Shown here piece after piece: positions 1 to 64,000 of a stretch of DNA of 64,000 nucleotides (positions are counted from its first letter, which is position 1; every line of letters begins with the position of its first letter). The notes below the pieces were generated by a model, which saw only the letters and a list, made by a program, of their open reading frames with translations, was not told the origin of the DNA and did no database searches. Source of the DNA: Rubrobacter aplysinae (GTDB taxonomy: Bacteria > Actinomycetota > Rubrobacteria > Rubrobacterales > Rubrobacteraceae); contig NZ_LEKH01000004.1 of the NCBI RefSeq assembly GCF_001029505.1, positions 13,230 through 77,229 on the forward strand. Direction: 5' to 3'. Made by a program: the position numbers and the translations under genes.

Positions 1-129
1 GGGCTGGCGCGGGCGGAGGATGAGGAGCTACTGGAGCAGGAGGGGGCTGATTTGGTGGTAAGGAGTCTGGAAGCGGTATCGGTGGAAGCGTTATCCGAAG
101 GCCGCCTAGAGCAGAGGAGCGCACGATAG
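1..129 (+). CDS. HAD-superfamily hydrolase, C-terminal fragment (5' end outside window)
   Basis: The frame is open from base 1 and ends at TAG 127-129, giving about 42 residues. The segment ADLVVRSLEAVSVEAL resembles the last strand and helix of beta-phosphoglucomutase-type HAD phosphatases, where a D-V-V-x-S-L motif usually precedes the C-terminus. The next gene is also a HAD hydrolase, so this looks like a tandem pair of small phosphatases. The catalytic part lies outside the window, so substrate and length cannot be judged. The assignment rests on a short C-terminal signature and is tentative. Confidence 0.5.
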   Translation, partial: GLARAEDEELLEQEGADLVVRSLEAVSVEALSEGRLEQRSAR

Positions 130-214
130 GAGGCCGTGCGGTGGGGTTACAGAGCAAAGGTAGCCGGATGCTGGCTTGCGCGCCCGGGAGACGAACCGGG
201 GAGGGGAGACCGGT

Positions 215-1000
215 GTGATCTCGGCCATCCTCTTCGACCTGGACGGCACCCTGCTGGAGACCGAGGAGCTAAAGGCGCTCTCCTACGCCCGGGCCGCCGT
301 CGAGCTCCGGCCGGATGCTGTGAAGGAGTCCGAGGTTCTGGAGGCTTTCAGGGACCTGGTGGGCCTCTCACGCGGCGAGGTGGCCGAGTCCCTGATGCAG
401 AGCTTCGGCCTCGAAGACGCGGCGAGAGAGCGCGCCGAGGAGGTCGAAAGCTCCGAAGAGGAGCCGTGGGAGGCCTACGTCCGGCTGCGGCTGCGGGTGT
501 ACGAAGAGTTGCTGGAGGACCCCGAGCTTCTCCTGGAGCAGCGGTATCAGCACAACATAGACCTGCTGCGCGGGCTCCGGCGCAAGGGTTACCCGGTCTG
601 CCTGGCCACGATGTCGCACCGCTATCAGGTGGAGCGCGTGCTGGAGGTGCTGGGGCTGGACGGAGAGCTCGACTACGTGGCCACCGTGGACGATGTGAGC
701 AAGGGTAAGCCGGACCCGGAGATAGACCTCATGGTCTCGCGCGAGATGGGCGTGCCGCCGGAGGAGTTTCTGGTGGTGGAGGACTCCGTGGCCGGTGTAC
801 AGGCGGCGCTCGCCGCCGGGATGGCCGTCGTGGCCGTTCCCACCTCCCTGACGGGGCCGAAGTTCCGGCAGACGCAGGTGCTGGAGAACCGCTGGATAGC
901 GTACGAGCCCGGGGCGGTTCGTGAGGTAGTGAGCCGTAGGATCGAGGCCGCCGACGAAAGAGCTCTACAAACGCAGCAAGAGGAGAAAGAAGGTATATAG
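215..1000 (+). CDS. HAD-superfamily hydrolase (phosphoglycolate phosphatase / beta-phosphoglucomutase type)
   Basis: A cytosolic HAD phosphatase of about 261 residues. Motif I is at the N-terminus (FDLDGTLLET, nucleophile Asp8, acid Asp10), followed by a helical cap at about residues 17-110. Motif II is near LATMSHRY, motif III is the Lys in SKGKPDPEI, and motif IV is the acidic pair in LVVEDSVAG. GTG at 215 is preferred over TTG at 176 because GAGGGGAG at 201-208 is a good ribosome binding site and motif I then falls at the usual position. Substrates of this family cannot be predicted from sequence; a sugar phosphate is the usual guess. It follows another HAD gene and converges on the csaA-like gene. 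Confidence 0.85.
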   Translation: MISAILFDLDGTLLETEELKALSYARAAVELRPDAVKESEVLEAFRDLVGLSRGEVAESLMQSFGLEDAARERAEEVESSEEEPWEAYVRLRLRVYEELLEDPELLLEQRYQHNIDLLRGLRRKGYPVCLATMSHRYQVERVLEVLGLDGELDYVATVDDVSKGKPDPEIDLMVSREMGVPPEEFLVVEDSVAGVQAALAAGMAVVAVPTSLTGPKFRQTQVLENRWIAYEPGAVREVVSRRIEAADERALQTQQEEKEGI

Positions 1001-1023
1001 AAGTACAGAAGCACAAATCTGAT

Positions 1024-1053
1024 AGCCGGGCCAGTTACCAGAGAGACCCGGCT
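1024..1053. terminator. Hairpin between convergent genes
   Basis: A perfect 7-bp inverted repeat, AGCCGGG at 1024-1030 and CCCGGCT at 1047-1053, lies between the convergent HAD and CsaA-like genes. There is no T-tract, so it is only a possible bidirectional terminator. Confidence 0.35.
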
Positions 1054-1076
1054 CGATACCCGGGAGCGACTGGGGC

Positions 1077-1418
1077 TCAGTGCATCCTGCCGCCGGGCGG
1101 TACGTCCGTATCGGGGGAGATCAGGACCACCCCGCCGGACTCATCCGGCACGCCGAGGACGAGGATCTCGCTCTCGAAGCCTGCTATCCGCTTGGGCGGG
1201 AAGTTCACGACCGCGAGTACGAGCTTGCCGGGTAGCTCGCCGGGAGAGTAGTTTGCCGTGATCTGGGCGCTGGTCCTCTTGTAGCCCAGCTCAGGGCCGA
1301 GGTCTACTCGCAGCTTTATGGCCGGTTTACGGGCCTCGGGAAAGGGCTCCGCCTCCAGGATGCGCCCGACCCGGATGTCCACCTTCTCGAAATCCCCGAA
1401 ACCTATCTCCCCGATAAT
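1077..1418 (-). CDS. csaA: CsaA-like tRNA-binding domain protein, probable ATT start
   Basis: A small OB-fold tRNA-binding protein of the CsaA / MetRS-C / YtpR type. The core VDIRVGRIL, the following SAQITANY and the end VPPGGRMH match the family. CsaA proteins normally begin with a stretch like FxDFxKVDIRVG. Starting at GTG 1382 would delete that stretch, yet codons for GFGDFEKV are present just upstream in frame. No ATG, GTG or TTG lies there, but ATT at 1418-1416 sits 6 nt after a strong GGAGGG (1430-1425). I infer ATT initiation and about 113 residues. CsaA is known as an export-associated chaperone or tRNA-binding protein; the exact role here is unknown. Confidence 0.8.
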   Translation of the reverse strand: MIGEIGFGDFEKVDIRVGRILEAEPFPEARKPAIKLRVDLGPELGYKRTSAQITANYSPGELPGKLVLAVVNFPPKRIAGFESEILVLGVPDESGGVVLISPDTDVPPGGRMH

Positions 1419-1444
1419 GCTTTTCCCTCCTTGTCTAGCGGACG

Positions 1445-2572
1445 CTAGTGTACGACCTCTGGCTGATCCGCCGGAGAACGGTGCTCGGATGTTCCGGGCT
1501 TCAGGGGGATCAGCCGCTCTCTAACGCCCTTGAGCCAGAGGGAAATGTTGCCGGGGCCCGTACCCCAGACGAGGAGCACCGCCATCGCGCCGTAGATCGG
1601 GAGGTGCCCGATCAGCTCTTCCCACTGGAACAGGGTGAGCGTGAGGTTCGTCGGGAACCACGCGATAATCACGATCTCGCGCACGAACACTCCGAGCACG
1701 AGCCACAGCCCGACCACTAGCTCCACCGAGCCCGCGAACATTGCGAACGTCGCGTCTGAGAGCGGCACGCCGAGGTACGGCGTAAAGTTCAGCCCGGACT
1801 CCTCCAGGAACCCGGTGGCCAGCGGCAGGTTCGCGAACTTCTCCGTGAAGGCCACGACCACAAAGCTCAACCCGACCCCTACTCTGACCGCCGGTATGGC
1901 GTGGCGCGCCAGGGCGGCGGACGGCTCTAGGCGCGGAAAGAGCAGCCGGTCTATGGATAGCGGGCCACGCCCTACGAAAAAGAAGAAAGCCGCGAAACCG
2001 AGGAACATCACGTTCTCGAGCATCGGCTCCAGACCGATCAGGAACACCCCGCCCGTCCACAGCCCGGCCAGGACGATCGCCGCCGGGCGGGTAAGACCGC
2101 CGTAGAACAGGGACAGTGCGACCCCGGCCTCCGCGAGCCCGAGGAAGTTGCCCCAGATCCCGGGCAAGGCGTTGTCCGGGGAGAACAACGTCCCCTGCAC
2201 CCCGTTTACCAGCAGGGGCACGGCGACGTGTATGCCCAGGATCAGGGGCACCAGCCCGTAGAGCAGGCTCCGGCGCTCGTCCGTGGCCCCGAGCGCCTCG
2301 GGACCGGGGACGAAGCTCTGGCCCCGCCTCCTCCACAGGATGACTGCGGCCAGCGTCGCCAGCAACACCCCGCCCACGAACAACAGCGGCACCGGCCGGA
2401 AGAAGAGATCCCACCTCAAAGAGCCCGCGGAGTCGCTCTGGAAGAACCACTTGACGTGGGCGGAGGCCGGCTCCGCGGCCAGCATTAGGAGCAGTCCGGC
2501 GAGCACGCCGGTCAGGGCCACGAAGCCGGTCCATCTCACAGCCGGTAGCCGGGGGGATTTCCCTGGCGGCAC
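1445..2572 (-). CDS. DoxX-family polytopic membrane protein with signal peptide
   Basis: A 375-residue integral membrane protein. A signal peptide ends near PASAHV (about residue 38), followed by a short extracytoplasmic segment starting HVKWFF. About nine hydrophobic spans follow. The C-terminal half (about residues 220-350) has the DoxX-like four-helix pattern, with a conserved EKF and later acidic residues within the membrane. The GTG start is supported by GAGGAGG six bases upstream. The family is linked to respiratory or thiosulfate oxidation modules, but its biochemical role is poorly defined. It stands alone between csaA and dacA, so context does not add a function. Confidence 0.65.
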   Translation of the reverse strand: MPPGKSPRLPAVRWTGFVALTGVLAGLLLMLAAEPASAHVKWFFQSDSAGSLRWDLFFRPVPLLFVGGVLLATLAAVILWRRRGQSFVPGPEALGATDERRSLLYGLVPLILGIHVAVPLLVNGVQGTLFSPDNALPGIWGNFLGLAEAGVALSLFYGGLTRPAAIVLAGLWTGGVFLIGLEPMLENVMFLGFAAFFFFVGRGPLSIDRLLFPRLEPSAALARHAIPAVRVGVGLSFVVVAFTEKFANLPLATGFLEESGLNFTPYLGVPLSDATFAMFAGSVELVVGLWLVLGVFVREIVIIAWFPTNLTLTLFQWEELIGHLPIYGAMAVLLVWGTGPGNISLWLKGVRERLIPLKPGTSEHRSPADQPEVVH

Positions 2573-2773
2573 GCTATACCTCCTCTACTAATAACGTCGA
2601 AACTAATACCGGCGAAAAGCCGGGCGGCCACTAGAAGCACCCGCCGACGCCTCGATTCACGTTACACATGTTATCTCGGAGGTTGGTCAAGAAGTGTTAC
2701 AAAATTCTCACAATCTTCTCACAAGCAGATCGGAGTTAGAGGCGGGACAGAGCCGGGATAGAGCTAGCCCGGG

Positions 2774-3958
2774 CTAGCCGAAGAGGCCGCCGACCCAGCC
2801 CGTCACCCGGCCCGTGGTCTTCTGCCAGAAGGAGGCCTCGTCGTAACCCTTCGAGGCAATAAGGGCGGTAGTGCCGACGCTTTCGCCGTCTACTATCGCC
2901 TCTAGCTGTCCGACCTCGTCGCCCTTCTTTGCGGAAGGCGGCAGCTCGCCGCCCCGGACCCGGCGCTCGACCTCTGCGCCCTCCTCGACGGTGGACGAGA
3001 TCGTGTCCGCCGCCGTGAGGTCTATCGAGCGGCCCCGGAACGGGATCTCCTTCTCTGAGTAGACCTGGCCCTCTTTAACGAGCGGCCGCTGCTCGAAGTT
3101 GCCGAAGGCGTAGTTCAGGACGTTCTCCGAGGAGGTGGTAACGGCTTCCTGGGAGTCCGCGCCGAGCACGGCGGCGATGTACGACTCCTCCTGGGCCTCC
3201 GCCGAGGAGATCAGCATGTAGCCCGCGCTGCCCGAGGTGCCGGTCTTGACGCCGGTGGCGGGCGGGTACTGGGCGAGCAGCTCGTTCGTGGTGTAGACCT
3301 GGATCTCCCGGTCCTCCATGCCCTTGGTCTCGATGGTGGCCTGGGTCTGGCCCACGAGCTTGCGGAACAGGTCGTACTCCATCGCGGCGCTCGTGATCTT
3401 GAGCAGGTCGGACGCGGTAGAGTAGTTGTTCTCCTCGTCTATGCCGGTGGGGTTGGTGAAGTTGGTGTTCTCCAGGCCGAGCTCTTCGGCCTTCTGATTC
3501 ATCTGCTGCACGAACTGCTCGACGCTGCCGCCCCCGACGTACTCGGCGAGGGCGTAGTCGGCGTCGGTGCCCGAGGGGATGAGCGAGGCCGCCAGGAGAT
3601 CCCGGGCCTCCACGCTCTCGCCGCTTATGAGGCCTATGTTGCTGTAGGTGTTGCCCACGTACTCCTCTGCGCCCTGAGAGATCACGACCTGCTCGTCCAG
3701 GTCCGCGTCGCTCTCAAGCGCAACGAGGGCGGTCATCACCTTCGCGGTCGAAGCCATCTTTATCTGCTCGTCCGGCTTCTCGCTGGCGAGTACCCGCCCG
3801 GAGCCCGCGTCGGCCACCGCCCAGGACTGTGCCTCCACCTCGGGACCGGACTGCTGCGCCTCGGCGCGGTCCACGGCTCCTCCAATCGCCAAAGCCGTGG
3901 CGAGCGTCAGCGTCAGGAGAAAGGCCGAAGCCCTGGCTAGGTCGAGCGTCTTATACAA
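2774..3958 (-). CDS. dacA: D-alanyl-D-alanine carboxypeptidase (class C low-molecular-mass PBP, S11 family)
   Basis: An exported D,D-carboxypeptidase that trims the terminal D-Ala of peptidoglycan stem peptides. The TTG start at 3958 has GGGAGG seven bases upstream and gives 394 residues; a longer frame from 4000 has no such signal. The N-terminal hydrophobic segment (about 8-28) ends at a signal cleavage-like region before AEAQQSG. Catalytic motifs are S-T-A-K (about 70-73), S-G-T in IPSGTDADYAL (about 129-131) and K-T-G in GVKTGTSGS. The second motif has Thr where S-x-N is usual. A C-terminal beta domain and a hydrophobic final segment (GWVGGLFG) suggest peripheral membrane attachment. Confidence 0.9.
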   Translation of the reverse strand: MYKTLDLARASAFLLTLTLATALAIGGAVDRAEAQQSGPEVEAQSWAVADAGSGRVLASEKPDEQIKMASTAKVMTALVALESDADLDEQVVISQGAEEYVGNTYSNIGLISGESVEARDLLAASLIPSGTDADYALAEYVGGGSVEQFVQQMNQKAEELGLENTNFTNPTGIDEENNYSTASDLLKITSAAMEYDLFRKLVGQTQATIETKGMEDREIQVYTTNELLAQYPPATGVKTGTSGSAGYMLISSAEAQEESYIAAVLGADSQEAVTTSSENVLNYAFGNFEQRPLVKEGQVYSEKEIPFRGRSIDLTAADTISSTVEEGAEVERRVRGGELPPSAKKGDEVGQLEAIVDGESVGTTALIASKGYDEASFWQKTTGRVTGWVGGLFG

Positions 3959-4112
3959 CCTTGATCCTCCCTTTGATGAAACCTGAAACTGAATTCCCAC
4001 TATCGATAAGGCACAATCTGTTCGTTATCATAGACCATCTCTAAAAAGACGAAAATACTATATAATCGCTCGGTGTTACCAATTCGGGTGGCGTCGAGGA
4101 GAAGCCTAGCTC

Positions 4113-5234
4113 TTGGATTACCAAGCATTTGCATTCGGGTGCTTCCATTTCGGATTGCGAGGTCCTACTCCTAATAACTTTACTGTAAGTGACTTCCTGG
4201 AAGAGGTAGAGAAGGCACTCAGAGCCGTCCCTAATGTAGATAATGTGAGAGCAAGTTGTGACGATGAATTCCTCAAAGAAAAGTTAGGATCGCTTGACAG
4301 TCCTCCATCCATCAAATCCGGGAGCTTTCCATATCCCCATCTCCCTCATGGAGACATCTCATTTGATTTGCTTGTTCCCAAAGGAGTACAGAGGGAGTTC
4401 GCAAGATCTTACTTGCCTCTTACTTTTACTGAACGCTTTAGAGTAGAGATTTTTTATGAGTATCATTTTCCTGTGGCTACTATTGAGCTGATTAGCCCTA
4501 CTGAAGAGCCAGAGCCTTCCGAGGCAGTCATAATAATCAGAAGACTGCTAGAGCGGGAATTCGAGCGGCAGCAGGGTCTAATCGATTTTCAGTTCACAGG
4601 ACCTAGCCCCATCCATGCAGATTTTTACCTAATTGGCCGAGATAGTGAACAAGAAGATACTTGGGATTTCGACTTGGAGGTAGAGCGCTCACGAGCGTAC
4701 GATAGATACGAAATATTTTTCAATGAGTCTCTATTTTCCGAGCCAAACGAAGCTCTGAGTGAACTCAAGTTTTCTATACTCTCCGAATTGGATCTTTTCT
4801 ATCTAATAGCTCAACTAGAACGGCAAAAAGGCATATCTTGGGAACAAGTCAATCAGCTAACGCGCTCCTTGACTGCCTTGCATCAGCGTAAAGGGGCAAG
4901 GGCTTTCGTAGCTAGGTTACTCAAGTCCACTAACATAGTAAACGAGGCCTTTGTGACGCTAGCAGAATTTGAATCAAATGACATATTATCTTACAGTATG
5001 TTGCAAGACTCTTACAGCCAAGTATACACGGCAGACGCTTATCCTTACATCAAAAATCTAGTAGACAAGAGAATGAATGCTCGGGAAAAGTATCCAACTA
5101 AGCAAGTAAGTTCCCTCTTGCAAATTTTCGAGACTCGACGGCTTACTGCTCTTGAGATAAGAGTAGCGCTCATATCTGCTGTATCTGGTGGGGCGGTCGG
5201 AGCTCTTGTCTCTACGATCGTATCCAATCCGTAG
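4113..5234 (+). CDS. Orphan hypothetical protein with C-terminal membrane segment, AT-rich
   Basis: A 373-residue protein I do not recognise. The first about 340 residues look soluble and mixed alpha/beta, rich in Phe, Glu and Ser, with no recognisable catalytic motif. The last about 25 residues (ALISAVSGGAVGALVSTIV) form one hydrophobic segment near the C-terminus, suggesting a tail anchor with the bulk in the cytosol. Start TTG 4113 follows GAGGAG at 4095-4100 with long spacing; TATAAT at 4061-4066 is a likely -10. The gene and its flanks (about 3990-5280) are clearly AT-rich and use A/T-ending codons unlike the neighbours, which points to horizontal acquisition between dacA and the glycine operon. 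Confidence 0.7.
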   Translation: MDYQAFAFGCFHFGLRGPTPNNFTVSDFLEEVEKALRAVPNVDNVRASCDDEFLKEKLGSLDSPPSIKSGSFPYPHLPHGDISFDLLVPKGVQREFARSYLPLTFTERFRVEIFYEYHFPVATIELISPTEEPEPSEAVIIIRRLLEREFERQQGLIDFQFTGPSPIHADFYLIGRDSEQEDTWDFDLEVERSRAYDRYEIFFNESLFSEPNEALSELKFSILSELDLFYLIAQLERQKGISWEQVNQLTRSLTALHQRKGARAFVARLLKSTNIVNEAFVTLAEFESNDILSYSMLQDSYSQVYTADAYPYIKNLVDKRMNAREKYPTKQVSSLLQIFETRRLTALEIRVALISAVSGGAVGALVSTIVSNP

Positions 5235-5283
5235 TACGCTTGATGGACGTTATATGCTAGTCTCTGGTCAACTCATAGAAGGC

Positions 5284-5490
5284 TGCGGGAGAGAGTCGCC
5301 GGGTTCCAGAGAGCTTGTGCGGCCGCCGAAGGTGAAAGGCTCGCGGGGTAGTTCCGCGGGCTGAATCTCTCAGGCAAAAGGACCGCAAGCCGGAGGGCGT
5401 CCTGGAGAGTCCGGTCCGCTGATGCTCGTCGGAGCTATCTAGCTAGGACCGGCGCCGACGGAGTAATACTCTCAGGTCCGGGGACAGGGC
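5284..5490 (+). ncRNA. Tandem glycine riboswitch (gcvT motif, two aptamers)
   Basis: Two consecutive copies of the glycine aptamer signature lie upstream of the glycine cleavage operon. Copy 1 has GCCGAAGGTGAAA (about 5344 is its 3' side) and CTCTCAGGCAAAAGGAC (5367-5383). A short linker with CTGGAGAG follows at 5402-5409. Copy 2 has GCGCCGACGGAGTAA (5452-5466) and CTCTCAGGTCCGG (5469-5481). Glycine binding is known to turn on gcv operons. No clear terminator with a T-tract is seen between the aptamers and the GTG start at 5581, so whether control is on transcription or translation cannot be read from the sequence. Confidence 0.93.
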
Positions 5491-5580
5491 GTAGTGGCAG
5501 TGCTTGGCAGAGGGCTACGAGGAGCCGTGCCGGGTAGAGCCGTACGTCCGCCCAAAAAGACCCAAGGGGGTAGAACCGCC

Positions 5581-6867
5581 GTGGCGCGATTCACACCGCA
5601 CACCGAGGAAGACATCCGGGAGATGCTCGACACCGTCGGCGTCGAGACCCTGGACGACCTCTTCGCCGACGTCCCGACGAAGTTCGAGGGGGCGCTGGAT
5701 CTCCCGCCCGCGCTATCGGAGCACGAGGCGCTCACCGACGTCCACAAGGCCGCCGCCGAGAACCGTTCTGGCATGCCGCTATTTATCGGGGCCGGGGCCT
5801 ATGACCGCATCGTGCCCTCGGCCGTCGGCTCCATGATGCAGCGCGGAGAGTACCTGACCGCCTACACGCCCTACCAGCCCGAGGTCAGCCAGGGCGGGCT
5901 GCAGGTGATCTTCGAGTTCCAGTCCATGATCTCCGAGCTAACCGGCCTCGAAGTCTCCAACGCCTCTGTCTACGACGGCGCAACCGCCGTCGCCGAGGCC
6001 GCCCTGATGACGGCTCGCCTAGCCAAGCGCGACGCGAAGGTGGCGGTCTCGGCGGGCCTCAACCCGCGCTACCGGCAGGTCATAGAGACCTACCGCGTCG
6101 AGACCGTCGAGCTGCCGTTCGAGAACGGCGCGACCGACTTCTCCGCCGTCCCCGACGACGTATCCGGCGTGTTCGTGCAGAGCCCGAACTACCTCGGCGT
6201 CGTCGAGGATATCGAGGCGGCCTCCGGAGCGGCCCACGAGAACGGGGCGCTCGCCGTCGCCGTCTGCGACCCGACCGCCCTCGCCGTGCTCGAAGCTCCG
6301 GGCGCTCTGGGTGCGGACATCGCCGTTGGCGAGGCGCAGCCCCTGGGGATGCCGCTCCTGTTCGGCGGGCCCTACGCCGGGTACATGGCGACGACTGGGA
6401 AGAACGTGCGCCAGCTACCGGGCCGTATATGCGGCGAGACCGTGGACGAGGACGGCAGGCTCGCCTACGTGCTCACCCTCCGGGCCCGGGAGCAGGACAT
6501 CCGGCGCGCCAAGGCGAACTCCAACATCTGCACCAACCAGGCGCTGACCGCGCTCGCCGCGACCGTGTACACCGCGCTGATGGGGCCGGAGGGCCTGCGC
6601 GAGGTGGCCGAGCTCTCCGTCTCCAAGGCCCACTATCTGGCGGACCGGCTACAGGAGAAGGGCGTTAGCCTGCGCTACCCGGAGGCGCCATACCTGTTCG
6701 AGTTCGCCGTCGAGCTTGAGGACGTGGATAAGACCAACGCCGCGCTCTTGGAGAACGGCATCGTCGGCGGGCTGGATACGGGAGACGGGGCGATGCTCAT
6801 CGCCGTCACGGAGAAGCGCACCAAGGAAGAGCTGGACAAGTTTGCGGAGGTGGTAGCCAATGCTTAG
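5581..6867 (+). CDS. gcvPA: Glycine dehydrogenase (decarboxylating) subunit 1, P-protein alpha
   Basis: N-terminal half of the split PLP-dependent P-protein. With GcvPB it decarboxylates glycine and passes the aminomethyl group to lipoyl GcvH. The typical N-terminus ARFTPHTEEDIREML begins at GTG 5581, preceded by AAGGGGG (5564-5570), so the longer frame from 5494 is rejected. The protein is about 428 residues, near the family length. Motifs such as GAGAYDRIVP, TPYQPEVSQGGLQ and SNICTNQAL are characteristic. It is the first gene of gcvPA-gcvPB-gcvT-gcvH and overlaps gcvPB by 8 bases, suggesting translational coupling. It sits behind the glycine riboswitch. Confidence 0.95.
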   Translation: MARFTPHTEEDIREMLDTVGVETLDDLFADVPTKFEGALDLPPALSEHEALTDVHKAAAENRSGMPLFIGAGAYDRIVPSAVGSMMQRGEYLTAYTPYQPEVSQGGLQVIFEFQSMISELTGLEVSNASVYDGATAVAEAALMTARLAKRDAKVAVSAGLNPRYRQVIETYRVETVELPFENGATDFSAVPDDVSGVFVQSPNYLGVVEDIEAASGAAHENGALAVAVCDPTALAVLEAPGALGADIAVGEAQPLGMPLLFGGPYAGYMATTGKNVRQLPGRICGETVDEDGRLAYVLTLRAREQDIRRAKANSNICTNQALTALAATVYTALMGPEGLREVAELSVSKAHYLADRLQEKGVSLRYPEAPYLFEFAVELEDVDKTNAALLENGIVGGLDTGDGAMLIAVTEKRTKEELDKFAEVVANA

Positions 6868-8299
6868 GGAGAACAAGGAGCGTACCGAGGGGACCCTGAT
6901 CCGGGACCGTGGAAGGCCCGGCCGCCGGGGCTTCACCCTACCCAAGCTGGACGTGCCGGAGACGAAGGTGGGGGACATCCTGCCCGCGAGCCAGCGGCGC
7001 ACCGAGAAGCCAGACCTGCCCGAGGTGGACGAGCCGACGGTGGTGCGTCACTATACCAACCTCTCCCGGAGAAACTGGGGCATAGACACCAACTTCTACC
7101 CGCTAGGCTCCTGCACGATGAAGCACAACCCGCGCGTGAACGAGGCCGCCGCGCAGGTGCCGGGCTTCGCCGGGCTGCACCCGATGCAGCCTCAGGCCCA
7201 GTCCCAGGGCGCGCTGCGCGTGATGTACGAGCTCCAGGGCTTTCTCTCGGAGGTGTCCGGCCTCGCGGCCGTGTCTCTCGCCCCGCTCGCCGGGGCGCAG
7301 GGGGAGCTTACGAGCATTTTGATGGTCAAGCGGTACTTCGAGGACGTTGGAGACACCGGGCGCACCACCGTACTCGTGCCGGAGACGGCGCACGGGACCA
7401 ACCCGGCGACCGCCTCGATGGCCGGGTTCGAGGCCGAGGAGATCGGGCTCGACGAGCACGGCTGCGTCGACGTTGACGAGCTGCGCGAGAAGGTAGACGG
7501 CACGACCGCGGCACTCATGATCACGAACCCCAACACCGGCGGCGTGTACGAGCGCAACATTCACGAGATCTCCGAGATACTTCACGACGCGGGCGCGTTC
7601 CTGTACATGGACGGCGCGAACATGAACGCAAACATGGGCCGCATGAAGGCCTCCGACGCCGGCGTGGACATCATGCACTTCAACCTGCACAAGACGTTCT
7701 CTACGCCCCACGGCGGCGGCGGCCCCGGTTGCGGCGCCATCGCCTGCACCGACACCCTCGCCCCGTTCCGCCCCGACCCGGTCGCGGCGAAAGGCGGAGA
7801 TAAGTACAGCCTCGAAAAGCCCGACAAGAGCATCGGGCGCATGACGAGCTTCTTCGGCAACTTCGGCGTGATCCTGAAGGCTTGGAACTACATCAAGCTG
7901 CACGGCCCCGACCTGCGCGACGTCACCGACATGGCCGTGCTGAACGCCAACTACGTCCGCGCCCGGCTGCGCGACACCTACCGCGTCCCCTACGACGAGC
8001 TGTGCAAGCACGAGGTCGTCGTCCAGCCCCCGAAGGGCAAGAAGGCGCTGGAGATCGCCAAGGGTCTGCTGGATCACGGCTTCCACCCGCCGACGATCTA
8101 CTTCCCGCTGGTCGTCAAGGAAGCCATGCTCATAGAGCCGACCGAGACGGAGTCAAAGGAGACCCTGGACGACTTCGTCGAGGCGCTACTGCAACTCGCC
8201 GACACCGACGACGAGGATCTGGCCGAGTCCCCGACCACCGCGCCGACCCGTCGCCTAGACGAGGCCCGGGCCGCCCGCAAGCTCAAGGCCCGGTGGTAG
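6860..8299 (+). CDS. gcvPB: Glycine dehydrogenase (decarboxylating) subunit 2, P-protein beta
   Basis: The PLP-carrying subunit of the split glycine decarboxylase, 479 residues. The PLP lysine is in HFNLHKTFSTPHGGGGPG, and the family stretch GTNPATASMAGF and the TNPNTGG loop are present. The N-terminal FTLPKLDVPE matches other bacterial GcvPB proteins. ATG 6860 overlaps the gcvPA stop. It forms an alpha2-beta2 complex with GcvPA and works with GcvT, GcvH and lipoamide dehydrogenase; the last is not in this window. The C-terminal about 40 residues after the core are charged and rich in Asp, Pro and Arg, somewhat longer than many homologues. Confidence 0.95.
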   Translation: MLRENKERTEGTLIRDRGRPGRRGFTLPKLDVPETKVGDILPASQRRTEKPDLPEVDEPTVVRHYTNLSRRNWGIDTNFYPLGSCTMKHNPRVNEAAAQVPGFAGLHPMQPQAQSQGALRVMYELQGFLSEVSGLAAVSLAPLAGAQGELTSILMVKRYFEDVGDTGRTTVLVPETAHGTNPATASMAGFEAEEIGLDEHGCVDVDELREKVDGTTAALMITNPNTGGVYERNIHEISEILHDAGAFLYMDGANMNANMGRMKASDAGVDIMHFNLHKTFSTPHGGGGPGCGAIACTDTLAPFRPDPVAAKGGDKYSLEKPDKSIGRMTSFFGNFGVILKAWNYIKLHGPDLRDVTDMAVLNANYVRARLRDTYRVPYDELCKHEVVVQPPKGKKALEIAKGLLDHGFHPPTIYFPLVVKEAMLIEPTETESKETLDDFVEALLQLADTDDEDLAESPTTAPTRRLDEARAARKLKARW

Positions 8300-8301
8300 C
8301 C

Positions 8302-9411
8302 GTGGCCTCCGAACCTCCTGAAACCTCGGAAGGACCGGATACTCTGCGGCGCACGCCGCTCTTCGAAGAGCACAAAGAGTTAGGAGCCAAGCTCGTGGAC
8401 TTCGCGGGCTGGGAGATGCCGGTGCAGTACGAGGGGGTCAAAGCCGAGCACGCGGCGGTGCGCGAGAAAGCCGGCCTCTTCGACGTCTCGCACATGGGAG
8501 AGGTCGTGTTCCGGGGCCCGGACGCCGAGGTCGCCGTCCAAAGGCTCGTTACCCGCGACGTGTCGCGCATGCAGACCGGACAGGCCGGCTACTGCGCCGT
8601 GTGCTACGAGACCGGCGGCACGGTGGACGACGTGCTCGTTTACCGCCGGGAGGATGAATACCTGATCGTGGTGAACGCCGCGAACCGCGAGAAGGACGTG
8701 ACGCACTTCCGGCAGAGTACCGCAGATCTGGACGTGGAGATCACGGACGAGTCCGACGACTGGGCCCTGCTCGCCCTGCAGGGACCGGAGGCCGTCGGGC
8801 TGTTGCAGCATCTAACGGACACCGACCTCTCGGCGGTGCGGCCTTTCCGGTTCGTCGAGGCGGAGCTTGAGGGGGCGCCGGCGCTGCTCTCGCGTACCGG
8901 GTACACGGGGGAGGACGGGTTCGAGATCTACCTGAATCCCGGAGACGCTCCCGGCGTGTGGAAGCGGCTCATCGAGGGCGGCACGGCCCCGGTCGGGCTC
9001 GGCGCGCGCGACACGCTGCGGCTGGAGGCCGGAATGTCACTGTATGGCAACGAGCTGTCGGCGGAGATAACGCCACTTGAGGCAGGTATCTCCTTCGCCG
9101 TGCATCTGGATAAAGAGAGTGGGTTTATCGGACAGGAGGCTCTGCGGCGGGAGAAGGAAGCGGGGCTGGCGCGGAAAATCGTGGGGTTCGAGATCACCGG
9201 GCGCGGCATCGCCCGCCACGAGCACCCGGTTGCGGTGGACGGCGAGGAGGTGGGTCACGTCACGAGCGGTACCCACTCGCCGACGCTCGGGAAGGCGATA
9301 GGGCTTGCGCTCGTGCCCGCGGACGTGGAAGATTCGTTCGAGGTGGTGATCCGGGACAAGCCCGTCGGGGCTCGCGTGGTCTCACTGCCGTTCTACAAGC
9401 GGGACGTATAA
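8302..9411 (+). CDS. gcvT: Aminomethyltransferase, glycine cleavage T-protein
   Basis: Transfers the methylene group from aminomethyl-GcvH to tetrahydrofolate, releasing ammonia; cytosolic. The start is taken as GTG 8302, two bases after the gcvPB stop. This leaves a short extension (ASEPPETSEGPD) before the usual N-terminus LRRTPLFEEHKELGAK. Family motifs include DFAGWEMPVQY, GLFDVSHMGE, the RTGYTGEDGFEI folate-site segment and VGLGARDTLRLEAGMSLYG. At 369 residues it is the normal length. No clear Shine-Dalgarno precedes GTG 8302, so translation probably depends on readthrough coupling from gcvPB. Confidence 0.95.
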   Translation: MASEPPETSEGPDTLRRTPLFEEHKELGAKLVDFAGWEMPVQYEGVKAEHAAVREKAGLFDVSHMGEVVFRGPDAEVAVQRLVTRDVSRMQTGQAGYCAVCYETGGTVDDVLVYRREDEYLIVVNAANREKDVTHFRQSTADLDVEITDESDDWALLALQGPEAVGLLQHLTDTDLSAVRPFRFVEAELEGAPALLSRTGYTGEDGFEIYLNPGDAPGVWKRLIEGGTAPVGLGARDTLRLEAGMSLYGNELSAEITPLEAGISFAVHLDKESGFIGQEALRREKEAGLARKIVGFEITGRGIARHEHPVAVDGEEVGHVTSGTHSPTLGKAIGLALVPADVEDSFEVVIRDKPVGARVVSLPFYKRDV

Positions 9412-9451
9412 AGTAGTCGAGAGTAGCCGAGACAGCAAACAGGGGGATGAG

Positions 9452-9829
9452 TTGAATCTGCCGGACGATCTGCAGTACACGAGGAGCCACGAGTGGGTGC
9501 GCCGCGAGGGCGACGTAGCGACGGTCGGCATAACCGAGCACGCCCAGGACGAGCTCGGCGACGTGGTGTTCGTGGACCTGCCCGAGACAGGATCCAACGT
9601 CTCGGCGGGCGAGACCTTCGGCAGCGTCGAGAGCGTGAAGGCCGTGTCGGACCTGAACACGCCGGTCGGCGGTGAGGTCGTGGAGGTCAACTCCGCGCTC
9701 GAAGACGCCCCGGAGAAGGTGAACGAGGACCCTTACGGCGAGGGTTGGATCCTCAAGGTCCAGGTCTCTGAAGAGAGTGAGTTGCTCTCCGCCGCCGATT
9801 ACCAGAAGGTCGTCGAGGAGGAGAGCTAG
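9452..9829 (+). CDS. gcvH: Glycine cleavage system H-protein (lipoyl carrier)
   Basis: A 125-residue lipoyl-carrier protein shuttling the aminomethyl arm between P, T and L proteins. The lipoylated lysine is in the segment SVESVKAVSDL (about residue 65). YTRSHEWVRREGD and the GITEHAQDELGD motif are typical of H-proteins. Start TTG 9452 is supported by GGGGGATG just upstream. It is the last gene of the operon and is followed by a strong terminator. Confidence 0.96.
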   Translation: MNLPDDLQYTRSHEWVRREGDVATVGITEHAQDELGDVVFVDLPETGSNVSAGETFGSVESVKAVSDLNTPVGGEVVEVNSALEDAPEKVNEDPYGEGWILKVQVSEESELLSAADYQKVVEEES

Positions 9830-9849
9830 CCTCTATACTAGAGGATTCG

Positions 9850-9881
9850 GCGGCGGGCCTGATCCGGGCCCGCCGCTTTTT
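9850..9881 (+). terminator. Rho-independent terminator of the gcv operon
   Basis: CGGCGGGCC (9851-9859) pairs with GGCCCGCCG (9867-9875) around a 7-base loop, with an extra G-C pair outside, and is followed by TTTTT (9877-9881). It is about 20 bases after the gcvH stop. Confidence 0.93.
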
Positions 9882-10027
9882 GCGCGCCGGCGCGGTTTGT
9901 TCCCCGTCACTTGTGCCCGGATACACTGTAACCGCGCGTGACGAAGGCGATACTTTTCCACGAGCGACGCGGAAAGACCAGAAGTCCCACCAGAAGCCCA
10001 GAAGCTCCGCGCCGCCGGAGAAGATAC

Positions 10028-11437
10028 ATGCGCGATCTTGCAGAGCACACACAGCCCGAACCCCTGTCCGCCGACGCCCCCGGCCGTCTCGCCGACCGCG
10101 TGGAGCGTACGCTGGCGCGCGCGGCCCGGGAGCCGTACGAGCGGCACGTATTGCGCCTGTCAGAGCCCCTCGTCGGTCCGGTGCACCCTCTGCGCTGGCT
10201 CTCGGTCCAGCCCCCCGGAGAAAAGGTCTACTGGTCCGGGCGCGAGGACGCCGGGAGCGTCGCGGCCGCCGGCGTGGCGGACCTGATCTCCCCGGACGCG
10301 ACCGGCGGTCCCGCCGCGCTGTGCCGTCTACAGTCCGCCGTCGCCGGCAGCGGAGCCCGCTACTACGGAGGTCTGCGCTTCGACCCCGAAACAGAGGCCT
10401 CCGACGCCTGGGCCCCCTTCGGGGCCTGGCGTTTCGTCTTGCCGAGGCTGGAGCTGATCTCGGGCGCGGGCGGCGCCGAGCTCGCCTGCAACCTCCTGCT
10501 GCCAGGAGACGCGGACCGGCCAGAGGAGGTACTGGCCGGGCTTTCCGAGGCGGCGTCGCCTTCCGGCGGGCTCGCCGGGGATCTTCCGCTGCCGATCTCC
10601 CGTCTCGATAGCCCGGATCGCGCCGGCTGGGACCTGAACGTCGGGCACGCGCTCTCGGCATTTCGCGGCGGCGAGCTCGAGAATGTGGAAGAGCTGGAGA
10701 AGGTCGTGCTCGCCCGCCGGGCCGAGTTCGAGTTCGCCGGCGAGCTGGATCCTGAGCTACTCCTGGCCAACCTGGAAGCCGCCACACCCGGCACCTTCCA
10801 CTTCGGCCTGGGCCCCGACGGTGGCGGCGCAACCTTTATCGGGGCCTCGCCGGAGCGGCTATACCGGCGCGAGGGGCGGAAGATACAGAGCGAGGCCGTC
10901 GCCGGGACCCTGCCGCGAGGCGACTCTGAGGAGAGCGACGACACGCTGCGGCGGCGGCTGCTGGACAGCGGCAAGCTCCGCCGGGAGCAGGATCACGTCC
11001 GCAAGGGCATCAGGGAGTCCTTGGCCGGGCTCTGCGACGAGCTGGAGGTCGAGGAAGGCGTCTCCGAGATGAAGCTCGCCACCCGCCGTCACCTGGTCTC
11101 CGGCGTGCGAGGCAGGCTGCGCGCGGGCGTGACCGACGCGGACCTGCTCTCCGCCCTGAGCCCGACCCCGGCGGTCGGCGGGCATCCGAAGGAGGCCGCC
11201 AGGCGTTTTCTGCGGGAGGTCGAGCCCTTCGACCGGGGCTTCTACGCCGGTCCGGTCGGCTGGATCGGGGACGACGCGGCCGAGTTCGCCGTCGGCATCC
11301 GCTCCGGGCTGGTCGAGGGCCACAGGCTCTCGCTCTACTCCGGCAACGGCATCGTGCAAGGCTCCGAGCCCGAAGAGGAGTGGCGGGAGGTGGAGCAGAA
11401 GATCTCCGACTTCGCCACGATCCTCGGCCTCCGGTAA
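10028..11437 (+). CDS. menF: Isochorismate synthase (menaquinone)
   Basis: Converts chorismate to isochorismate, the first step of menaquinone synthesis. The C-terminal chorismate-binding domain is clear: FIGASPERLYRREG, SEAVAGTLPRG, and LSPTPAVGGHPKEAA with the Mg-binding acidic residues. The N-terminal half is less conserved, as usual. ATG 10028 follows CCGGAG at 10015-10020 with a seven-base spacer. The in-frame GTG at 9938 would add a basic, low-complexity extension and is rejected. The protein is about 469 residues. It heads the men cluster, with menD 10 bases downstream, so they are probably co-transcribed. Confidence 0.92.
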   Translation: MRDLAEHTQPEPLSADAPGRLADRVERTLARAAREPYERHVLRLSEPLVGPVHPLRWLSVQPPGEKVYWSGREDAGSVAAAGVADLISPDATGGPAALCRLQSAVAGSGARYYGGLRFDPETEASDAWAPFGAWRFVLPRLELISGAGGAELACNLLLPGDADRPEEVLAGLSEAASPSGGLAGDLPLPISRLDSPDRAGWDLNVGHALSAFRGGELENVEELEKVVLARRAEFEFAGELDPELLLANLEAATPGTFHFGLGPDGGGATFIGASPERLYRREGRKIQSEAVAGTLPRGDSEESDDTLRRRLLDSGKLRREQDHVRKGIRESLAGLCDELEVEEGVSEMKLATRRHLVSGVRGRLRAGVTDADLLSALSPTPAVGGHPKEAARRFLREVEPFDRGFYAGPVGWIGDDAAEFAVGIRSGLVEGHRLSLYSGNGIVQGSEPEEEWREVEQKISDFATILGLR

Positions 11438-11447
11438 GACACCGCCC

Positions 11448-13226
11448 GTGATAACCGACGCCCCGAATCTGCCCCGGCTCTGGGCAGATCTCCTGATCGA
11501 GGAGCTCCTGCGAAGCGGCGCTGGCCTGTTCTGCCTCGCCTCCGGCTCGCGCTCGACCCCGCTCGTCAGCGCCATCGCCGCGAATCCCCGGGCCCGTGAG
11601 CTCGTGTTGATGCACTACGACGAGCGCGGCACCGCCTTCGCCGCCCTGGGCTATGCGCGGGCCACCGGGCGTCCTGCGGTCTGGATCACGACCAGCGGCA
11701 CGGCGGTCGCAAACGGACTCCCCGCCGTCGTCGAGGCCTCGACCGACGAGGTGCCGATGATCCTCCTGACAGCGGACCGCCCGCCCGAGCTACGCGACAC
11801 GGGTGCGAACCAGACCATAGACCAGCCCGGCATCTTCGGAGGCTACCCGCGCTGGAGCTTCGACCTACCCGCCCCCGACTCCCGCATAGATCCGGCGATG
11901 GTACTCACCGCAGCAGATCAAGCCGCACACCGCTCCCTCCGCCTTCCACCCGGCCCGGTCCACCTGAACGCCGCCTTCCGCGAGCCGCTCGCCCCCACGC
12001 CCGACGATGAGGATCGCGCGGATTACCTCTCCGGCCTCTCGCGCTGGCTGGAGAGCGACGAGCCGTACACCACGTACCCCGAATCCCGCCCGGTCGCGGA
12101 TGCAGAGACGCTATACCGTGACCTTCGACCCGTAGAGCGAGGCCTGATCGTCGCGGGGAGTTTGGGTTCCGGCGCGGAACGCAAAGCCGCGCTCCGCCTC
12201 GCGGAATCTTTGGGCTGGCCGCTGCTCCCGGACATCGCCTCCGGTCTGCGCCTCGGTTGTATGGGCGGAGACTATCCAAACCTCGCCGCCCACTACGATC
12301 TTCTCCTCGCGGACGAGAAGTTCGCCGCCGCTCACGCGCCGGAGGCCGTGCTGCACGTTGGCGGCCGCATCGTATCCAAGCGCCTCCAGCAGTTCGTCTC
12401 TCGCGCCGCGCCCGCACCTTACGCCGTGATCCACGAGTCCCCGGCCCGCTTCGACCCTGACCACCGCGTAACCCACAATGTGGAGACGGGCGTAGCAAAG
12501 TTCTGCGACGAGCTAACGGATCTCGTAGAACAGGAGCCATCGCCCTCCGCCCGGACCTGGCTGCGGAGTTGGAGCGGCGCGTCGGAGGAGGTAGGGGAGG
12601 TCTTGGGCCGTGCGCTACCCGAAAGCGGTGAGGTGAGCGAGCCGCTCGTGGCCCGCGCCGTATCGCGGTTACTGGCCGAGGGCTGGGGACTGTTTCTGGC
12701 GAGCAGCATGCCCGTGCGCGACATGGACGCCTACGCTAGAACCGGCGGAGCAGAGCCGCAAGTGGCGACGAACCGGGGCGCGAGCGGCATAGACGGTACG
12801 GTCGCCTCGGCGGCGGGGTTCGTGCGCGGGCTCGGGCGTCCGGCGGTGCTCGTGATCGGGGACCTCGCCTTGCTCCACGACCTGAACTCCCTCGCCATGC
12901 TCCGCAACCTGCCTCACCCACTCGTTGTCGTCGCGATAAACAACGACGGCGGCGGCATCTTCTCCTTCTTGCCCGTATCGGATCACGGGGACATCTTCGA
13001 GCCGTACTTTGGCACCCCGCACGGGCTCGGCTTCGAGAGCGCCGCCGCGATGTTCGGCCTCCACTACGAGCGGCCCCGGAACGGCGAGGCTTTCGCGGCG
13101 GCCTTCCGGGAAGCGGCTGAGCGCCGGTCCAGCACCCTGATCGAGGTCAAAACGAACCGCGATACGAACCTCGCCCTGCACCGTGACCTCCAGCGGGAGG
13201 TATCTGAAGCCCTCCAGGATGCCTGA
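11448..13226 (+). CDS. menD: SEPHCHC synthase (2-succinyl-5-enolpyruvyl-6-hydroxy-3-cyclohexene-1-carboxylate synthase)
   Basis: A thiamine-diphosphate enzyme adding a succinyl-semialdehyde unit from 2-oxoglutarate to isochorismate. The catalytic Glu region is HYDERGTAFAALGYARA (about residue 51), followed by ITTSGTAVANGLPA, both typical of MenD. The C-terminal cofactor segment contains NRGASGIDGTVASAAGF and INNDGGGIFSFLP. At 592 residues it is the usual length. The start is GTG 11448. It overlaps the menH start by eight bases. Confidence 0.96.
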   Translation: MITDAPNLPRLWADLLIEELLRSGAGLFCLASGSRSTPLVSAIAANPRARELVLMHYDERGTAFAALGYARATGRPAVWITTSGTAVANGLPAVVEASTDEVPMILLTADRPPELRDTGANQTIDQPGIFGGYPRWSFDLPAPDSRIDPAMVLTAADQAAHRSLRLPPGPVHLNAAFREPLAPTPDDEDRADYLSGLSRWLESDEPYTTYPESRPVADAETLYRDLRPVERGLIVAGSLGSGAERKAALRLAESLGWPLLPDIASGLRLGCMGGDYPNLAAHYDLLLADEKFAAAHAPEAVLHVGGRIVSKRLQQFVSRAAPAPYAVIHESPARFDPDHRVTHNVETGVAKFCDELTDLVEQEPSPSARTWLRSWSGASEEVGEVLGRALPESGEVSEPLVARAVSRLLAEGWGLFLASSMPVRDMDAYARTGGAEPQVATNRGASGIDGTVASAAGFVRGLGRPAVLVIGDLALLHDLNSLAMLRNLPHPLVVVAINNDGGGIFSFLPVSDHGDIFEPYFGTPHGLGFESAAAMFGLHYERPRNGEAFAAAFREAAERRSSTLIEVKTNRDTNLALHRDLQREVSEALQDA

Positions 13227-14091
13227 CGCCGCCGGCCTCCACTACCTCACGACAGGCCCGGCTGACGCGCCGCCGCTACTGCTCCTGCACGGCTTCATGG
13301 GTTCGTCGTCGGAGTGGGAGGAGGTAGCGGACGCCCTCTCCGAAGACTACCGGCTACTGATACCGGACCTCCCCGGCCACGGAGCCTCCACCGGACTATC
13401 GTACCCGGACGCTTACACCATGCAAGGCGCATCCAACACCCTGCTCGCGCTACTAGATACCGAAGACGTGACCCGCTGCGCCGTCGCCGGGTACTCGATG
13501 GGCGGTCGCCTCGCGCTGTACCTGGCCCTCCGCCATCCCGAACGCGTAAACCGCCTCCTGCTCGAAAGCGCCTCCCCCGGCCTAGCCACCGAGGAAGAGC
13601 GTGCTGCCCGCCGCGCCGCCGACGAGAGGCTGGCCCAGCGCCTGGAGACCGAAAGCTTCCAAGAGTTCGTCGAGGACTGGTACCGACAGCCCCTCTTTGC
13701 CACCCTCGCCCGCGACGAGCGACTGCTGCGCCGCACCATCGAGTCCCGTCTGCACAACGACCCGCACGAGCTAGCCCGCTCCCTGCGCGCGATGGGCACT
13801 GGTAGTCAGCCGTCACTATGGGAGGAGCTGTCAAATTTGAGCGTGCCTACGCTGCTCGTTGTGGGGGAGGAGGATGAGAAGTTCGTTCGGATTGCGCGGG
13901 AGATGGAGAGGGTGAGGGCGGAGGTGCAAGTAGTTACGATACCTGGTGCGGGACATAGTGTGCATGCTGAAGCTACCGGGGAGTATATGAAAACAGTAAG
14001 AGTTTTACAGAAGAACTATGAGTGGCAACAAAGGAAGCTAGAAAGAAACGGATCGAGTGGAGCAAGCTACCTACCGACCTCGATATGTTAA
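13219..14091 (+). CDS. menH: SHCHC synthase, alpha/beta hydrolase; 3' end apparently rewritten
   Basis: An alpha/beta hydrolase eliminating pyruvate from SEPHCHC to give SHCHC. It has the oxyanion-hole HGFMGSSSEW, nucleophile elbow GYSMGGRLAL, Asp in the strand ending VVGEEDEKF, and catalytic His in GAGHSVHAE. ATG 13219 overlaps the menD stop. Family members end a short helix after the His; here that helix is followed by about 25 basic, low-conservation residues (from about YEWQQRKL) read out of frame over the next gene. Base composition shifts to A/T-rich from about 13985, suggesting that foreign DNA joined inside the 3' end of menH. All catalytic residues remain, so it is probably still active. 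Confidence 0.87.
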   Translation: MPDAAGLHYLTTGPADAPPLLLLHGFMGSSSEWEEVADALSEDYRLLIPDLPGHGASTGLSYPDAYTMQGASNTLLALLDTEDVTRCAVAGYSMGGRLALYLALRHPERVNRLLLESASPGLATEEERAARRAADERLAQRLETESFQEFVEDWYRQPLFATLARDERLLRRTIESRLHNDPHELARSLRAMGTGSQPSLWEELSNLSVPTLLVVGEEDEKFVRIAREMERVRAEVQVVTIPGAGHSVHAEATGEYMKTVRVLQKNYEWQQRKLERNGSSGASYLPTSIC

Positions 14092-14465
14092 ATGTGATAT
14101 ATAAAAAATACTATGAAGACTTCTTAAATCATTCCGAAGATAGACCTATCAGAAGCAGCAGAATATATGTGCCTATCAGCGTTGATGAGGTAGCAGGCGA
14201 GTTGAAGACGGATGGGGATATAGTTTTTGGCCGACTCTACTATCACTTAGATGAAAGATACGGATATCGCACTGAAGATGACAAGATGGTTCATCTCTTT
14301 GCGAGGGAAGTTGAGGAAGATTGGCACTGCGTTAACTTCCCTTATGTTGTATCTATACTCGCCTCTTTACAAGAAGAAAACAGGAAGTATCGTACTGCCA
14401 CTTTAGTATCAGTAACATCACTTTTTGTGGCTGCAGTGTCGTTGATTCTGTCTATATTTATTTGA
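14022..14465 (+). CDS. Orphan hypothetical protein, C-terminal membrane anchor, AT-rich
   Basis: A 147-residue protein I do not recognise. The N-terminus is basic (KEARKKRIEW). The middle is acidic and aromatic, with a segment that could be a small winged-helix-like fold (ISVDEVAGELKTDGDIVFGRLYYHLDERYG). The last about 20 residues (TLVSVTSLFVAAVSLILSIFI) are a clear tail-anchor helix. It starts at GTG 14022 inside the menH reading frame, overlapping by 70 bases in another frame. Codon use is strongly A/T-ending, unlike the neighbours. Size and layout (soluble domain plus C-terminal anchor) recall the other AT-rich orphan at 4113-5234, though I see no sequence similarity. Confidence 0.6.
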   Translation: MATKEARKKRIEWSKLPTDLDMLNVIYKKYYEDFLNHSEDRPIRSSRIYVPISVDEVAGELKTDGDIVFGRLYYHLDERYGYRTEDDKMVHLFAREVEEDWHCVNFPYVVSILASLQEENRKYRTATLVSVTSLFVAAVSLILSIFI

Positions 14466-14545
14466 ATCTAGTAGCTAACCAATCAGCCCAAAGCTTTCTC
14501 AAATTGGCAAGGGGTAGTTAAAGAGGTATGGTCGCCAGGCATTCG

Positions 14546-14563
14546 GTATAACTTCGGTTATAC
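14546..14563 (+). promoter_or_regulatory. Palindromic operator/promoter of mazEF
   Basis: A perfect inverted repeat, GTATAAC (14546-14552), TTCG, GTTATAC (14557-14563), ends seven bases before the antitoxin ATG. It contains a -10-like TATACT (14559-14564). No Shine-Dalgarno lies before the ATG, so the transcript may be leaderless. MazE-type antitoxins usually bind such palindromes to repress their own promoter; that role is inferred here. Confidence 0.65.
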
Positions 14564-14570
14564 TTACCCT

Positions 14571-14807
14571 ATGAAGACTGCCATATCCATATCCGACGAA
14601 CTTTTCGAGTCTGCGGAGCAATTTGCCGGCAGGAAGGGGATGTCACGCAGCGAGCTTTACGCCGCCGCGATCCGGCAATACTTGCGCGAGCACCGCAGTG
14701 AGGGCGTTACCGAGCGGCTGGATGAGATCTACGGAGCCGATCCGGGTACTCTTGAGCCTGGCTTGTCGCAGCTACAATCCCGTAGCTTACCGAAAGAAGA
14801 GTGGTAA
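14571..14807 (+). CDS. mazE: Ribbon-helix-helix antitoxin (MazE-like)
   Basis: A 78-residue protein. The N-terminal KTAISISDELFESAEQF and SRSELYAAAIRQYLREH form a classic ribbon-helix-helix DNA-binding fold (residues 2-45). An acidic, probably flexible C-terminus would bind the toxin. The ATG is only seven bases after a perfect palindrome, with no ribosome binding site. Its stop overlaps the GTG start of the toxin by seven bases, the usual layout of antitoxin-toxin operons. It lies between menH and menB, in the same orientation. Confidence 0.88.
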   Translation: MKTAISISDELFESAEQFAGRKGMSRSELYAAAIRQYLREHRSEGVTERLDEIYGADPGTLEPGLSQLQSRSLPKEEW

Positions 14808-15145
14808 TCCGGCGCGGTGAGATCTGGTGGGCCGGGTTGTCCGGACCAGAGGCTTCCGAGCCGGGCTATCGGCGTCCGGTCCTGATCGTGCAGTCCGACG
14901 AGTTCAACGAGAGCCGCATCGGGACCGTGATCGCGGCGGCGCTGACTACGAACCTGCGGTTGGCGGAGGCGCCGGGTAACGTGCCGGTCGAGGTCGAAGA
15001 TACCGGTTTATCCAGAGAATCGGTCGTGAACGTCTCACAGCTCGTTACCGTGGATAGATCCTTCCTCGTGGAGCGTGCCGGTCGAGTAGAGGACCGAGTC
15101 ATGTTGCGGGTGGATGACGGCATCCGGCTAGTGCTGGCGTTGTAG
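14801..15145 (+). CDS. mazF: MazF/PemK-family mRNA endoribonuclease toxin
   Basis: A 114-residue toxin. [10 protein letters not shown] at the N-terminus, the [14 protein letters not shown] strand-loop with the conserved Arg, and the [14 protein letters not shown] segment are diagnostic of the MazF/PemK fold. Such toxins cut single-stranded RNA at short sites; the target triplet or longer site cannot be predicted. Translation starts at GTG 14801, overlapping the antitoxin end. All family residues look intact, so the toxin is probably active when freed from the antitoxin. Confidence 0.92.
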
Positions 15146-15164
15146 CAGGCCGGCATCTTCCCTC

Positions 15165-15170
15165 TATAAT
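15165..15170 (+). promoter_or_regulatory. -10 box of a leaderless menB transcript
   Basis: TATAAT at 15165-15170 ends seven bases before the menB ATG, with no Shine-Dalgarno between. TTGTAG at 15140-15145 is a possible -35 with a long 19-base spacer. This would give menB its own promoter after the mazEF insertion. Confidence 0.6.
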
Positions 15171-15177
15171 CCCCACC

Positions 15178-16029
15178 ATGACTAGCATACAGTGGCAGCA
15201 GGCGGGGGAGTTCGAGGATATCCGGTACGAGAAGGCGGAGGGGATCGCCAAGATCACCATAAACCGCCCCGAGGTGCGGAACGCGTTCCGGCCTCTTACC
15301 GTGAAGGAGATGCAGCGGGCGCTCGACGACGCCCGCGACGATCAAGAAGTGGGCGTCATCATCCTGACCGGCGAGGGGGAGGCGGCGTTCTGCTCGGGCG
15401 GGGATCAGCGGGTGCGCGGTGACGCGGGCTACCTTGACGATCCAGATAACCCGAGCCGCACGCCGGAAGGGGCGTCCGTGGGGCGCTTCGACGTTACGGA
15501 CTTCCACGTGCAGCTCAGGCGGTGCCCGAAGCCTATAGTGGCGATGGTCGCGGGGTGGGCTATCGGCGGAGGGCACGTGCTGCACCTCTTGTGCGACCTC
15601 ACGATAGCCGCGGACAACGCCCGGTTCGGGCAGGTTGGGCCGAGGGTCGGGAGCTTCGATGGTGGATACGGGGCGTCTATCCTCACCCAGCTCGTGGGGC
15701 CGAAGAAGGCGAAGGAGATCTGGTTCCTCTGCCGCCGCTACTCCGCCGAGGAGGCGCTGGATATGGGGCTGGTGAATACCGTGGTGCCGCTTGCAGATCT
15801 GGAAGAGGAGACGGTCGCGTGGTGCCGGGAGATGCTGTCCCACTCGCCGTTTGCGCTCAGGCTGCTCAAGGCGAGTTTTCACGCCCACGAAGACGGCTTC
15901 GCCGGCATACAGCAGCTCGCCCACGACGCGAACCTGCTCTTCTACGGCACCGAGGAGGCTCAGGAGGGCCGCGACGCCTACAAGGAGAAGCGCGAGGCGG
16001 ACTTCTCCAGGTTCCCGCGCCGGCCCTAG
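15178..16029 (+). CDS. menB: 1,4-dihydroxy-2-naphthoyl-CoA synthase
   Basis: A crotonase-fold enzyme closing the second ring of the naphthoquinone from o-succinylbenzoyl-CoA. Family motifs include [12 protein letters not shown], the SGGDQRVRG active-site loop, [13 protein letters not shown] with the oxyanion-hole Gly, and [14 protein letters not shown]. The C-terminal [12 protein letters not shown] is typical of MenB. At 283 residues it is the usual size. ATG 15178 lies seven bases after TATAAT, so the transcript may be leaderless. Confidence 0.96.
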
Positions 16030-16103
16030 ATTCTAGCCTTCAACCGTGGGCGTCCAGCCATCGGCGAGTGTAGGCGCTGGCTCCTACGCGCTAGACTGAG
16101 CCC

Positions 16104-17147
16104 GTGATCGAGCCTGAGACAGCTTCCGCCACCGTCTACCGCTACACTCTGCCGCTCTCCGACGGGGCTGCCGCCGGAGACGCCGGTTCGAGGCGCGAGG
16201 GCGCGCTGCTGGAGCTTCGCGACGAGCACGGCAACTCCGGTTGGGGCGAGGCCGCGCCGCTGCCGGGCTTTAGCCGGGAGAGCGTGGAGGAGGCCGCGCG
16301 ACAGCTCGCCGCATTCTCCTCCGGGGAGGGCGTGGAGGAGCCGTATCCCTCGGTCCGGTTCGCGCTGGAGCTCGGACATCTGAGCCTGAGGGCCGCTGCC
16401 TCCGGCGAGACCCTGCCGCGGCTGCTCTCGTCCGTGCCTCGCGGGAGCGTGGAGCTGAATGCCCTGATCTCCTCCGGGCCCGATGAGGCGCCCGCCGAGG
16501 CGCGCCGGATGCGGGAGGCCGGGTACCGGGCCGTGAAGCTCAAGGTCGGCCGCCGGCAGGTGGATGAGGAAGCAAGGCTCGTGCGGCATGTGGCCGGTGA
16601 GCTGGAGGGTGTCTCGCTGCGGCTGGACGCCAACCGAGCCTGGAGCCTCACCGAGGCGCTGGAGTTCGCCCGTGGCATCCTGGGGGTGGAGGTCGAGTAC
16701 GTCGAGGAGCCGCTGGCGGACGCCACGCTGCTGCCGCGCTTCGCTAGAGAGAGCAGGCTGCCGGTCGCGCTGGACGAGTCTCTGGTCGGGATACCGGCCG
16801 CCGGGCTCGCCGAGCACGGCTACGCCACCGCCGTCGTGCTCAAGCCGACGCTGCTCGGCGGGATCTCACGCTCCCTGGCGCTCGCCGCCCGCGCCGACGA
16901 CCTCGGCATGAAGGCGGTCGTTAGCTCGGCGTTCGAGAGCGGGGTCGGGACGCTCGGGCTCGTCGCGCTCGCCGCCGCGCTACCCGGTGGGGGTGAGCCC
17001 GCCGGCCTCGACACGTACCGCAGGCTCGGCGCGGACACGCTGAGGCCGGCTCTGGATCTCGGCTCGACCCTGGATGTATCGGCCCTGCTCGGCCAGCATC
17101 GGGAGATAGACCCACTGTATCTGGAGCCGGTGGGGGCGAAGCCTTGA
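16104..17147 (+). CDS. menC: o-Succinylbenzoate synthase
   Basis: An enolase-superfamily dehydratase converting SHCHC to o-succinylbenzoate. The K-x-K motif is in YRAVKLKVG, metal ligands are in LRLDANRAW, EYVEEPLA and VALDES, and the second lysine is in VVLKPTLLGG. An N-terminal capping domain (about 1-95) precedes the barrel. It is 347 residues from GTG 16104. The stop overlaps the menE start (TTGA), so menC-menE-methyltransferase form a tightly coupled unit. Confidence 0.93.
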   Translation: MIEPETASATVYRYTLPLSDGAAAGDAGSRREGALLELRDEHGNSGWGEAAPLPGFSRESVEEAARQLAAFSSGEGVEEPYPSVRFALELGHLSLRAAASGETLPRLLSSVPRGSVELNALISSGPDEAPAEARRMREAGYRAVKLKVGRRQVDEEARLVRHVAGELEGVSLRLDANRAWSLTEALEFARGILGVEVEYVEEPLADATLLPRFARESRLPVALDESLVGIPAAGLAEHGYATAVVLKPTLLGGISRSLALAARADDLGMKAVVSSAFESGVGTLGLVALAAALPGGGEPAGLDTYRRLGADTLRPALDLGSTLDVSALLGQHREIDPLYLEPVGAKP

Positions 17148-18595
17148 GCCGGACAGTGCCCTGCCCGCTGCGGGTCGCCGCCGAGAGAAGGCCAGATGCA
17201 CCGGCCGTGATCGGGTCCGGGACCATATCCTACGTCGAGCTCGACCGGCGCGTGGCCCACGCCGCTGCGTCCCTGCGCGAAACTTGCGGGCCCGGCTCCC
17301 GCGTCGGGCTGTACCTGCCGCAGGACGAGCGGTACGTGGTCTTGATCCTGGCCCTGCTGCGCGCCGCAATGGTCGCGGTCCCGGTGAGCACGCGCGTGCC
17401 GGCGGCCGCCGTACCGCCGCTACTGGAGCGGGCCGGGTGCCGGGCCATGATCTCGGCCCCGGACCCTTCTCCCCGGGTACCAGAGGGCGTAACCGTACTG
17501 TACCCGGAGGAGATGGGCTCAGAGGAGCTGGACGGCGGCAAGGGGCTCTACGGCGGTGAATGGTGCCTCTGGAACCTCGATGCGCCGGCGACTGTGGTGT
17601 CTACCTCCGGCAGCACGAGCGGGCCGAAGGCCGCGCTACACTCCCTGGGCAACCACTACTACAGCGCGCTCGGCTCCAACGAGAACCTCCCGCTGGCCCC
17701 GGGCGACCACTGGCTCGCGCCGCTGCCCTTCTATCACGTCGGCGGTCTCGGGGTGATGTTCCGTTGCCTCGTCTCCGGCGCGGCGATCGCGTTGCCGAGT
17801 CCCGGCGAGCCCGTGGGGGAGGCCGCCGTCCGGCTCGGGGCTACCCACGCCTCGCTCGTCGCCACCCAGCTCCGGCGGTTGCTCGGGGAGAGCGTCTTGC
17901 CCGAGACCCTGCGCGCCGTGCTGCTCGGCGGCGGGGCGATGCCGGAGGCCCTCCTCGACGCCGCCGCCGGGGCCGGGTTGCCGGTGCACACCAGCTACGG
18001 CATGACCGAGATGTCCTCACAGATCACGACCACCCCGCCGGGCGCCCCGCGAGAGACGCTGCACACCTCCGGACGGGTGTTGCCGAACCGCGAGCTGCGG
18101 ATCTCGGAGGAGGGCGAGATCCTGGTCCGCGGCAGGACCCTCTTTCTCGGCTACCTCGACGGCGGCGAGCTCCACGACCCCACCGACGAGAACGGCTGGT
18201 TACACACCGGAGACCTCGGCTCGCTGGACGATCACGGCTATCTAACCGTCCGGGGCCGCCGGGACAACATGTTCGTCTCCGGCGGTGAGAACGTGCAGCC
18301 GGAGGAGATAGAGCGTGCCCTGAAACGGCTACCCGGGGTCGAGGACGCCGTCGTGGTGCCCGTACCGGACGCGGAGTTCGGTCATAGGCCGGTGGCTTTC
18401 GTCCGGCCCGGAGACGGGTCCGCGGGCGTGGACGGCGGGGCCCTCTCTGCGGCGCTCGGGCCGATGCTGCCGCGGTTCATGATCCCGGTCGCCTTCCACC
18501 CCTGGCCGGAGGAGGACTCCGGTATGAAGCCCGACCGGGCGTTGCTGGCGCGGCTGGCCGGAGAAGACCGCGAGCCCCGGGACGGAGCCGGTTGA
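17144..18595 (+). CDS. menE: o-Succinylbenzoate-CoA ligase
   Basis: An adenylate-forming enzyme activating o-succinylbenzoate with CoA. Motifs are the P-loop VSTSGSTSGPKAAL, A5-type SYGMTEMSS, A7 LHTGDLGSLDDHGYL, the hinge GRRDNMFVSGGENVQPEEIE and the C-terminal catalytic Lys in GMKPDRALLARL. It has 483 residues. The TTG start overlaps the menC TGA, and its own TGA overlaps the TTG of the next gene in the same way. Context with menC and menB makes the substrate assignment strong within a broad superfamily. Confidence 0.94.
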   Translation: MSRTVPCPLRVAAERRPDAPAVIGSGTISYVELDRRVAHAAASLRETCGPGSRVGLYLPQDERYVVLILALLRAAMVAVPVSTRVPAAAVPPLLERAGCRAMISAPDPSPRVPEGVTVLYPEEMGSEELDGGKGLYGGEWCLWNLDAPATVVSTSGSTSGPKAALHSLGNHYYSALGSNENLPLAPGDHWLAPLPFYHVGGLGVMFRCLVSGAAIALPSPGEPVGEAAVRLGATHASLVATQLRRLLGESVLPETLRAVLLGGGAMPEALLDAAAGAGLPVHTSYGMTEMSSQITTTPPGAPRETLHTSGRVLPNRELRISEEGEILVRGRTLFLGYLDGGELHDPTDENGWLHTGDLGSLDDHGYLTVRGRRDNMFVSGGENVQPEEIERALKRLPGVEDAVVVPVPDAEFGHRPVAFVRPGDGSAGVDGGALSAALGPMLPRFMIPVAFHPWPEEDSGMKPDRALLARLAGEDREPRDGAG

Positions 18596-19467
18596 GCGGG
18601 CGGGCCTACCACAAGCTCCCGGCGGAGATGCTGCGGCTCGCGGCGCTGGCCCCGGCGCGTCCGGTTGAGGCGTACGACCGGGCCGCCGGGTACCTGGATC
18701 TCCTCTCGGAGACGGTTCGTAGACCCCCCGCGCCATACGGCACCGTCGGTCTCGACGAGGTAATCCCGGAGCTCGCCTCCACATCCAGCGACTCCGGTAA
18801 CGTCGCCGACGTGTCGCGGATACTGGGGGAGACCGCGCTAGCCGAGACCGAACGGCGGACCCGCGAGCTTCTCGGTGGCATCAGCAAGCAGGACCCGTTC
18901 GAGGCCCGCTGGACGGCGGACGTGGTCTTTGCCCGCTGCTGCTACCTATTGTGCCGGCTCGTGCGGCCCGAGAGGGTGGTCGAGACCGGGGTGGCCCACG
19001 GGGTGAGCAGCGCCTTCCTGCTGGCGGCCCTGCGGGAGAACGGCGGCGGCGATCTCCACAGCGTGGACCTGCCGCCGCTCCGCCGCGAAGCCGGGCGTTT
19101 CTGGGGGATCGCCGCCGGGTGTAACGGCTCCACCGGAGATACAGACGGCTGGCATCTCCACCGGGGGGCGAGCCGGAGGGTGCTGCCCGGGCTCCTGCGG
19201 GAGCTCGGTAGCGTGGGACTGTTCGTCCACGACAGCCTGCACACCCGCAGGAACATGGCTTACGAGCTGGATCTCGCCTGGAAGTATCTACGACCGGGCG
19301 GGGCCATACTCGCCGACGATCCCGAGCGCAACGCCGCCTTCGGCGGGCTTTCGGAGCGCAGACCGGCGCTCATGCGGGTCATCCGGGAGATCGAGGACAC
19401 CCCGCTCACCGGGGAGGCCGCGAAGACTACATTCGGGCTCGCGATCAAGGCTCTCACGGCACCCTAG
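18592..19467 (+). CDS. SAM-dependent methyltransferase (Methyltransf_24-like)
   Basis: A 291-residue protein with a class I methyltransferase fold in its second half. VVETGVAHGVSSAFLLAAL is motif I, DLHSVDLPP has the acidic end of beta 2, GLFVHDSLHTRRNM is the motif-IV-like region, and YLRPGGAILADD follows. This is the Methyltransf_24 / cephalosporin-hydroxylase-like group, not the UbiE/MenG group that methylates demethylmenaquinone. The first about 110 residues are helical with no recognised motif. The start TTG overlaps the menE stop, so it is co-translated with menE. That suggests a link to quinone modification, but this is guilt by association; the substrate is unknown. Confidence 0.75.
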   Translation: MSGRAYHKLPAEMLRLAALAPARPVEAYDRAAGYLDLLSETVRRPPAPYGTVGLDEVIPELASTSSDSGNVADVSRILGETALAETERRTRELLGGISKQDPFEARWTADVVFARCCYLLCRLVRPERVVETGVAHGVSSAFLLAALRENGGGDLHSVDLPPLRREAGRFWGIAAGCNGSTGDTDGWHLHRGASRRVLPGLLRELGSVGLFVHDSLHTRRNMAYELDLAWKYLRPGGAILADDPERNAAFGGLSERRPALMRVIREIEDTPLTGEAAKTTFGLAIKALTAP

Positions 19468-19556
19468 ATGTTTCGGCTCCGGGAGCCCCGGCCGCGCCCG
19501 GCGTTGGAGCCCGGAGGCGGGAGTGTGTATGATCGGAGTATATTCTAGGGAAAGGG

Positions 19557-20870
19557 ATGCTCATGCAGGTGGAGCCGCTCAAGATCGTGGAGGTGGACCG
19601 CTACACGCGGGGCGTGGTAGGTCCGAGCCAGCCGGTACAGGGACCCGTCTCGGTCGGTGGCAGGATAACGTCGAACACGGCGCCCGGATGCTGGGGACCG
19701 ATGATCACGCCCCACTTCAAGGGCGGCCACGAGGTGACGCAGCCGGTCGCCATAGACGGCGCGGAGGTCGGTGACGGCGTCGCCCTCCGGGTAAAGCGGG
19801 TCGAGGTTACCTCCAGGGTCACCGCCTCGGGGACGATGAAGATGGTGGACGGCCGCTTCGTGTGCGACCCGTTCGTGGACCACGTCTGCGGCGAGTGCGG
19901 CGCGATGAACCCCTCCACCACCCTCGAAGGCACGGGTCGGGACGCCGTGCGGTGCGCGAGCTGCGGCGCGCCGGCCAGCTCGTTCGAGGTGCCCTCCGGC
20001 TACACCATCGCGTTCGACCACGAAGGACAAGTCGGGATAACCCTCACCAAGGAACGGGCCGAGGAGCTCGCCGGGAACGCCGCCGAGGAGATGGCCCTGC
20101 CCGGTAACGCCGAGCAGCACCCGATCAGCGCCCTCGCCCTCTCCGACGTGACGGGCGTGCCGAGCCGGCTGAGGCCGTTCCTCGGCAACGTCGGCTCCAC
20201 GCCGGCCCGGGATCTCCCGGACTCCCACAACGCCGGGGACTTCGGGCAGTTCCTCATAGGGGCCGACCACGAGTTCTCCCTGACCGAGGAGGAGCTCGCC
20301 GAGGCAAAGACCGACGGCCACATGGACGTGGACTCGGTGCGCGAGGGAGCGGTGCTCATCTGCCCGACCAAGGTCGCGGGGGCCGGGATCTACATCGGCG
20401 ACATGCACGCCAACCAGGGCGACGGCGAGATCGCCGGTCACACCACGGACGTCTCCGGCGAGGCCGAGCTAGAGGTGGCGGCGGTGATAAAGGGCCTGCA
20501 AAACGACGGCCCGATACTCTTGCCGCCCGAGGAGGACCTGCCGTTTCTGGCAAAGCCCTTCACCGAGCGGGAGTGGAGCGACATCCTGTCCCTCGCCCGG
20601 AGCCAGAGCCAGCCCGAGCCGGAGCCCGTGGGGCCGGTGCAGACCATCGGCTCCGGGGCGGACCTCAACGCCGCCACGGACAACGGCCTCGAAAGGATGT
20701 CCGCCCTCTCGGGCATGGATCTCGGAGAGGTGATGAACCGGGTAACGATAGCGGGCGGCGTTGAGATCGGCCGTCACCCCGGCGTCGTGACCGTAACCAT
20801 GACCGTGCCGATGAGCCGGCTCGAAGACGTCGGGCTCGCGGAGCTGGTGCGCGACCAGTACGGTATCTAA
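19557..20870 (+). CDS. Acetamidase/formamidase family protein with Cys4 insert
   Basis: A 437-residue FmdA/AmdA-family amidohydrolase, hydrolysing short amides to ammonia and acid if it acts like characterised members. The signature YIGDMHANQGDGEIAG with the metal-binding His/Asp is clear (about residues 281-296), followed by TTDVSGEAEL. GRITSNTAPGCWGP and LPDSHNAGDFG also fit. An unusual stretch at about residues 105-145 carries C-x2-C (VCGECGAMN) and a second C-x2-C (CASCGAP), a likely zinc ribbon not seen in well-known formamidases. ATG 19557 follows AGGG six bases upstream. It is a single gene between the men and pentose phosphate clusters; the real substrate is uncertain. Confidence 0.82.
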   Translation: MLMQVEPLKIVEVDRYTRGVVGPSQPVQGPVSVGGRITSNTAPGCWGPMITPHFKGGHEVTQPVAIDGAEVGDGVALRVKRVEVTSRVTASGTMKMVDGRFVCDPFVDHVCGECGAMNPSTTLEGTGRDAVRCASCGAPASSFEVPSGYTIAFDHEGQVGITLTKERAEELAGNAAEEMALPGNAEQHPISALALSDVTGVPSRLRPFLGNVGSTPARDLPDSHNAGDFGQFLIGADHEFSLTEEELAEAKTDGHMDVDSVREGAVLICPTKVAGAGIYIGDMHANQGDGEIAGHTTDVSGEAELEVAAVIKGLQNDGPILLPPEEDLPFLAKPFTEREWSDILSLARSQSQPEPEPVGPVQTIGSGADLNAATDNGLERMSALSGMDLGEVMNRVTIAGGVEIGRHPGVVTVTMTVPMSRLEDVGLAELVRDQYGI

Positions 20871-20884
20871 GCCAGAATCGTGGC

Positions 20885-20916
20885 GGGGGCGAGGATCTTT
20901 CGAAGGTCCGGCCCCC
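20885..20916 (+). terminator. GC-rich hairpin after the acetamidase gene
   Basis: GGGGGC (20885-20890) pairs with GCCCCC (20911-20916) around an internal near-palindrome centred on TTCGAA. There is no T-tract; it is probably a transcript end or processing structure about 15 bases after the stop. Confidence 0.45.
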
Positions 20917-21137
20917 GGCTCAACAGACCCGCGGCTGTCTGCAGTTGCTTGCGTCCGGTCCCACGACCCACCGGGGAACGGGCCCTGTTCGACGTGATCC
21001 TTGTGCTCCCCGCGACTCGGTTGTTTCGGGTAGATCACGCCCCGGGGGGTTAGCGCGGGTGGTTGTTGTGGGTAGACTGGTACCCAGGTAGGCAGCAAAG
21101 TCTAGCCCCGCCCACGGGAGGGCTACAGGAGGTAGAG

Positions 21138-22235
21138 ATGAACGAACGTATAGGTAAGCTCCAGGACGCCGGACAGAGCGTCTGGATAGACTCGATCTCA
21201 CGCGACGATCTGGAGAGCGGGAACCTCCAGGGCCTCGTGGACGAAGGGGTAACGGGGATCACCTCGAACCCGACCATCTTCCAGGAGGCCATCTCCGAGT
21301 CCTCGCTCTACGACGAGCAGCTCGCCGAGCTCTCGCGCCAGAACGAGGAGCCGAAGGAGATCTTCCTCGCCCTCGCCCGCGACGACATCACCAGCGCCTG
21401 CGACTTCCTGCGCCCGGTATGGGACAAGACCGGCGGCAAGGACGGCCACGTCTCGCTGGAGGTCTCGCCCGACCTCGCCTACGACACCGACGCGACCGTC
21501 GAGGAGGCCCAGCGCCTGCACGAGATGGTGGACCGGCCGAACCTGCTGGTAAAGATACCGGCCACCGAGCCCGGCCTGACCGCCATCGAGGAGATGATCT
21601 CGCGCGGCCGCTCCATAAACGTGACCCTGATCTTCTCCCTCGAACGCTACCGGCAGGTTACCCGCGCCTACATCCGGGGTCTCTCCCGGCTCGTGGAGAA
21701 CGGCGGCGACCCCTCCAACGTGGCGAGCGTCGCCAGCTTCTTCGTAAGCCGCGTGGACTCCGAGGCCGACAAGCGGCTGGACAAGATCGGCCGTCAGGAC
21801 CTCCAGGGTCGGCTGGCCATCGAGAACGCCAAGCTCGCCTACGCCGAGTTCGAGGAGATCTTCTCCGGCCCCGAGTGGGAGGAGCTGGAGTCCAAAGGCG
21901 CGAACCGCCAGCGTCCGCTGTGGGCGTCTACCTCGGTAAAGAACCCCGAGTACCGCGACACCGCCTACGTCGAGGCGCTCGTCGGCCCGGATACCGTGGA
22001 CACCATGCCACACTCCACCTACGACGCCGTAAAGGACCACGCCGAGATAAAGCCCGGCACGATCCAGGAAGGCGTGGACGAGGCCCGCAGGTTCGTGCAG
22101 GAGCTGGAAGAGGCCGGCATAGACTACGAGGACGTGACCGACACGCTGGAGAGGGAGGGCGTGCAGAAGTTCGCCGACTCCTTCGACGACCTGATGGGCG
22201 AGATCCGGCAGGAGAGCCGCAGGCTCGTCGGTTAA
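21138..22235 (+). CDS. tal: Transaldolase
   Basis: Transfers a dihydroxyacetone unit between sugar phosphates in the non-oxidative pentose phosphate pathway. The Schiff-base Lys is in NLLVKIPATEPG, and GITSNPTIFQEAI and SINVTLIFSLERY are typical of the long actinobacterial/cyanobacterial type. ATG 21138 has AGGAGG eight bases upstream, so the longer frame from 21063 is rejected, leaving about 365 residues. It heads tal-tkt-gnd-zwf-opcA-pgl, with spacers of about 100 bases before tkt and gnd and tight coupling thereafter. Confidence 0.96.
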   Translation: MNERIGKLQDAGQSVWIDSISRDDLESGNLQGLVDEGVTGITSNPTIFQEAISESSLYDEQLAELSRQNEEPKEIFLALARDDITSACDFLRPVWDKTGGKDGHVSLEVSPDLAYDTDATVEEAQRLHEMVDRPNLLVKIPATEPGLTAIEEMISRGRSINVTLIFSLERYRQVTRAYIRGLSRLVENGGDPSNVASVASFFVSRVDSEADKRLDKIGRQDLQGRLAIENAKLAYAEFEEIFSGPEWEELESKGANRQRPLWASTSVKNPEYRDTAYVEALVGPDTVDTMPHSTYDAVKDHAEIKPGTIQEGVDEARRFVQELEEAGIDYEDVTDTLEREGVQKFADSFDDLMGEIRQESRRLVG

Positions 22236-22237
22236 AA

Positions 22238-22264
22238 AAGTTACGTAAGTTACGTAAATTACAC
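22238..22264 (+). repeat. Short tandem repeat after tal
   Basis: Two exact copies of AAGTTACGT (22238-22246, 22247-22255) and a diverged third (AAATTACAC, 22256-22264) start three bases after the tal stop. Confidence 0.85.
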
Positions 22265-22332
22265 AAGCGGGCCGGCACGACCCGGAACAGCCTAGAAGAT
22301 CCGGCAGACATAGAAAGACCCAGGAGGTAAGA

Positions 22333-24201
22333 GTGGCGAGGACCAGACAAGGAAAAACGGACACAGAGCAGCTATCCGCCCTGGCGCGGCAGCTCAAGGT
22401 GGACAGCGTACGGTCGAGCAGCGCCGCCGGCTCGGGGCATCCAACGTCCTCGATGTCCGGCGCTGACCTCATGGCCGGTCTGATGACCGGCTACCTGCGC
22501 TACGACTTCGACAACCCCGACAACCCGGCGAACGACACCCTGATCTTCTCCAAGGGCCACGCCTCGCCGCTGCTGTACTCCATGTACAAGGCCGCCGGGG
22601 CCATAACCGACGATGAGCTTCTCACCTTCCGCCAGTTCGGCAGCCGTATGGAGGGCCACCCGACCCCGCGCATCCCGTGGGTGGACGTTGCGACAGGCTC
22701 GCTCGGCCAGGGACTCCCGATAGGCGTCGGGATCGCGCTAGAGAGCAAGTACCTCGACGGCCTAGACTCCCGGGTGTGGGTCCTCTGCGGCGACTCCGAG
22801 ATGGCGGAGGGCTCCATGTGGGAGGCGTTCCAGCACGCCGCCTTCTACAACCTGGGCAACCTGACCGCCGTCCTGGACATGAACCGCCTCGGCCAGACCG
22901 GCGAGACGATGGACGGCTGGAACGGCGACGCCTACGCCGCCCGCGCCGAAGCGTTCGGCTGGGACGTGGTCCAGATAGACGGCCACGACCCCGAGGAGAT
23001 AGACCGCGCCTACTCCGAGGCAGTGCAGAGCAACGACAAGCCGACCTTTATCGTCGCCAAGACGATAAAAGGCTCCGGCGTCTCCTGGCTCGAAAACCAG
23101 AACGGCGTCCACGGCAAGCCGGTCGAGGAGGGCCGCGAGGACGAGGCCATCGAGGAGCTCGGCGGCAACCAGGGCACGACCGTAGAGGTCGCAAAGCCCG
23201 AGAACAAGGACAAGACCTTTGGTAGCGGCGTGACCGGCTCTCTCTCCCTGCCGGAGTGGGAGGTCGGCGACAAGGCCGCCACCCGCGCCGCCTACGGCGC
23301 GGCGATAGCGGCGCTCGGCGAGGCCCGCGAGGACGTGGTCGCGATGGACGGCGAGGTCAGCAACTCCACCCACTCGGCGGACTTCGCCAGCGCCCACCCC
23401 GACCGCTACTTCGAGATGTACATCTCCGAGCAGCAGCTCGTCTCGACGGCGGTCGCGATGCAGGTCGGTGGCCGGGTCCCGTTCGCGTCGAGCTTCGCCG
23501 CGTTCTTCACCCGGGCCTATGACTTTATCCGCATGGCCGCCATAAGCCGGGCCAGCATCAACCTCTGTGGCTCTCACGCCGGTATCTCCATCGGCGAGGA
23601 TGGCCCGTCGCAGATGGCACTGGAGGACCTCGCCATGATGCGCGCCGTCCACGGCTCGACCGTGCTGTATCCGTCGGATGCGAACCAGGCTGCCAAGCTC
23701 GTGGCCGAGATGGCCGACACCGAGGGCATCTGCTTCATGCGCACCAACCGGCCGGGTACGCCCGTGATCTACGACGCAAACGAGTCCTTCCCGGTAGGCG
23801 GCAGCAAGGTCTTGCGCTCCTCCGAGGACGACTCGGTAACGATAGTCGGCGCGGGCGTCACCCTGCACGAGGCGCTCTCCGCCGCGAAGGAGCTCGCCAG
23901 CGAGGGCGTCTCCGCCCGCGTCATAGACGCCTACTCGGTAAAGCCCATAGACGCCGCCACCATAAGCGAGGCCGTGCGGGCGACCGGCGGTAGGCTCGTG
24001 GTCGTCGAGGACCACTGGTCCGAGGGCGGTATTGGCGAGGCCGTACTCTCCGCGCTGGCCGAGAACGGGGCCTCCGACGTGGCCTACCGGCACCTCGCCG
24101 TAACCCACATGCCGGGATCTGGCTCCGGCGCGGAGCTTATGAACGAGGCCGGCATAGACGCCGAGGGTATAAAGCGCGCCGCCCATGAGGTGGCTGGATA
24201 G
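22333..24201 (+). CDS. tkt: Transketolase (short type)
   Basis: A thiamine-diphosphate enzyme moving two-carbon units in the pentose phosphate pathway. It has 622 residues, shorter than the 660-700 usual in bacteria and close to animal transketolases. ThDP motif CGDSEMAEGSMWEAF and the following LDMNRLGQTGETMDGW resemble the animal-type pattern. The second half has AFASSFAAFFTRAYDFIRMA-like and HAGISIGEDGPSQMALED segments. GTG 22333 follows AGGAGG. A 110-base spacer with a large inverted repeat separates it from gnd. Confidence 0.95.
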   Translation: MARTRQGKTDTEQLSALARQLKVDSVRSSSAAGSGHPTSSMSGADLMAGLMTGYLRYDFDNPDNPANDTLIFSKGHASPLLYSMYKAAGAITDDELLTFRQFGSRMEGHPTPRIPWVDVATGSLGQGLPIGVGIALESKYLDGLDSRVWVLCGDSEMAEGSMWEAFQHAAFYNLGNLTAVLDMNRLGQTGETMDGWNGDAYAARAEAFGWDVVQIDGHDPEEIDRAYSEAVQSNDKPTFIVAKTIKGSGVSWLENQNGVHGKPVEEGREDEAIEELGGNQGTTVEVAKPENKDKTFGSGVTGSLSLPEWEVGDKAATRAAYGAAIAALGEAREDVVAMDGEVSNSTHSADFASAHPDRYFEMYISEQQLVSTAVAMQVGGRVPFASSFAAFFTRAYDFIRMAAISRASINLCGSHAGISIGEDGPSQMALEDLAMMRAVHGSTVLYPSDANQAAKLVAEMADTEGICFMRTNRPGTPVIYDANESFPVGGSKVLRSSEDDSVTIVGAGVTLHEALSAAKELASEGVSARVIDAYSVKPIDAATISEAVRATGGRLVVVEDHWSEGGIGEAVLSALAENGASDVAYRHLAVTHMPGSGSGAELMNEAGIDAEGIKRAAHEVAG

Positions 24202-24220
24202 AGCGCTCAGCTTTCAGGTG

Positions 24221-24266
24221 TCAGCCGTCAGCGATAGCAATCGAGAGCAAGATAGCTGACGGCTGA
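24221..24266. repeat. Perfect 12-bp inverted repeat in the tkt-gnd spacer
   Basis: TCAGCCGTCAGC (24221-24232) and GCTGACGGCTGA (24255-24266) are exact reverse complements separated by 22 bases. Partial copies of the same words flank them (TCAGCTTTCAG before; TTGCTGAAATTGC after). It could be a dispersed extragenic repeat or an mRNA-processing hairpin; there is no T-tract. Confidence 0.85.
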
Positions 24267-24313
24267 CCTCTAATTGCTGAAATTGCCGATAGCTTCGAAG
24301 AGAGGGAGAGAGC

Positions 24314-25247
<934 letters not shown>

Positions 25248-25255
<8 letters not shown>

Positions 25256-26798
25256 GACCACGGCCCAGGGAGCCCAGTCTCCGGACACCGAGGGCCTGCT
25301 CCGGGACGACTCGCGGCTGCCCCGGATGCCGGAGCCGGCGGCTATCGTGATCTTCGGGGCCTCCGGCGACCTGACCTCGCGCAAGCTGGTGCCCGCTCTC
25401 TACGACCTCGCCGCCTCCCGCCGGCTGCCGATGGAGTTCGCCGTGGTCGGCATCTCCCGCACGGAGATGAGCCACGACGAGTTCCGGCAGAAGCTGCGCG
25501 AGGGGCTCGAGGAGCAGAGGCCCGGCAAGATCAGCGAGGACGTGTGGGACTCTTTCTCGAAGGGCATCTTCTATCTGCCCGGCGACTCCAAGGAGCCCGA
25601 CACCTACAAGGAGCTAAAGGACTTTCTGGCGAACCTGGACGAGGAGCGCGGCACCTCGGGGAACCGGGTGTTCTACCTCTCGTCGTCGCCGTCGCTCTTC
25701 CCCCCGATAGTCGAGCAGCTCGGCGAGGTCGGGATGAACGTCCAGGAGGGCGGCTACTCGCGGCTCGTCATAGAGAAGCCCTTTGGCAGCGATCTCCAGA
25801 GCGCGCAGTATCTGAACCAGGAGATAAAGCGCCACTTCGACGAGTCCCAGATCTACCGCATAGACCACTACCTGGGCAAGGAGACGGTCCAGAACATCCT
25901 GGCCCTGCGCTTCGCCAACGGCATCTTCGAGCCGGTGTGGAACCAGCACTACGTGGATCACGTCCAGATCACGGTCGCAGAGAGCGACGGCGTGGGCGAC
26001 CGGGGCGCTTTCTACGAGGAGGCCGGGGCCCTGCGCGACATCGTCCAGAACCACGTCATGCAGGTCCTGTGCCTGACGGCGATGGAGCCGCCGGTCGCGT
26101 TCGACGCGGACTCGGTGCGGGCGGAGAAGGTCAAGGTCCTCAAAGCGGTCCGCCCGATACCGGAGGATGAGGTGGACCGGTACGCGGTACGCGGCCAGTA
26201 CGACTCGGGCTGGGTGTGGGGCGAGAAGGTGCCCGGCTACCGCGAGGAGGAGGACGTCGCCGAGGACTCGACGACCGAGACCTACGCGGCGCTGAAGCTG
26301 CTCGTGGACAACTGGCGCTGGGCCGGGGTACCTTTCTACATCCGCTCTGGCAAGCGGCTGCCCAAGAAGTCGACGGAGATCGCGATCCAGTTCAAGCAGA
26401 CGCCGCACACGCCTTTCGTCGGCACGCGCAACCTGGAGCCGAACGTGCTCGTGATCCGGGTCCAGCCCGAGGAAGGCGTCTCCCTGAAGATCGGCGCGAA
26501 GGTGCCGGGGGCGGGCTTCGAGGTCTCCTCGGTGAACATGGATCTGCTCTACGGCGCGGCATTCCTCGAAGAGGCGCCCGACGCCTACCAGCGGCTCTTA
26601 CTCGACATGATGCTCGGCGACCCGACGCTGTTTATCCGCTCGGACGAGGCCGAGGGGGCATGGGCGATACTCCAGCCGGTGCTCGACGGCTGGAGCGAGA
26701 ACGGCGGCGAGATCGCCCAGTATCCGGCCGGGGAGTGGGGCCCGCAGGAGGCCGAGGAGCTTCTGGAGCAGGACGGCAGGGAGTGGCGCAGGCCGTGA
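25248..26798 (+). CDS. zwf: Glucose-6-phosphate 1-dehydrogenase
   Basis: First enzyme of the oxidative pentose phosphate pathway. The NADP-binding GASGDLTSRKLVPALYDL is at about residues 33-50 and the substrate/catalytic RIDHYLGKETVQN at about 204-216. At 516 residues it is full length, with an N-terminal extension of about 25 residues rich in Gln and Asp. It overlaps gnd by eight bases. OpcA, its redox-linked activator in cyanobacteria and partner in actinobacteria, is encoded next. Confidence 0.97.
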
Positions 26799-26839
26799 GT
26801 GCGTGATGTGTACGTGACGTATAAGTGATGTGCGTGATG
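26799..26839 (+). repeat. Repeated GTGCGTGATG in the zwf-opcA spacer
   Basis: GTGCGTGATG occurs at 26799-26808 and 26830-26839, with related GTGACGT and AAGTGATG words between. It fills most of the spacer before the opcA ribosome binding site. Confidence 0.8.
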
Positions 26840-26853
26840 CGTAGGAGAAGTCA

Positions 26854-27945
26854 GTGAGTGAGACGCGGCAACATCCGGGCGGCGGTGCGATGTCTGTCGA
26901 GGAGATCGAGCACGAGCTCGGCTCCCTGCGGGCCGACGAGGAGGGCCAGCCGGGGCTCAGGGCGAGCGTCCTGAACCTGGTTGTGGTCACCGACGACGAC
27001 AACGCCGACAGGGTCACCGACGAGGTCGCGCGCCTCGCGGGCCGCTACCCGTCTAGGGCGATACTCCTGATCTCGGACCCCGACGAGCCGGAGCCCGAGA
27101 CGGGGCCCGCGCTGGACGTGGGCCTGTCCGTGTTCTGCGAGGCCCGCGGCGGGCAGGAGAGCCGAGTCTGCGCCGAGCAGATCACGGTCCACGCCGGCGG
27201 CGCTACCGCGGGCCACCTCGAGAGCATCGCCGGACCCCTGTTGATCCCGGACCTCCCGGTCTTTCTGTTTTATCCGCACGGCTTCGACCCGGCCTCGCCG
27301 GAGCTCGCGGGCATGTCCCGGCTCGCCGACCGGGTTATCGTGGACTCTGCCGCCTCCGAGCAACCGGGAGAGTGCATCCGGGCGGTCGCCGGGATGCTGC
27401 GGGAGGAAGAGTCCCCGGCGTTCGGGGATCTGCAGTGGGTCGCCCTCTCGCCGTGGCGCTCACTGCTGGCGAATCTGTTCGAGCCCCCGGAGCGCGCCGG
27501 GATGCTGCAGGAGGTGGAGCGCGTCGAGCTCAAACACGCCCCCGACGGCACGTGCCGGGCGCTCTTGCTGATCGGCTGGCTCGCCGACTCTCTGGGCTGG
27601 ACCATCCGGCAGGCTACGGAGAGTAGCGACGGGCGTGAGATCCACTTCGTCAGGCCAGACGGGGAGGAGGTGCTCGTGTCCGTCTCCGAGAGCTCCGAGC
27701 CCGAGGAGTACCTGCGTCGCATCCGGCTCTACGCCGGGGACTACAGTTTCCAGGTATCCCGCCACCGGGAGCAGACCGACGCCCGGACCACCGTAATGCA
27801 CGGGGACGAGCTCGTCGGGGAGCGTACGGTACACCTCGGCGCGCTCGACCTCAGCGTGCTCGTCGGCGAGGAGCTCCGCTACCGAGGCCGCGACACCGCC
27901 TACGAGGGCGCGCTACGCAAGGCCGAGGAGGTTCTAGAACAGTGA
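26854..27945 (+). CDS. opcA: Glucose-6-phosphate dehydrogenase assembly protein OpcA
   Basis: A 363-residue OpcA-family protein needed for assembly or redox control of G6PDH in cyanobacteria and actinobacteria. Recognised by LRASVLNLVVVTDD, ARLAGRYPSRAILLI, a Cys-containing CAEQITVHAGG segment, LLIPDLPVFLFY and the C-terminal DLSVLVGEELRYRGRDTAYEGAL. GTG 26854 has AGGAG seven bases upstream; an internal ATG at 26890 is a weaker choice. It overlaps pgl by four bases (GTGA). The position zwf-opcA-pgl is the classic actinobacterial order. Confidence 0.93.
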   Translation: MSETRQHPGGGAMSVEEIEHELGSLRADEEGQPGLRASVLNLVVVTDDDNADRVTDEVARLAGRYPSRAILLISDPDEPEPETGPALDVGLSVFCEARGGQESRVCAEQITVHAGGATAGHLESIAGPLLIPDLPVFLFYPHGFDPASPELAGMSRLADRVIVDSAASEQPGECIRAVAGMLREEESPAFGDLQWVALSPWRSLLANLFEPPERAGMLQEVERVELKHAPDGTCRALLLIGWLADSLGWTIRQATESSDGREIHFVRPDGEEVLVSVSESSEPEEYLRRIRLYAGDYSFQVSRHREQTDARTTVMHGDELVGERTVHLGALDLSVLVGEELRYRGRDTAYEGALRKAEEVLEQ

Positions 27946-28667
27946 CCGGATACAGAGCCAGCATCCACGACGGCCCACGGGAGCTCGCCCGAGAGGCCGC
28001 CCGCCGCTTTGTGGAGACCGCCGAGGCCGCCGTTGCCGAAAAGGGGTTCTTCACCGTGGCCCTCGCCGGAGGCTCCACCCCGGAAGCCACCTACCACGAG
28101 CTCGCCCGCGACTACGCCGACCGTCCGCTCTGGGGTAGCACCCACGTCTTCTTCGGCGACGAGCGCACCGTGCCGCCCGAGGACGAGGACTCCAACTACC
28201 GCATGGCCCGCGAGACTCTGCTCGACTACGTCCAGACCGCGGGGGTCTACAGGATGAAGGGCGAGCTCACCCCCGAGATGGCCGCAGCCGAGTACGAACG
28301 CGACCTGCAGGGCTTCTTCGGCGGGGACACGCCGGTCTTCGACCTCATACTGCTCGGCGTCGGCCCCGACGGCCACACCGCGAGCCTCTTCCCCGGCACC
28401 CCGGCCCTCGACGTGCGTGACCGGCTGGCCGCCGCCAACCCCGTGGAGAAGCTCGACACCGACCGCCTCACCCTGACCGTCCCGGTGCTGAACGCCGCCC
28501 GCGCCGTGTGGTTCCTGGTGGCCGGGGAGGACAAGGCCGAGGCGGTGGCCGAGGTACTGGAAGGCGACGCCGACCCGCACGAGTATCCATCAAAGCTCGT
28601 CCGGCCCGACGACGGCGGCCCCGTGTGGATGCTGGACCGGGAGGCCGCCTCCGGCCTGACCGGCTAG
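27942..28667 (+). CDS. pgl: 6-Phosphogluconolactonase
   Basis: Hydrolyses 6-phosphogluconolactone, completing the oxidative branch between zwf and gnd. It has 241 residues, the normal length. Motifs are LAGGSTPEATYHELA, VFFGDERTVPPEDEDSNYRM and GVGPDGHTASLFPGTP. The GTG start lies inside the opcA stop (GTGA), indicating coupled translation. It is the last gene of the cluster. Confidence 0.95.
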   Translation: MTGYRASIHDGPRELAREAARRFVETAEAAVAEKGFFTVALAGGSTPEATYHELARDYADRPLWGSTHVFFGDERTVPPEDEDSNYRMARETLLDYVQTAGVYRMKGELTPEMAAAEYERDLQGFFGGDTPVFDLILLGVGPDGHTASLFPGTPALDVRDRLAAANPVEKLDTDRLTLTVPVLNAARAVWFLVAGEDKAEAVAEVLEGDADPHEYPSKLVRPDDGGPVWMLDREAASGLTG

Positions 28668-28789
28668 AACTCTATAAGACAGATACTCACTGCGCATGGC
28701 GGTGATCCGCATTTAGTAGCATGAGTGTCTATTAGAAAACACAGAAGAGCAAGCCACCGTCGGTTCTAGCGACTACAGGGGAAGGGATT

Positions 28790-30055
28790 ATGCCGGAACA
28801 GGAATCCCACACTTCGAGAGAAGAGACGATCAAGTCTCAGGTCTCTGAGGGAATCGAAGAGGCAAAGCAATTTGCGAAGTCGCTTAACTTAGAGGAGGCC
28901 AAGAATGGAGAGTGGTTCCTCGAGTTACTACGAAAAGTCGTATACTCCTACGACCGTAACGCTAGGGCCGAGTATTTTCAGCAGAAGTATCCGGGGCTAT
29001 CTCCAGATGAGATCGCGGACATACTGACATCCGTAACGACCCGGTACGCTACCGTCGCTGGAGGGCTGGCCGGGGCAGCGGCGACCGCGAGCCAGATAGC
29101 TACCCTGGGCTCCTGGGGTATGACGGCTTCTCTGTTTGTGGGCACTATCGGTGCTGAAATGATATATCTCGCAAGGATTCAGATGCGGCTGGTGCTCGAC
29201 CTCTCCGTCGTCTACGATCTCCAGCTCGACCCGGAAGACCCCGAGGATGTCCTGATGGTCTTCGGCTACGCTCTCGGCGTCGCACCGACGGACTTGGTTG
29301 GCAGAGGGGCCCGGAAGGCTGCTGGACACGGAACCGAATGGTTGATCAAGAAGTACATTAGCAAGGGCGTACTGGAAGCGATACAGCGTTTCGCTAAAAA
29401 GCTGGGCCTAAAGATACTGCAACGCACCATCATCAAGTACACGGTCCCCGTGGCTTCGGCTGCCGTGGGCAGCACTTACAATTACATAACTACCAAATCT
29501 ATGGGCGAGATCGCCAAAGCCCACTTCAGAAACAGACACCAGTTCACCGAGGAGTTACAGGGTCTGGTGTCACGCCGGAACACGTATGACCTCGTATTTC
29601 CGGCTGCCACGATGTACATGGCACACCTCGACGGCGAGCTTTCACCGAAGGAACGAGAGCTCTATAAGGCTATGCTTTCACGTATGTCGTTTACCGAGCA
29701 CACGCAGGTTGAGTTTAAGAGGTTCGTGGATGACGAGGCGAATCTCATCGAAGCGGCCGCCGGTATAGATGATATTGAGCTACGGCGCAGTCTGATGGAT
29801 GTGCTCATATTAATGGCGGTCTGTGATGGCGAGCTGGACGAGAAAGAGCGCAGGTTTTTGGTGAACATCGCCGGGCGGTTGGAGGTGTCTCTAAATCTGG
29901 AGGAGGTCGAGAAGATGAGCCGAGACTACCGGGAGACTGTCGAGCGAGGTGTGGTCGAGAAAACGGCGAGCAGCGTAAAAGACACGGCTACGATGGCTAG
30001 CGGCAAAGTCAAAGGGTTTGGAAAGGTTCTCAAAAGAACGGATGCAGAAGTCTAA
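28790..30055 (+). CDS. EcsC/TerB-like membrane-associated protein
   Basis: A 421-residue protein of uncertain function. Residues about 30-75 are helical and charged. Residues about 82-125 contain two hydrophobic segments (GGLAGAAATASQIATL, TASLFVGTIGAEMIYL) and a third lies near 205-225; this layout resembles EcsC-like proteins. The C-terminal part (about 265-370) has two helical repeats with acidic loops, AHLDGELSPKERELY and VCDGELDEKERRFL, matching the metal-binding TerB-like fold. The tail is basic and low-complexity. ATG 28790 follows AGGGGAAGGG. GC content is lower than in neighbouring genes. It stands alone after pgl and is followed by an unusual structured region. Confidence 0.65.
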   Translation: MPEQESHTSREETIKSQVSEGIEEAKQFAKSLNLEEAKNGEWFLELLRKVVYSYDRNARAEYFQQKYPGLSPDEIADILTSVTTRYATVAGGLAGAAATASQIATLGSWGMTASLFVGTIGAEMIYLARIQMRLVLDLSVVYDLQLDPEDPEDVLMVFGYALGVAPTDLVGRGARKAAGHGTEWLIKKYISKGVLEAIQRFAKKLGLKILQRTIIKYTVPVASAAVGSTYNYITTKSMGEIAKAHFRNRHQFTEELQGLVSRRNTYDLVFPAATMYMAHLDGELSPKERELYKAMLSRMSFTEHTQVEFKRFVDDEANLIEAAAGIDDIELRRSLMDVLILMAVCDGELDEKERRFLVNIAGRLEVSLNLEEVEKMSRDYRETVERGVVEKTASSVKDTATMASGKVKGFGKVLKRTDAEV

Positions 30056-30065
30056 TAATGTAGCG

Positions 30066-30180
30066 TTTGGGGGAGGTTGAACTCCAGGCTGTCCAGCCTG
30101 TGTCAGCTATCTTTACAGTTGCTTACTGAAAGCCATTCACTGGAAAGTTTCAAACGTGAAACCTTCTCCCCCAAATTTTT
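30066..30180 (+). ncRNA. Structured intergenic region closed by a long stem with T-run
   Basis: TTTGGGGGAG (30066-30075) pairs with CTCCCCCAAA (30166-30175), and TTTTT follows. Inside are a hairpin CAGGCT-GTCC-AGCCTG near 30084-30099 and another, GTTTC-AAAC-GTGAAAC, near 30147-30161. The enclosed arrangement looks like a small multi-hairpin RNA with its own terminator, or the ends of a miniature element. No family is recognised. It starts 11 bases after the EcsC/TerB gene. Confidence 0.5.
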
Positions 30181-30215
30181 CTGACGGAGAGCTTGATTGC
30201 TCTTACGTAAACACG

Positions 30216-30250
30216 CCGCCAAGCCTTGGGTAGGCGCTTTGGCGGTTTTA
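30216..30250 (+). terminator. Rho-independent terminator
   Basis: CCGCCAAGC (30216-30224) pairs with GCTTTGGCGG (30236-30245, one bulged T), followed by TTTTATTAT. It is placed to end rightward transcription before the leftward epimerase gene. Confidence 0.8.
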
Positions 30251-30287
30251 TTATCCGTTTATCCATACTCCTTTATTATAGCGTTTA

Positions 30288-31340
30288 TTAGAAAACCTTC
30301 TTTAGCAGCCCGATCGCACCCTGCTTCCAGGGTACGCGGTGGGAGACGCCGGACTCCTTCTCGAAGCGGGGCAGGTTGTCTATGTACCAGCGGTAGTTTC
30401 TTAGCAGGGCGTCCTTGTTTGAGTGCTTTGGGTTGTAGCCGAGCTGCTTCTCGGCCTTCTCGATGGAGACGAAGGAGTCCTTGGAGGCCGTCTCGTACAC
30501 CCACTTGTACAGGGGAGAGACGCCGAGCGCGTCCAGGAAGCGCAGGCCCAGGATGGCGGGCAGCGCCGGGAAGCCGACGACCTTCTTGCCGTGTCCGGCG
30601 GCGTCGAGGACGACCTGGTAGTCGTCCTTCATCGTGGAGAACACGCGGGCCCCGATGTTGAAGGTGTCGTCTACCTGCTCCTCTGGCAGCGAGAGGGTGA
30701 GGGCGATGGCGTCGCAGAGGTCCTCGACGTCCATTAGCTGGTACAGGTTGTCTCCCGAACCGATCATGGGGAAGTTGTGGCCGGTGTGGGCCCAATCGTA
30801 CAGCAGGGCGAAGACGCCGAGACGCTCGGGGCCGACGAAGGACTTTGGCCGGATTATGGGGACGGTGAGGCCGCGGGCGCGGTACTCCAAGCAGATCATC
30901 TCTGCCTGTATCTTCGCCTGCCCGTACGGCCCGACGCCCTCCAGCTTGTCGGTCTCGTACAGCGGATGATGGTCGGGGATGCCGTACACGGCGGTGGAGG
31001 AGACGTGGACGGCTCGCTCCACGCCGTTACGCTCGGCGGCGTCCATGATGGTCCGGGTGCCCTCGACGTCGGTGGTGTAGATGTCCTCGGCCGAGTACAG
31101 CGGCAGGGCGGCGGCGGTGTGGACGACGAAGTCGGCGTCGGCCATCGCACGGTCCACGGCGGCGCGGTCGCGGATGTCGCCGGTAAAGGTCTCGACCCGG
31201 TCGCGTTCGGGGTAGTCGAAGTCCTCAAGGTCCAGCGAGGCCGTGCGGTAGCCCCTTTCGAGGAGGTGCCGGATCAGGTTTATCCCCAAGAATCCCGCTC
31301 CGCCCGTGACGAGTACCTTCTTGCCTTGCTCGTGCTGCAT
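30288..31340 (-). CDS. NAD-dependent epimerase/dehydratase (extended SDR)
   Basis: A 350-residue extended short-chain dehydrogenase. The Rossmann motif VTGGAGFLGINLIRHLL is at about residues 11-27, the catalytic Ser region is VHVSSTAVYGIP, and the Tyr/Lys pair is in GPYGQAKIQAE. Such enzymes act on sugar nucleotides or related substrates; the substrate cannot be told from sequence. ATG 31340 has AAGGAG eight bases upstream, so the longer frame to 31430 is rejected. It is divergent from the lipoprotein gene and separated from it by 415 bases. Confidence 0.85.
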   Translation of the reverse strand: MQHEQGKKVLVTGGAGFLGINLIRHLLERGYRTASLDLEDFDYPERDRVETFTGDIRDRAAVDRAMADADFVVHTAAALPLYSAEDIYTTDVEGTRTIMDAAERNGVERAVHVSSTAVYGIPDHHPLYETDKLEGVGPYGQAKIQAEMICLEYRARGLTVPIIRPKSFVGPERLGVFALLYDWAHTGHNFPMIGSGDNLYQLMDVEDLCDAIALTLSLPEEQVDDTFNIGARVFSTMKDDYQVVLDAAGHGKKVVGFPALPAILGLRFLDALGVSPLYKWVYETASKDSFVSIEKAEKQLGYNPKHSNKDALLRNYRWYIDNLPRFEKESGVSHRVPWKQGAIGLLKKVF

Positions 31341-31755
31341 TACGTAACTCCTTGTCGGTCCATATAATGGGGCCTGCCTGACCCGTAAGAGGCCTCCCGG
31401 CGCTTTTTCGGGAGGCGGGAGCCTGGACAACCTTCCGCCTCACCATGACCGCCATGAAAGCCGGGCGCAAACGCGCGGCATTTTAGCACGAGACCCGGCG
31501 CGAGACCCCTGAAACCGCCGACGGAGCCCCGTCGTATCGGAGGATGCCACCCTTTACCCGCGTTCTGGAGCGTTCCGGGGCCGTTCGTAGAGCTTTTATG
31601 GAGCTTTCGAGAATTTTGGGTGGGAGACCGGCTGGTTGCGGGATGACGGAGCATGACGGAGCCTTCTAGGACGATGCGGTATATGATGTACGGGAGCGCT
31701 GAACACCTCTAGCTCCCCCAAGAGCTCGCGGGAGCCGGAGAGGAGGTAGAAAGCC
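31341..31755. other. 415-base divergent intergenic region
   Basis: It separates the leftward epimerase and rightward lipoprotein genes and should hold both promoters. A perfect 8-bp inverted repeat (GCCTCCCG 31392-31399, CGGGAGGC 31409-31416) lies about 50 bases before the epimerase start. GAGGAGG at about 31741 serves the lipoprotein TTG. I see no convincing gene in it. Confidence 0.6.
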
Positions 31756-32436
31756 TTGAGCAAGAACATCTTGAGCAAGAAGGCCCTGGACATCAGGGCC
31801 CCGATATTGCTCGCCGTGGTGTGCGCCGCCGCTCTCGGGTTGGCCGGGTGTGGCCAGACGGGGTCCGGGGGCTCCGCCGAAAGCTCCCGGGAGGCAGGCT
31901 CGGCTGGCCCCACACAGGACACGATCTCCCGGGAAACCACGGCCCGGGAGGCCCCGGGGTCGGCTGCTGGCGGGGAGACGAGCGCCGGACGTCAGACGAA
32001 GGGTAACGCCGGGAACGGCGGCCCGGGAATGGAGAGTGTGGAGCTTGATCTCGTCGGGGAGCCGGGGCTGGAGTTCTCCGGGCGCTGCACCGTGGACGGC
32101 GAGGAGCGCAAGCTAGAGGGCAAGACACCGGCTACCTACACCTATTCCCCCGAGCGGCGGCTGGAGTGTGAGATCTCCAGCCCGGGCGGCGGCCAGCTAC
32201 GCGTCGGCTTCTCTGACGGGACGGGGGCGAGCTCCACCCAGCAGGTCGGCCCCGGGCCGTCCTCCATGAGGCTGGTCTACGACGGTAACGGCCTGTCTCT
32301 CACCACTAGCTCCCGATCCTCGCAGACGAGCGGGCCCGGGGCAAGCTCTTCCCAGAGCTCGTCGCAAAGCTCGTCACAAAGCTCGTCGCAGAGCTTTTCA
32401 CGGGGCTCTCCCGGCGAGAACTCGGGCTCCGAGTAG
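31756..32436 (+). CDS. Putative lipoprotein with Ser/Gln-repeat C-terminus
   Basis: A 226-residue predicted lipoprotein. Basic N-terminus, hydrophobic stretch (PILLAVVCAAALG) and lipobox LAGC place the lipidated Cys at about residue 32. Residues 33-90 are a Ser/Gly/Glu-rich linker. Residues about 92-175 look like a small beta-rich domain with two Cys (GRCTVDGEE and LECEISS) that could form a disulfide outside the membrane. The last about 45 residues are low-complexity with repeated SSQS units. TTG 31756 follows GAGGAGG. No family is recognised. The next gene is a DUF1624 membrane protein, possibly in the same operon. Confidence 0.7.
   Translation: MSKNILSKKALDIRAPILLAVVCAAALGLAGCGQTGSGGSAESSREAGSAGPTQDTISRETTAREAPGSAAGGETSAGRQTKGNAGNGGPGMESVELDLVGEPGLEFSGRCTVDGEERKLEGKTPATYTYSPERRLECEISSPGGGQLRVGFSDGTGASSTQQVGPGPSSMRLVYDGNGLSLTTSSRSSQTSGPGASSSQSSSQSSSQSSSQSFSRGSPGENSGSE
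32344..32391 (+). repeat. Four 12-bp tandem units coding the SSQS tail
   Basis: Units of AGCTCGTCGCAA (32356-32367, 32368-32379 with one change, 32380-32391 with one change), preceded by a diverged copy at 32344-32355. It stays in frame and encodes repeated Ser-Ser-Gln-Ser. Confidence 0.9.
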
Positions 32437-32477
32437 CGGCCACGGGGGACTGGATCCGGCCCGGAGAGAGGCGGCAA

Positions 32478-33296
32478 GTGGGGGCGGCCGCGGTCAGTTA
32501 TAGGGTAGAGGAGGCCAGAAGCCGGAACGAGAGCGCCGGGAGGCTGCTGTGGATAGACGCTCTCCGGGGAGTGGCGATCCTCATGGTCGCCCTCTACCAT
32601 CTGATCTTCGACCTCGACACCTTCGGCGGCTACGCGGTAGATTCGCTCTCCGGCTTCTGGGGAGGCTTCGCCGACGTTTCGGCGGGGATGTTCATCTTCC
32701 TCGTCGGGGTATCCCTGACCCTGAGCTTCGCAAGAGCCGGTGGGTATGGCAGGTTTGACGGCTCTGACGGCCGCGGGCTCTTCACCAAATATCTGCGCCG
32801 GGGGGCCAGGATCTTCGGCTACGGGATGCTGATCACGGCCGTATTCTGGGTGTTCGGGCTCGGGGCAGTGATTATCGGGATACTGCAACTGATCGGTCTC
32901 TCCATAGTCCTCGCCTACCCGTTCCTGCGCCTCGGATGGGCGAACGTGGCGCTCGGGCTCCCCTTGGTGGCCGCCGGCGTCGCTCTCGGCGCGGCGGACC
33001 CGAGCTTCGGCGGGGCGTTGCCGCTACAGGTGGGGCTCGCCCCGCTCGGGATCGTCCCGGAGGACCTGCTAATGCCCGACTACCGGCCACTCTTGCCGTG
33101 GTTCGGGGTCGTCCTGTCCGGGGTGGCGTCGGGCAATTTGCTGCGGGGTCGGTTGCCGGAGGTGAGAGTCCCCAAAAGCGTCTCCCGGGCTGCGGCCCCG
33201 CTCGCGTTCCTAGGTCGTCATACGCTGCTCATATACCTGGTACATCAGCCCGTAATGATCGCGCTGCTGGTGGTGACCGGCGTTATAGATCTATAG
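32478..33296 (+). CDS. DUF1624 / HGSNAT-like membrane acyltransferase
   Basis: A 272-residue polytopic membrane protein. RLLWIDALRGVAILMVALYHL at the N-terminus, with His near the end of the first helix, is the hallmark of the DUF1624 (heparan-alpha-glucosaminide N-acetyltransferase-like, YeiB-related) family. About seven to eight hydrophobic segments follow, ending in FLGRHTLLIYLVHQPVMIALL, whose H-x-L-x-I-Y-L-x-H-Q pattern is also typical. It probably moves an acyl group across or at the membrane; the acceptor is unknown. GTG 32478 lies 41 bases after the lipoprotein gene. Confidence 0.8.
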   Translation: MGAAAVSYRVEEARSRNESAGRLLWIDALRGVAILMVALYHLIFDLDTFGGYAVDSLSGFWGGFADVSAGMFIFLVGVSLTLSFARAGGYGRFDGSDGRGLFTKYLRRGARIFGYGMLITAVFWVFGLGAVIIGILQLIGLSIVLAYPFLRLGWANVALGLPLVAAGVALGAADPSFGGALPLQVGLAPLGIVPEDLLMPDYRPLLPWFGVVLSGVASGNLLRGRLPEVRVPKSVSRAAAPLAFLGRHTLLIYLVHQPVMIALLVVTGVIDL

Positions 33297-33319
33297 CTCC
33301 GGGGAGCTTCTAGCTACCT

Positions 33320-34438
33320 TTAAACACCCGTCGCGCCGGAGCCCAGGAAACGCTCCAGATGCTCGTGGCACCTGGAGAGCAGGCGCAGCTCGGTGTACTC
33401 CGCTTCCTGGTGGGCCTGGGCCGGGATGCCGGGCCCGAAGTTCGTCGCCGGGACGCCCCGCTCGGCGAACCGCGCGACGTCGGTCCACGCCTGCTTGGGC
33501 CGGACCTCCAGCGCAGGGGCGTCTTTCGTAGGCTGTATGAGCCGCTGGACGAGCGGCGCGTCCAGGGCGACGGGGCTGCTCGGGGCGAGGTCCAGGATCT
33601 CATAACCCGCATCATGGCCTTCCAGCAGCGTCTCGAAGGTCTCCCGGACGTGATCCTCGCCCCTGCCGGGGGCGAAGCGGTGGTTGACGTTGACCCAGAA
33701 CTCGTCTGGGACCACGTTGGTGGCCGTGCCGCCCCGGGCCAGGGTGGCGGTCAGGACCTCGTAGAAGGTGAGGCCGCCGGTCTCCGGGGTCTCGACCTCC
33801 TCGGTGCGGCGCGCGTGCAGCTCCGCCAGGAGCCCGCCGGCCATCGTGAGCGCGTTCCGGCCGAGCCAGGGCCGGGCGGAGTGGGCCGGGCTGCCCCGGA
33901 ACGTGACGCCGACCTGCGCCGTCCCGATACACCCGACCTCCAGGGCCCCCTCCGTCGGCTCCAGGAGCAGCGCGAGCCCCGCCTCCAGCACGCGCGGCAT
34001 CCGGGAGAAGACCGTCTCCAGGCCGTTCTCCGGGAAAGGTCCCTCCTCCCGCTCGTAGAACACGAAGACGGGCTCAAGATCACTCTCCGCCCACGGAAAA
34101 CGCTCCAGCAGCGAGAGCATCACCGCGTCCCCGGCCTTCATGTCCGTGGCCCCCCGGCCGTAGACGCGCCCGCTCTCCACCCGGACCGGCAGCCCGTTCG
34201 CGGGCTCGGGAACCGTGTCCAGGTGCCCGGCCAGGACGATCCTCTCTCGCGAAGGGTCCGGCTCGGAGCGGGTCACGACCAGGTTGTTGGCGGCGCGCTC
34301 TACGTCCCAGCCCGGAAGCTCTCCGATGCGAGACCGGAGGTCGTCGCAGAGGGCGGCCTCCTCGCCGGTTACGCTCGGGCGCCGCAGAAGCCAGAGCAGG
34401 TCGTCCCGCAGCGTCTGTTGTGTTGCGCCCGTCTCCAC
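33320..34438 (-). CDS. dapE: Succinyl-diaminopimelate desuccinylase
   Basis: An M20 metallopeptidase-fold enzyme releasing LL-DAP from N-succinyl-LL-DAP. Metal ligands are seen in LAGHLDTVPEP, GATDMKAGDAVML and YEREEGPFPENG, with the catalytic Glu pair in the last. The dimerisation domain (about 175-290) includes the HSARPWLGRNAL stretch. It has 372 residues. The GTG start lies one base after the dapD stop, so the two are co-transcribed leftward. Assignment as DapE rather than another M20 deacylase is supported by dapD next door. Confidence 0.92.
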   Translation of the reverse strand: METGATQQTLRDDLLWLLRRPSVTGEEAALCDDLRSRIGELPGWDVERAANNLVVTRSEPDPSRERIVLAGHLDTVPEPANGLPVRVESGRVYGRGATDMKAGDAVMLSLLERFPWAESDLEPVFVFYEREEGPFPENGLETVFSRMPRVLEAGLALLLEPTEGALEVGCIGTAQVGVTFRGSPAHSARPWLGRNALTMAGGLLAELHARRTEEVETPETGGLTFYEVLTATLARGGTATNVVPDEFWVNVNHRFAPGRGEDHVRETFETLLEGHDAGYEILDLAPSSPVALDAPLVQRLIQPTKDAPALEVRPKQAWTDVARFAERGVPATNFGPGIPAQAHQEAEYTELRLLSRCHEHLERFLGSGATGV

Positions 34439-34439
34439 G

Positions 34440-35267
34440 CTAACCGGAGCTCACGCCGAACTCGCGCAGCGCCTCGTTCAGCGAAGTCTTGCGGTCGGTG
34501 GACTCCTTGCGCTCCCCGACTATCAGGGCGGTCTGGAGGCTGTAGGTACCGGCCGGGAACTCGCGGGAGCGGGTGCCGGAGACGACCACCGAGCGGGCCG
34601 GGACGTAGCCCCGGTAGACGACCTCCTCGGGTCCGGTGACGTCTATGATCTGGGTGGACGACGTGAGCACCACGTTCGCCCCGACGACGGCCTCCTCCTC
34701 TACCCGCACGCCCTCGACGACGACCGCCCTCGAACCGATAAACGCCCCATCCTCGACGACGACCGGCGTCGCGCCCGGCGGCTCCAGCACGCCCCCGATG
34801 CCCACACCGCCGGCGAGGTGGACGTTGCGTCCGATCTGGGCTCCCGAGCCGACCGTGGCCCAGGTGTCAACCATCGTGCCCGAGCCGACGTAGGCCCCGA
34901 TGTTCACGTAGCCCGGCATCACGACGGCGCCGGCCTCGACGTGCGATCCGTAGCGCACGGTGCCCGGCGGCACGACCCGGACCCCGGCCTTGTCGAGATC
35001 CTTCTTGGTCGGGATCTTGTCGTGATACTCGAACTCCCCGGCGGTCATCTTGCGCATCCCGGCGACGCCGAAGTAGAGCGAGATCGCCTTCATCACCCAG
35101 GCATTGGCCTCCCAGGTATCCGACGTCTCACCCTTCTTCTCCGCAACCCGCAACTCGCCCCTATCCAGGGCGTCCACGACCTCGAGCACGGTCTGCCGGT
35201 ACTCGTCCCGCTCTACGAGATCCCGGTTCTCGAAGGCCTCCTCTATCTTTCCCGCCCTGTGATCCAA
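34440..35267 (-). CDS. dapD: Tetrahydrodipicolinate N-succinyltransferase
   Basis: Adds succinyl from succinyl-CoA to tetrahydrodipicolinate, committing carbon to the succinylase branch of DAP/lysine synthesis. The left-handed beta-helix hexapeptides run from about residue 100 to 230 (YVNIGAYVGSGTMVDTWATV, then GGVGIGGVLEPPGA), typical of DapD. It has 275 residues. TTG 35267 has GGAGAGGAG upstream. It is the first gene of a leftward dapD-dapE unit. Confidence 0.94.
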   Translation of the reverse strand: MDHRAGKIEEAFENRDLVERDEYRQTVLEVVDALDRGELRVAEKKGETSDTWEANAWVMKAISLYFGVAGMRKMTAGEFEYHDKIPTKKDLDKAGVRVVPPGTVRYGSHVEAGAVVMPGYVNIGAYVGSGTMVDTWATVGSGAQIGRNVHLAGGVGIGGVLEPPGATPVVVEDGAFIGSRAVVVEGVRVEEEAVVGANVVLTSSTQIIDVTGPEEVVYRGYVPARSVVVSGTRSREFPAGTYSLQTALIVGERKESTDRKTSLNEALREFGVSSG

Positions 35268-35611
35268 TCCGCTCCTCTCCAGTACCTCCAGTACGCGCCC
35301 CGGGAACCCGAAAAGTACCCCCGAGCACCCGTGAGCCGCCGCCCATCCAGTCTAACTAGTCTAACAAGGGGGCGATGATACAACCTCGCACGCTACCTCA
35401 ACGGGCGCCGGGCGGCCTCCGGCTCTCTCGCCGGGCCGGAAACCGTACAGTGCGTACAGTGTTTTCGTAGTGACCTCGTAGCGACCTTGCGAGGATAGGT
35501 GGGTAGATAGAGAGCCCGGACCCGGGATAAGATGTACAGGCCACCGCACACCAGAGGATGCTCGGCGGAGGACCGGTAGAGTCGAGGCCGGGGCTGCCTT
35601 GAATCTAGTAT
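35268..35611. other. 344-base intergenic region between dapD and the Crp-family gene
   Basis: It should hold the dapD promoter. On the minus strand the word GTTAGACT occurs twice in tandem about 100 bases before the dapD start (35356-35373). At the far end a 7-bp repeat ATCTAGT (35603-35609, 35610-35616) runs into the stop codon of the Crp-family gene. An ORF here (35361-35681, minus) looks non-coding. Confidence 0.5.
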
Positions 35612-36298
35612 CTAGTATCTTCCCGCGTAAACCTTGAGGATGCCCAGGTCCGCGACGTGGATGCGGCGTTCCGAGAGCCATATGGCCCCTTCCTCCCTTA
35701 GCTCCCCCAGGGCCCGGGTCAAGGCGGGCCGCTCACAGCCAACCATCGTCGCCAGGATCTGGTGCGTGTAATGGGTGGGTATCATGGAATCCCCGTCTTT
35801 GGGCACTCCCTCGTCCTCCACCATGCGCACCAGGAGACACGCCAGGCGGGCGGGGATCTCCAGGAGGCCGATCTCCTCCAGCCTGTCCTCGTGGACGTTC
35901 AGGCGCCAGGCCAGAAGCTCCATTACCTTCACACCCACCTGCGGCCTGTCGGTGACTAGCGCCCTCAGGGTCTTGCGGCCCAGAATCGCCACCCGCGCGC
36001 TCTCCAGAGCCTGGGCATAAGACCCCTGCCTCAACCCCGCAAGAGCCGCTTCCCCGAAGAGCTGTCCGGGCTGGACCACGGAGATGGTGACTTCCCGGGC
36101 CTCTCTCAAGCGGTATATCCTCATCCGCCCCTCGAGGAGCACAAAGCAACTTTCGCCCCGATGCCAGGGTGAGTAGAAGAGCTGGCCCTTGGCGAGTCCC
36201 ATATCGGGTACCCTGCGCCCTAGATCCCGAAGATCCTCCTCCGAAAGCGGCACGAAGATCTCCGATTTGGATAGGAGGGTGTGATCCTCTGGCGGCAT
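35612..36298 (-). CDS. Crp/Fnr-family transcriptional regulator
   Basis: A 228-residue regulator. The cyclic-nucleotide-binding-type beta barrel spans about 12-125 (GESCFVLLEGRMRIYRL, GQLFGEAALAGL), followed by the dimer helix and a C-terminal winged helix (THQILATMVGCERPALTRAL, about 175-194, recognition helix). The phosphate-binding cassette is not the strict Crp R-x-S/T form, so the effector is uncertain; there is no Fnr-type Cys cluster at the N-terminus. ATG 36298 follows GGAGG. A palindromic element shared with another operon lies 115 bases upstream. Confidence 0.88.
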   Translation of the reverse strand: MPPEDHTLLSKSEIFVPLSEEDLRDLGRRVPDMGLAKGQLFYSPWHRGESCFVLLEGRMRIYRLREAREVTISVVQPGQLFGEAALAGLRQGSYAQALESARVAILGRKTLRALVTDRPQVGVKVMELLAWRLNVHEDRLEEIGLLEIPARLACLLVRMVEDEGVPKDGDSMIPTHYTHQILATMVGCERPALTRALGELREEGAIWLSERRIHVADLGILKVYAGRY

Positions 36299-36400
36299 AT
36301 ACGCCTCCGATCCCCTCCAGAGATCTTATCTGTTTACAATGCCGCGTACCGCCGACCCCACCCCCCGGGGCCACAAACCCGTTAACGGAATACCGACGAC

Positions 36401-36438
36401 TCAATGACTATCGTATCTTACGATACAGGAAGGCCCAT
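36401..36438. promoter_or_regulatory. Shared palindromic element, copy 1 (upstream of the Crp-family gene)
   Basis: The core GTATCTTACGATAC (36413-36426) is an inverted repeat GTATC-N4-GATAC. It is flanked by TCAATGA on the left and AAGGCCCAT on the right. Copy 2 at 38752-38788 has the same core and both flanks with few changes, in the same orientation and at a similar distance upstream of a minus-strand regulator gene. This suggests a regulator binding site; the protein is unknown. The remainder of the gap 36299-36736 shows nothing else clear. Confidence 0.6.
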
Positions 36439-36736
36439 GACCACGGTATAGCTCTCAACTAGTATCTGGTGGCTGGAGCAGAAAAAGAGGGCACTCCAGA
36501 GGCTCGAAGCCCCGGGTTTCTTTTCTCCCGCCGGGCTTCTGCTCCCTAACTGCCAGACCCGGGAGACTGGGGCCACGGTCCCGAGAGTGGGCTGCGAGTA
36601 GCGGCGAGGGATATCGCGAGCCGCGGGCTCAGAGGGGAAGGTCCGACATGGCCAGAGATCGGCCAATGTGACGGTACCTGGAAGAGGTCTGGAAAGACTC
36701 GAAGAGAGGGGCTGAGAGCTGGGACCGGTAAAGTAT

Positions 36737-37036
36737 GTGAACCTGCCACCGGTGGTCGCGGAGTTCGGCCCGTACCGGCTCGCGCTCCGCTGCCGTGACG
36801 GCGAGACCAGCGAAGGCCTGTTCGAGGCACGCGTCATGCACGATGGTGAGGAGCGCTGGTCGCTGCTTGTCTGGGGCGTTCCGACCCCGGAGGAGGTAGA
36901 GACACTGCTGGAGAGCCACGGCCTCGCGCCGGATGGCTCCCCCTCCAGTGCGGCCGCCGACCCCGGAGGGCTCCGGGACAGGCTCCTACCGCCTGTGGTG
37001 TACGCGGAAGACTCGCTTAATAGAGGCACCCGGTAA
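36737..37036 (+). CDS. Small hypothetical protein
   Basis: A 99-residue acidic protein I do not recognise. The first about 65 residues look like a small beta-rich domain (VVAEFGPYRLALRCRDG, EARVMHDGEERWSLLVWG), followed by a short helix and a Pro/Gly/Ser-rich tail. The start GTG 36737 lacks a clear Shine-Dalgarno, so the coordinate is uncertain. Codon pattern and amino acid composition favour it over the antisense frame. It is the only plus-strand gene in a block of small minus-strand genes and converges on the 37077-37499 gene. Confidence 0.5.
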   Translation: MNLPPVVAEFGPYRLALRCRDGETSEGLFEARVMHDGEERWSLLVWGVPTPEEVETLLESHGLAPDGSPSSAAADPGGLRDRLLPPVVYAEDSLNRGTR

Positions 37037-37076
37037 GGTTCCCCGGGTAGACTTCCGAGAGAAGGACCGAAAAATC

Positions 37077-37499
37077 CTATCCCGAAGCGCCAGCGCGTAT
37101 CCGCCGGGGATGGCTCTGGTAGACCTCCTCGCGGACCCGGTCCATGCGCGCCGCAAGCCAGGCTGCCCGGTCAGATTCGGCCTCCAGCCTCGCCGGCACG
37201 TCTCCGGCGGTAAGCTCGTCCACGTGTTTGTAGCGGGCCTCTTCGCCCTGTCCGAGCTCCACCAGGCCTTCCTGAGCCCGGCGTTGTTCCTCCTCGACCA
37301 TCCGCCCCAGCTCCTCGCCGGACTCCTCGGGTAGCACCACGATCAGCAGACGCGCGAGCTGACCGTTCCGGCGGGCCTCGATCTCGCGGCGCTGTTTCTC
37401 GATGAACTGCTCCCAGCCACTATCTCTGGGCTTCGGCCCCTGCGGCGATCCGATTCTTGTATTGAGTTTCTCCCTATTCTCTATTTCCTCTCTATTCAA
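37077..37499 (-). CDS. Hypothetical charged, coiled-coil-like protein
   Basis: A 140-residue highly charged protein, mostly helical: long Glu/Arg/Gln runs (EQFIEKQRREIEARRNG, GRMVEEEQRRAQEGL) suggest a coiled coil, interrupted by one hydrophobic strand (LARLLIVVLPEE). No family recognised. TTG 37499 with GGAGGAGG nine bases upstream is preferred over the longer frame to 37571. It is the distal gene of a leftward set (XRE regulator, Cys-rich protein, 37635-38036 gene, this one). Confidence 0.55.
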   Translation of the reverse strand: MNREEIENREKLNTRIGSPQGPKPRDSGWEQFIEKQRREIEARRNGQLARLLIVVLPEESGEELGRMVEEEQRRAQEGLVELGQGEEARYKHVDELTAGDVPARLEAESDRAAWLAARMDRVREEVYQSHPRRIRAGASG

Positions 37500-37634
37500 C
37501 GCGCAGGTCCTCCTCCGGTCACGGCGCCCGGTGATGGTCCCGGGTGCTCCTGCAGGCTTCTGGAACTGCAACTGACTTCATGGTGGAGTCTGACCGCCCC
37601 GGCGACTCATGGCCTCGTCTTCGGCGCGGGCGGA

Positions 37635-38036
37635 CTACGCCCGGCCCCTGCCGAGCACGAGGTCCACGAACTCCCCTGTGCAAATGCTGGCGAGCTCCGG
37701 CCCGTACCGGAGCCCGGAGCCGGATGGCGGGTTGAAGACCACCCGGTCTACATCCGAGAGGCCGTCGAGCAGCAAGGAGACCAGCCTGGCCCGGGCCAGC
37801 CAGAGCGCCCCTGGAGCGCCGGGCAGATTCCGCGAAACATCTACTGGATCCTCCCGCAGGAAGCCCAGCGCCGCTTCCTCGCTACCGAATATGGGGAGCG
37901 TTTTGCCCCATTCCCACAGGTCCACGGTTAGCAGGCCGTCCCGCGGGCCGTCGGGGAGATCACCACTGCATATCACCCAGCAGGAGCCCTGCGAGCCCAG
38001 GCTCTCTATAGACGGCCTATCGCCCTGTTCCGCCAT
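37635..38036 (-). CDS. Hypothetical protein
   Basis: A 133-residue protein with predicted mixed alpha/beta fold: DGLLTVDLWEWGKTLPIFGS, then a helix, then DRVVFNPPSGSGLRYGPEL. The second half recalls the ends of SseB-like or similar small domains where a value is checked against a stored field, but I cannot assign a family. ATG 38036 has AAGGTG at a good distance. It follows the Cys-rich protein by 36 bases and is probably in the same leftward operon. Confidence 0.55.
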   Translation of the reverse strand: MAEQGDRPSIESLGSQGSCWVICSGDLPDGPRDGLLTVDLWEWGKTLPIFGSEEAALGFLREDPVDVSRNLPGAPGALWLARARLVSLLLDGLSDVDRVVFNPPSGSGLRYGPELASICTGEFVDLVLGRGRA

Positions 38037-38072
38037 CGAGGGTTCACCTTCCCCGGCCGCCGGAGCCTCCGA

Positions 38073-38315
38073 TCAGCTCCTCCGGCGGCGCGGCCTGTAG
38101 GCGCTGTAGGCGTAGTGGGCCCGCGCCGCGCCCGGGGACACCGGCGCGATCCGGCCAGCCTCGCCGGATCGGATCGACTCCAGAGCCTCCAGGCTGTCGG
38201 CGCCCACCGGCCCGAGTAGCCCGCAGCACAGGCAGTGGGCCCGCCATCCTCCGCCTTCGACCGCGTTCACGACCACCGGAGAGGTGTGGCTGCATATCGT
38301 GTGCTGAGATACCAA
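38073..38315 (-). CDS. Small Cys/His-rich protein (possible zinc ribbon)
   Basis: An 80-residue protein with TICSHTSPVVV and AHCLCCGLLGPVG, giving C-x-H and C-x-C-C patterns about 18 residues apart that could bind one metal ion. The C-terminus is basic (YRPRRRRS). TTG 38315 follows GAGGAG. It lies between the XRE regulator and the 133-residue gene in the same direction. Function unknown; a DNA/RNA-binding accessory is a guess from the basic tail. Confidence 0.55.
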   Translation of the reverse strand: MVSQHTICSHTSPVVVNAVEGGGWRAHCLCCGLLGPVGADSLEALESIRSGEAGRIAPVSPGAARAHYAYSAYRPRRRRS

Positions 38316-38377
38316 TCGTTATCTCCTCGCGAGTCTTCCGGGGTGAGTAGTTTCGTCAAAACGCCGAAAAAGGGCAC

Positions 38378-38629
38378 TCAGGCCGAGCCCTCCCGGCCAT
38401 TCCAGACCAGTGGATCCGGACTCCACTCGATTACGGTGTGGGTCGGAAGCCCCAGGGCCCCCGCGATCCCCCTGAGAGTCGTCAGGGGCGGTACATAGCC
38501 CTGCTCCTCTAGCATCGTCAGGCTGTAGGCGTCTACCCCGCTCTCGAGCGCCAGCTCCGCGACGGTCAGGTTCGCCTCTTCCCTGGCCTTCCTCAGCTTC
38601 TCCGTGTCTACGCCGTATGCGTGGTCCAT
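38378..38629 (-). CDS. XRE-family helix-turn-helix regulator
   Basis: An 83-residue single-domain HTH protein: TEKLRKAREEANLTVAELAL, ESGVDAYSLTMLEEQGY and LTTLRGIAGALGLPTHTVIE cover the five-helix Cro/C1 fold. ATG 38629 has GGAGGAG five bases upstream; the longer frame to 38719 is rejected. It probably leads a leftward operon of small genes. A palindromic element shared with the Crp-family gene lies 120-160 bases upstream. Confidence 0.85.
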   Translation of the reverse strand: MDHAYGVDTEKLRKAREEANLTVAELALESGVDAYSLTMLEEQGYVPPLTTLRGIAGALGLPTHTVIEWSPDPLVWNGREGSA

Positions 38630-38751
38630 GCTACTCCTCCGTACTGAGCCGTAGCCGATCCGTTCATCGCGGACTCTTGCGGAGGCTGGAGCTCGACGAG
38701 AACTCCACTCCGCTCCCATGTGTCCGGCACCCTGGAAAATAGTAATCTAGT

Positions 38752-38788
38752 TCACTGAAATCTGTATCGTGCGATACCAAAGCCCCAT
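38752..38788. promoter_or_regulatory. Shared palindromic element, copy 2 (upstream of the XRE gene)
   Basis: The core GTATCGTGCGATAC (38764-38777) has perfect GTATCG/CGATAC arms around TG. It is flanked by TCACTGA and AAAGCCCCAT, matching copy 1 at 36401-36438. Confidence 0.6.
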
Positions 38789-38883
38789 TCTCCGAGAATG
38801 CCCGGGGCCCATGGAGTCGTACTGGAGGGGTAGCCCCGAGCCTGCGGAATCCTTGCAGGCGGCGTCGAGTGGCGCCGGGTTCG

Positions 38884-40080
38884 CTAGACGGTGCTCCAGC
38901 GTCCGATAGCCCGCCGGCAGTCCTCGACTCCGGGTACGAGCGCGACCCGCACGTAGCCTCCGCCGCCCGCTCCGAAGGCGCTGCCCGGCGCGACCACGAT
39001 ACCCTCCTCGAGGAGCCGCAGGGCGTAGGCCTCGTCGTCTGCGGTATACCGGTCCGGCACCTCGACCCAGAGGTAGAAGCTCGACTCGGTGGGCAGGAAC
39101 CCGATCCCGGCGCTCGTGAAGAACTCCTTGAATAGCGCCCGCTTCTCGCCGAAGATGCGCCGGCGCTCCTCTGCGTGGGCGTCGTCGGACCAGGCCTCTC
39201 GTGCCGCCGCCTGCACGAACGGGGGGGTCGCCGCCCCGACGGCGGGCCGCAGCTTCTTCATCGCGGAGACGAGCTCGGCGTCCCCGGCCATCATCGCCGT
39301 GCGGTAGCCGGTCATGCCGCTGCGCTTGGAGAGGGAGCAGAAGGCGAGCGTCCTCTCCCGGGTAAACTCAAGTATGGAGGGCGGCGGCTCGCCGGAGTAG
39401 ACGTCGTTGTAGCACTCGTCGCTGAACAGCAGGATGTCGTGGTTGCCACAGAACTCCGCCACCTCTCCGAGATACTCGCGGGTCGCCGGCGCGCCGGTGG
39501 GGTTGTGGGGGTAGTTGATCCACAGTACCCGCGTCTTCTCGGGGTCTATCTTCTCTACCGGCAGGAGAAAGCCGTCCTCGCCGCGCAGCTGTACCGGGAG
39601 CGGCTCGCCGCCGGAGTAGCGCGCGCCGCGCTCGTACACCGGGTAGCCGGGGGTGCCGTAGGCGACGCCGCGCCGGGCGTGAGAGTGGTGTAAGAAGGCG
39701 AAGTGGGCGTGGAAGATCGCCTCCTTCGAGCCGTTGGCCGGTAGCGCCTCGGTCTCCGGGTCGAGCAGGACGCCGTGCCGGCGCTCCATCCAGCCCGCGA
39801 ACGCCTCGCGCAGCTCCCGGCTCCCGGCCACGCTCGGGTAGCGGCTCACCTGGGGCACGGCCTCTATGAGCGCCCGGCGGATGTTCTCGCCGGTCGGCTC
39901 CCTCGGGTCCCCGGTGCCGAAGTCGTAGAGCGTCGCCCCGTGCCCCTCCAGCTCTTGGCGGCGCTCGTCCAGCTTTAGCAGGGGGTACGAGCCGCCCTCC
40001 TCCAGCACGGGGTTCAGGACGAGCGGCCGACGCTCCCGCACCTCGTTCTGGCTGGTTTTTACCTCGACTTTCTCGGACAT
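38884..40080 (-). CDS. dapC: Succinyldiaminopimelate transaminase (class I/II aminotransferase)
   Basis: A 398-residue PLP aminotransferase of fold type I. The PLP lysine is in FCSLSKRSGMTGYR, with the cofactor-binding YPHNPTGAPA and LFSDECYNDVY. It is closest in character to actinobacterial DapC, which converts N-succinyl-2-amino-6-oxopimelate using glutamate. Proximity to dapD, dapE and lysA supports this; a general aspartate/alanine aminotransferase is the alternative. ATG 40080 has CGGAG upstream. It is divergent from lysA, sharing a 199-base promoter region. Confidence 0.82.
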   Translation of the reverse strand: MSEKVEVKTSQNEVRERRPLVLNPVLEEGGSYPLLKLDERRQELEGHGATLYDFGTGDPREPTGENIRRALIEAVPQVSRYPSVAGSRELREAFAGWMERRHGVLLDPETEALPANGSKEAIFHAHFAFLHHSHARRGVAYGTPGYPVYERGARYSGGEPLPVQLRGEDGFLLPVEKIDPEKTRVLWINYPHNPTGAPATREYLGEVAEFCGNHDILLFSDECYNDVYSGEPPPSILEFTRERTLAFCSLSKRSGMTGYRTAMMAGDAELVSAMKKLRPAVGAATPPFVQAAAREAWSDDAHAEERRRIFGEKRALFKEFFTSAGIGFLPTESSFYLWVEVPDRYTADDEAYALRLLEEGIVVAPGSAFGAGGGGYVRVALVPGVEDCRRAIGRWSTV

Positions 40081-40235
40081 GCGGCGTCTCCGGGTGGCAA
40101 TTATCTGGACACTGTCTCAGACACCTGGTGGGCCTGACTTTTCGCCCCGCCGGGGAGTATAGTCCATATAGAGCAAGGGTAGAGCAAGGACCGAGGCCGA
40201 GGCCGTAACCGGGAAGTTCGGAACAGTTTACAGCA

Positions 40236-40259
40236 GTTCAGAGGTTCAGAGGTTCAGAG
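40236..40259 (+). repeat. Three tandem copies of GTTCAGAG before lysA
   Basis: GTTCAGAG occurs three times without change (40236-40243, 40244-40251, 40252-40259), ending about 20 bases before the lysA start, just before its GGAGGAGG. Confidence 0.95.
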
Positions 40260-40279
40260 CAGTACGGAGGAGGATTGTC

Positions 40280-41530
40280 TTGGAGGAGTTTGGTTACAGG
40301 GGCGGGGAGCTCTACTGTGAGGGGGTTGCGCTATCGGAGATAGCCCGCGGCGTCGGGACCCCCGCATACGTGTACAGCCGCGCCGCGCTCGAAGGGGCTT
40401 ACCGGGAGCTTGATGAGGCTTTTTCGGGCCTGGATCATCTGGTGTGTTTCGCGGTAAAGGCGAATGGCAATCTGGCCGTGTTGCGGACCCTGGCCTCGCT
40501 CGGGGCCGGGGCGGACATCGTCTCCGGCGGCGAGCTGTACCGGGCGGTGCGCGCCGGGTTCGATCCGAAAAAGATAGTCTTCGCCGGGGTCGGCAAGACC
40601 GGCGAGGAGCTTACGAGCGGGCTCGGGGAGCGGATACTCACGTTCAACGTGGAGTCCGCCGCCGAGCTCGAGCAGCTGAACGAGACCGCCGCGCGTTACG
40701 GCAAGAAGGCCCGCGTCTCGCTGCGCGTCAATCCCGATGTGGATGCCGAGAGCCACCCGGCGATCTCCACCGGAAACGAGGACAGCAAGTTCGGCGTCCC
40801 GCTCGCGGAGGCCGCCGCGCTCGCGGACCACGCCGCCGGGCTGCGCTGCGTCGAGCTCGTCGGCGTCCACCAGCACATCGGCAGCCAGATGACCAGGCTG
40901 GATCCCCTGGTCAACTCCTTGAAGAAGACGACGGACCTCGTGGCCGAGCTGAAGAGCCGGGGGCACGAGATCCGGTACTTCAACATGGGCGGCGGGCTCG
41001 GGATCCGCTATAACGACGAGAACGTCCCGGGTCCCCGCGAGCTGGTGGAGGCCGCCCGGCCCTACCTGGAATCCACCGGCGCGACCATCATCTGCGAGAT
41101 GGGCCGCTACATGGCGGGCAACGCCGGGGCCATGCTCACGAGCGTCGTCTACCGCAAGCGCAGCGGCCACAAGAGCTTCCTCGTCGCCGACGCCGGAATG
41201 AACGACCTCCTGCGCCCGAGTCTCTACGACGCGTACCACGAGATCCGGGCCCTCAAGGAGGACACACCCCCGACCACCGCCGACCTCGTGGGCCCGGTCT
41301 GCGAGAGCGGCGACTTCCTGGCCCAGGGCCGCGAGCTGCCCGACGCCGCCGAAGGCGACGCCCTGGCCGTGATGAGCGCCGGGGCCTACGGCTTCGCCAT
41401 GTCCTCGAACTACAACTCCCGCCCGCGCCCGGCGGAGGTGATGGTGAGCGGCGACCGCTGGGCCGTCGTCCGGGAGCGCGAGCACAACGCGGACCTCGTA
41501 AAAGGCGAGCTGGTCCCGGCGTTCTTGTAG
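40280..41530 (+). CDS. lysA: Diaminopimelate decarboxylase
   Basis: A fold type III PLP enzyme making lysine from meso-DAP. The PLP Lys is in VCFAVKANGNLAVL, and HQHIGSQ, MGGGLGIRY and GPVCESGDFLA are family motifs. The usual E-P-G-R phosphate-binding motif reads CEMGRYMAGNAG here, a Pro to Met change. It has 416 residues. TTG 40280 has GGAGGAGG upstream. It is divergent from dapC. Confidence 0.95.
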   Translation: MEEFGYRGGELYCEGVALSEIARGVGTPAYVYSRAALEGAYRELDEAFSGLDHLVCFAVKANGNLAVLRTLASLGAGADIVSGGELYRAVRAGFDPKKIVFAGVGKTGEELTSGLGERILTFNVESAAELEQLNETAARYGKKARVSLRVNPDVDAESHPAISTGNEDSKFGVPLAEAAALADHAAGLRCVELVGVHQHIGSQMTRLDPLVNSLKKTTDLVAELKSRGHEIRYFNMGGGLGIRYNDENVPGPRELVEAARPYLESTGATIICEMGRYMAGNAGAMLTSVVYRKRSGHKSFLVADAGMNDLLRPSLYDAYHEIRALKEDTPPTTADLVGPVCESGDFLAQGRELPDAAEGDALAVMSAGAYGFAMSSNYNSRPRPAEVMVSGDRWAVVREREHNADLVKGELVPAFL

Positions 41531-41616
41531 ACTCCGTCACGGCCTGACCGGCGGCGTGGTGTACGGTCTGACGGTGGGAGCGGCAGGCTACTCCGGGAGG
41601 AGTTGATGAAGGGCTG

Positions 41617-42399
41617 ATGGGCGAGGAGGTCGTGGCTCGCGCCGAGGGGCTCGTGAAGAGCTTTGGCTCCAAGGAGGTCGTTCGCGGCGTGGACCTGGAG
41701 GTGGCGCGCGGGTCTCTGTACGGCTTTCTGGGGCCTAACGGCGCGGGCAAGACGACCACGATAAGGATGCTCGCCGGGCTCGTGCGTCCGAGCGGCGGCC
41801 GGGCCGAAGTGGCGGGTATAGACGTGGTCCGCGACCCGCTGGAGGCAAAGCGCAGGATCGGGCTGGTCCCCGACGAGCCCCGGCTGTTCGAGAAGCTCAC
41901 CGCCCGGGAGTTCATGAGGTTCGTCGGACAGGTGTTTCGGATGGAGGCGAAGGAGATCGAGCGCCGCTCCGGGGACCTCCTCCAGATGTTCGGCCTCGCG
42001 GAGTCCGCCGATGAGCTTCTGGGGGGCTACTCGCACGGCATGAAGCAGAAGTGCGCCCTGGCCTCGGCGCTTTTGCACGAGCCCGAGGTGCTTTTCCTGG
42101 ACGAGCCGACGGTCGGGCTGGATCCGGCGAGCGCCCGCCTCATAAAGGACGTGCTGCGGCGGACGGTCGAGCGCGGCGGCACCGTGTTCATGGCGACCCA
42201 CATACTGGAGATCGCCGAGACTCTGTGTGACGGGCTGTGCATAGTGCAGGACGGCCGCGTCCTGGCGACGGGTACGGTCCCGGAGCTGCGTGAGACGGCG
42301 GGCGCCTCCGGGGGCAGCTCCCTAGAGGAGGTCTTCCTGGGGCTCACCGGGAGCGGCGGGAGCCGGGGGCTCGCGGGTTACCCGCGGGACGAGCGGTAG
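41617..42399 (+). CDS. ABC transporter ATP-binding protein (ABC-2 type exporter)
   Basis: A 260-residue ATPase subunit. Walker A GPNGAGKTTTIRML (about 38-51), signature region GGYSHGMKQKCALA, Walker B VLFLDEPTVGLDP, and the switch His in VFMATHILE. It pairs with the permease gene 21 bases downstream. The C-terminus after about residue 230 is a short Gly/Ser-rich tail. Substrate unknown; this architecture often exports drugs, lipids or peptides. Confidence 0.9.
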   Translation: MGEEVVARAEGLVKSFGSKEVVRGVDLEVARGSLYGFLGPNGAGKTTTIRMLAGLVRPSGGRAEVAGIDVVRDPLEAKRRIGLVPDEPRLFEKLTAREFMRFVGQVFRMEAKEIERRSGDLLQMFGLAESADELLGGYSHGMKQKCALASALLHEPEVLFLDEPTVGLDPASARLIKDVLRRTVERGGTVFMATHILEIAETLCDGLCIVQDGRVLATGTVPELRETAGASGGSSLEEVFLGLTGSGGSRGLAGYPRDER

Positions 42400-42420
42400 C
42401 GGGTAGAGGGTGGGCGTGAC

Positions 42421-44055
42421 GTGGGTGTGACGCGGCTGCTGCTCCGGCTGCGGCTGAAGACGGCCGTCAGGACGATCACGCGCGCCCGGCCCCAGCAGGC
42501 CTGGCAGTACGCTTTCGCCGGGGTGTCGGGGACCGGGATCTTCATCTTCGTCTTCGCCGTCTCGCGGGGGATCTTCGGCGCGCTCGCCGGGATCGAGGGT
42601 GGGGGAGAGCTCGCCGGGAGGGCGCTCGCCGGGGTGTACACGTTGCTCGCGGCCGCCCTGATCTTCATCGGTCTGGCGACCGCGCTGTACACGCTGTACC
42701 TCTCCAACGACCTCGACCTCTTCGCCTCTCTCCCGCTCGCGGAGCGCACGACGCTCGCCTACAAGTACTGGGAGACGCTGTTCGGGAACTTGTGGGTCTT
42801 TCTGGTCGCGGCGCTGCCGGTACTGCTCGCCTACGGCCCGGCGACCGGGGCATCCGCCTTCTACTATCCGGTGCTCGCAATCGTATCGTTGCTGGTGGTG
42901 ATGATTCCCACGGGGGTCTGCGTGCTGCTCGTGATGCCGCTGATGCGGCTCATCCCCGCCGGCAGGGCGAAGGAGCTCGTGGCCGCGCTGGGCGCGATCC
43001 TGGTCGCCCTCGGGTACGTCGGCTGGATACGGCTCTCCGGGAGCGGGCCGAACATCGGGGTCGGGGCCGGCCTCGAGGAGAGCCTGCGCGCCCTGGCTGA
43101 ATCCCCGGTGCTCGCCGTCCCGCCCGGTAGCTGGGCGGCGCAGGCTCTCACCGGCGCGGCGGCGCACGAGTGGGGGCGGTTGCTCGCCGGGATCGCGCCA
43201 CTGGCGGCGTTGGCCGTGGCAGCGTATCTCTCGTGTCTGTGGCTGGCCGGATGGGCCTACGCCACGGGCCGCGCCCGCGCGGCGGAGACCGGGGGGAAGG
43301 TGCGGAGCGTGCGCTGGCTGCCGCGCCTCTTCTCGTTCTTGCCGCCGGACGTCGGCGCGGTCGTGGTAAAAGATCTCGCCTCGCTCCCCCGCGACCTGCG
43401 GCGGCTCTCTGGAGCCGGTGTGCCCGTGATCATGGGCTTCGCCTTCGCCCTCTTCAACCCCGGCTCGGGGGCCGTGCCGCCCGGTCTGGAGAGCCTCGCA
43501 CCCTACCTGATAATCGGGGGATTCGCCGGGCTCTCGGCGATCTGGGGCACCGCGCAGGCCGTCGGGGGTGAAGGGCGGGCATACGCGGTCCTCGCCGCCC
43601 TCCCGCTTGGAGAGGGACGTATCCTGGCGGCGAAGTGGATCTCCACTCTCTCATTGTCGGCGGCGCTGGCGCTTCTCGGTTGCCTGGTGGTCTCTTTCGT
43701 CTCCGGCTTTAGCCTGCCGGGTTTTGCCGGGGGCCTGGCCGTGGGGATCATTGTCGGGGCGGTGATGGCGCTGTACGCCGTCGGATTCGTGGCCCTCTTT
43801 CCCCGTTTTGACTGGGAGAATCCGAACCAGGCGCTCACCCTGGCCGGGGGTCTGGCCGTGGGGCTGTGCCTCCTCGTCCTGATGGTGCTCGCCGGGGTCG
43901 CCGCCGGGGTTACCGTGCTACTGGACGGTGCGATGCCGTTCTGGGCCGCCGCCGGAGCCGGAGCGGGGCTCTGGCTCCTGATCTCGGCGGGAGCCGGTTA
44001 CGCCGTGGTCTCTGCGGGCTTCGCCAGCCTGAGCCGGATGGACTGGGACCTGTAG
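42421..44055 (+). CDS. ABC transporter permease, large ABC-2-like
   Basis: A 544-residue membrane protein with about 12 hydrophobic segments in two halves separated near residue 300 by a hydrophilic loop (GGKVRSVRWLPRLFSFLPP). LFASLPLAERTTLAYKYWETL matches the cytosolic coupling region of large ABC exporter permeases. The GTG start is close behind the ATPase gene. It forms a two-gene exporter operon; the substrate is not predictable. Confidence 0.8.
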   Translation: MGVTRLLLRLRLKTAVRTITRARPQQAWQYAFAGVSGTGIFIFVFAVSRGIFGALAGIEGGGELAGRALAGVYTLLAAALIFIGLATALYTLYLSNDLDLFASLPLAERTTLAYKYWETLFGNLWVFLVAALPVLLAYGPATGASAFYYPVLAIVSLLVVMIPTGVCVLLVMPLMRLIPAGRAKELVAALGAILVALGYVGWIRLSGSGPNIGVGAGLEESLRALAESPVLAVPPGSWAAQALTGAAAHEWGRLLAGIAPLAALAVAAYLSCLWLAGWAYATGRARAAETGGKVRSVRWLPRLFSFLPPDVGAVVVKDLASLPRDLRRLSGAGVPVIMGFAFALFNPGSGAVPPGLESLAPYLIIGGFAGLSAIWGTAQAVGGEGRAYAVLAALPLGEGRILAAKWISTLSLSAALALLGCLVVSFVSGFSLPGFAGGLAVGIIVGAVMALYAVGFVALFPRFDWENPNQALTLAGGLAVGLCLLVLMVLAGVAAGVTVLLDGAMPFWAAAGAGAGLWLLISAGAGYAVVSAGFASLSRMDWDL

Positions 44056-44058
44056 AGC

Positions 44059-44089
44059 CCGGGGGAGTGGCTTCTCTAGCCATCCCCGG
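44059..44089. terminator. Hairpin between convergent genes
   Basis: CCGGGG (44059-44064) pairs with CCCCGG (44084-44089), with an inner GGCT-TCTCT-AGCC stem. It lies right after the permease stop and overlaps the 3' end of the opposite gene, so it could end transcription in both directions. No T-tract. Confidence 0.45.
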
Positions 44090-44582
44090 TGTTTCGCGGT
44101 TCCCTGATCTCCGTGGTCCCAGTAGTCCCCGTGGAGCTCGTATCCTCGGAGTCGGGGCTTCCCTCGTCCCCGAGAAGCTCCAGGAGCCTGTCGAGGAGGC
44201 CCTTTTCACCCGGACCGTCCTCTGCGCCGTCCGCATCTCCGCCCCCCGAGCCCCGATGGAACATCACGAACAGGCCCGGCAGGCCGAGCGCCACGACGTC
44301 CATGAACGGCACGTCGAAGACGAGCCCGAGCACGATGGCGGCGACCTCCGCCACCGCCAGGACCCCGTAGAGCGCCTTCTTGCCCGAGCCGGACACGAGA
44401 TCCCGCAGCCTCGTAACCGCCCCGCGCCGGTTCAGACGCTCGAACCTGCGATAGACCTCTTCCGGTCCCTCGGCCTCTGGAGCGGTGCGTGAATCTGCAC
44501 GTGAATCCCGCGGGTCCGGTGCTCCAGAGCTACTCCTGCGAACCAAGGCGTCACCTCCGGGGTGCGGATCTCTCGGCCCCAT
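44076..44582 (-). CDS. Hypothetical membrane protein
   Basis: A 168-residue protein: a charged N-terminal about 65 residues with a helix (EEVYRRFERLNRR), then two hydrophobic helices (ALYGVLAVAEVAAIVLGLV and VVALGLPGLFVMF), then an acidic, low-complexity tail. Several in-frame starts are possible; the long form begins GPRDPHPGG. No family recognised. It converges on the ABC exporter. Confidence 0.55.
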   Translation of the reverse strand: MGPRDPHPGGDALVRRSSSGAPDPRDSRADSRTAPEAEGPEEVYRRFERLNRRGAVTRLRDLVSGSGKKALYGVLAVAEVAAIVLGLVFDVPFMDVVALGLPGLFVMFHRGSGGGDADGAEDGPGEKGLLDRLLELLGDEGSPDSEDTSSTGTTGTTEIREPRNTGDG

Positions 44583-44629
44583 TATCCCATCTACGTCACA
44601 CCGGCGTACGCCGGCGTAGAGCTATAAGT

Positions 44630-45187
44630 CTATCTGGTGGAGCGGGTACCCTCCGAACGTCCCCTAGTTCCTCTCGCGCCGGTTTGCGGGCGGCCATGAC
44701 TCCGGCGGCGGTTGATCAGCAACGGCGCGAGGCGTGGCCTGCGGCGGGCGATCCCGGCGTCGAGCGAGGAGTCTTTCGCGGAGGGGCTCAGGAGCACGGC
44801 GGCCGAGATCAGGGCCACGAACAGATTTATCGTGAGGATCTCCGGTGCGGTGAGGCCGGATCCCAGCTCCGGACCGCCCTGGGCCAGAAATAGCGCCGCG
44901 CTGTACGCCACGCTCACCAGCGCCGCCGGGTTCACCAGAAGCCCGGAGACGAAGGCGAGCCCCAGAAAAAGCTCCCCGAACCTGACTAGCTGGGCGACGG
45001 CCTCCGCGTGCGGCAGAATACTCTGCCGCACGAAAGACCCGAGAAAGGGCGGCGCCCCTTCCACGAAACCGCCCGACAGCAGAACCTGCTCGAACTGCAG
45101 GGGGAAGGCGGGGTTCAGTATCTTCTCGAGCGCGCCATTGAGCCACACCGCGCCGACCAGTATCCGTATCCACGCCATGCCGCTCAT
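44630..45187 (-). CDS. DoxX-family membrane protein
   Basis: A 185-residue protein with the DoxX four-helix layout: IRILVGAVWLNGALEKILNP with the conserved E-K, RFGELFLGLAFVSGLLVNPA, AALFLAQGGPE and TINLFVALISAAVLLSPS. The C-terminus is strongly basic (IARRRPRLAPLLINRRRS). ATG 45187 is preferred over the long frame to 45388, which would add an arginine-rich non-conserved extension. It is divergent from the Rieske lipoprotein gene, which may be a redox partner. Confidence 0.78.
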   Translation of the reverse strand: MSGMAWIRILVGAVWLNGALEKILNPAFPLQFEQVLLSGGFVEGAPPFLGSFVRQSILPHAEAVAQLVRFGELFLGLAFVSGLLVNPAALVSVAYSAALFLAQGGPELGSGLTAPEILTINLFVALISAAVLLSPSAKDSSLDAGIARRRPRLAPLLINRRRSHGRPQTGARGTRGRSEGTRSTR

Positions 45188-45457
45188 AGTCCGGGCCCCC
45201 GGTAGGCGTCCGCTTCCCGGGACGCACGATACAGCATACGCCCGCCGCCGGATATCCCGAGCAGCCCGGAGTACGCCACCTCGGACGCCCACTACCCTGC
45301 GGAGACCGCTACAGAGCCGGAGTGGGAGCCGTTGATCGTCGGCCGTCCTGGGGGCGGTTCGCCGGATGTCCGGGTTTATTGCAGGCAACCGTGTCGCGGC
45401 CCGTTACGTATTACACCTTGTGGATTCTTAGACAGTTCTTGGACAGAAGGGAATGCT

Positions 45458-45931
45458 TTGACCGAAGAGAGCATATCGCGTGGCAGGTTCATGAGGCTCG
45501 GCGGCGCGCTCGGCGTCGGCGTGGCCAGTGCCTCGCTGCTCGCCTCCTGTGGCGGAGAGAGCGGTAACTCCAGTGGCGGCGGCTCCGGCGGTGGATCCAG
45601 CTCCGGCAGCGGCGGGTCTGGCGGAGGAGGGGCCGGGGCCATAGCCCAGGTCTCGGACGTGCAGGCCGGCAGCGCGGTCCAGTTCCAGAACGACGGCGAC
45701 CCCGCCGTGCTCGTGCACCTGCAGAACGGGGATTTCGCCGCCTACTCGGCGGTCTGTACCCACCAGGGCTGTACCGTGGCCTACGCGCCGGAGGAGGGCA
45801 CGCTCGACTGCCCCTGTCACGGCTCCATATTCGACCCGGCAAATGGCGGAGAGGCCGTAAAGGGCCCCGCCCAGCAGCCGCTGTCCGACATACCGGTCAA
45901 CGTGCGGGATGGTCAGGTGGTGCGGGCGTAG
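45458..45931 (+). CDS. Rieske [2Fe-2S] lipoprotein, probable Tat substrate
   Basis: A 157-residue exported iron-sulfur protein. The N-terminus ISRGRFMRLGGALGVGVASA followed by LLASC suggests a Tat-type signal ending in a lipobox. A long Gly/Ser linker (about 35-58) leads to a Rieske domain: ligands in SAVCTHQGC and LDCPCHGSIF (C-x-H and C-x2-H), with both disulfide cysteines present. TTG 45458 has AAGGGA upstream. It resembles small standalone Rieske proteins that accept or donate electrons at the outer face of the membrane. Confidence 0.9.
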   Translation: MTEESISRGRFMRLGGALGVGVASASLLASCGGESGNSSGGGSGGGSSSGSGGSGGGGAGAIAQVSDVQAGSAVQFQNDGDPAVLVHLQNGDFAAYSAVCTHQGCTVAYAPEEGTLDCPCHGSIFDPANGGEAVKGPAQQPLSDIPVNVRDGQVVRA

Positions 45932-46018
45932 CCGCGAGGCGCAAGGCGTAAGCGGCGTCCTGGACTTCGCGAGATTCGTGAGATAGCCGAAGCCCGGATG
46001 CTCAAGTAAAATAGCGGG

Positions 46019-46699
46019 ATGGATTCCGGGTTCTCAAGCTCCGAGGGCGGCTCGAACGCGCAGCGGGCCGACGAAAGTGCCGGCGAAAGGATCGGCGTCG
46101 GCGCGGCGGCGGCCATACTCCGCTGCCCGGCCGACGTGGTCCGGCGGTACATCTCCGAAGGCCGGCTAGAGGCCGACACCTCCGGCGGTGAGAGCGCCTC
46201 GGACTTCCTGAGCCTCGAAGAAGTGGAGGGGCTCGCCCGGGAGCTCGGGGTGGCGGTCGAGGATGAGGTGTTCGAAGGCGAGGTGATGGGCGAGGAAGGC
46301 GCGGGTTCCTCGCGGCTGCCGGCCGTGCCGTTCGAGCGTTACGAGCGCCTCCTGCAACAGGGCCAGGACTACAAGACCCGCCTCGAGGAACGCTCGCGCC
46401 AGACGGAGGAGATCCGTCAGGAGCGGGACGCCGCCCGCGTGGAGATGGACCGGCTGTGGACCGAGATAGAGCGCCTGAACCTCGTGGATTACCAGCGAGA
46501 GTTACAGGAGAAGACCATCTCCACCCTCGAAGAGGAGAAGGCAAAGGCAGAGGAAGACCGGGACCGGCTCAGAGGAGAGCGGGAGAAGCTGATCGAGGAG
46601 AAGTCCGAGATCGCCGAGGAGCGCACCCGTCTGGAGGCGGAGCTGAAGGTCATAAAGAGTCGTGGTGGGTTCTTCTCCCGGCTCTTCGGCGGCGACTAA
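46019..46699 (+). CDS. HTH-coiled-coil protein
   Basis: A 226-residue protein. Residues about 23-75 form a MerR/excisionase-like helix-turn-helix (IGVGAAAAILRCPADVVRRY, then SLEEVEGLARELG). Residues about 112-208 are one long coiled coil (Glu/Arg/Leu heptads). The last residues GGFFSRLFGGD form a short hydrophobic-aromatic end that could touch the membrane. TAAAAT at 46006-46011 lies seven bases before ATG 46019, so the transcript may be leaderless. Such proteins occur in actinobacteria near cell-wall genes, and a PBP gene follows, but the role is unknown. Confidence 0.65.
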   Translation: MDSGFSSSEGGSNAQRADESAGERIGVGAAAAILRCPADVVRRYISEGRLEADTSGGESASDFLSLEEVEGLARELGVAVEDEVFEGEVMGEEGAGSSRLPAVPFERYERLLQQGQDYKTRLEERSRQTEEIRQERDAARVEMDRLWTEIERLNLVDYQRELQEKTISTLEEEKAKAEEDRDRLRGEREKLIEEKSEIAEERTRLEAELKVIKSRGGFFSRLFGGD

Positions 46700-46838
46700 C
46701 GGTGACTAACGGCCATTAAGGCTAACGCCGGAGGCGGCTTACTCGGACCCCGGCAACCATTCACCCCCGTCCTGCGTAACGGGCTATAACGGGCTAGCAT
46801 CGGGGCGTTTGGAAGCTAGAACAGAGGCAAGTGAAACA

Positions 46839-46868
46839 GAGAGACGAAGAGAGACGAAGAGAGACGGA
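46839..46868 (+). repeat. Tandem repeat before the PBP gene
   Basis: A 10-bp unit, GAGAGACGAA in one register, is repeated about three times and ends about 14 bases before the TTG start. It may supply purines to the ribosome binding region. Confidence 0.9.
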
Positions 46869-46881
46869 GTAGTCCAGGCCT

Positions 46882-48660
46882 TTGAACGTTCAACTCAGGC
46901 GGGTTTTCTACCTCATAGCGGCGGGGTTCGTGGCGCTCGTGCTTACCCTGGCCTACTGGCAGGTCTATGCCCGCGAGGAGGTCTCGAACAACCCCAAGAA
47001 CTCGCTGCAGGCCGCGCGCAACCTGGAGTCCCCTCGCGGGCTGATACTCGCCCGCGACGGCGAGACCGTGCTCGCGGACAGCGTGCGGCGGGATAGCGAG
47101 GAAGGGTACTCCTACGACAGAGAGTATCCCGAGGGCGCGGCCTTCTCGAACATCATCGGCTACTCCAGCGTCATCTACGGCCAGGCCGGCGTCGAGGCGC
47201 GGCTCAACAGCGAGCTTACGGGCTCCGGCGACCCGCAGACCCTGGACGAGCTGATAAACCAGTCCACCGGCGGCCCCCGGGCCGGAAACAACGTCGAGCT
47301 GACAATAGACTCCGAGCTGCAGCAGCTCGCCTACGATGAGCTCTCCAAGACCGACAGTGGGCGCGGTTCGCTGGTCGCCTTCGAGCCGGACACGGGAGAC
47401 GTGCTGGCTCTCGTAACCTATCCCTCCTACGACCCGGCGGTGGTGGATCAGGAGAACGGCTTCGCCGAGCTCCAGCAGGATGAGGACCTCCCGCTCATCA
47501 ACCGGGCGACCCAGGCGCTGTATCCGCCCGGCTCGACCTTCAAGACCATCACCGCTTCGGCCGGGCTCAAGTCCGGCCTCACCCCGAAATCCGAGTTCTT
47601 CGACTCCGGCGAGTACCCGCTGCCCGGCTTCACCATAAGAAACTACAAGGGCGAGCAGTTCGGCGAGGTGACCCTGAGAGAGGCCCTGGTCGAGTCCATA
47701 AACGTGATCTTCTCCAAGATAGCCGTGGACGAGGTCGGTCCCCAGGACCTCGCCGCCATGGCCCGGGCTTTCGGCTTCGGCGACAATTATGACGACTTCC
47801 TCCTGCCGGTCGTCGCGAGCACGCTGGGCTCGGACCCCTCCACGTGGGTGCCGGGGAACACGGCCCCCATATCCTTCGGTCAGGAGAAGGTCGGCGCTAA
47901 CGTGTTCGAGATGGCGATGGTCGCCGCGACTATCGCCAACGACGGGGACATGATGGAGCCCCGGCTGGTAAAGGAGGTCCGCTCCTCGGACGGCGTCATC
48001 CTGGACAGCCCCGCCCCAAAGGTGCGACGGTCGGACGTTATCTCGGAGGAGCACGCCGGGGAGATGAGCTCCATGATGCAGTCGGTCGTGGACGATCCTC
48101 CGCTCGGGAAGGCCCAGATCTCCGGTGTAGAGGTCGCCGGTAAGACCGGTACCGCGGAGGCCCCGCCCGGCGACCCGCACTCATGGTGGATCTCCTTCGC
48201 CCCCACCGACGAGCCCGAGATCGCGGTCGCCGCGATGGTCGAGAACGGCGGCGAGCTTGACGTGGACGGCAACGCCGACATCCCGGCCGTCGAGATAGGC
48301 ACCACGATAACCAGCGCCTACCTCGATGCCGAGGCACAGGACGCCGGACAGAGCCAGGACAACCAGCAGGAGCAACAGGAGCAACAGGAGCAACAGAATC
48401 AGCAGGGTCAGCAGAACGGGCAGCAGTCGCAAGACCAGCCTCAACTCCAGCCGCCTCAGAACCAGCCGGGTGTACAGCCGCAGCGGCCGCAACAGGGGCG
48501 GCAGCCACAAAATCCCCAGAACCCGCAGAATCCACAGAGCCAGCAGAACCAGCCGCTGCCCAACCAGGTGCCGCAGGATCAGCTACCGCAGCAGAGTCTC
48601 CCGAACGGTCAGGAGTTCCGGGACCGGTTGGATCAGTTCGATCAGTTCAACCAGCGGTAG
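46882..48660 (+). CDS. pbpA: Class B penicillin-binding protein (PbpA-like) with Gln/Pro/Asn-rich tail
   Basis: A membrane-anchored peptidoglycan transpeptidase of 592 residues. One N-terminal helix (FYLIAAGFVALVLTLAYW) is followed by a dimerisation domain and the transpeptidase domain with STFK (YPPGSTFKTIT, about 219-222), SIN (VESINVIF) and KTG (VAGKTGTAEAP). The last about 110 residues, after SAYLDAEAQDAG, are almost only Gln, Pro and Asn, which is unusual for PbpA and would lie outside the membrane. Start TTG 46882. No rodA or stk gene adjoins it, unlike the classic actinobacterial pbpA operon. Confidence 0.9.
   Translation: MNVQLRRVFYLIAAGFVALVLTLAYWQVYAREEVSNNPKNSLQAARNLESPRGLILARDGETVLADSVRRDSEEGYSYDREYPEGAAFSNIIGYSSVIYGQAGVEARLNSELTGSGDPQTLDELINQSTGGPRAGNNVELTIDSELQQLAYDELSKTDSGRGSLVAFEPDTGDVLALVTYPSYDPAVVDQENGFAELQQDEDLPLINRATQALYPPGSTFKTITASAGLKSGLTPKSEFFDSGEYPLPGFTIRNYKGEQFGEVTLREALVESINVIFSKIAVDEVGPQDLAAMARAFGFGDNYDDFLLPVVASTLGSDPSTWVPGNTAPISFGQEKVGANVFEMAMVAATIANDGDMMEPRLVKEVRSSDGVILDSPAPKVRRSDVISEEHAGEMSSMMQSVVDDPPLGKAQISGVEVAGKTGTAEAPPGDPHSWWISFAPTDEPEIAVAAMVENGGELDVDGNADIPAVEIGTTITSAYLDAEAQDAGQSQDNQQEQQEQQEQQNQQGQQNGQQSQDQPQLQPPQNQPGVQPQRPQQGRQPQNPQNPQNPQSQQNQPLPNQVPQDQLPQQSLPNGQEFRDRLDQFDQFNQR
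48370..48396 (+). repeat. Three exact copies of GAGCAACAG in the PBP tail
   Basis: GAGCAACAG at 48370-48378, 48379-48387 and 48388-48396 encodes three Glu-Gln-Gln units and starts the low-complexity tail. Confidence 0.95.
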
Positions 48661-48706
48661 GCTATTCTCCGGGGCTTCCGAGGACCTCTAGAGGGTCGGG
48701 TCGGTC

Positions 48707-49369
48707 TCAGGTGAGGGCCAGCACCGCCAGAGCCACGGCCGCCAGGAGCACGGCGCACAGCAGACAGACGAGGTAGAGGAGACGCCGGGCGGCCTGTTCC
48801 CTGGGGCGGTAGATGTGATAACCCCCGGGAGCCTGGGAGAACGAGCCCGGTTTACGCCCCGTATGTCCCGGGGTGCGGGGCGAGCTCGGGGCCTGCTGGC
48901 GGCGGGGCCGGCTCTGTCTCTGGTCCGGACTGGGCTCCGGCCTCTCCCAGTGTCTTTGCTGTCGCGTCTGGTGGTACTCCATGAGCGGGGGGTAGGAGAG
49001 CCCCTCGGAGGTAAGGCCGGCCTGGGTGCCGCGCAGGAACCGGAGGTCCGAGGAGGTCTCCCTGGAGGCGTCCGCCGAAGGCGAGCGGAGCCCCCGCGAG
49101 ACCCATATGCAGCTCACGAGGTTCCGCTCCTGCAACTCCTCGACGACCTCCCACACCCGCCACGCCGGCAGCCTGGAGACCTCCCGCAGAGAATCTAGGC
49201 TCGCGTAGCCTTCGTGGTGGCTGATCTCATCTCTCTTTTCGGCCCTTCGCGTGTACAGAAGATGCATGAGCAGGAGATGATCCCCATGGTCCCCGCGCAC
49301 GGCCTCGTCCGGGCCCTCGGCCTCTGCCGGCTGATAATGGTTACCGTGATCCGCTGTGTACTCTTCCAA
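48707..49369 (-). CDS. Putative membrane-anchored winged-helix protein
   Basis: A 220-residue protein. Residues about 30-95 look like a winged helix (LLMHLLYTRR, YASLDSLREVSRLPAWRVWE as recognition-like helix, ERNLVSCIWVSRG as wing). A basic, Arg/Gln/Pro-rich linker follows (about 125-190), then one C-terminal transmembrane helix (LVCLLCAVLLAAVALAVLAL). This would place a DNA-binding-like domain in the cytosol tethered to the membrane. The start at TTG 49369 is tentative; an internal ATG at 49267 is possible. No family recognised. Confidence 0.55.
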   Translation of the reverse strand: MEEYTADHGNHYQPAEAEGPDEAVRGDHGDHLLLMHLLYTRRAEKRDEISHHEGYASLDSLREVSRLPAWRVWEVVEELQERNLVSCIWVSRGLRSPSADASRETSSDLRFLRGTQAGLTSEGLSYPPLMEYHQTRQQRHWERPEPSPDQRQSRPRRQQAPSSPRTPGHTGRKPGSFSQAPGGYHIYRPREQAARRLLYLVCLLCAVLLAAVALAVLALT

Positions 49370-49549
49370 ACCGCTATCCTACGATTCTTCCCTGGGGGCC
49401 ACGGGCCCCGCGCCGGACACCGTCTATACGCCGCCAAACAGCACCGGGAGCCCTGTGACCGGACTCTCCTGAGCAATAGTATCAGAGCCACGAGTGGATC
49501 GCCGGTCGTGCTGGCGAGGCAGTCCGGGGGGTGCTAATCTCGCCGGGAT

Positions 49550-50866
49550 TTGGTTTCAGGACCGACACACCGGATGCTGCTCGGGGCCCGAGGTCTGGCC
49601 CTGCTCCGGGACGTTGTGGGCTCCGGCCCGGCCCGCGAGATGCTCTGCCTGCTAGAGACTCTCTCCTCCGGCGAGGGGGAGGCCGGCGACGTTGCCCGCC
49701 GGGTCGGTAGGCTCTGGTCCGGGCTTGCCCGGGAGTGGGGCGTGGACGGGCCTACGCCGGACGCGTGGCGCTCGTACCTGATCCTGCGCGTACTGGACGA
49801 CGAGAACCCCTGGAGCCTGGCCGCCGAACGGGGCGAGGAGATCAGCCCGGCGATACGGGGGCAGGCGGCGCGCGAGCTGGGCGTGCTGCAAGGGTTGTAC
49901 GAGATCGGCTGCGCCGGGCTGCTGGCGATGGTCTCCCAGGTAGTTCCGGAGCTGGACGGCCTGTGGACGCCGCTCGGGGACGAGCCTACGGGAGGCTCCT
50001 CGCCGCGGCAGGAGACCGCCCGCTGGCTCGCGGAAGCCGGGGACTGGGGCGGCTGCGTCGCCGGGCTGGAGGCGTACTTCTCCGGCCACGGGGCCGGGGA
50101 TCTCGGGCGATTCCGGGCGTTTCGCTGGCAGGACGGCGGCTTGGAGCCCGTGCGCGAGCCAGATCCCGTCAGCCTCTCCGAGCTCGGCGGCCACGAGGAG
50201 GAGCGCGGGCCGCTACTACGCAACACCGAGCGTTTCCTGGAGGGGCTACCGGCGAGTCATGTCCTGGTCTACGGGCAGCCGGGCACCGGGAAATCGTCGA
50301 ACGTGAAGGCCGTGCTCGGCGCGTACGCCGACCGGGGGCTGCGCGCCGTGGAGGTAGCCCGCGAGGATCTCCCGGAGCTTCCCGCCGTGCTGGACGCGCT
50401 GCGCGGGCGCGGGGGTAGGTTCGTCGTGTTCGTGGACGATCTATCCTTCGAGGCCGAGGAGACCGGTTACAAGGCGCTAAAGGCGCTGCTGGAGGGCAGC
50501 CTACAGGCCCCGCCGGCGAACGTGCTGCTCTACGCCACCTCGAACCGGCGGAACCTGATCCGGGAGAGCTTTACCGAGCGTGACGAGGACGTACACGCCC
50601 AGGACACCGCCCGCGAGAAGCTCTCACTGGCGGCCCGCTTCGGCCTGCGCGTCACCTTTCTCGCCCCCGACCAGAAAAAGTACCTGCGGATGGTCGAGAA
50701 CCTGGCGGATGTACGCGGCCTGAACCTGCCGAAAGAGGAGCTATACGAGAGGGCGCTAGCCTGGGAGCGCAGGATCTCGGCCCGCTCCGGGCGCACCGCG
50801 CGTCAGTTCGTGGACGAGCTACAGGCCAATCTAGCAGCGGACACATCCGGTGATGGAGATCCGTAG
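49550..50866 (+). CDS. DUF815-family AAA+ ATPase
   Basis: A 438-residue ATPase. Walker A GQPGTGKSSNVKAVL (about 242-256), Walker B RFVVFVDDLSFE, sensor-like LLYATSNRRNL and the conserved ESFTERDEDVHAQDTAREKLSL are typical of DUF815 (ATPases of unknown role related to chaperone-type AAA+). The first about 200 residues are helical and less conserved. TTG 49550 has no clear ribosome site; TAATCT at 49535-49540 could be a -10 for a leaderless or near-leaderless message, and ATG 49574 is an alternative start. Confidence 0.85.
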   Translation: MVSGPTHRMLLGARGLALLRDVVGSGPAREMLCLLETLSSGEGEAGDVARRVGRLWSGLAREWGVDGPTPDAWRSYLILRVLDDENPWSLAAERGEEISPAIRGQAARELGVLQGLYEIGCAGLLAMVSQVVPELDGLWTPLGDEPTGGSSPRQETARWLAEAGDWGGCVAGLEAYFSGHGAGDLGRFRAFRWQDGGLEPVREPDPVSLSELGGHEEERGPLLRNTERFLEGLPASHVLVYGQPGTGKSSNVKAVLGAYADRGLRAVEVAREDLPELPAVLDALRGRGGRFVVFVDDLSFEAEETGYKALKALLEGSLQAPPANVLLYATSNRRNLIRESFTERDEDVHAQDTAREKLSLAARFGLRVTFLAPDQKKYLRMVENLADVRGLNLPKEELYERALAWERRISARSGRTARQFVDELQANLAADTSGDGDP

Positions 50867-50896
50867 CATCCCCTCCAGCCCTGAGAGCCGGCGGGT

Positions 50897-50917
50897 GAGA
50901 AAGAAGCGCGCTTTCTC
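50897..50917. terminator. Hairpin between the DUF815 ATPase and dapF genes
   Basis: GAGAAAG (50897-50903) and CTTTCTC (50911-50917) form a perfect 7-bp stem with loop AAGCGCG. It lies between convergent genes; TTGT follows but no full T-tract. Confidence 0.5.
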
Positions 50918-51031
50918 TTGTAGGTCGTGTAGTGTTGGACGCGGCTTTGACGATCAAACCGCGGGAGGGAGTACGTAATCGCACTCCTGCATCACGATTC
51001 GCTGGACGACCATCTTACGAGCGCCGGTGTA

Positions 51032-51871
51032 CTAATGGCCGCCCTGATCCTGACTTTGCTCCTGGGGATGCTCGTCTACGTCGGGTGTTAGTAGCTCCCC
51101 CTCGCAGACGTACTCCGCCGGGCCGGTCATGTAGACGGGCTCCGGGCCGCCCGCCCACTCTACCCGCACCACGCCGCCGTCGAGCTCTACCTCCACGGGG
51201 CTCTTGGCCAGCCCGAGGTGTATCGCGGCGACGGCCACGGCGCAGGAGCCCGTGCCGGAGGCCAGCGTCTCGCCCGCGCCGCGCTCCCAGATCCTCATCC
51301 TCAAGTCGTGCCCGTCCCTGACGTGGATGAACTCCACGTTCGTGCCCGCCGGAAACGCCGGGTCGTGCTCCATGCGGGGGCCGATGCCGGGCAGATCCAC
51401 CCCGTCCACGGCCTCGTCGGAGTCGAGAAACGCCACGGCGTGCGGATTACCCATCGAGACCCGGTGGAAGTCGTGGCCCGCGAGCGACAGCCCGGAATCC
51501 ACCACCGGCGGCCCCATGTCCACCCGGGAGGAGCCGTCCTCGAAGACGGAGATCGCCTTTATTCCCGAGCCCGTCTCCACGGTAAGCTCCCCGCCTTCCG
51601 GGAACTCGACCAGCTCGTAGTCCCGGGCATAGCGGGCGAGGCACCGGATACCGTTGCCGCACATCTCGGCCTCGGAGCCGTCAGAGTTCAGGTAGATCAT
51701 GCGCAGGTCCGCACTCTCGGAGCGCGCGGGAATCAGGATTCCGTCGGCCCCCACTCCGAAGTGCCGCTCGCAGGAGCGACGGGCGAGCCCCGCCAGGTCC
51801 TCGCCCTCGACTTCGCCGGGGTCGAAGATCAGGAAGTCGTTGCCGACGCCGTGCATCTTGGTAAATCTCAT
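51032..51871 (-). CDS. dapF: Diaminopimelate epimerase
   Basis: Converts LL-DAP to meso-DAP for lysine and peptidoglycan. The two catalytic Cys are in EMCGNGIRCLARY (about residue 71) and ASGTGSCAVAVAA (about residue 212). The N-terminal MHGVGNDFLIFD and NPHAVAF are typical. It has 279 residues with an acidic Gln-rich tail. ATG 51871 has no Shine-Dalgarno; TACAAT eight bases upstream suggests a leaderless message. It is separated from the other dap genes by 10 kb. Confidence 0.95.
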   Translation of the reverse strand: MRFTKMHGVGNDFLIFDPGEVEGEDLAGLARRSCERHFGVGADGILIPARSESADLRMIYLNSDGSEAEMCGNGIRCLARYARDYELVEFPEGGELTVETGSGIKAISVFEDGSSRVDMGPPVVDSGLSLAGHDFHRVSMGNPHAVAFLDSDEAVDGVDLPGIGPRMEHDPAFPAGTNVEFIHVRDGHDLRMRIWERGAGETLASGTGSCAVAVAAIHLGLAKSPVEVELDGGVVRVEWAGGPEPVYMTGPAEYVCEGELLTPDVDEHPQEQSQDQGGH

Positions 51872-51943
51872 GCTGGGAGATTGTATCGTCAGAGGCCCCC
51901 GGATACTCTACTCTATGGTATACGGGAGCGTTTGGAGGAAGCT

Positions 51944-52096
51944 GTGACGGAGGGCGGCGGAGAGGTTTGCCTGGAGGAAGAGGTCGTGCGGCTGCACGAG
52001 CGGGGCTATTCCGCGGAGGAGATCTCGGCGGCTACCGGCCTGCAGACGGGATGGGTGGAGGAGGTGATCTCCCGCGGCGTCGAGGGGCGGGGATAG
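51944..52096 (+). CDS. Small HTH-like protein (50 aa)
   Basis: A 50-residue protein starting at GTG 51944, five bases after a strong GGAGGA (51934-51939), and ending at TAG 52094-52096. Almost the whole protein is one helix-turn-helix-like unit (VVRLHERGYSAEEISAATGL, then QTGWVEEVISRG), similar to the first part of sigma-region-4 or resolvase C-terminal domains. It is divergent from dapF with a 72-base shared region. Function unknown; a small DNA-binding accessory is plausible. Confidence 0.65.
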   Translation: MTEGGGEVCLEEEVVRLHERGYSAEEISAATGLQTGWVEEVISRGVEGRG

Positions 52097-52117
52097 GGGA
52101 GCCCGCTGGTCCTGCTA

Positions 52118-52144
52118 CCGCAGTCGCCGCAGTTGCCGCAGTTG
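52118..52144 (+). repeat. Three tandem CCGCAGTYG units
   Basis: CCGCAGTCG, CCGCAGTTG, CCGCAGTTG (52118-52126, 52127-52135, 52136-52144) lie in the spacer between the tiny HTH gene and the MEDS gene. Confidence 0.9.
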
Positions 52145-52209
52145 CTGGCGGCGGGGTGCTCCATTTTCTCTCCCTTCCCTCCCGGGCCCGGCTTACCTTC
52201 TCAGCGTTA

Positions 52210-52809
52210 TCAGGCGGCGCCGTACTCTTTGCTGGTGTGGACCTGGCCTCCGATCAGGGTCAGGGGGTGGCGCTCCATTATGTCCAGGGTTTCCTCCGGG
52301 TCCATGTCGCTGAGGCTGTACTGACAGATAGCCATGAGCGGCACACCCTTGACGTTGACGATCTCATCCGCCTTCTCCTCGAACTCCAGCGCCCTGTCGC
52401 CGCCGGGCACGTTGCGCGTTAGCCAGGGGACGTCAGCGGAGAGCCTGAGCCCGGCGTACCCGGCTTCGAGCGTCTGCCCGAAGAGACCTTTTATGGCCTC
52501 GACGAGGTGATCCGGATCGAACTCCTCCCCGTTTTTCAGGAGGTCCTCCCGGTCCGACAGAAAAACCAGATCTCCGCGGGAGACGGCGCCTTCCGCGTCC
52601 ACTCCGCTCGCGGCGAGCGTCTGCCGGATGGTGCGCGCGGACTCCTCCGGGGCTATGTACGCGCACCGCTCGCCGCGACCGAGCCCGGTCTCGAAGGCGA
52701 GGGCCAGCGTCTGTAGCACCCTTTCGGGGCCGTCCTGCATGGCGCACACGTGGGCCCCCACGTCTAGCATCTGTTGCTCGTCGGTGAATGGCACTCTGGA
52801 CTCCGTCAT
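52210..52809 (-). CDS. MEDS-domain sensory protein
   Basis: A 199-residue protein made of a single MEDS (DcmR-type sensory) domain. HVCAMQDGPERVLQTLALAF with the conserved His-x-Cys, GERCAYIAPEES, AGYAGLRLSADVPWL and CQYSLSDMDPEETLDIM are typical. In other proteins MEDS domains are fused to histidine kinases or regulators; here it is separate and 33 bases downstream of an HD-GYP gene in the same direction, suggesting that the two work together. The ligand is unknown. Confidence 0.85.
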   Translation of the reverse strand: MTESRVPFTDEQQMLDVGAHVCAMQDGPERVLQTLALAFETGLGRGERCAYIAPEESARTIRQTLAASGVDAEGAVSRGDLVFLSDREDLLKNGEEFDPDHLVEAIKGLFGQTLEAGYAGLRLSADVPWLTRNVPGGDRALEFEEKADEIVNVKGVPLMAICQYSLSDMDPEETLDIMERHPLTLIGGQVHTSKEYGAA

Positions 52810-52842
52810 GCTGTCCCTCCCTTTCCGGCTGGTACTCTGGCT

Positions 52843-54249
52843 CTAGCGTCTGATGACGCGTTTCATCGAATCTATGACGCGGGGGTCGAACTGCGTGCCC
52901 GCGTTGCGCTCCAGCTCCTCTAACGCCGTCTCATGGCTCATGGCCTCTCTGTAGGGCCTGTCGTTGGTCATGGCGTCGTAGGCGTCGACCACGGAGATGA
53001 TCCTGGCCTCGACGGGTGTATCCTCGCCGGCATTTCCCCTGGGATAACCGCCGCCGTCGAACCGCTCGTGGTGGGAGAGCACGGCCTCCGAGATACTCTC
53101 GAACCCCGCGATGCTGGCGAGTATGTCCGCCCCGATTACCGGGTGCCGGCGCATGACGGCCCACTCTTTTTCCGAGAGGGCGCCCGGCTTGTTGAGGATG
53201 AAGTCGGGGATACCGATCTTGCCGATGTCGTGTAGTACCGCCGCGTAGCGGGCGGTGCGGGCCTCCGAGGGCCCGAGGCCGAGGTCCAGGGCGACAGTCT
53301 CCGCGAGGCTCTGGGTGCGGCCTATGTGCTCGCCGGTGGTGCCGTCCCGGGACTCCAGCGCCGCCGACAGGGCCAGTATGGCTTCGAGGTCCCGGTGCTC
53401 CAGGGCGGCGTGGAGCCGGCTCCGCTCCTGGGCGTGGGAGAGCTGGCGGGCGACGAGCCGCAGGGATGCCACCTCCGACTCCTCGTAGCCCTTCTCCTCG
53501 CGGAACAGCAGGACAGATCCCGCCTGCTGGTTTTGCCCTCCGAATGGCACGCCGGCGGCGCATCCTCCCTCTATCCGGCCCTGCCACCCGCGACGGCCCG
53601 GAGGCCCCAGGCCCACCAGCTCGTCCAGGGCCTCCGGAAAGTCCTCGAAACCCGCGGAAGCGACCGGCTCGCCGTCGCCGTCCAGGACCGCCCCCGCCCG
53701 GGAGTCGAGCAGCTCTATCGTCAGGGTCAGCACGGCCCGGTATATCTCCTCTTCGTCCAGGGTCCGCGAGAGCGCCTCGGAGGCGAGCTGCACGACGCTG
53801 GCCTGGGCGGAACGGCGGGCCGCCGTCGAGTGGGCCTCGGCGGTCGAGACCGCGAGCGAGAGCACGTCGGCCACTGGTAGGAGCTCCTCCCGGACCCCGG
53901 GCTCCGCGCTCTCGCGGTCGGTATAGAAGAGCATCCTGCCGACCCGGACCTTGTCCCTCAGGATCGGGACCTCCGGCGGTCGCGCCTGGCGGGTCTCTTC
54001 CCCCGAGGAGACCCTGATCTCTTCCCCTCCGACCCGGGCCTCGATTACCAGGGCGTCGAGGTCCAGCGCCTGCGTCAGAGACCGGGCGGTATCCGCGAGC
54101 CCGTCGCCGAGGTTTTCGGGCTCCGCCGCCACTCTCCGGGCGAGATCGGAGGCTACGGCCAGCGCACTGGGCCGCGAGGCTTGCGCCGTGCGCCCGTTTT
54201 GACCGTTCCGGTCTCCGCCGGTTTCCAATCTCTGGACCATTGCAGGCAT
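52843..54249 (-). CDS. HD-GYP domain protein with GAF-like sensor
   Basis: A 468-residue signalling protein. Residues about 25-260 look like one or two GAF-type domains (SEALSRTLDEEEIYRAVLTL; SVLLFREEKGYEESEVASLR). Residues about 285-465 are an HD-GYP phosphodiesterase: VLHDIGKIGIPDFIL, RRHPVIGADIL, HHERFDGGGYPRG (GYP motif present) and SVVDAYDAMTNDRPYR. The metal ligands look complete, so c-di-GMP hydrolysis is plausible. It probably forms an operon with the MEDS gene. Confidence 0.9.
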   Translation of the reverse strand: MPAMVQRLETGGDRNGQNGRTAQASRPSALAVASDLARRVAAEPENLGDGLADTARSLTQALDLDALVIEARVGGEEIRVSSGEETRQARPPEVPILRDKVRVGRMLFYTDRESAEPGVREELLPVADVLSLAVSTAEAHSTAARRSAQASVVQLASEALSRTLDEEEIYRAVLTLTIELLDSRAGAVLDGDGEPVASAGFEDFPEALDELVGLGPPGRRGWQGRIEGGCAAGVPFGGQNQQAGSVLLFREEKGYEESEVASLRLVARQLSHAQERSRLHAALEHRDLEAILALSAALESRDGTTGEHIGRTQSLAETVALDLGLGPSEARTARYAAVLHDIGKIGIPDFILNKPGALSEKEWAVMRRHPVIGADILASIAGFESISEAVLSHHERFDGGGYPRGNAGEDTPVEARIISVVDAYDAMTNDRPYREAMSHETALEELERNAGTQFDPRVIDSMKRVIRR

Positions 54250-54306
54250 TATCGTCCGGCGGGACGGATGGCTTTAATAACCCCTTACCCTGAGTGGCTA
54301 GCCTGG

Positions 54307-56211
54307 CTAGCCGCCGTCGTGTACGTGGCCCCCGAGGTGACGGGCTAGGAACTCCTCGGCGGCGGCGTAGAACCTCAGGCGGTTCTCGGGACGGGCGAAG
54401 CCGTGGCCCTCGTCCTCGAAGAGCAGGTACTCGTGGTCGAGGCCCTTCTCCCGCAGGGCGGCCACGATCTGCTCGGACTCCTGCTGCTTGACGCGCGGGT
54501 CGTTGGCTCCCTGGGCTATGAGTATCGGTATCCCGATGTCGTCCACGTAGAACAGTGGCGAGCGGCTTTCGAGAAACTCGGGCTCGTTGTCCGGGTCGCC
54601 GACGCGCTCGGTGAACGTCGAGCGCAGGGTGGACCAGTACGGCGGGATGCTCTGTATGAGCGTGATCAGGTTGGACGGCCCCACGATGTCCACGGCACAC
54701 CGGAACACCTCCGGGGTGAACGCGGCCCCGGCTAGCGCGGCGTACCCGCCGTAGGAGCCGCCGAAGATCGCAACCCTCTCCGGGTCGGCGATGCCCTCCG
54801 ACACCACCCACCGCACGGCGTCCACGAGGTCGTCGTGCATGTCCGCGCCCCACTCGCGGTCGCCGGCGTTTACGAACTGTTTGCCGTAGCCGGTGGAGCC
54901 CCGGAAGTTTACCTGCAGACAGGCGTAGCCCCGGTTTGCGAGCCACTGGGCCTCGGGGTTGTAGCCCCACATGTCCCGGGCCCACGGACCGCCGTGGACG
55001 TTCAGCACGACGGGCAGCTCCGAGGCGGCCGCGCCGGGGGGCAGGGTCAGGTAGCCGTGGATCTCCAGCCCGTCGCGGGCGGCGAAGGAGACGGGCTCCA
55101 TGCTCGCCAGGGTGTAGCCCGCCAGGTCCGAGCGGGAGTCGAACAGGTGCGCCCCGCCCTTGGCCTCGCGGTCATAGTAGAAGTAGGCCGCCGGGCCGTC
55201 GTCGGCGTCGAAGGCCACGAGCCAGCGGCGGTCGGCGTGGTCGCGGCTCACCACGGCGAGGTCCCCCGGGTGCAGGGAGCGTAGCGCCTTGAAGTCCTCC
55301 CGCACGGCGTCACCGAGCACCACCCACTCGGTGCGCGCCCGCACGAAGGCGACGGCCTCGACCTCGCGGCTCTCGGGGTTCAGCTCCACGCCGCCGACGT
55401 CGTACTGCGGGTCCTCGGCTATCGTGTCCGTCTCCCCGCTTTGTGGGTCGAGGACGACGAGCCGGGAGGCGTTGGCCTCGCGGGAGTCGAGCAGGTACAT
55501 CCGCGAGCCGTCGCCGGTAAACCCGAGCGGCCCGCTGTTCAGGCTATCCTCCCGGTCCCAGCGCAGTAGTTCGCGCCACCCGTCGGCCTCGGCCTCCCGG
55601 TACAGGAGGTCCGAGCCCCCGTCCGGGCGGGTGCGCACGGCGGCCCGCACCCGCAGGTCCTCGTCGGCTTCCCAGCCGGATATATCTCCGGGGTTCTCGG
55701 CGGCTAGCTCCAGCCCGCCGGTCGCGACCGTGAGACGGTGGGCGTCGTGCAGGCGCTCGTCGCGGTCGTTGAGGCCGACCAGGATCTCGCCCGGCCTGCG
55801 GCGGCTGCGCCCGATCACCTGCGCCTGAACTCCCTCGAACGGGGTGAGGTCCCGCGCCTCGCCGGGCTCGTTCGAGCCGGGGTCCACGGCGTACAGCCGC
55901 CAGTTCTCGTCGCCGTCCCGGTCTTGGAGGTAGACGAGATGCTCGTTATCCTCCGTCCAGAAGTAGGCCCGGATGCCCCGGCTCCGGTCATCGGTGACGG
56001 GCGTAAAGTCCCGTTCGAGGTCGCCGTCCACCGGCCCGACCCAGACGTTCAGGACGCCCTCCACCGGCGCGAGAAACGAGAGCCTGCCGCCATCGGGCGA
56101 GAGCCGGGCCTGCGCCCGCTCGGGGTTGCCGAATAGGACCTCGCGGGGTATAAGCCTCGCCTGTTGCCCTTGCGACGATGCCTGTGTCAACTCGGTGCCG
56201 CCTTTCTGCAT
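54307..56211 (-). CDS. S9-family prolyl oligopeptidase-type serine peptidase
   Basis: A 634-residue protein: an N-terminal beta-propeller (about 30-370) and a C-terminal alpha/beta hydrolase. The catalytic Ser is in [14 protein letters not shown], Asp in [11 protein letters not shown] and His in [28 protein letters not shown] is also typical of acylaminoacyl/dipeptidyl peptidases. No signal peptide is evident, so it is probably cytosolic. The assigned start at 56211 has only a weak ribosome site. Confidence 0.92.
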
Positions 56212-56328
56212 CTCTCTAACTGGCTCCGGTGGATGTGCGGCTATTGTACCCGTGCGCGTCTTCGTACAGGGATAAGAGGGGCAGAGGGAGATGATCCGCC
56301 GCGCATGGCCGACCCGGCTCCGGCCTGA

Positions 56329-56949
56329 TCACCAGGCACCACCGAGCAATCCTAGCTGGCGGTCCAGGAGAGCCACCTGCGTCTCCGCCGGTAGCCGGTC
56401 GGGCTCCAGGGTCGCCTGCAGGCCAATGCCGTCCACCACGACCACCAGGGCGTCCGCCTCCCGGGCCGCGTCGAGCCCCGCTGGGAGCGTGCCCTCCCTC
56501 TGGCAGGCCGCGATCATATCCCGGACCAGCCCGCGCCACCGCTCGTACCAGCGGCGCTGCTCGGCGGCCAGGGTCTCATCCGCCGCCGCCCTACCCCAGA
56601 AGGCGAGCCACACCCGCCACTCGTCGCGCCGCGCATCGTCCAGGGGCAGACAGCCCGCGAGCCCCGCCCGCAGCGCCTCTGGCGAGGCTGCACCGTCCCG
56701 TCCCTCGACCTTAACTACTTTCTCGGCCCTCTCGAAAGTCTCGGCGGCCAGCTCGACAGAGACGCGCAAGGCGTAGAGGAGCATCTCGTCCTTGTCGGAG
56801 AAGTAGTGGGAGAGCACCCCGGTCGAGTAACCGGCCTCCTCCGCGATGTCGCGCACCGTCACGGCGTCGAGCCCCACACGCCCGACCGCCCGCCACACGG
56901 CGCGCGCGATCTCACGCCGCCGCGACTCGTGATCCACAACCTTCGGCAT
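56329..56949 (-). CDS. TetR-family regulator
   Basis: A 206-residue repressor. The N-terminal HTH (VTVRDIAEEAGYSTGVLSHYF) is clear, followed by a ligand-binding C-terminal domain of BetI-like type (WLAFWGRAAADETLAAEQ). ATG 56949 is divergent from the SMR transporter gene; the overlapping promoters between them make this gene its likely repressor. Confidence 0.9.
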   Translation of the reverse strand: MPKVVDHESRRREIARAVWRAVGRVGLDAVTVRDIAEEAGYSTGVLSHYFSDKDEMLLYALRVSVELAAETFERAEKVVKVEGRDGAASPEALRAGLAGCLPLDDARRDEWRVWLAFWGRAAADETLAAEQRRWYERWRGLVRDMIAACQREGTLPAGLDAAREADALVVVVDGIGLQATLEPDRLPAETQVALLDRQLGLLGGAW

Positions 56950-56951
56950 CC

Positions 56952-56983
56952 CTAGAATTCTAGCGTTTTATATTATAATAAAC
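56952..56983. promoter_or_regulatory. Overlapping divergent promoters and operator, TetR/SMR
   Basis: CTAGAATTCTAG (56952-56963) is a perfect palindrome. Next, GTTTTATATTATAATAAAC (56965-56983) is a near-palindrome containing TATAAT on the plus strand (56974-56979) and TATAAT on the minus strand (56977-56972). The -10 boxes of the two genes overlap, so one bound repressor could control both. Confidence 0.65.
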
Positions 56984-57007
56984 ATCCGAAATAAAAGGAG
57001 GTGCGGG

Positions 57008-57328
57008 ATGGGTTGGTTGTATCTGGTAGCCGCGATCCTGGCGGAGGTTGCCGGGACGACGAGCATGAAGTTGTCGGAGGGGTTCACGAGGCTCGGGCCT
57101 TCGGTGGCGATATTCTTGCTGTACGGGGTGGCGTTCGTGCTCCTGACGCTGGCGCTAAAGAGCTTCGACGTGAGCGTCGCGTATGCGGTGTGGGCGGGGC
57201 TCGGGGTCGCCCTGATCTCACTCGTGGGAGTCCTGTACTTTCAGGAGCCGCTGACCGCGTTAAAGGTCGGCTCTTTGCTACTCATAGTCGCCGGGGTCGT
57301 CGGCCTGAACCTGGGCGGGGCCCACTAG
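57008..57328 (+). CDS. Small multidrug resistance (SMR) family transporter
   Basis: A 106-residue four-helix proton-coupled transporter. The essential Glu in helix 1 is in AAILAEVAGTTSMKL (Glu14), with YAVWAGLGVALISLVG in helix 3 matching EmrE-type members. AAGGAGG lies eight bases before ATG 57008. Divergent TetR control suggests drug or cation efflux. It could also be a guanidinium-type (Gdx) exporter; the sequence alone does not decide. Confidence 0.92.
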   Translation: MGWLYLVAAILAEVAGTTSMKLSEGFTRLGPSVAIFLLYGVAFVLLTLALKSFDVSVAYAVWAGLGVALISLVGVLYFQEPLTALKVGSLLLIVAGVVGLNLGGAH

Positions 57329-57381
57329 GGCTTCCTGAGGTTTCTCGTCGCCCGGCCGGAGCTTTAAGAACTACGGGAGCC

Positions 57382-57408
57382 ACAGGCGCTACAGGCGCTA
57401 CAGGAAGA
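57382..57408 (+). repeat. Tandem ACAGGCGCT units across the gntP stop
   Basis: ACAGGCGCT at 57382-57390 and 57391-57399, then a partial third copy, cover the gntP stop codon (57398-57400, minus strand). Confidence 0.9.
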
Positions 57409-58756
57409 GGCTGATCACCAGTATCACCAGGAACGCCACCACCCCCACTATCGTCTCCATCACGGTCCAGGACTGGAGGGTCTGCTTCTCGTTTATCCCG
57501 AGGTAGCGGCTGACCAGCCAGAAGCCGGAGTCGTTCACGTGCGAGAGCACCGTGGACCCGGCTCCGGTCGCGATCACTATCGCCCCGAGCAGGGGAGCCG
57601 AGTATTCCCCGACGCTGACGACCGAGGTAACCACGCTCGCCGCCGTGACTATGGCCACGGTCTGGGAGCCGAGCGAGACCCTGACCAGGACGGCCACGAG
57701 GAAGGCGAGCACCACTATCGGGAGGTTCGAGGCCTGGAGTAGCTGCTGGAGCTGGTCCCCGAGCCCGCTCTCGGAGAGCACCGCGCCGAAGACCCCTCCC
57801 GCCCCGGTAACCAGGATTATGAGCCCGACCGGCTCCAGGGCCCTGGAGGCGATCCCCTGCACCTCTTCCCGCGAGTAGCCGTGCCGGACTCCCACGACGT
57901 AGAAGGCGAGCAGTACCGCGATAGTCAGCGCCGTGAAGGGGTTGCCGATCAGGGTGAGCGCGGTCCTCCAGGCGCTATCCTCGGGGAGCACCGTACCCGC
58001 CAGCGTGTTACCCAGTATAAGCACCAGCGGGAGCAGGACTATGGAGACGGTCAGACCGAACGAGGGCGTGCTCTTCGTGCCGTCCTCTTCCTCTTCGGCC
58101 TCCTCCTCGCCTCTCAGCATGTACTCCGGCACGCCGACGTAGACCCTGTTACCCAGGAACGTGCCGAACAGCACGCCGCCGACGATGACGGCCGGGATGC
58201 CGGCTATGAGGCCCCAGAGGATCACCCACCCGAGGTCCGCGTTCAGGATACCGGCCGCCGCTATGGGGCCGGGCGTCGGGGGTATGAAGCCGTGGGCCAC
58301 GACCAGCCCGGCAAGCAGGGGTATCGCGTAGTAGTAGATCGAGCGTCCCAGGTTCTGGGTAATGGAGTAGACGAGGTAGATCAGGAGTATCAGGCCAACG
58401 TCGAAGAATACCGGGATGGCTACGAGAAGCCCGGTCAGGGCCAGCGCCCACTGTATCCTCTGCTCTCCGAACGCTCCTATGAGCGTGCGAGCTATCTGCT
58501 CGGCCCCGCCGGTTACCCGGAGCATCTCGCCGAACATCGCCCCCAGTCCGACGACCACGGCGATGTAGCCTAAAGTGTCGCCCATCCCGGTCTCGATGGT
58601 GTCTATTATGTTGCCCGGAGGTATGCCGGCCACGAGCGCCGTGAGCCCGCTGACGATGAGAAGCGTGACAAAGGCGTGCAGCCGGACCACGATCACGAGG
58701 AACAGTATCAGCGCGACGGCCGCGACGATTATGCCGAGCAACGCGTACGGTGACAT
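57398..58756 (-). CDS. gntP: Gluconate:H+ symporter (GntP family)
   Basis: A 452-residue polytopic permease with about 12-14 hydrophobic segments. PVFFDVGLILLIYLVYSI, AHGFIPPTPGPIAAAGIL and HVNDSGFWLVSRYLGI are GntP-family hallmarks. It is followed on the minus strand upstream by the gluconokinase gene (45 bases), so the two are co-transcribed as gntK-gntP. Imported gluconate would be phosphorylated and enter the pentose phosphate pathway via gnd in this window. Confidence 0.93.
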   Translation of the reverse strand: MSPYALLGIIVAAVALILFLVIVVRLHAFVTLLIVSGLTALVAGIPPGNIIDTIETGMGDTLGYIAVVVGLGAMFGEMLRVTGGAEQIARTLIGAFGEQRIQWALALTGLLVAIPVFFDVGLILLIYLVYSITQNLGRSIYYYAIPLLAGLVVAHGFIPPTPGPIAAAGILNADLGWVILWGLIAGIPAVIVGGVLFGTFLGNRVYVGVPEYMLRGEEEAEEEEDGTKSTPSFGLTVSIVLLPLVLILGNTLAGTVLPEDSAWRTALTLIGNPFTALTIAVLLAFYVVGVRHGYSREEVQGIASRALEPVGLIILVTGAGGVFGAVLSESGLGDQLQQLLQASNLPIVVLAFLVAVLVRVSLGSQTVAIVTAASVVTSVVSVGEYSAPLLGAIVIATGAGSTVLSHVNDSGFWLVSRYLGINEKQTLQSWTVMETIVGVVAFLVILVISLFL

Positions 58757-58781
58757 CCGTTAAGACTCCTCTCTAGCTAGG

Positions 58782-58803
58782 TTGCCTGATCATTGCCTGA
58801 TCA
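58782..58803 (+). repeat. Exact tandem duplication TTGCCTGATCA
   Basis: Two copies of TTGCCTGATCA (58782-58792, 58793-58803) lie in the gntK-gntP spacer and cover the gntK stop codon. Confidence 0.95.
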
Positions 58804-60342
58804 CTCGCCAGCGCCGGACTCTGGAGACTCTGGAGACTCCGAAAACTCCGGCTCCAGACGCTCGTAGAGCCGGTCGAAGGTCTTCACCAGCTCCCTGTAG
58901 ACGCGGGCGTTCTGCTCGTCGGGCTGCTGGCGGTCTCCGGTCCCGACCATCTTCGTAGCCTCTTCGAGAGAATCAATCTCTCCCAGAGCCTTCATGCAGA
59001 GGATCGCGGCCCCCAGACAGGAGCTCTGGTAGCTCTCGGGGAACGAGATCTCTCGGCCGAACACGTCCGCGGTGATCTGCCGCCACAGGGAGGAGCGGGC
59101 GAACCCTCCGGTGGCGCGGACCCGGTCCGGTTTTCCGGCCACCTCTTCCAGGGAACGGGCGACGCCGTGCATCTGGTACATGACGCCTTCGAGCACGGCC
59201 CGGATCATGTGCTCCCGCCCGTGTCTCAGGGTCAGCCCGAAGAACACGCCCTTTACCTCCGGGTTCCAGTGGGGGGCGCGCTCGCCCATTAGATACGGCA
59301 AGAAGACCAGGCCTCCCGAGCCCGCCTCTACCCCGGCGGCGAGCTCTCCCATGAGATCGTACGGGTCCCGGTCCTCTGCCTCGGCCGCGTCCCGGAGCTC
59401 CGGGAACACCTCGTCGCGCAGCCACCGCAAGGCGATGCCGCCGTTGTTTATCGGGCCGCCTATTACCCACACGCTCTCGGTGAGCGCATAGCAAAACGTG
59501 CGCCCCTCCTCGTCCACTGCCGGGCTCGGCACGGCTGTGCGGACCGCCCCGCTGGTCCCGATGGACATTGCTACCACCCCGGGCTCTATGGCGCCCAGCC
59601 CGAGGTTCGCCAGCACCCCGTCGTTCGCCCCCAGGATGAAGGGCGTCCCGGCGTCCAGCCCAAGCCGCCGCGCGTACGTCTCGTCGAGTCCCCGGACAGC
59701 GTGCGTGGTCGGTACGGGCCTGGAGAGCTTCTCCTCCGGTACCCCGGCTATCCCTAGCGCGCCCTCGTCCCAACCCAACGCTTCGAGGTTGAAAAGCCCG
59801 GTGGCCGAGGCGATGGAGTAGTCTACGAGGAACTCGCCGAAAAGCCGGTAGAAAATATACTCTTTGACCGACACCCACCTCGCAGCCGCCTCGAAGGTAT
59901 CGGGATCCTCTTCGCGGAACCAGAGGAGCTTCGCCAGCGGCGACATCGGATGTACCGGAGTACCGGTACGGCGATGGACCGAGAGCCCGTCCATCTCGGC
60001 CCGGATCCTCGCAGCCTGGTCCGTGGCCCGGTTGTCCGCGTAGGTGAGCGCCGCCGTCAGGGGAGAGCCGTCCTTGTCGAGCGCGATGAGGCTATGCATC
60101 GCCGCGCTGAAGGCCACGCCGGAGACTTGCCTATCCGTCTCCGCCAGGGCCTGCACCACCTCTGAAAGAGAGGAGAGCGCGGCGTCGAGGATCTCCTCCG
60201 GGTCCTGCTCGGCCCGGTCGGGTAGCGGCGAGCGCAGAGGGTACTCCCGCTCCGACTCGGCGAGAACCCCGCCTTTCGTATCGTAGGCGACGACCTTCGC
60301 GCTTGTCGTCCCCAGATCCACCCCGACGAACATCGAGACCAC
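58801..60342 (-). CDS. gntK: Gluconokinase, FGGY family
   Basis: A 513-residue FGGY sugar kinase. GVDLGTTSAKVVAYD (N-terminal ATP site), FSAAMHSLIALD, VMYQMHGVARSLEE and ATGGFARSSLWRQITADVF are typical; gntP next to it supports gluconate as substrate rather than xylulose or glycerol. The C-terminus ends in a repeat-encoded Ser-Pro-Glu tail. Start GTG 60342 follows GGAG; ATG 60333 is also possible. Confidence 0.9.
   Translation of the reverse strand: MVSMFVGVDLGTTSAKVVAYDTKGGVLAESEREYPLRSPLPDRAEQDPEEILDAALSSLSEVVQALAETDRQVSGVAFSAAMHSLIALDKDGSPLTAALTYADNRATDQAARIRAEMDGLSVHRRTGTPVHPMSPLAKLLWFREEDPDTFEAAARWVSVKEYIFYRLFGEFLVDYSIASATGLFNLEALGWDEGALGIAGVPEEKLSRPVPTTHAVRGLDETYARRLGLDAGTPFILGANDGVLANLGLGAIEPGVVAMSIGTSGAVRTAVPSPAVDEEGRTFCYALTESVWVIGGPINNGGIALRWLRDEVFPELRDAAEAEDRDPYDLMGELAAGVEAGSGGLVFLPYLMGERAPHWNPEVKGVFFGLTLRHGREHMIRAVLEGVMYQMHGVARSLEEVAGKPDRVRATGGFARSSLWRQITADVFGREISFPESYQSSCLGAAILCMKALGEIDSLEEATKMVGTGDRQQPDEQNARVYRELVKTFDRLYERLEPEFSESPESPESGAGE
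58817..58850 (-). repeat. Tandem 9-bp units in the gntK 3' end
   Basis: GACTCTGGA (58817-58825, 58826-58834), then GACTCCGAA (58835-58843) and a diverged fourth. In frame on the minus strand it encodes repeated Ser-Pro-Glu at the protein end. Confidence 0.9.
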
Positions 60343-60594
60343 CCTTACGATCTCCGTTTAACCCATAAAGCCCACGATTTACGTACCTTCCGGCCGAAGC
60401 CGATAAACCTGAAACGAAAGTGTCATCGCCCGGGTGGGGGCGGAGCGGGCCCGTGCGGAGGCCGGGTTACTCGGATAAAGGGCGGACGTTCTCCCCCCAG
60501 TGAAAGCTCGGTTCGCGCCCAGTGCCGCGGGCTACGTCTTCTCGCCAGGTTTCTTACAGCGGCGCGGCCGCGGGGCCTTCTCCTGGTGATTCTA

Positions 60595-61416
60595 GGGCGC
60601 GTCCGCAAATCATAGCCACAGGGTCACAGTCGCCAAGGTCAACATCCCACCGTAGTTCGCAACTCGCTTCTCATACCGGGTGGCTATGCGCCGCCACTGC
60701 TTGAGGCGATTGATCAGCCGTTCCACCAAGTTTCGCTCGCGGTACGCCTCCCGGTCGAAGTTTTCGTCCCTACTCTGGTCCGAGCGCACCGGGATTACGG
60801 ACTTTACCTGCTTGCTGTTCAGAAGTTCGCGGATGCGCTCGCTGTTGTAGCCCTTGTCTGCCACCACGCACTCGGGACGTAGCTTGGGACGGCCTCTGTC
60901 GGCTCGCTTCACCGACCCTGTTTCAAGCAGCGGCTCGAACATCGAGGCCTCGTGTCTGTGGCCGGCCGTGACTAGAAACGCCAGGGGTTTGCCGTACCCT
61001 TCAGCTTTTAGGTGGATTTTCGAAGTGAAACCTCCGCGGCTCCTGCCAAGAGCTTCATCTTCCTGGCAGCTACCTTTAGCACCGGCCGCATGCTGGTGGG
61101 CGCGTACGGAGCTGCCATCTACAAAGTGTTTGGACCAGTCGATGTCTCCCTGCTGGTCAGAACCTCGCTGTAGCTCATCGAGGACCTTCTGCCACACTCC
61201 AGAGGCTGTCCAACGGTAAAAGCGGCTTGAAGCAGTCTTCCACGATACTCCTGCCTCGGCGGGAAGATCGCGCCACGGCGCACCGGTGCGGGCGACCCAT
61301 AGTATGGCCTCGATCACCACGCGATGGTCACGCGCAGGTCGCCCGCGTACAGGCTCTTGTGGGGGCAGGTGCGCCAACAGACGTTGCCACTGCTGCTCGG
61401 TCAGCACCCACCTCAT
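60595..61416 (-). mobile_element. IS5-family insertion sequence (IS427-like), one end recognised
   Basis: GGGCGCGTCCGCAAATCAT at 60595-60613 looks like the terminal repeat at the 3' end of the transposase gene, overlapping its stop. I could not find a matching inverted copy past the gene start (61417-61545), so the other end is unclear: degenerate, or deleted. The element separates the gluconate genes from the MOSC gene. Confidence 0.7.
60610..61416 (-). CDS. IS5-family DDE transposase
   Basis: A 268-residue transposase in one intact frame. The N-terminal domain has LTEQQWQRLLAHLPPQ and ILWVARTGAPWRDLP. Catalytic residues are Asp in FVDGSSVRAHQHAAGAKG, Asp in VVADKGYNSERIREL and Glu in RNLVERLINRLKQWRRIATR. 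Many IS427-group elements need a frameshift; this copy reads through. It may therefore be active, if its ends are intact. Confidence 0.95.
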   Translation of the reverse strand: MRWVLTEQQWQRLLAHLPPQEPVRGRPARDHRVVIEAILWVARTGAPWRDLPAEAGVSWKTASSRFYRWTASGVWQKVLDELQRGSDQQGDIDWSKHFVDGSSVRAHQHAAGAKGSCQEDEALGRSRGGFTSKIHLKAEGYGKPLAFLVTAGHRHEASMFEPLLETGSVKRADRGRPKLRPECVVADKGYNSERIRELLNSKQVKSVIPVRSDQSRDENFDREAYRERNLVERLINRLKQWRRIATRYEKRVANYGGMLTLATVTLWL

Positions 61417-61545
61417 GAGGCGTCTTTCCCGTCAACTAACCTCCCGCGGGTTGGAGGTGTCTTACGCTTCTGCCCGCAGCCATCCCTTAGCTCGCACACG
61501 CCCATGGAAGTTCCCTTTCCGCGGGGTTCAGAGCCGAGAGCAAGC

Positions 61546-62361
61546 TTACTCCAAGACCTCGATACGGTCGCCGGTACGAATTTCGCCATGCGACAGTACA
61601 TCCGCCCGTAGTCCTCCCCGATGCACCAGACCGCGCAACACCCCTGGGCGCGTCAGGCGTTCGAGGTGTGCGCATGGCTCGCACCGGCGTTGGCCCAGGC
61701 ATTCGACCTCTCCAACCCGAAAGCGCCGCCCGATGAGATCGTCGAGAGCGATGCCTCTTACTACGAGGTTGCGCCGTGCCTCGGCCGGTGTAAGCTCGAC
61801 GCCCCGGGCAGACAGTTCCTCCAGGGCTTCGGCCTCTACCAGGGTAAGATCGTAGCCACGCCCGCCTGGCTCCGAGAATGTTCCTGCCCCACGCTCGTAG
61901 CGATCACCCACGAGTCCACGATCTTCCATGGCATCTACAGAGGGCACCACCTGCATGGGGGCCTCGGCCTCGGCGGCCAGCGCCACCAGCTCCACGATGC
62001 CAACCCTGTCGGTACCCGACCCTATCCCGATCTTCGTTTGCAGGTTGTGTTCTGCTAGCACAAAGGCCTCGTCCACGAATACTCCTTCCCCGTCGGCCTT
62101 GCCTTCCGGGTCGTACACGACGCCGGGTGGCACTCCAAAGAACACCGCCCAGGTCGAGGAATCACGGCGCAGACCCAGAAACCTACCCGGCCACTTGAAG
62201 CTGTGTGGAGACTCTACGGGGACCAGCCCGAGGTTTCTAATGGCCAGCCACTGGCTCAAACCGACCCCTACATCGCCGGGCACCTCGGAAGGCTCCACAT
62301 CCAGCATGTACGCGACGCAGGCTCTCAGAGAAGCCGCCTTACGATCTTCGGCTGTATACAT
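61546..62361 (-). CDS. MOSC-domain protein with N-terminal extension
   Basis: A 271-residue protein. The C-terminal half (about 135-270) is a MOSC domain: GLVGDRYERGAGTFSEPGG, LTPAEARRNLVVRGIALDDL, and the conserved Cys in RRCEPCAHLERLTRPG. MOSC proteins handle molybdenum cofactor-bound sulfur or related reductions. The first about 125 residues are a separate domain I do not recognise (VEPSEVPGDVGVGLSQWL). It is divergent from the MocR-type regulator gene. Confidence 0.82.
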   Translation of the reverse strand: MYTAEDRKAASLRACVAYMLDVEPSEVPGDVGVGLSQWLAIRNLGLVPVESPHSFKWPGRFLGLRRDSSTWAVFFGVPPGVVYDPEGKADGEGVFVDEAFVLAEHNLQTKIGIGSGTDRVGIVELVALAAEAEAPMQVVPSVDAMEDRGLVGDRYERGAGTFSEPGGRGYDLTLVEAEALEELSARGVELTPAEARRNLVVRGIALDDLIGRRFRVGEVECLGQRRCEPCAHLERLTRPGVLRGLVHRGGLRADVLSHGEIRTGDRIEVLE

Positions 62362-62577
62362 TGCGTTGCTCCTCTCGCAAGCTCTTCACTACGCCTTGCC
62401 CGCAGCGTCCCGCCGGCGTCAGACGGTCCTGTCTCGACGCTGGCATCCTGGAGCGACACACTCAAGCGTATTCGCCCGATTGGAACCTGTTCAAGACCCA
62501 ATCTTTGCTATTATTCTGGATCCAATACAGGCACTGGGGTGCATGGTCTTAGACCTCTAGGCTTAGGAGGCAACGTT

Positions 62578-64000
62578 CTGGACGAGTCCGAGGCCCTCAG
62601 CGAGGCTGTTGGGCTATATTTGCCGCTGGATCGCTGCTGTGGTGTGTCACTTCAGGAGCAGATCTACCGGGGACTACGCTCTGCCATACTGGAGGGTAGG
62701 CTTTCTGCCGGTCGCCGCCTGCCAGCCTCACGGGCGCTCGCGGCCGACCTTAGCGTCTCCCGCAACACGGTGAAGGGCGCGTATCTCAGGCTCAAAAGCG
62801 AAGGGTACCTACGAAGCAGGACGGGCTCCGGGAGCTACGTCGCTCCTGAGTTGCCCGAGGCGCTACTGCGGCCGGGCAACGAGGCATTGAGCCGGCCACG
62901 CTATCCGGAAGGTACTTCGGCGTATGCGACAGGGAGCGGAGCGACGGAAAGAGAGAAGGACGAGCAAGCTAGTCGCCGCCTCTCGCGCCGCGGCGCGAAG
63001 CTGCTCGAAACCCCGGTCAAGGTCTCGGTTGCGGCGGGATCTCCCAGACCATTCCGCCCAGGCATGCCAGCGGTGGACGCCTTCCCCTGGCGGCTGTGGT
63101 CGCGACTGTGCAGTAGGCGATGGCGCAATCCTCCGAGAAGATGGCTCGTCTACGGCGATCCCGCGGGCTACCGGCCGCTTAGAGAGGCCATAGCCGACCA
63201 CCTGCGCTCCTCGCGCGCGGTGAACTGCTCGTGGGAACGGGTGGTGATCGTATCCGGCTCCCAGCAGGCCCTCGACCTCTGCGCCAGGGTGCTGTTGGAT
63301 CCGGGCGAGGAGGTATGGGTAGAGGAGCCGGGTTACCCGGGTGCCAAAGCGGCCTTCTCGGGTGCGGGAGCGAAGCTTGCGCCCGTACCGGTCGACGAAG
63401 AAGGGCTCGACGTGGCGGCCGGAGAAGAGCTGGCGCCCGAGGCCAGGCTGGCGTTCGTAAGTCCCTCTCACCAGTATCCCACCGGCGCAACGATGAGCCT
63501 CCCACGGCGGCTTGCCCTGCTCGACTGGGCCGCGCGCAGCGGCTCCTGGGTCGTCGAGGACGACTACGACGGAGAGTACCGCTACTCCGGGGCGCCGCTG
63601 CCCGCGCTCCAGGGCCTCGACGAGGGCTTCGGAGATATATCTGAAGATGGTCCGGGAGCGTTGGCAGGAAGAGTCGTGTACATAGGTACCTTCTCCAAGG
63701 TGCTCTACCCATCCTTGCGTCTGGGCTACCTTGTTGTCCCGCTCGACCTTCTCGACGCGTTCATCGCCGCCAAGGAGCTTTCTGACCGCCAGGCCCCGAC
63801 GATGGAGCAGGCCGTGCTGGCCGACTTCATATACGAGGGCCACTTTGCCAACCATCTGAAAAGGACCCGGACGCTACACGCCCACCGCGCGCAGACTCTC
63901 GCCTGCGCCATCCGCGAGCGCCTGGGCAGTGTACTGGAGGCGCAGAGCCCGGAGGCGGGTCTGCACCTGCTCGCCCGCCTTAGCGGAGGGGGTGGCTTGA
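62578..64000 (+). CDS. MocR/PdxR-type regulator (GntR HTH + aminotransferase), 3' end outside window
   Basis: The frame is open to the window end (about 474 residues so far). The N-terminus reads YLPLDRCCGVSLQEQIYRG and the GntR winged helix follows (PASRALAADLSVSRNTVKGAY). The type I aminotransferase domain has YGDPAGYRPLREAIADHL, SPSHQYPTGA, VVEDDYDGEYRYSG and the PLP Lys in GTFSKVLYPSLRLGY. AGGAGG (62565-62570) lies seven bases before CTG 62578, with no ATG/GTG/TTG near; GTG 62539 is the only upstream canonical start and would put the Shine-Dalgarno inside the gene. I infer a CTG start. It is divergent from the MOSC gene, a possible target. Confidence 0.88.
   Translation, partial: MDESEALSEAVGLYLPLDRCCGVSLQEQIYRGLRSAILEGRLSAGRRLPASRALAADLSVSRNTVKGAYLRLKSEGYLRSRTGSGSYVAPELPEALLRPGNEALSRPRYPEGTSAYATGSGATEREKDEQASRRLSRRGAKLLETPVKVSVAAGSPRPFRPGMPAVDAFPWRLWSRLCSRRWRNPPRRWLVYGDPAGYRPLREAIADHLRSSRAVNCSWERVVIVSGSQQALDLCARVLLDPGEEVWVEEPGYPGAKAAFSGAGAKLAPVPVDEEGLDVAAGEELAPEARLAFVSPSHQYPTGATMSLPRRLALLDWAARSGSWVVEDDYDGEYRYSGAPLPALQGLDEGFGDISEDGPGALAGRVVYIGTFSKVLYPSLRLGYLVVPLDLLDAFIAAKELSDRQAPTMEQAVLADFIYEGHFANHLKRTRTLHAHRAQTLACAIRERLGSVLEAQSPEAGLHLLARLSGGGGL

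Follow-up and report, generated by a model that had tools for sequence, protein, structure and literature searches.

The window, i.e. the whole 64-kb stretch of DNA analysed here, carries at 4113–5234 (+ strand) a gene that reads from a TTG start into a protein of 373 aa. It is flanked upstream by a divergent D-Ala-D-Ala carboxypeptidase gene (Peptidase_S11, E 4.4e-53; 2774–3955, − strand, start placed near 3955 by reading) and downstream by a glycine riboswitch aptamer (RF00504; 5276–5395, + strand), which scores 60.9 bits (gathering score, 32) and is hence real, so that the gene does lie directly before a glycine riboswitch, as the initial annotation had it. The following ORF (5494–6867, + strand), with an E <= 1e-50 match in 30 of 37 genomes, is presumably gcvPA, which encodes subunit 1 of the glycine cleavage P protein.

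The gene stands out by its composition, with a GC content of 0.441 vs 0.659 across the whole window, a GC3 of 0.41 and a CAI-like score of 0.297, the lowest among 57 ORFs (median 0.708, second-lowest 0.477), a comparison set of non-overlapping frames picked greedily, some of which may not be genes. The AT-rich island spans 3961–5280: it begins at about 3961, just outside the carboxypeptidase start, and stops at about 5280, at the onset of the riboswitch, with 60-bp bins of 0.35–0.57 GC giving way to bins of 0.68 and 0.65. The sharp break in composition and codon usage first noticed over about 3990–5280 is hence borne out by these figures. Two expression signals were read directly from the sequence: a possible −10 element, TATAAT (4061–4066, + strand), and a possible ribosome-binding site, GAGGAG (4096–4101, + strand), 11 nt upstream of the TTG. 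The former is not accompanied by a good −35 element and was not picked up by the promoter scan, which returned 2 sites vs 1.6 in shuffles, i.e. no excess.

The reading frame is intact over its 373 codons and ends in a predicted membrane helix, in agreement with the initial annotation. Windows of 19 residues with a hydropathy of at least 1.6 start only at positions 349 and 351–353, and the helix covers residues about 350–371 (codons 5160–5225, + strand) and contains GGAVG. One hydrophobic helix near the C-terminus and no other is the hallmark of tail-anchored proteins, and in its hydropathy profile the protein, with its predicted membrane insertion, resembles the bacterial tail-anchored membrane proteins (PMC3087755, PMC6794478). 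Because the sole hydrophobic stretch sits at the very C-terminus, the body of the protein is expected to reside in the cytoplasm, and nothing was found in support of the cell-surface role initially considered.

Other features of the window deserve mention. The only other 1122-bp segments (step 50) below 0.50 GC start at about 13.7–13.95 kb, and an AT-rich stretch at about 13850–14700 surrounds a second AT-rich gene (14022–14465, + strand; 147 aa, single C-terminal membrane helix) that overlaps an alpha/beta-hydrolase gene, probably menH, at the latter's 3′ end. No relative of this second gene was found in Pfam, PADLOC, plasmids, phages or viral contigs, and the window thus holds two AT-rich tail-anchored orphans about 10 kb apart at most. 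Just 3′ of it lies a toxin–antitoxin-like pair (14571–15145, + strand) made of an RHH-like 78-aa ORF (matches below cut-off) and a PemK/MazF-like toxin (1.9e-26). Furthermore, a 421-aa gene at 28790–30055 (+ strand) has a low GC3 (0.66) and ranks second from the bottom in codon score, its product matching Pfam TerB, weakly EcsC, and PADLOC PDC-S29 (4.1e-07), and an IS4/5-type transposase gene (DUF4096 and DDE domains; 60610–61416, − strand) is a sign of mobile DNA.

Two remote relatives and their shared features

The protein has two full-length relatives, one encoded in a bacterial genome (G391) and one on a viral contig (L004). The G391 protein was retrieved by a single-sequence search and, aligned through its frame, shares 34% identity over residues 5–371 (E 3.6e-66); the copy holds one in-frame TAG, and BLASTP of residues 82–372 against the open part of the gene gives 169 bits. 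G391 belongs to another class than the genome of the window, as its class, sampled with 40 genomes, contains no member of the window's family. The G391 genome is 65% complete, and the 15-kb contig that carries the relative could be misbinned. The L004 protein (370 aa, 25% identity) aligns end to end with residues 4–371 at 127 bits in BLASTP, and was found by running the pattern GPSPxHADF over viral contigs, two of which matched, L004 being one. For comparison, 500 shuffles of the window protein reached at most 23.1 bits with the G391 protein and 27.3 bits with the L004 protein; judged by these alignments, both are real relatives.

The motif GPSP[FI]HADFY occurs in all three members, as GPSPIHADFY at residues 163–172 of the window protein. 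It was picked from the window sequence, and its presence in L004 is given by construction; as the G391 protein was found without the motif and carries it independently, its conservation is nonetheless shown. The densest invariant block across the three proteins, 9 residues within positions 161–180, includes this motif. The C-terminal helix with GGxxG is likewise present in 3/3 members, with a mean hydropathy of at least 1.6 over 19 residues. As a separate observation, the C-terminal helix of a short protein (L058, genome G398; 136-aa open frame) closely resembles the helix of the family (VGGIVGAVVTTILS) and is perhaps a reused membrane tail.

Given these two remote full-length relatives, the term orphan overstates the isolation of the protein. 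The window protein has no match in NCBIfam, PHROGs or PDB sequences, and none of the three members matches NCBIfam or PHROGs at E <= 0.1. The Pfam matches to APH (0.044) and HrpJ (0.15) for the window protein and to GAPES1 (0.0089) for the L004 protein fall short of the gathering scores, and none of them is shared by another member; the sole PADLOC-DB 2.0.0 match of the window protein, MTase_II (E 0.013, 12.3 bits), is not credible; neither relative has a PADLOC match at E <= 0.001. A search of the full-text literature for GPSPFHADF gave no match. Judged by this literature and by the Pfam, NCBIfam, PHROGs, PADLOC and PDB libraries, the family is probably undescribed.

Structure prediction from two-row alignments reached a pLDDT of 38 for the whole protein and 44 for residues 1–205, and a Foldseek search with the 1–205 model, too poor to trust, returned nothing at E <= 0.001 (best 0.06 in PDB and 0.08 in BFVD). 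The low-confidence model places strands at 8–16, 44–49, 80–87, 108–115, 119–127 and 156–162, from which we infer that the N-terminal half may form an alpha/beta domain.

Several further candidates were set aside. A locus of an uncultured Acetatifactor (L002), picked for the exact word EIFYEYHF, shows 45% identity over residues 79–125 and was rejected as a chance match: its ORF was reported by the profile neither on the locus (E <= 1) nor in its genome (E <= 10), which yielded a single match, at 12.6 bits, to a C-terminal helix at another place. A 277-aa protein of G1039 (locus L070), which we believe to resemble the tRNA hydroxylase MiaE, matched at 19.7 bits over residues 219–339 and was left out of the counts, and L005 and L059–L068 carry the DNA word and hold no relative at E <= 1.

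Distribution and insertion site

The gene is single-copy in its genome and, among the 39 genomes that represent its family here, occurs only in the window's own. It is absent from the other 38, which comprise G001–G035 plus G372, G380 and G394, the latter three being counted as covered by the phylum search going by their handle numbers. In that search, 2/396 genomes matched, namely the window's own and G391. The gene is therefore not a fixture of this site among close relatives, and no library returned a clear housekeeping family for it, so that the two findings that the initial annotation had named as fatal to its reading did not materialize.

A profile search over overlapping genome samples gave a concordant picture, with 1 genome out of 295 in the window's phylum (G391), 1 out of 40 in the class of G391 (G391 itself) and 1 out of 398 in the phylum of E. 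coli, the latter match (G1039) being later dropped. The searches of the phylum of the Acetatifactor genome (0/398) and of the class of E. coli (0/303) were empty, and uninformative given that these sets have no known positive. No homologue was detected by tblastn in plasmids or phages, the DNA of the L004 gene had no match in E. coli genomes, and scans of viral contigs gave nothing or L004 alone. The family is rare in the sampled sets.

The initial annotation had proposed a comparison of the dacA–gcvP interval in relatives. In 18 stretches from 16 relatives (19 from 17 before L049 of G019, for which the wrong side had been taken, was dropped), the region upstream of gcvPA holds varied genes, and no 250-bp bin below 0.53 GC lies within 1.25 kb of gcvPA. 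G013 is the sole relative in which a dacA homologue stands beside the riboswitch without the insert, on two contigs, with 148 bases separating the two alignments on one of them. This arrangement suggests, short of proof, the pre-insertion state of the site, the G013 carboxypeptidase being 48–54% identical to that of the window and possibly another dacA. Composition and distribution together show a horizontal acquisition, in which the gene came to lie between dacA and the riboswitch as a cargo of one gene.

The carboxypeptidase of the window (2774–3955) is itself closer to a protein from another genus (72% identity, G016) than to the best one from its own genus (56%), which suggests that the neighbourhood was rearranged apart from the insertion; the carboxypeptidase gene itself may have been exchanged.

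Genomic context of the relatives and possible role

The whole 15-kb contig of G391 is rich in genes of defence type. It encodes a BrxHII/HmaA/DrmD-like helicase (2.5e-103; truncated at the beginning of the contig), a methyltransferase of 1232 aa akin to DrmMI and type IIG enzymes (4.5e-127), a PDDEXK nuclease matching PADLOC PDC-S02 and Pfam NucS_C (1.3e-52) and a SIR2 protein (6.2e-14). Such genes make up 4 of the 7 neighbours run through PADLOC, the contig having 10 neighbouring ORFs that reach 90 aa, and are to be taken as types and not as proven systems, the helicase and methyltransferase models of PADLOC being broad. Among 8 neighbours compared with PHROGs, only helicase, methyltransferase, DNA-binding and unknown families were recognised, and no phage structural family. 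Beside the SIR2 gene, two further ORFs of this contig (L053, 10092–11042 and 12270–13007) have no Pfam match at E 0.001; the former has what we regard as a TIR-like look, and the latter matches a PHROGs DNA-binding family (4.4e-10).

L004 is a fragment of a P2-like phage (gpU, 1.8e-39; Tail_P2_I; tail collar fibre), in which the gene sits between the gpU and tail-fibre genes with a GC content of 34% vs 50% for the remainder of the contig. Each of the three loci has other immediate neighbours, in keeping with a single-gene system. On either side of the gene, the gaps at the window and L004 loci contain only ORFs of 31–44 aa, of chance size, any longer ORF overlapping the gene itself or a neighbour, and small ORFs of 47 and 63 aa lie alongside the G391 copy; by these sizes, a partner gene is unlikely at the window and L004 loci and possible in G391. 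Each context is represented by a single relative, one in a defence island and one in a phage contig, numbers too small for statistics, and no known defence gene adjoins the gene in the window.

These contexts recall known systems in part. According to Rousset 2022 (PMC9122126), P2-like prophages carry a single-gene system and one with transmembrane proteins, and the transmembrane components of known systems are regarded as suicide effectors. Like the systems of P2-like and P4-like elements described there, L004 presents an AT-rich gene in a P2-like contig, with no fixed neighbour and a membrane helix; unlike them, its gene lies by the gpU and tail-fibre genes, outside the gpA–gpQ hotspot. The distinction from these systems is drawn from Pfam and PADLOC models, which give no credible match. 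Similarly, the G391 relative adjoins a helicase and a DrmMI-like methyltransferase as in BREX/DISARM-type and type IIG restriction loci, whereas the protein matches none of their components and the window copy stands alone.

Considering the single gene, the expected cytoplasmic body, the membrane tail and the phage and defence loci, the simplest account is a stand-alone anti-phage protein that would kill or arrest the cell, or keep the phage out, at the membrane, and we give it an even chance. The gene would then stem from a rare and mobile family of single genes, whose products join a cytoplasmic domain to a membrane tail. The candidacy for phage defence that had been put forward gains from context, i.e. 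the G391 island and the P2-like contig, and not from PADLOC, in which no match is credible. In such a protein, some 200 residues would form an alpha/beta domain in the cytoplasm that senses or acts on a phage product and contains the GPSP[FI]HADFY loop, whose residues 163–172 may be the working or binding site. A helical middle would couple this domain to the C-terminal helix, the GGxxG packing motif might let copies associate in the membrane, and the protein would then either damage or depolarise the membrane (abortive infection) or block phage entry there (exclusion). This domain layout is drawn from the sequence and the low-confidence model, and sensing, oligomerisation and membrane action are proposals built upon it.

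Three other accounts have to be weighed. A prophage lysogenic-conversion gene that stayed behind in the chromosome, and whose product serves superinfection exclusion or lysogeny fitness at the membrane and kills no cell, would agree with the membrane anchor and with the AT-rich relative in a P2-like phage contig; we deem it rather unlikely, as the window gene is flanked by dacA-like and gcvPA genes and by no recognised phage structural gene, as the eight G391 neighbours compared with PHROGs match no phage structural family, and as the G391 copy lies among defence-type genes. The intact 373-aa frame with its possible −10 element and Shine-Dalgarno sequence, and the retention of motif and helix at 25–34% identity, argue against an ordinary host or regulatory function or a functionless passenger brought in with transferred DNA, and despite the single occurrence in the family (1/39 genomes), which speaks for it, this explanation is unlikely.

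A toxin, or one half of a toxin–antitoxin or interbacterial system kept for its own stability and not for defence, appears quite improbable: the single AT-rich gene with a membrane tail, the small ORFs flanking the G391 copy and the separate PemK/MazF-like toxin gene 9.6 kb off in the window point that way, but the gaps at the window and L004 loci carry only chance-size or overlapping ORFs and no secretion signal is seen.

The anti-phage reading can also be put in a more specific and more tentative form, to which we give somewhat less than even chances: the tail-anchored proteins would be a new anti-phage family encoded by single genes, with an undescribed cytoplasmic domain around GPSP[FI]HADFY as sensor or catalyst and the GGxxG helix acting on the membrane, and phages and defence islands would have carried it into at least two classes of the same phylum and into a P2-like phage.

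The gene is more than an orphan and short of a proven defence system. An unknown single gene on a small AT-rich island typically allows no hypothesis, and here two remote relatives supply a testable one. If the anti-phage reading is true, the defence repertoire would gain a family without credible counterparts in Pfam, NCBIfam, PHROGs and PADLOC, and this family would be shown able to travel as one gene.
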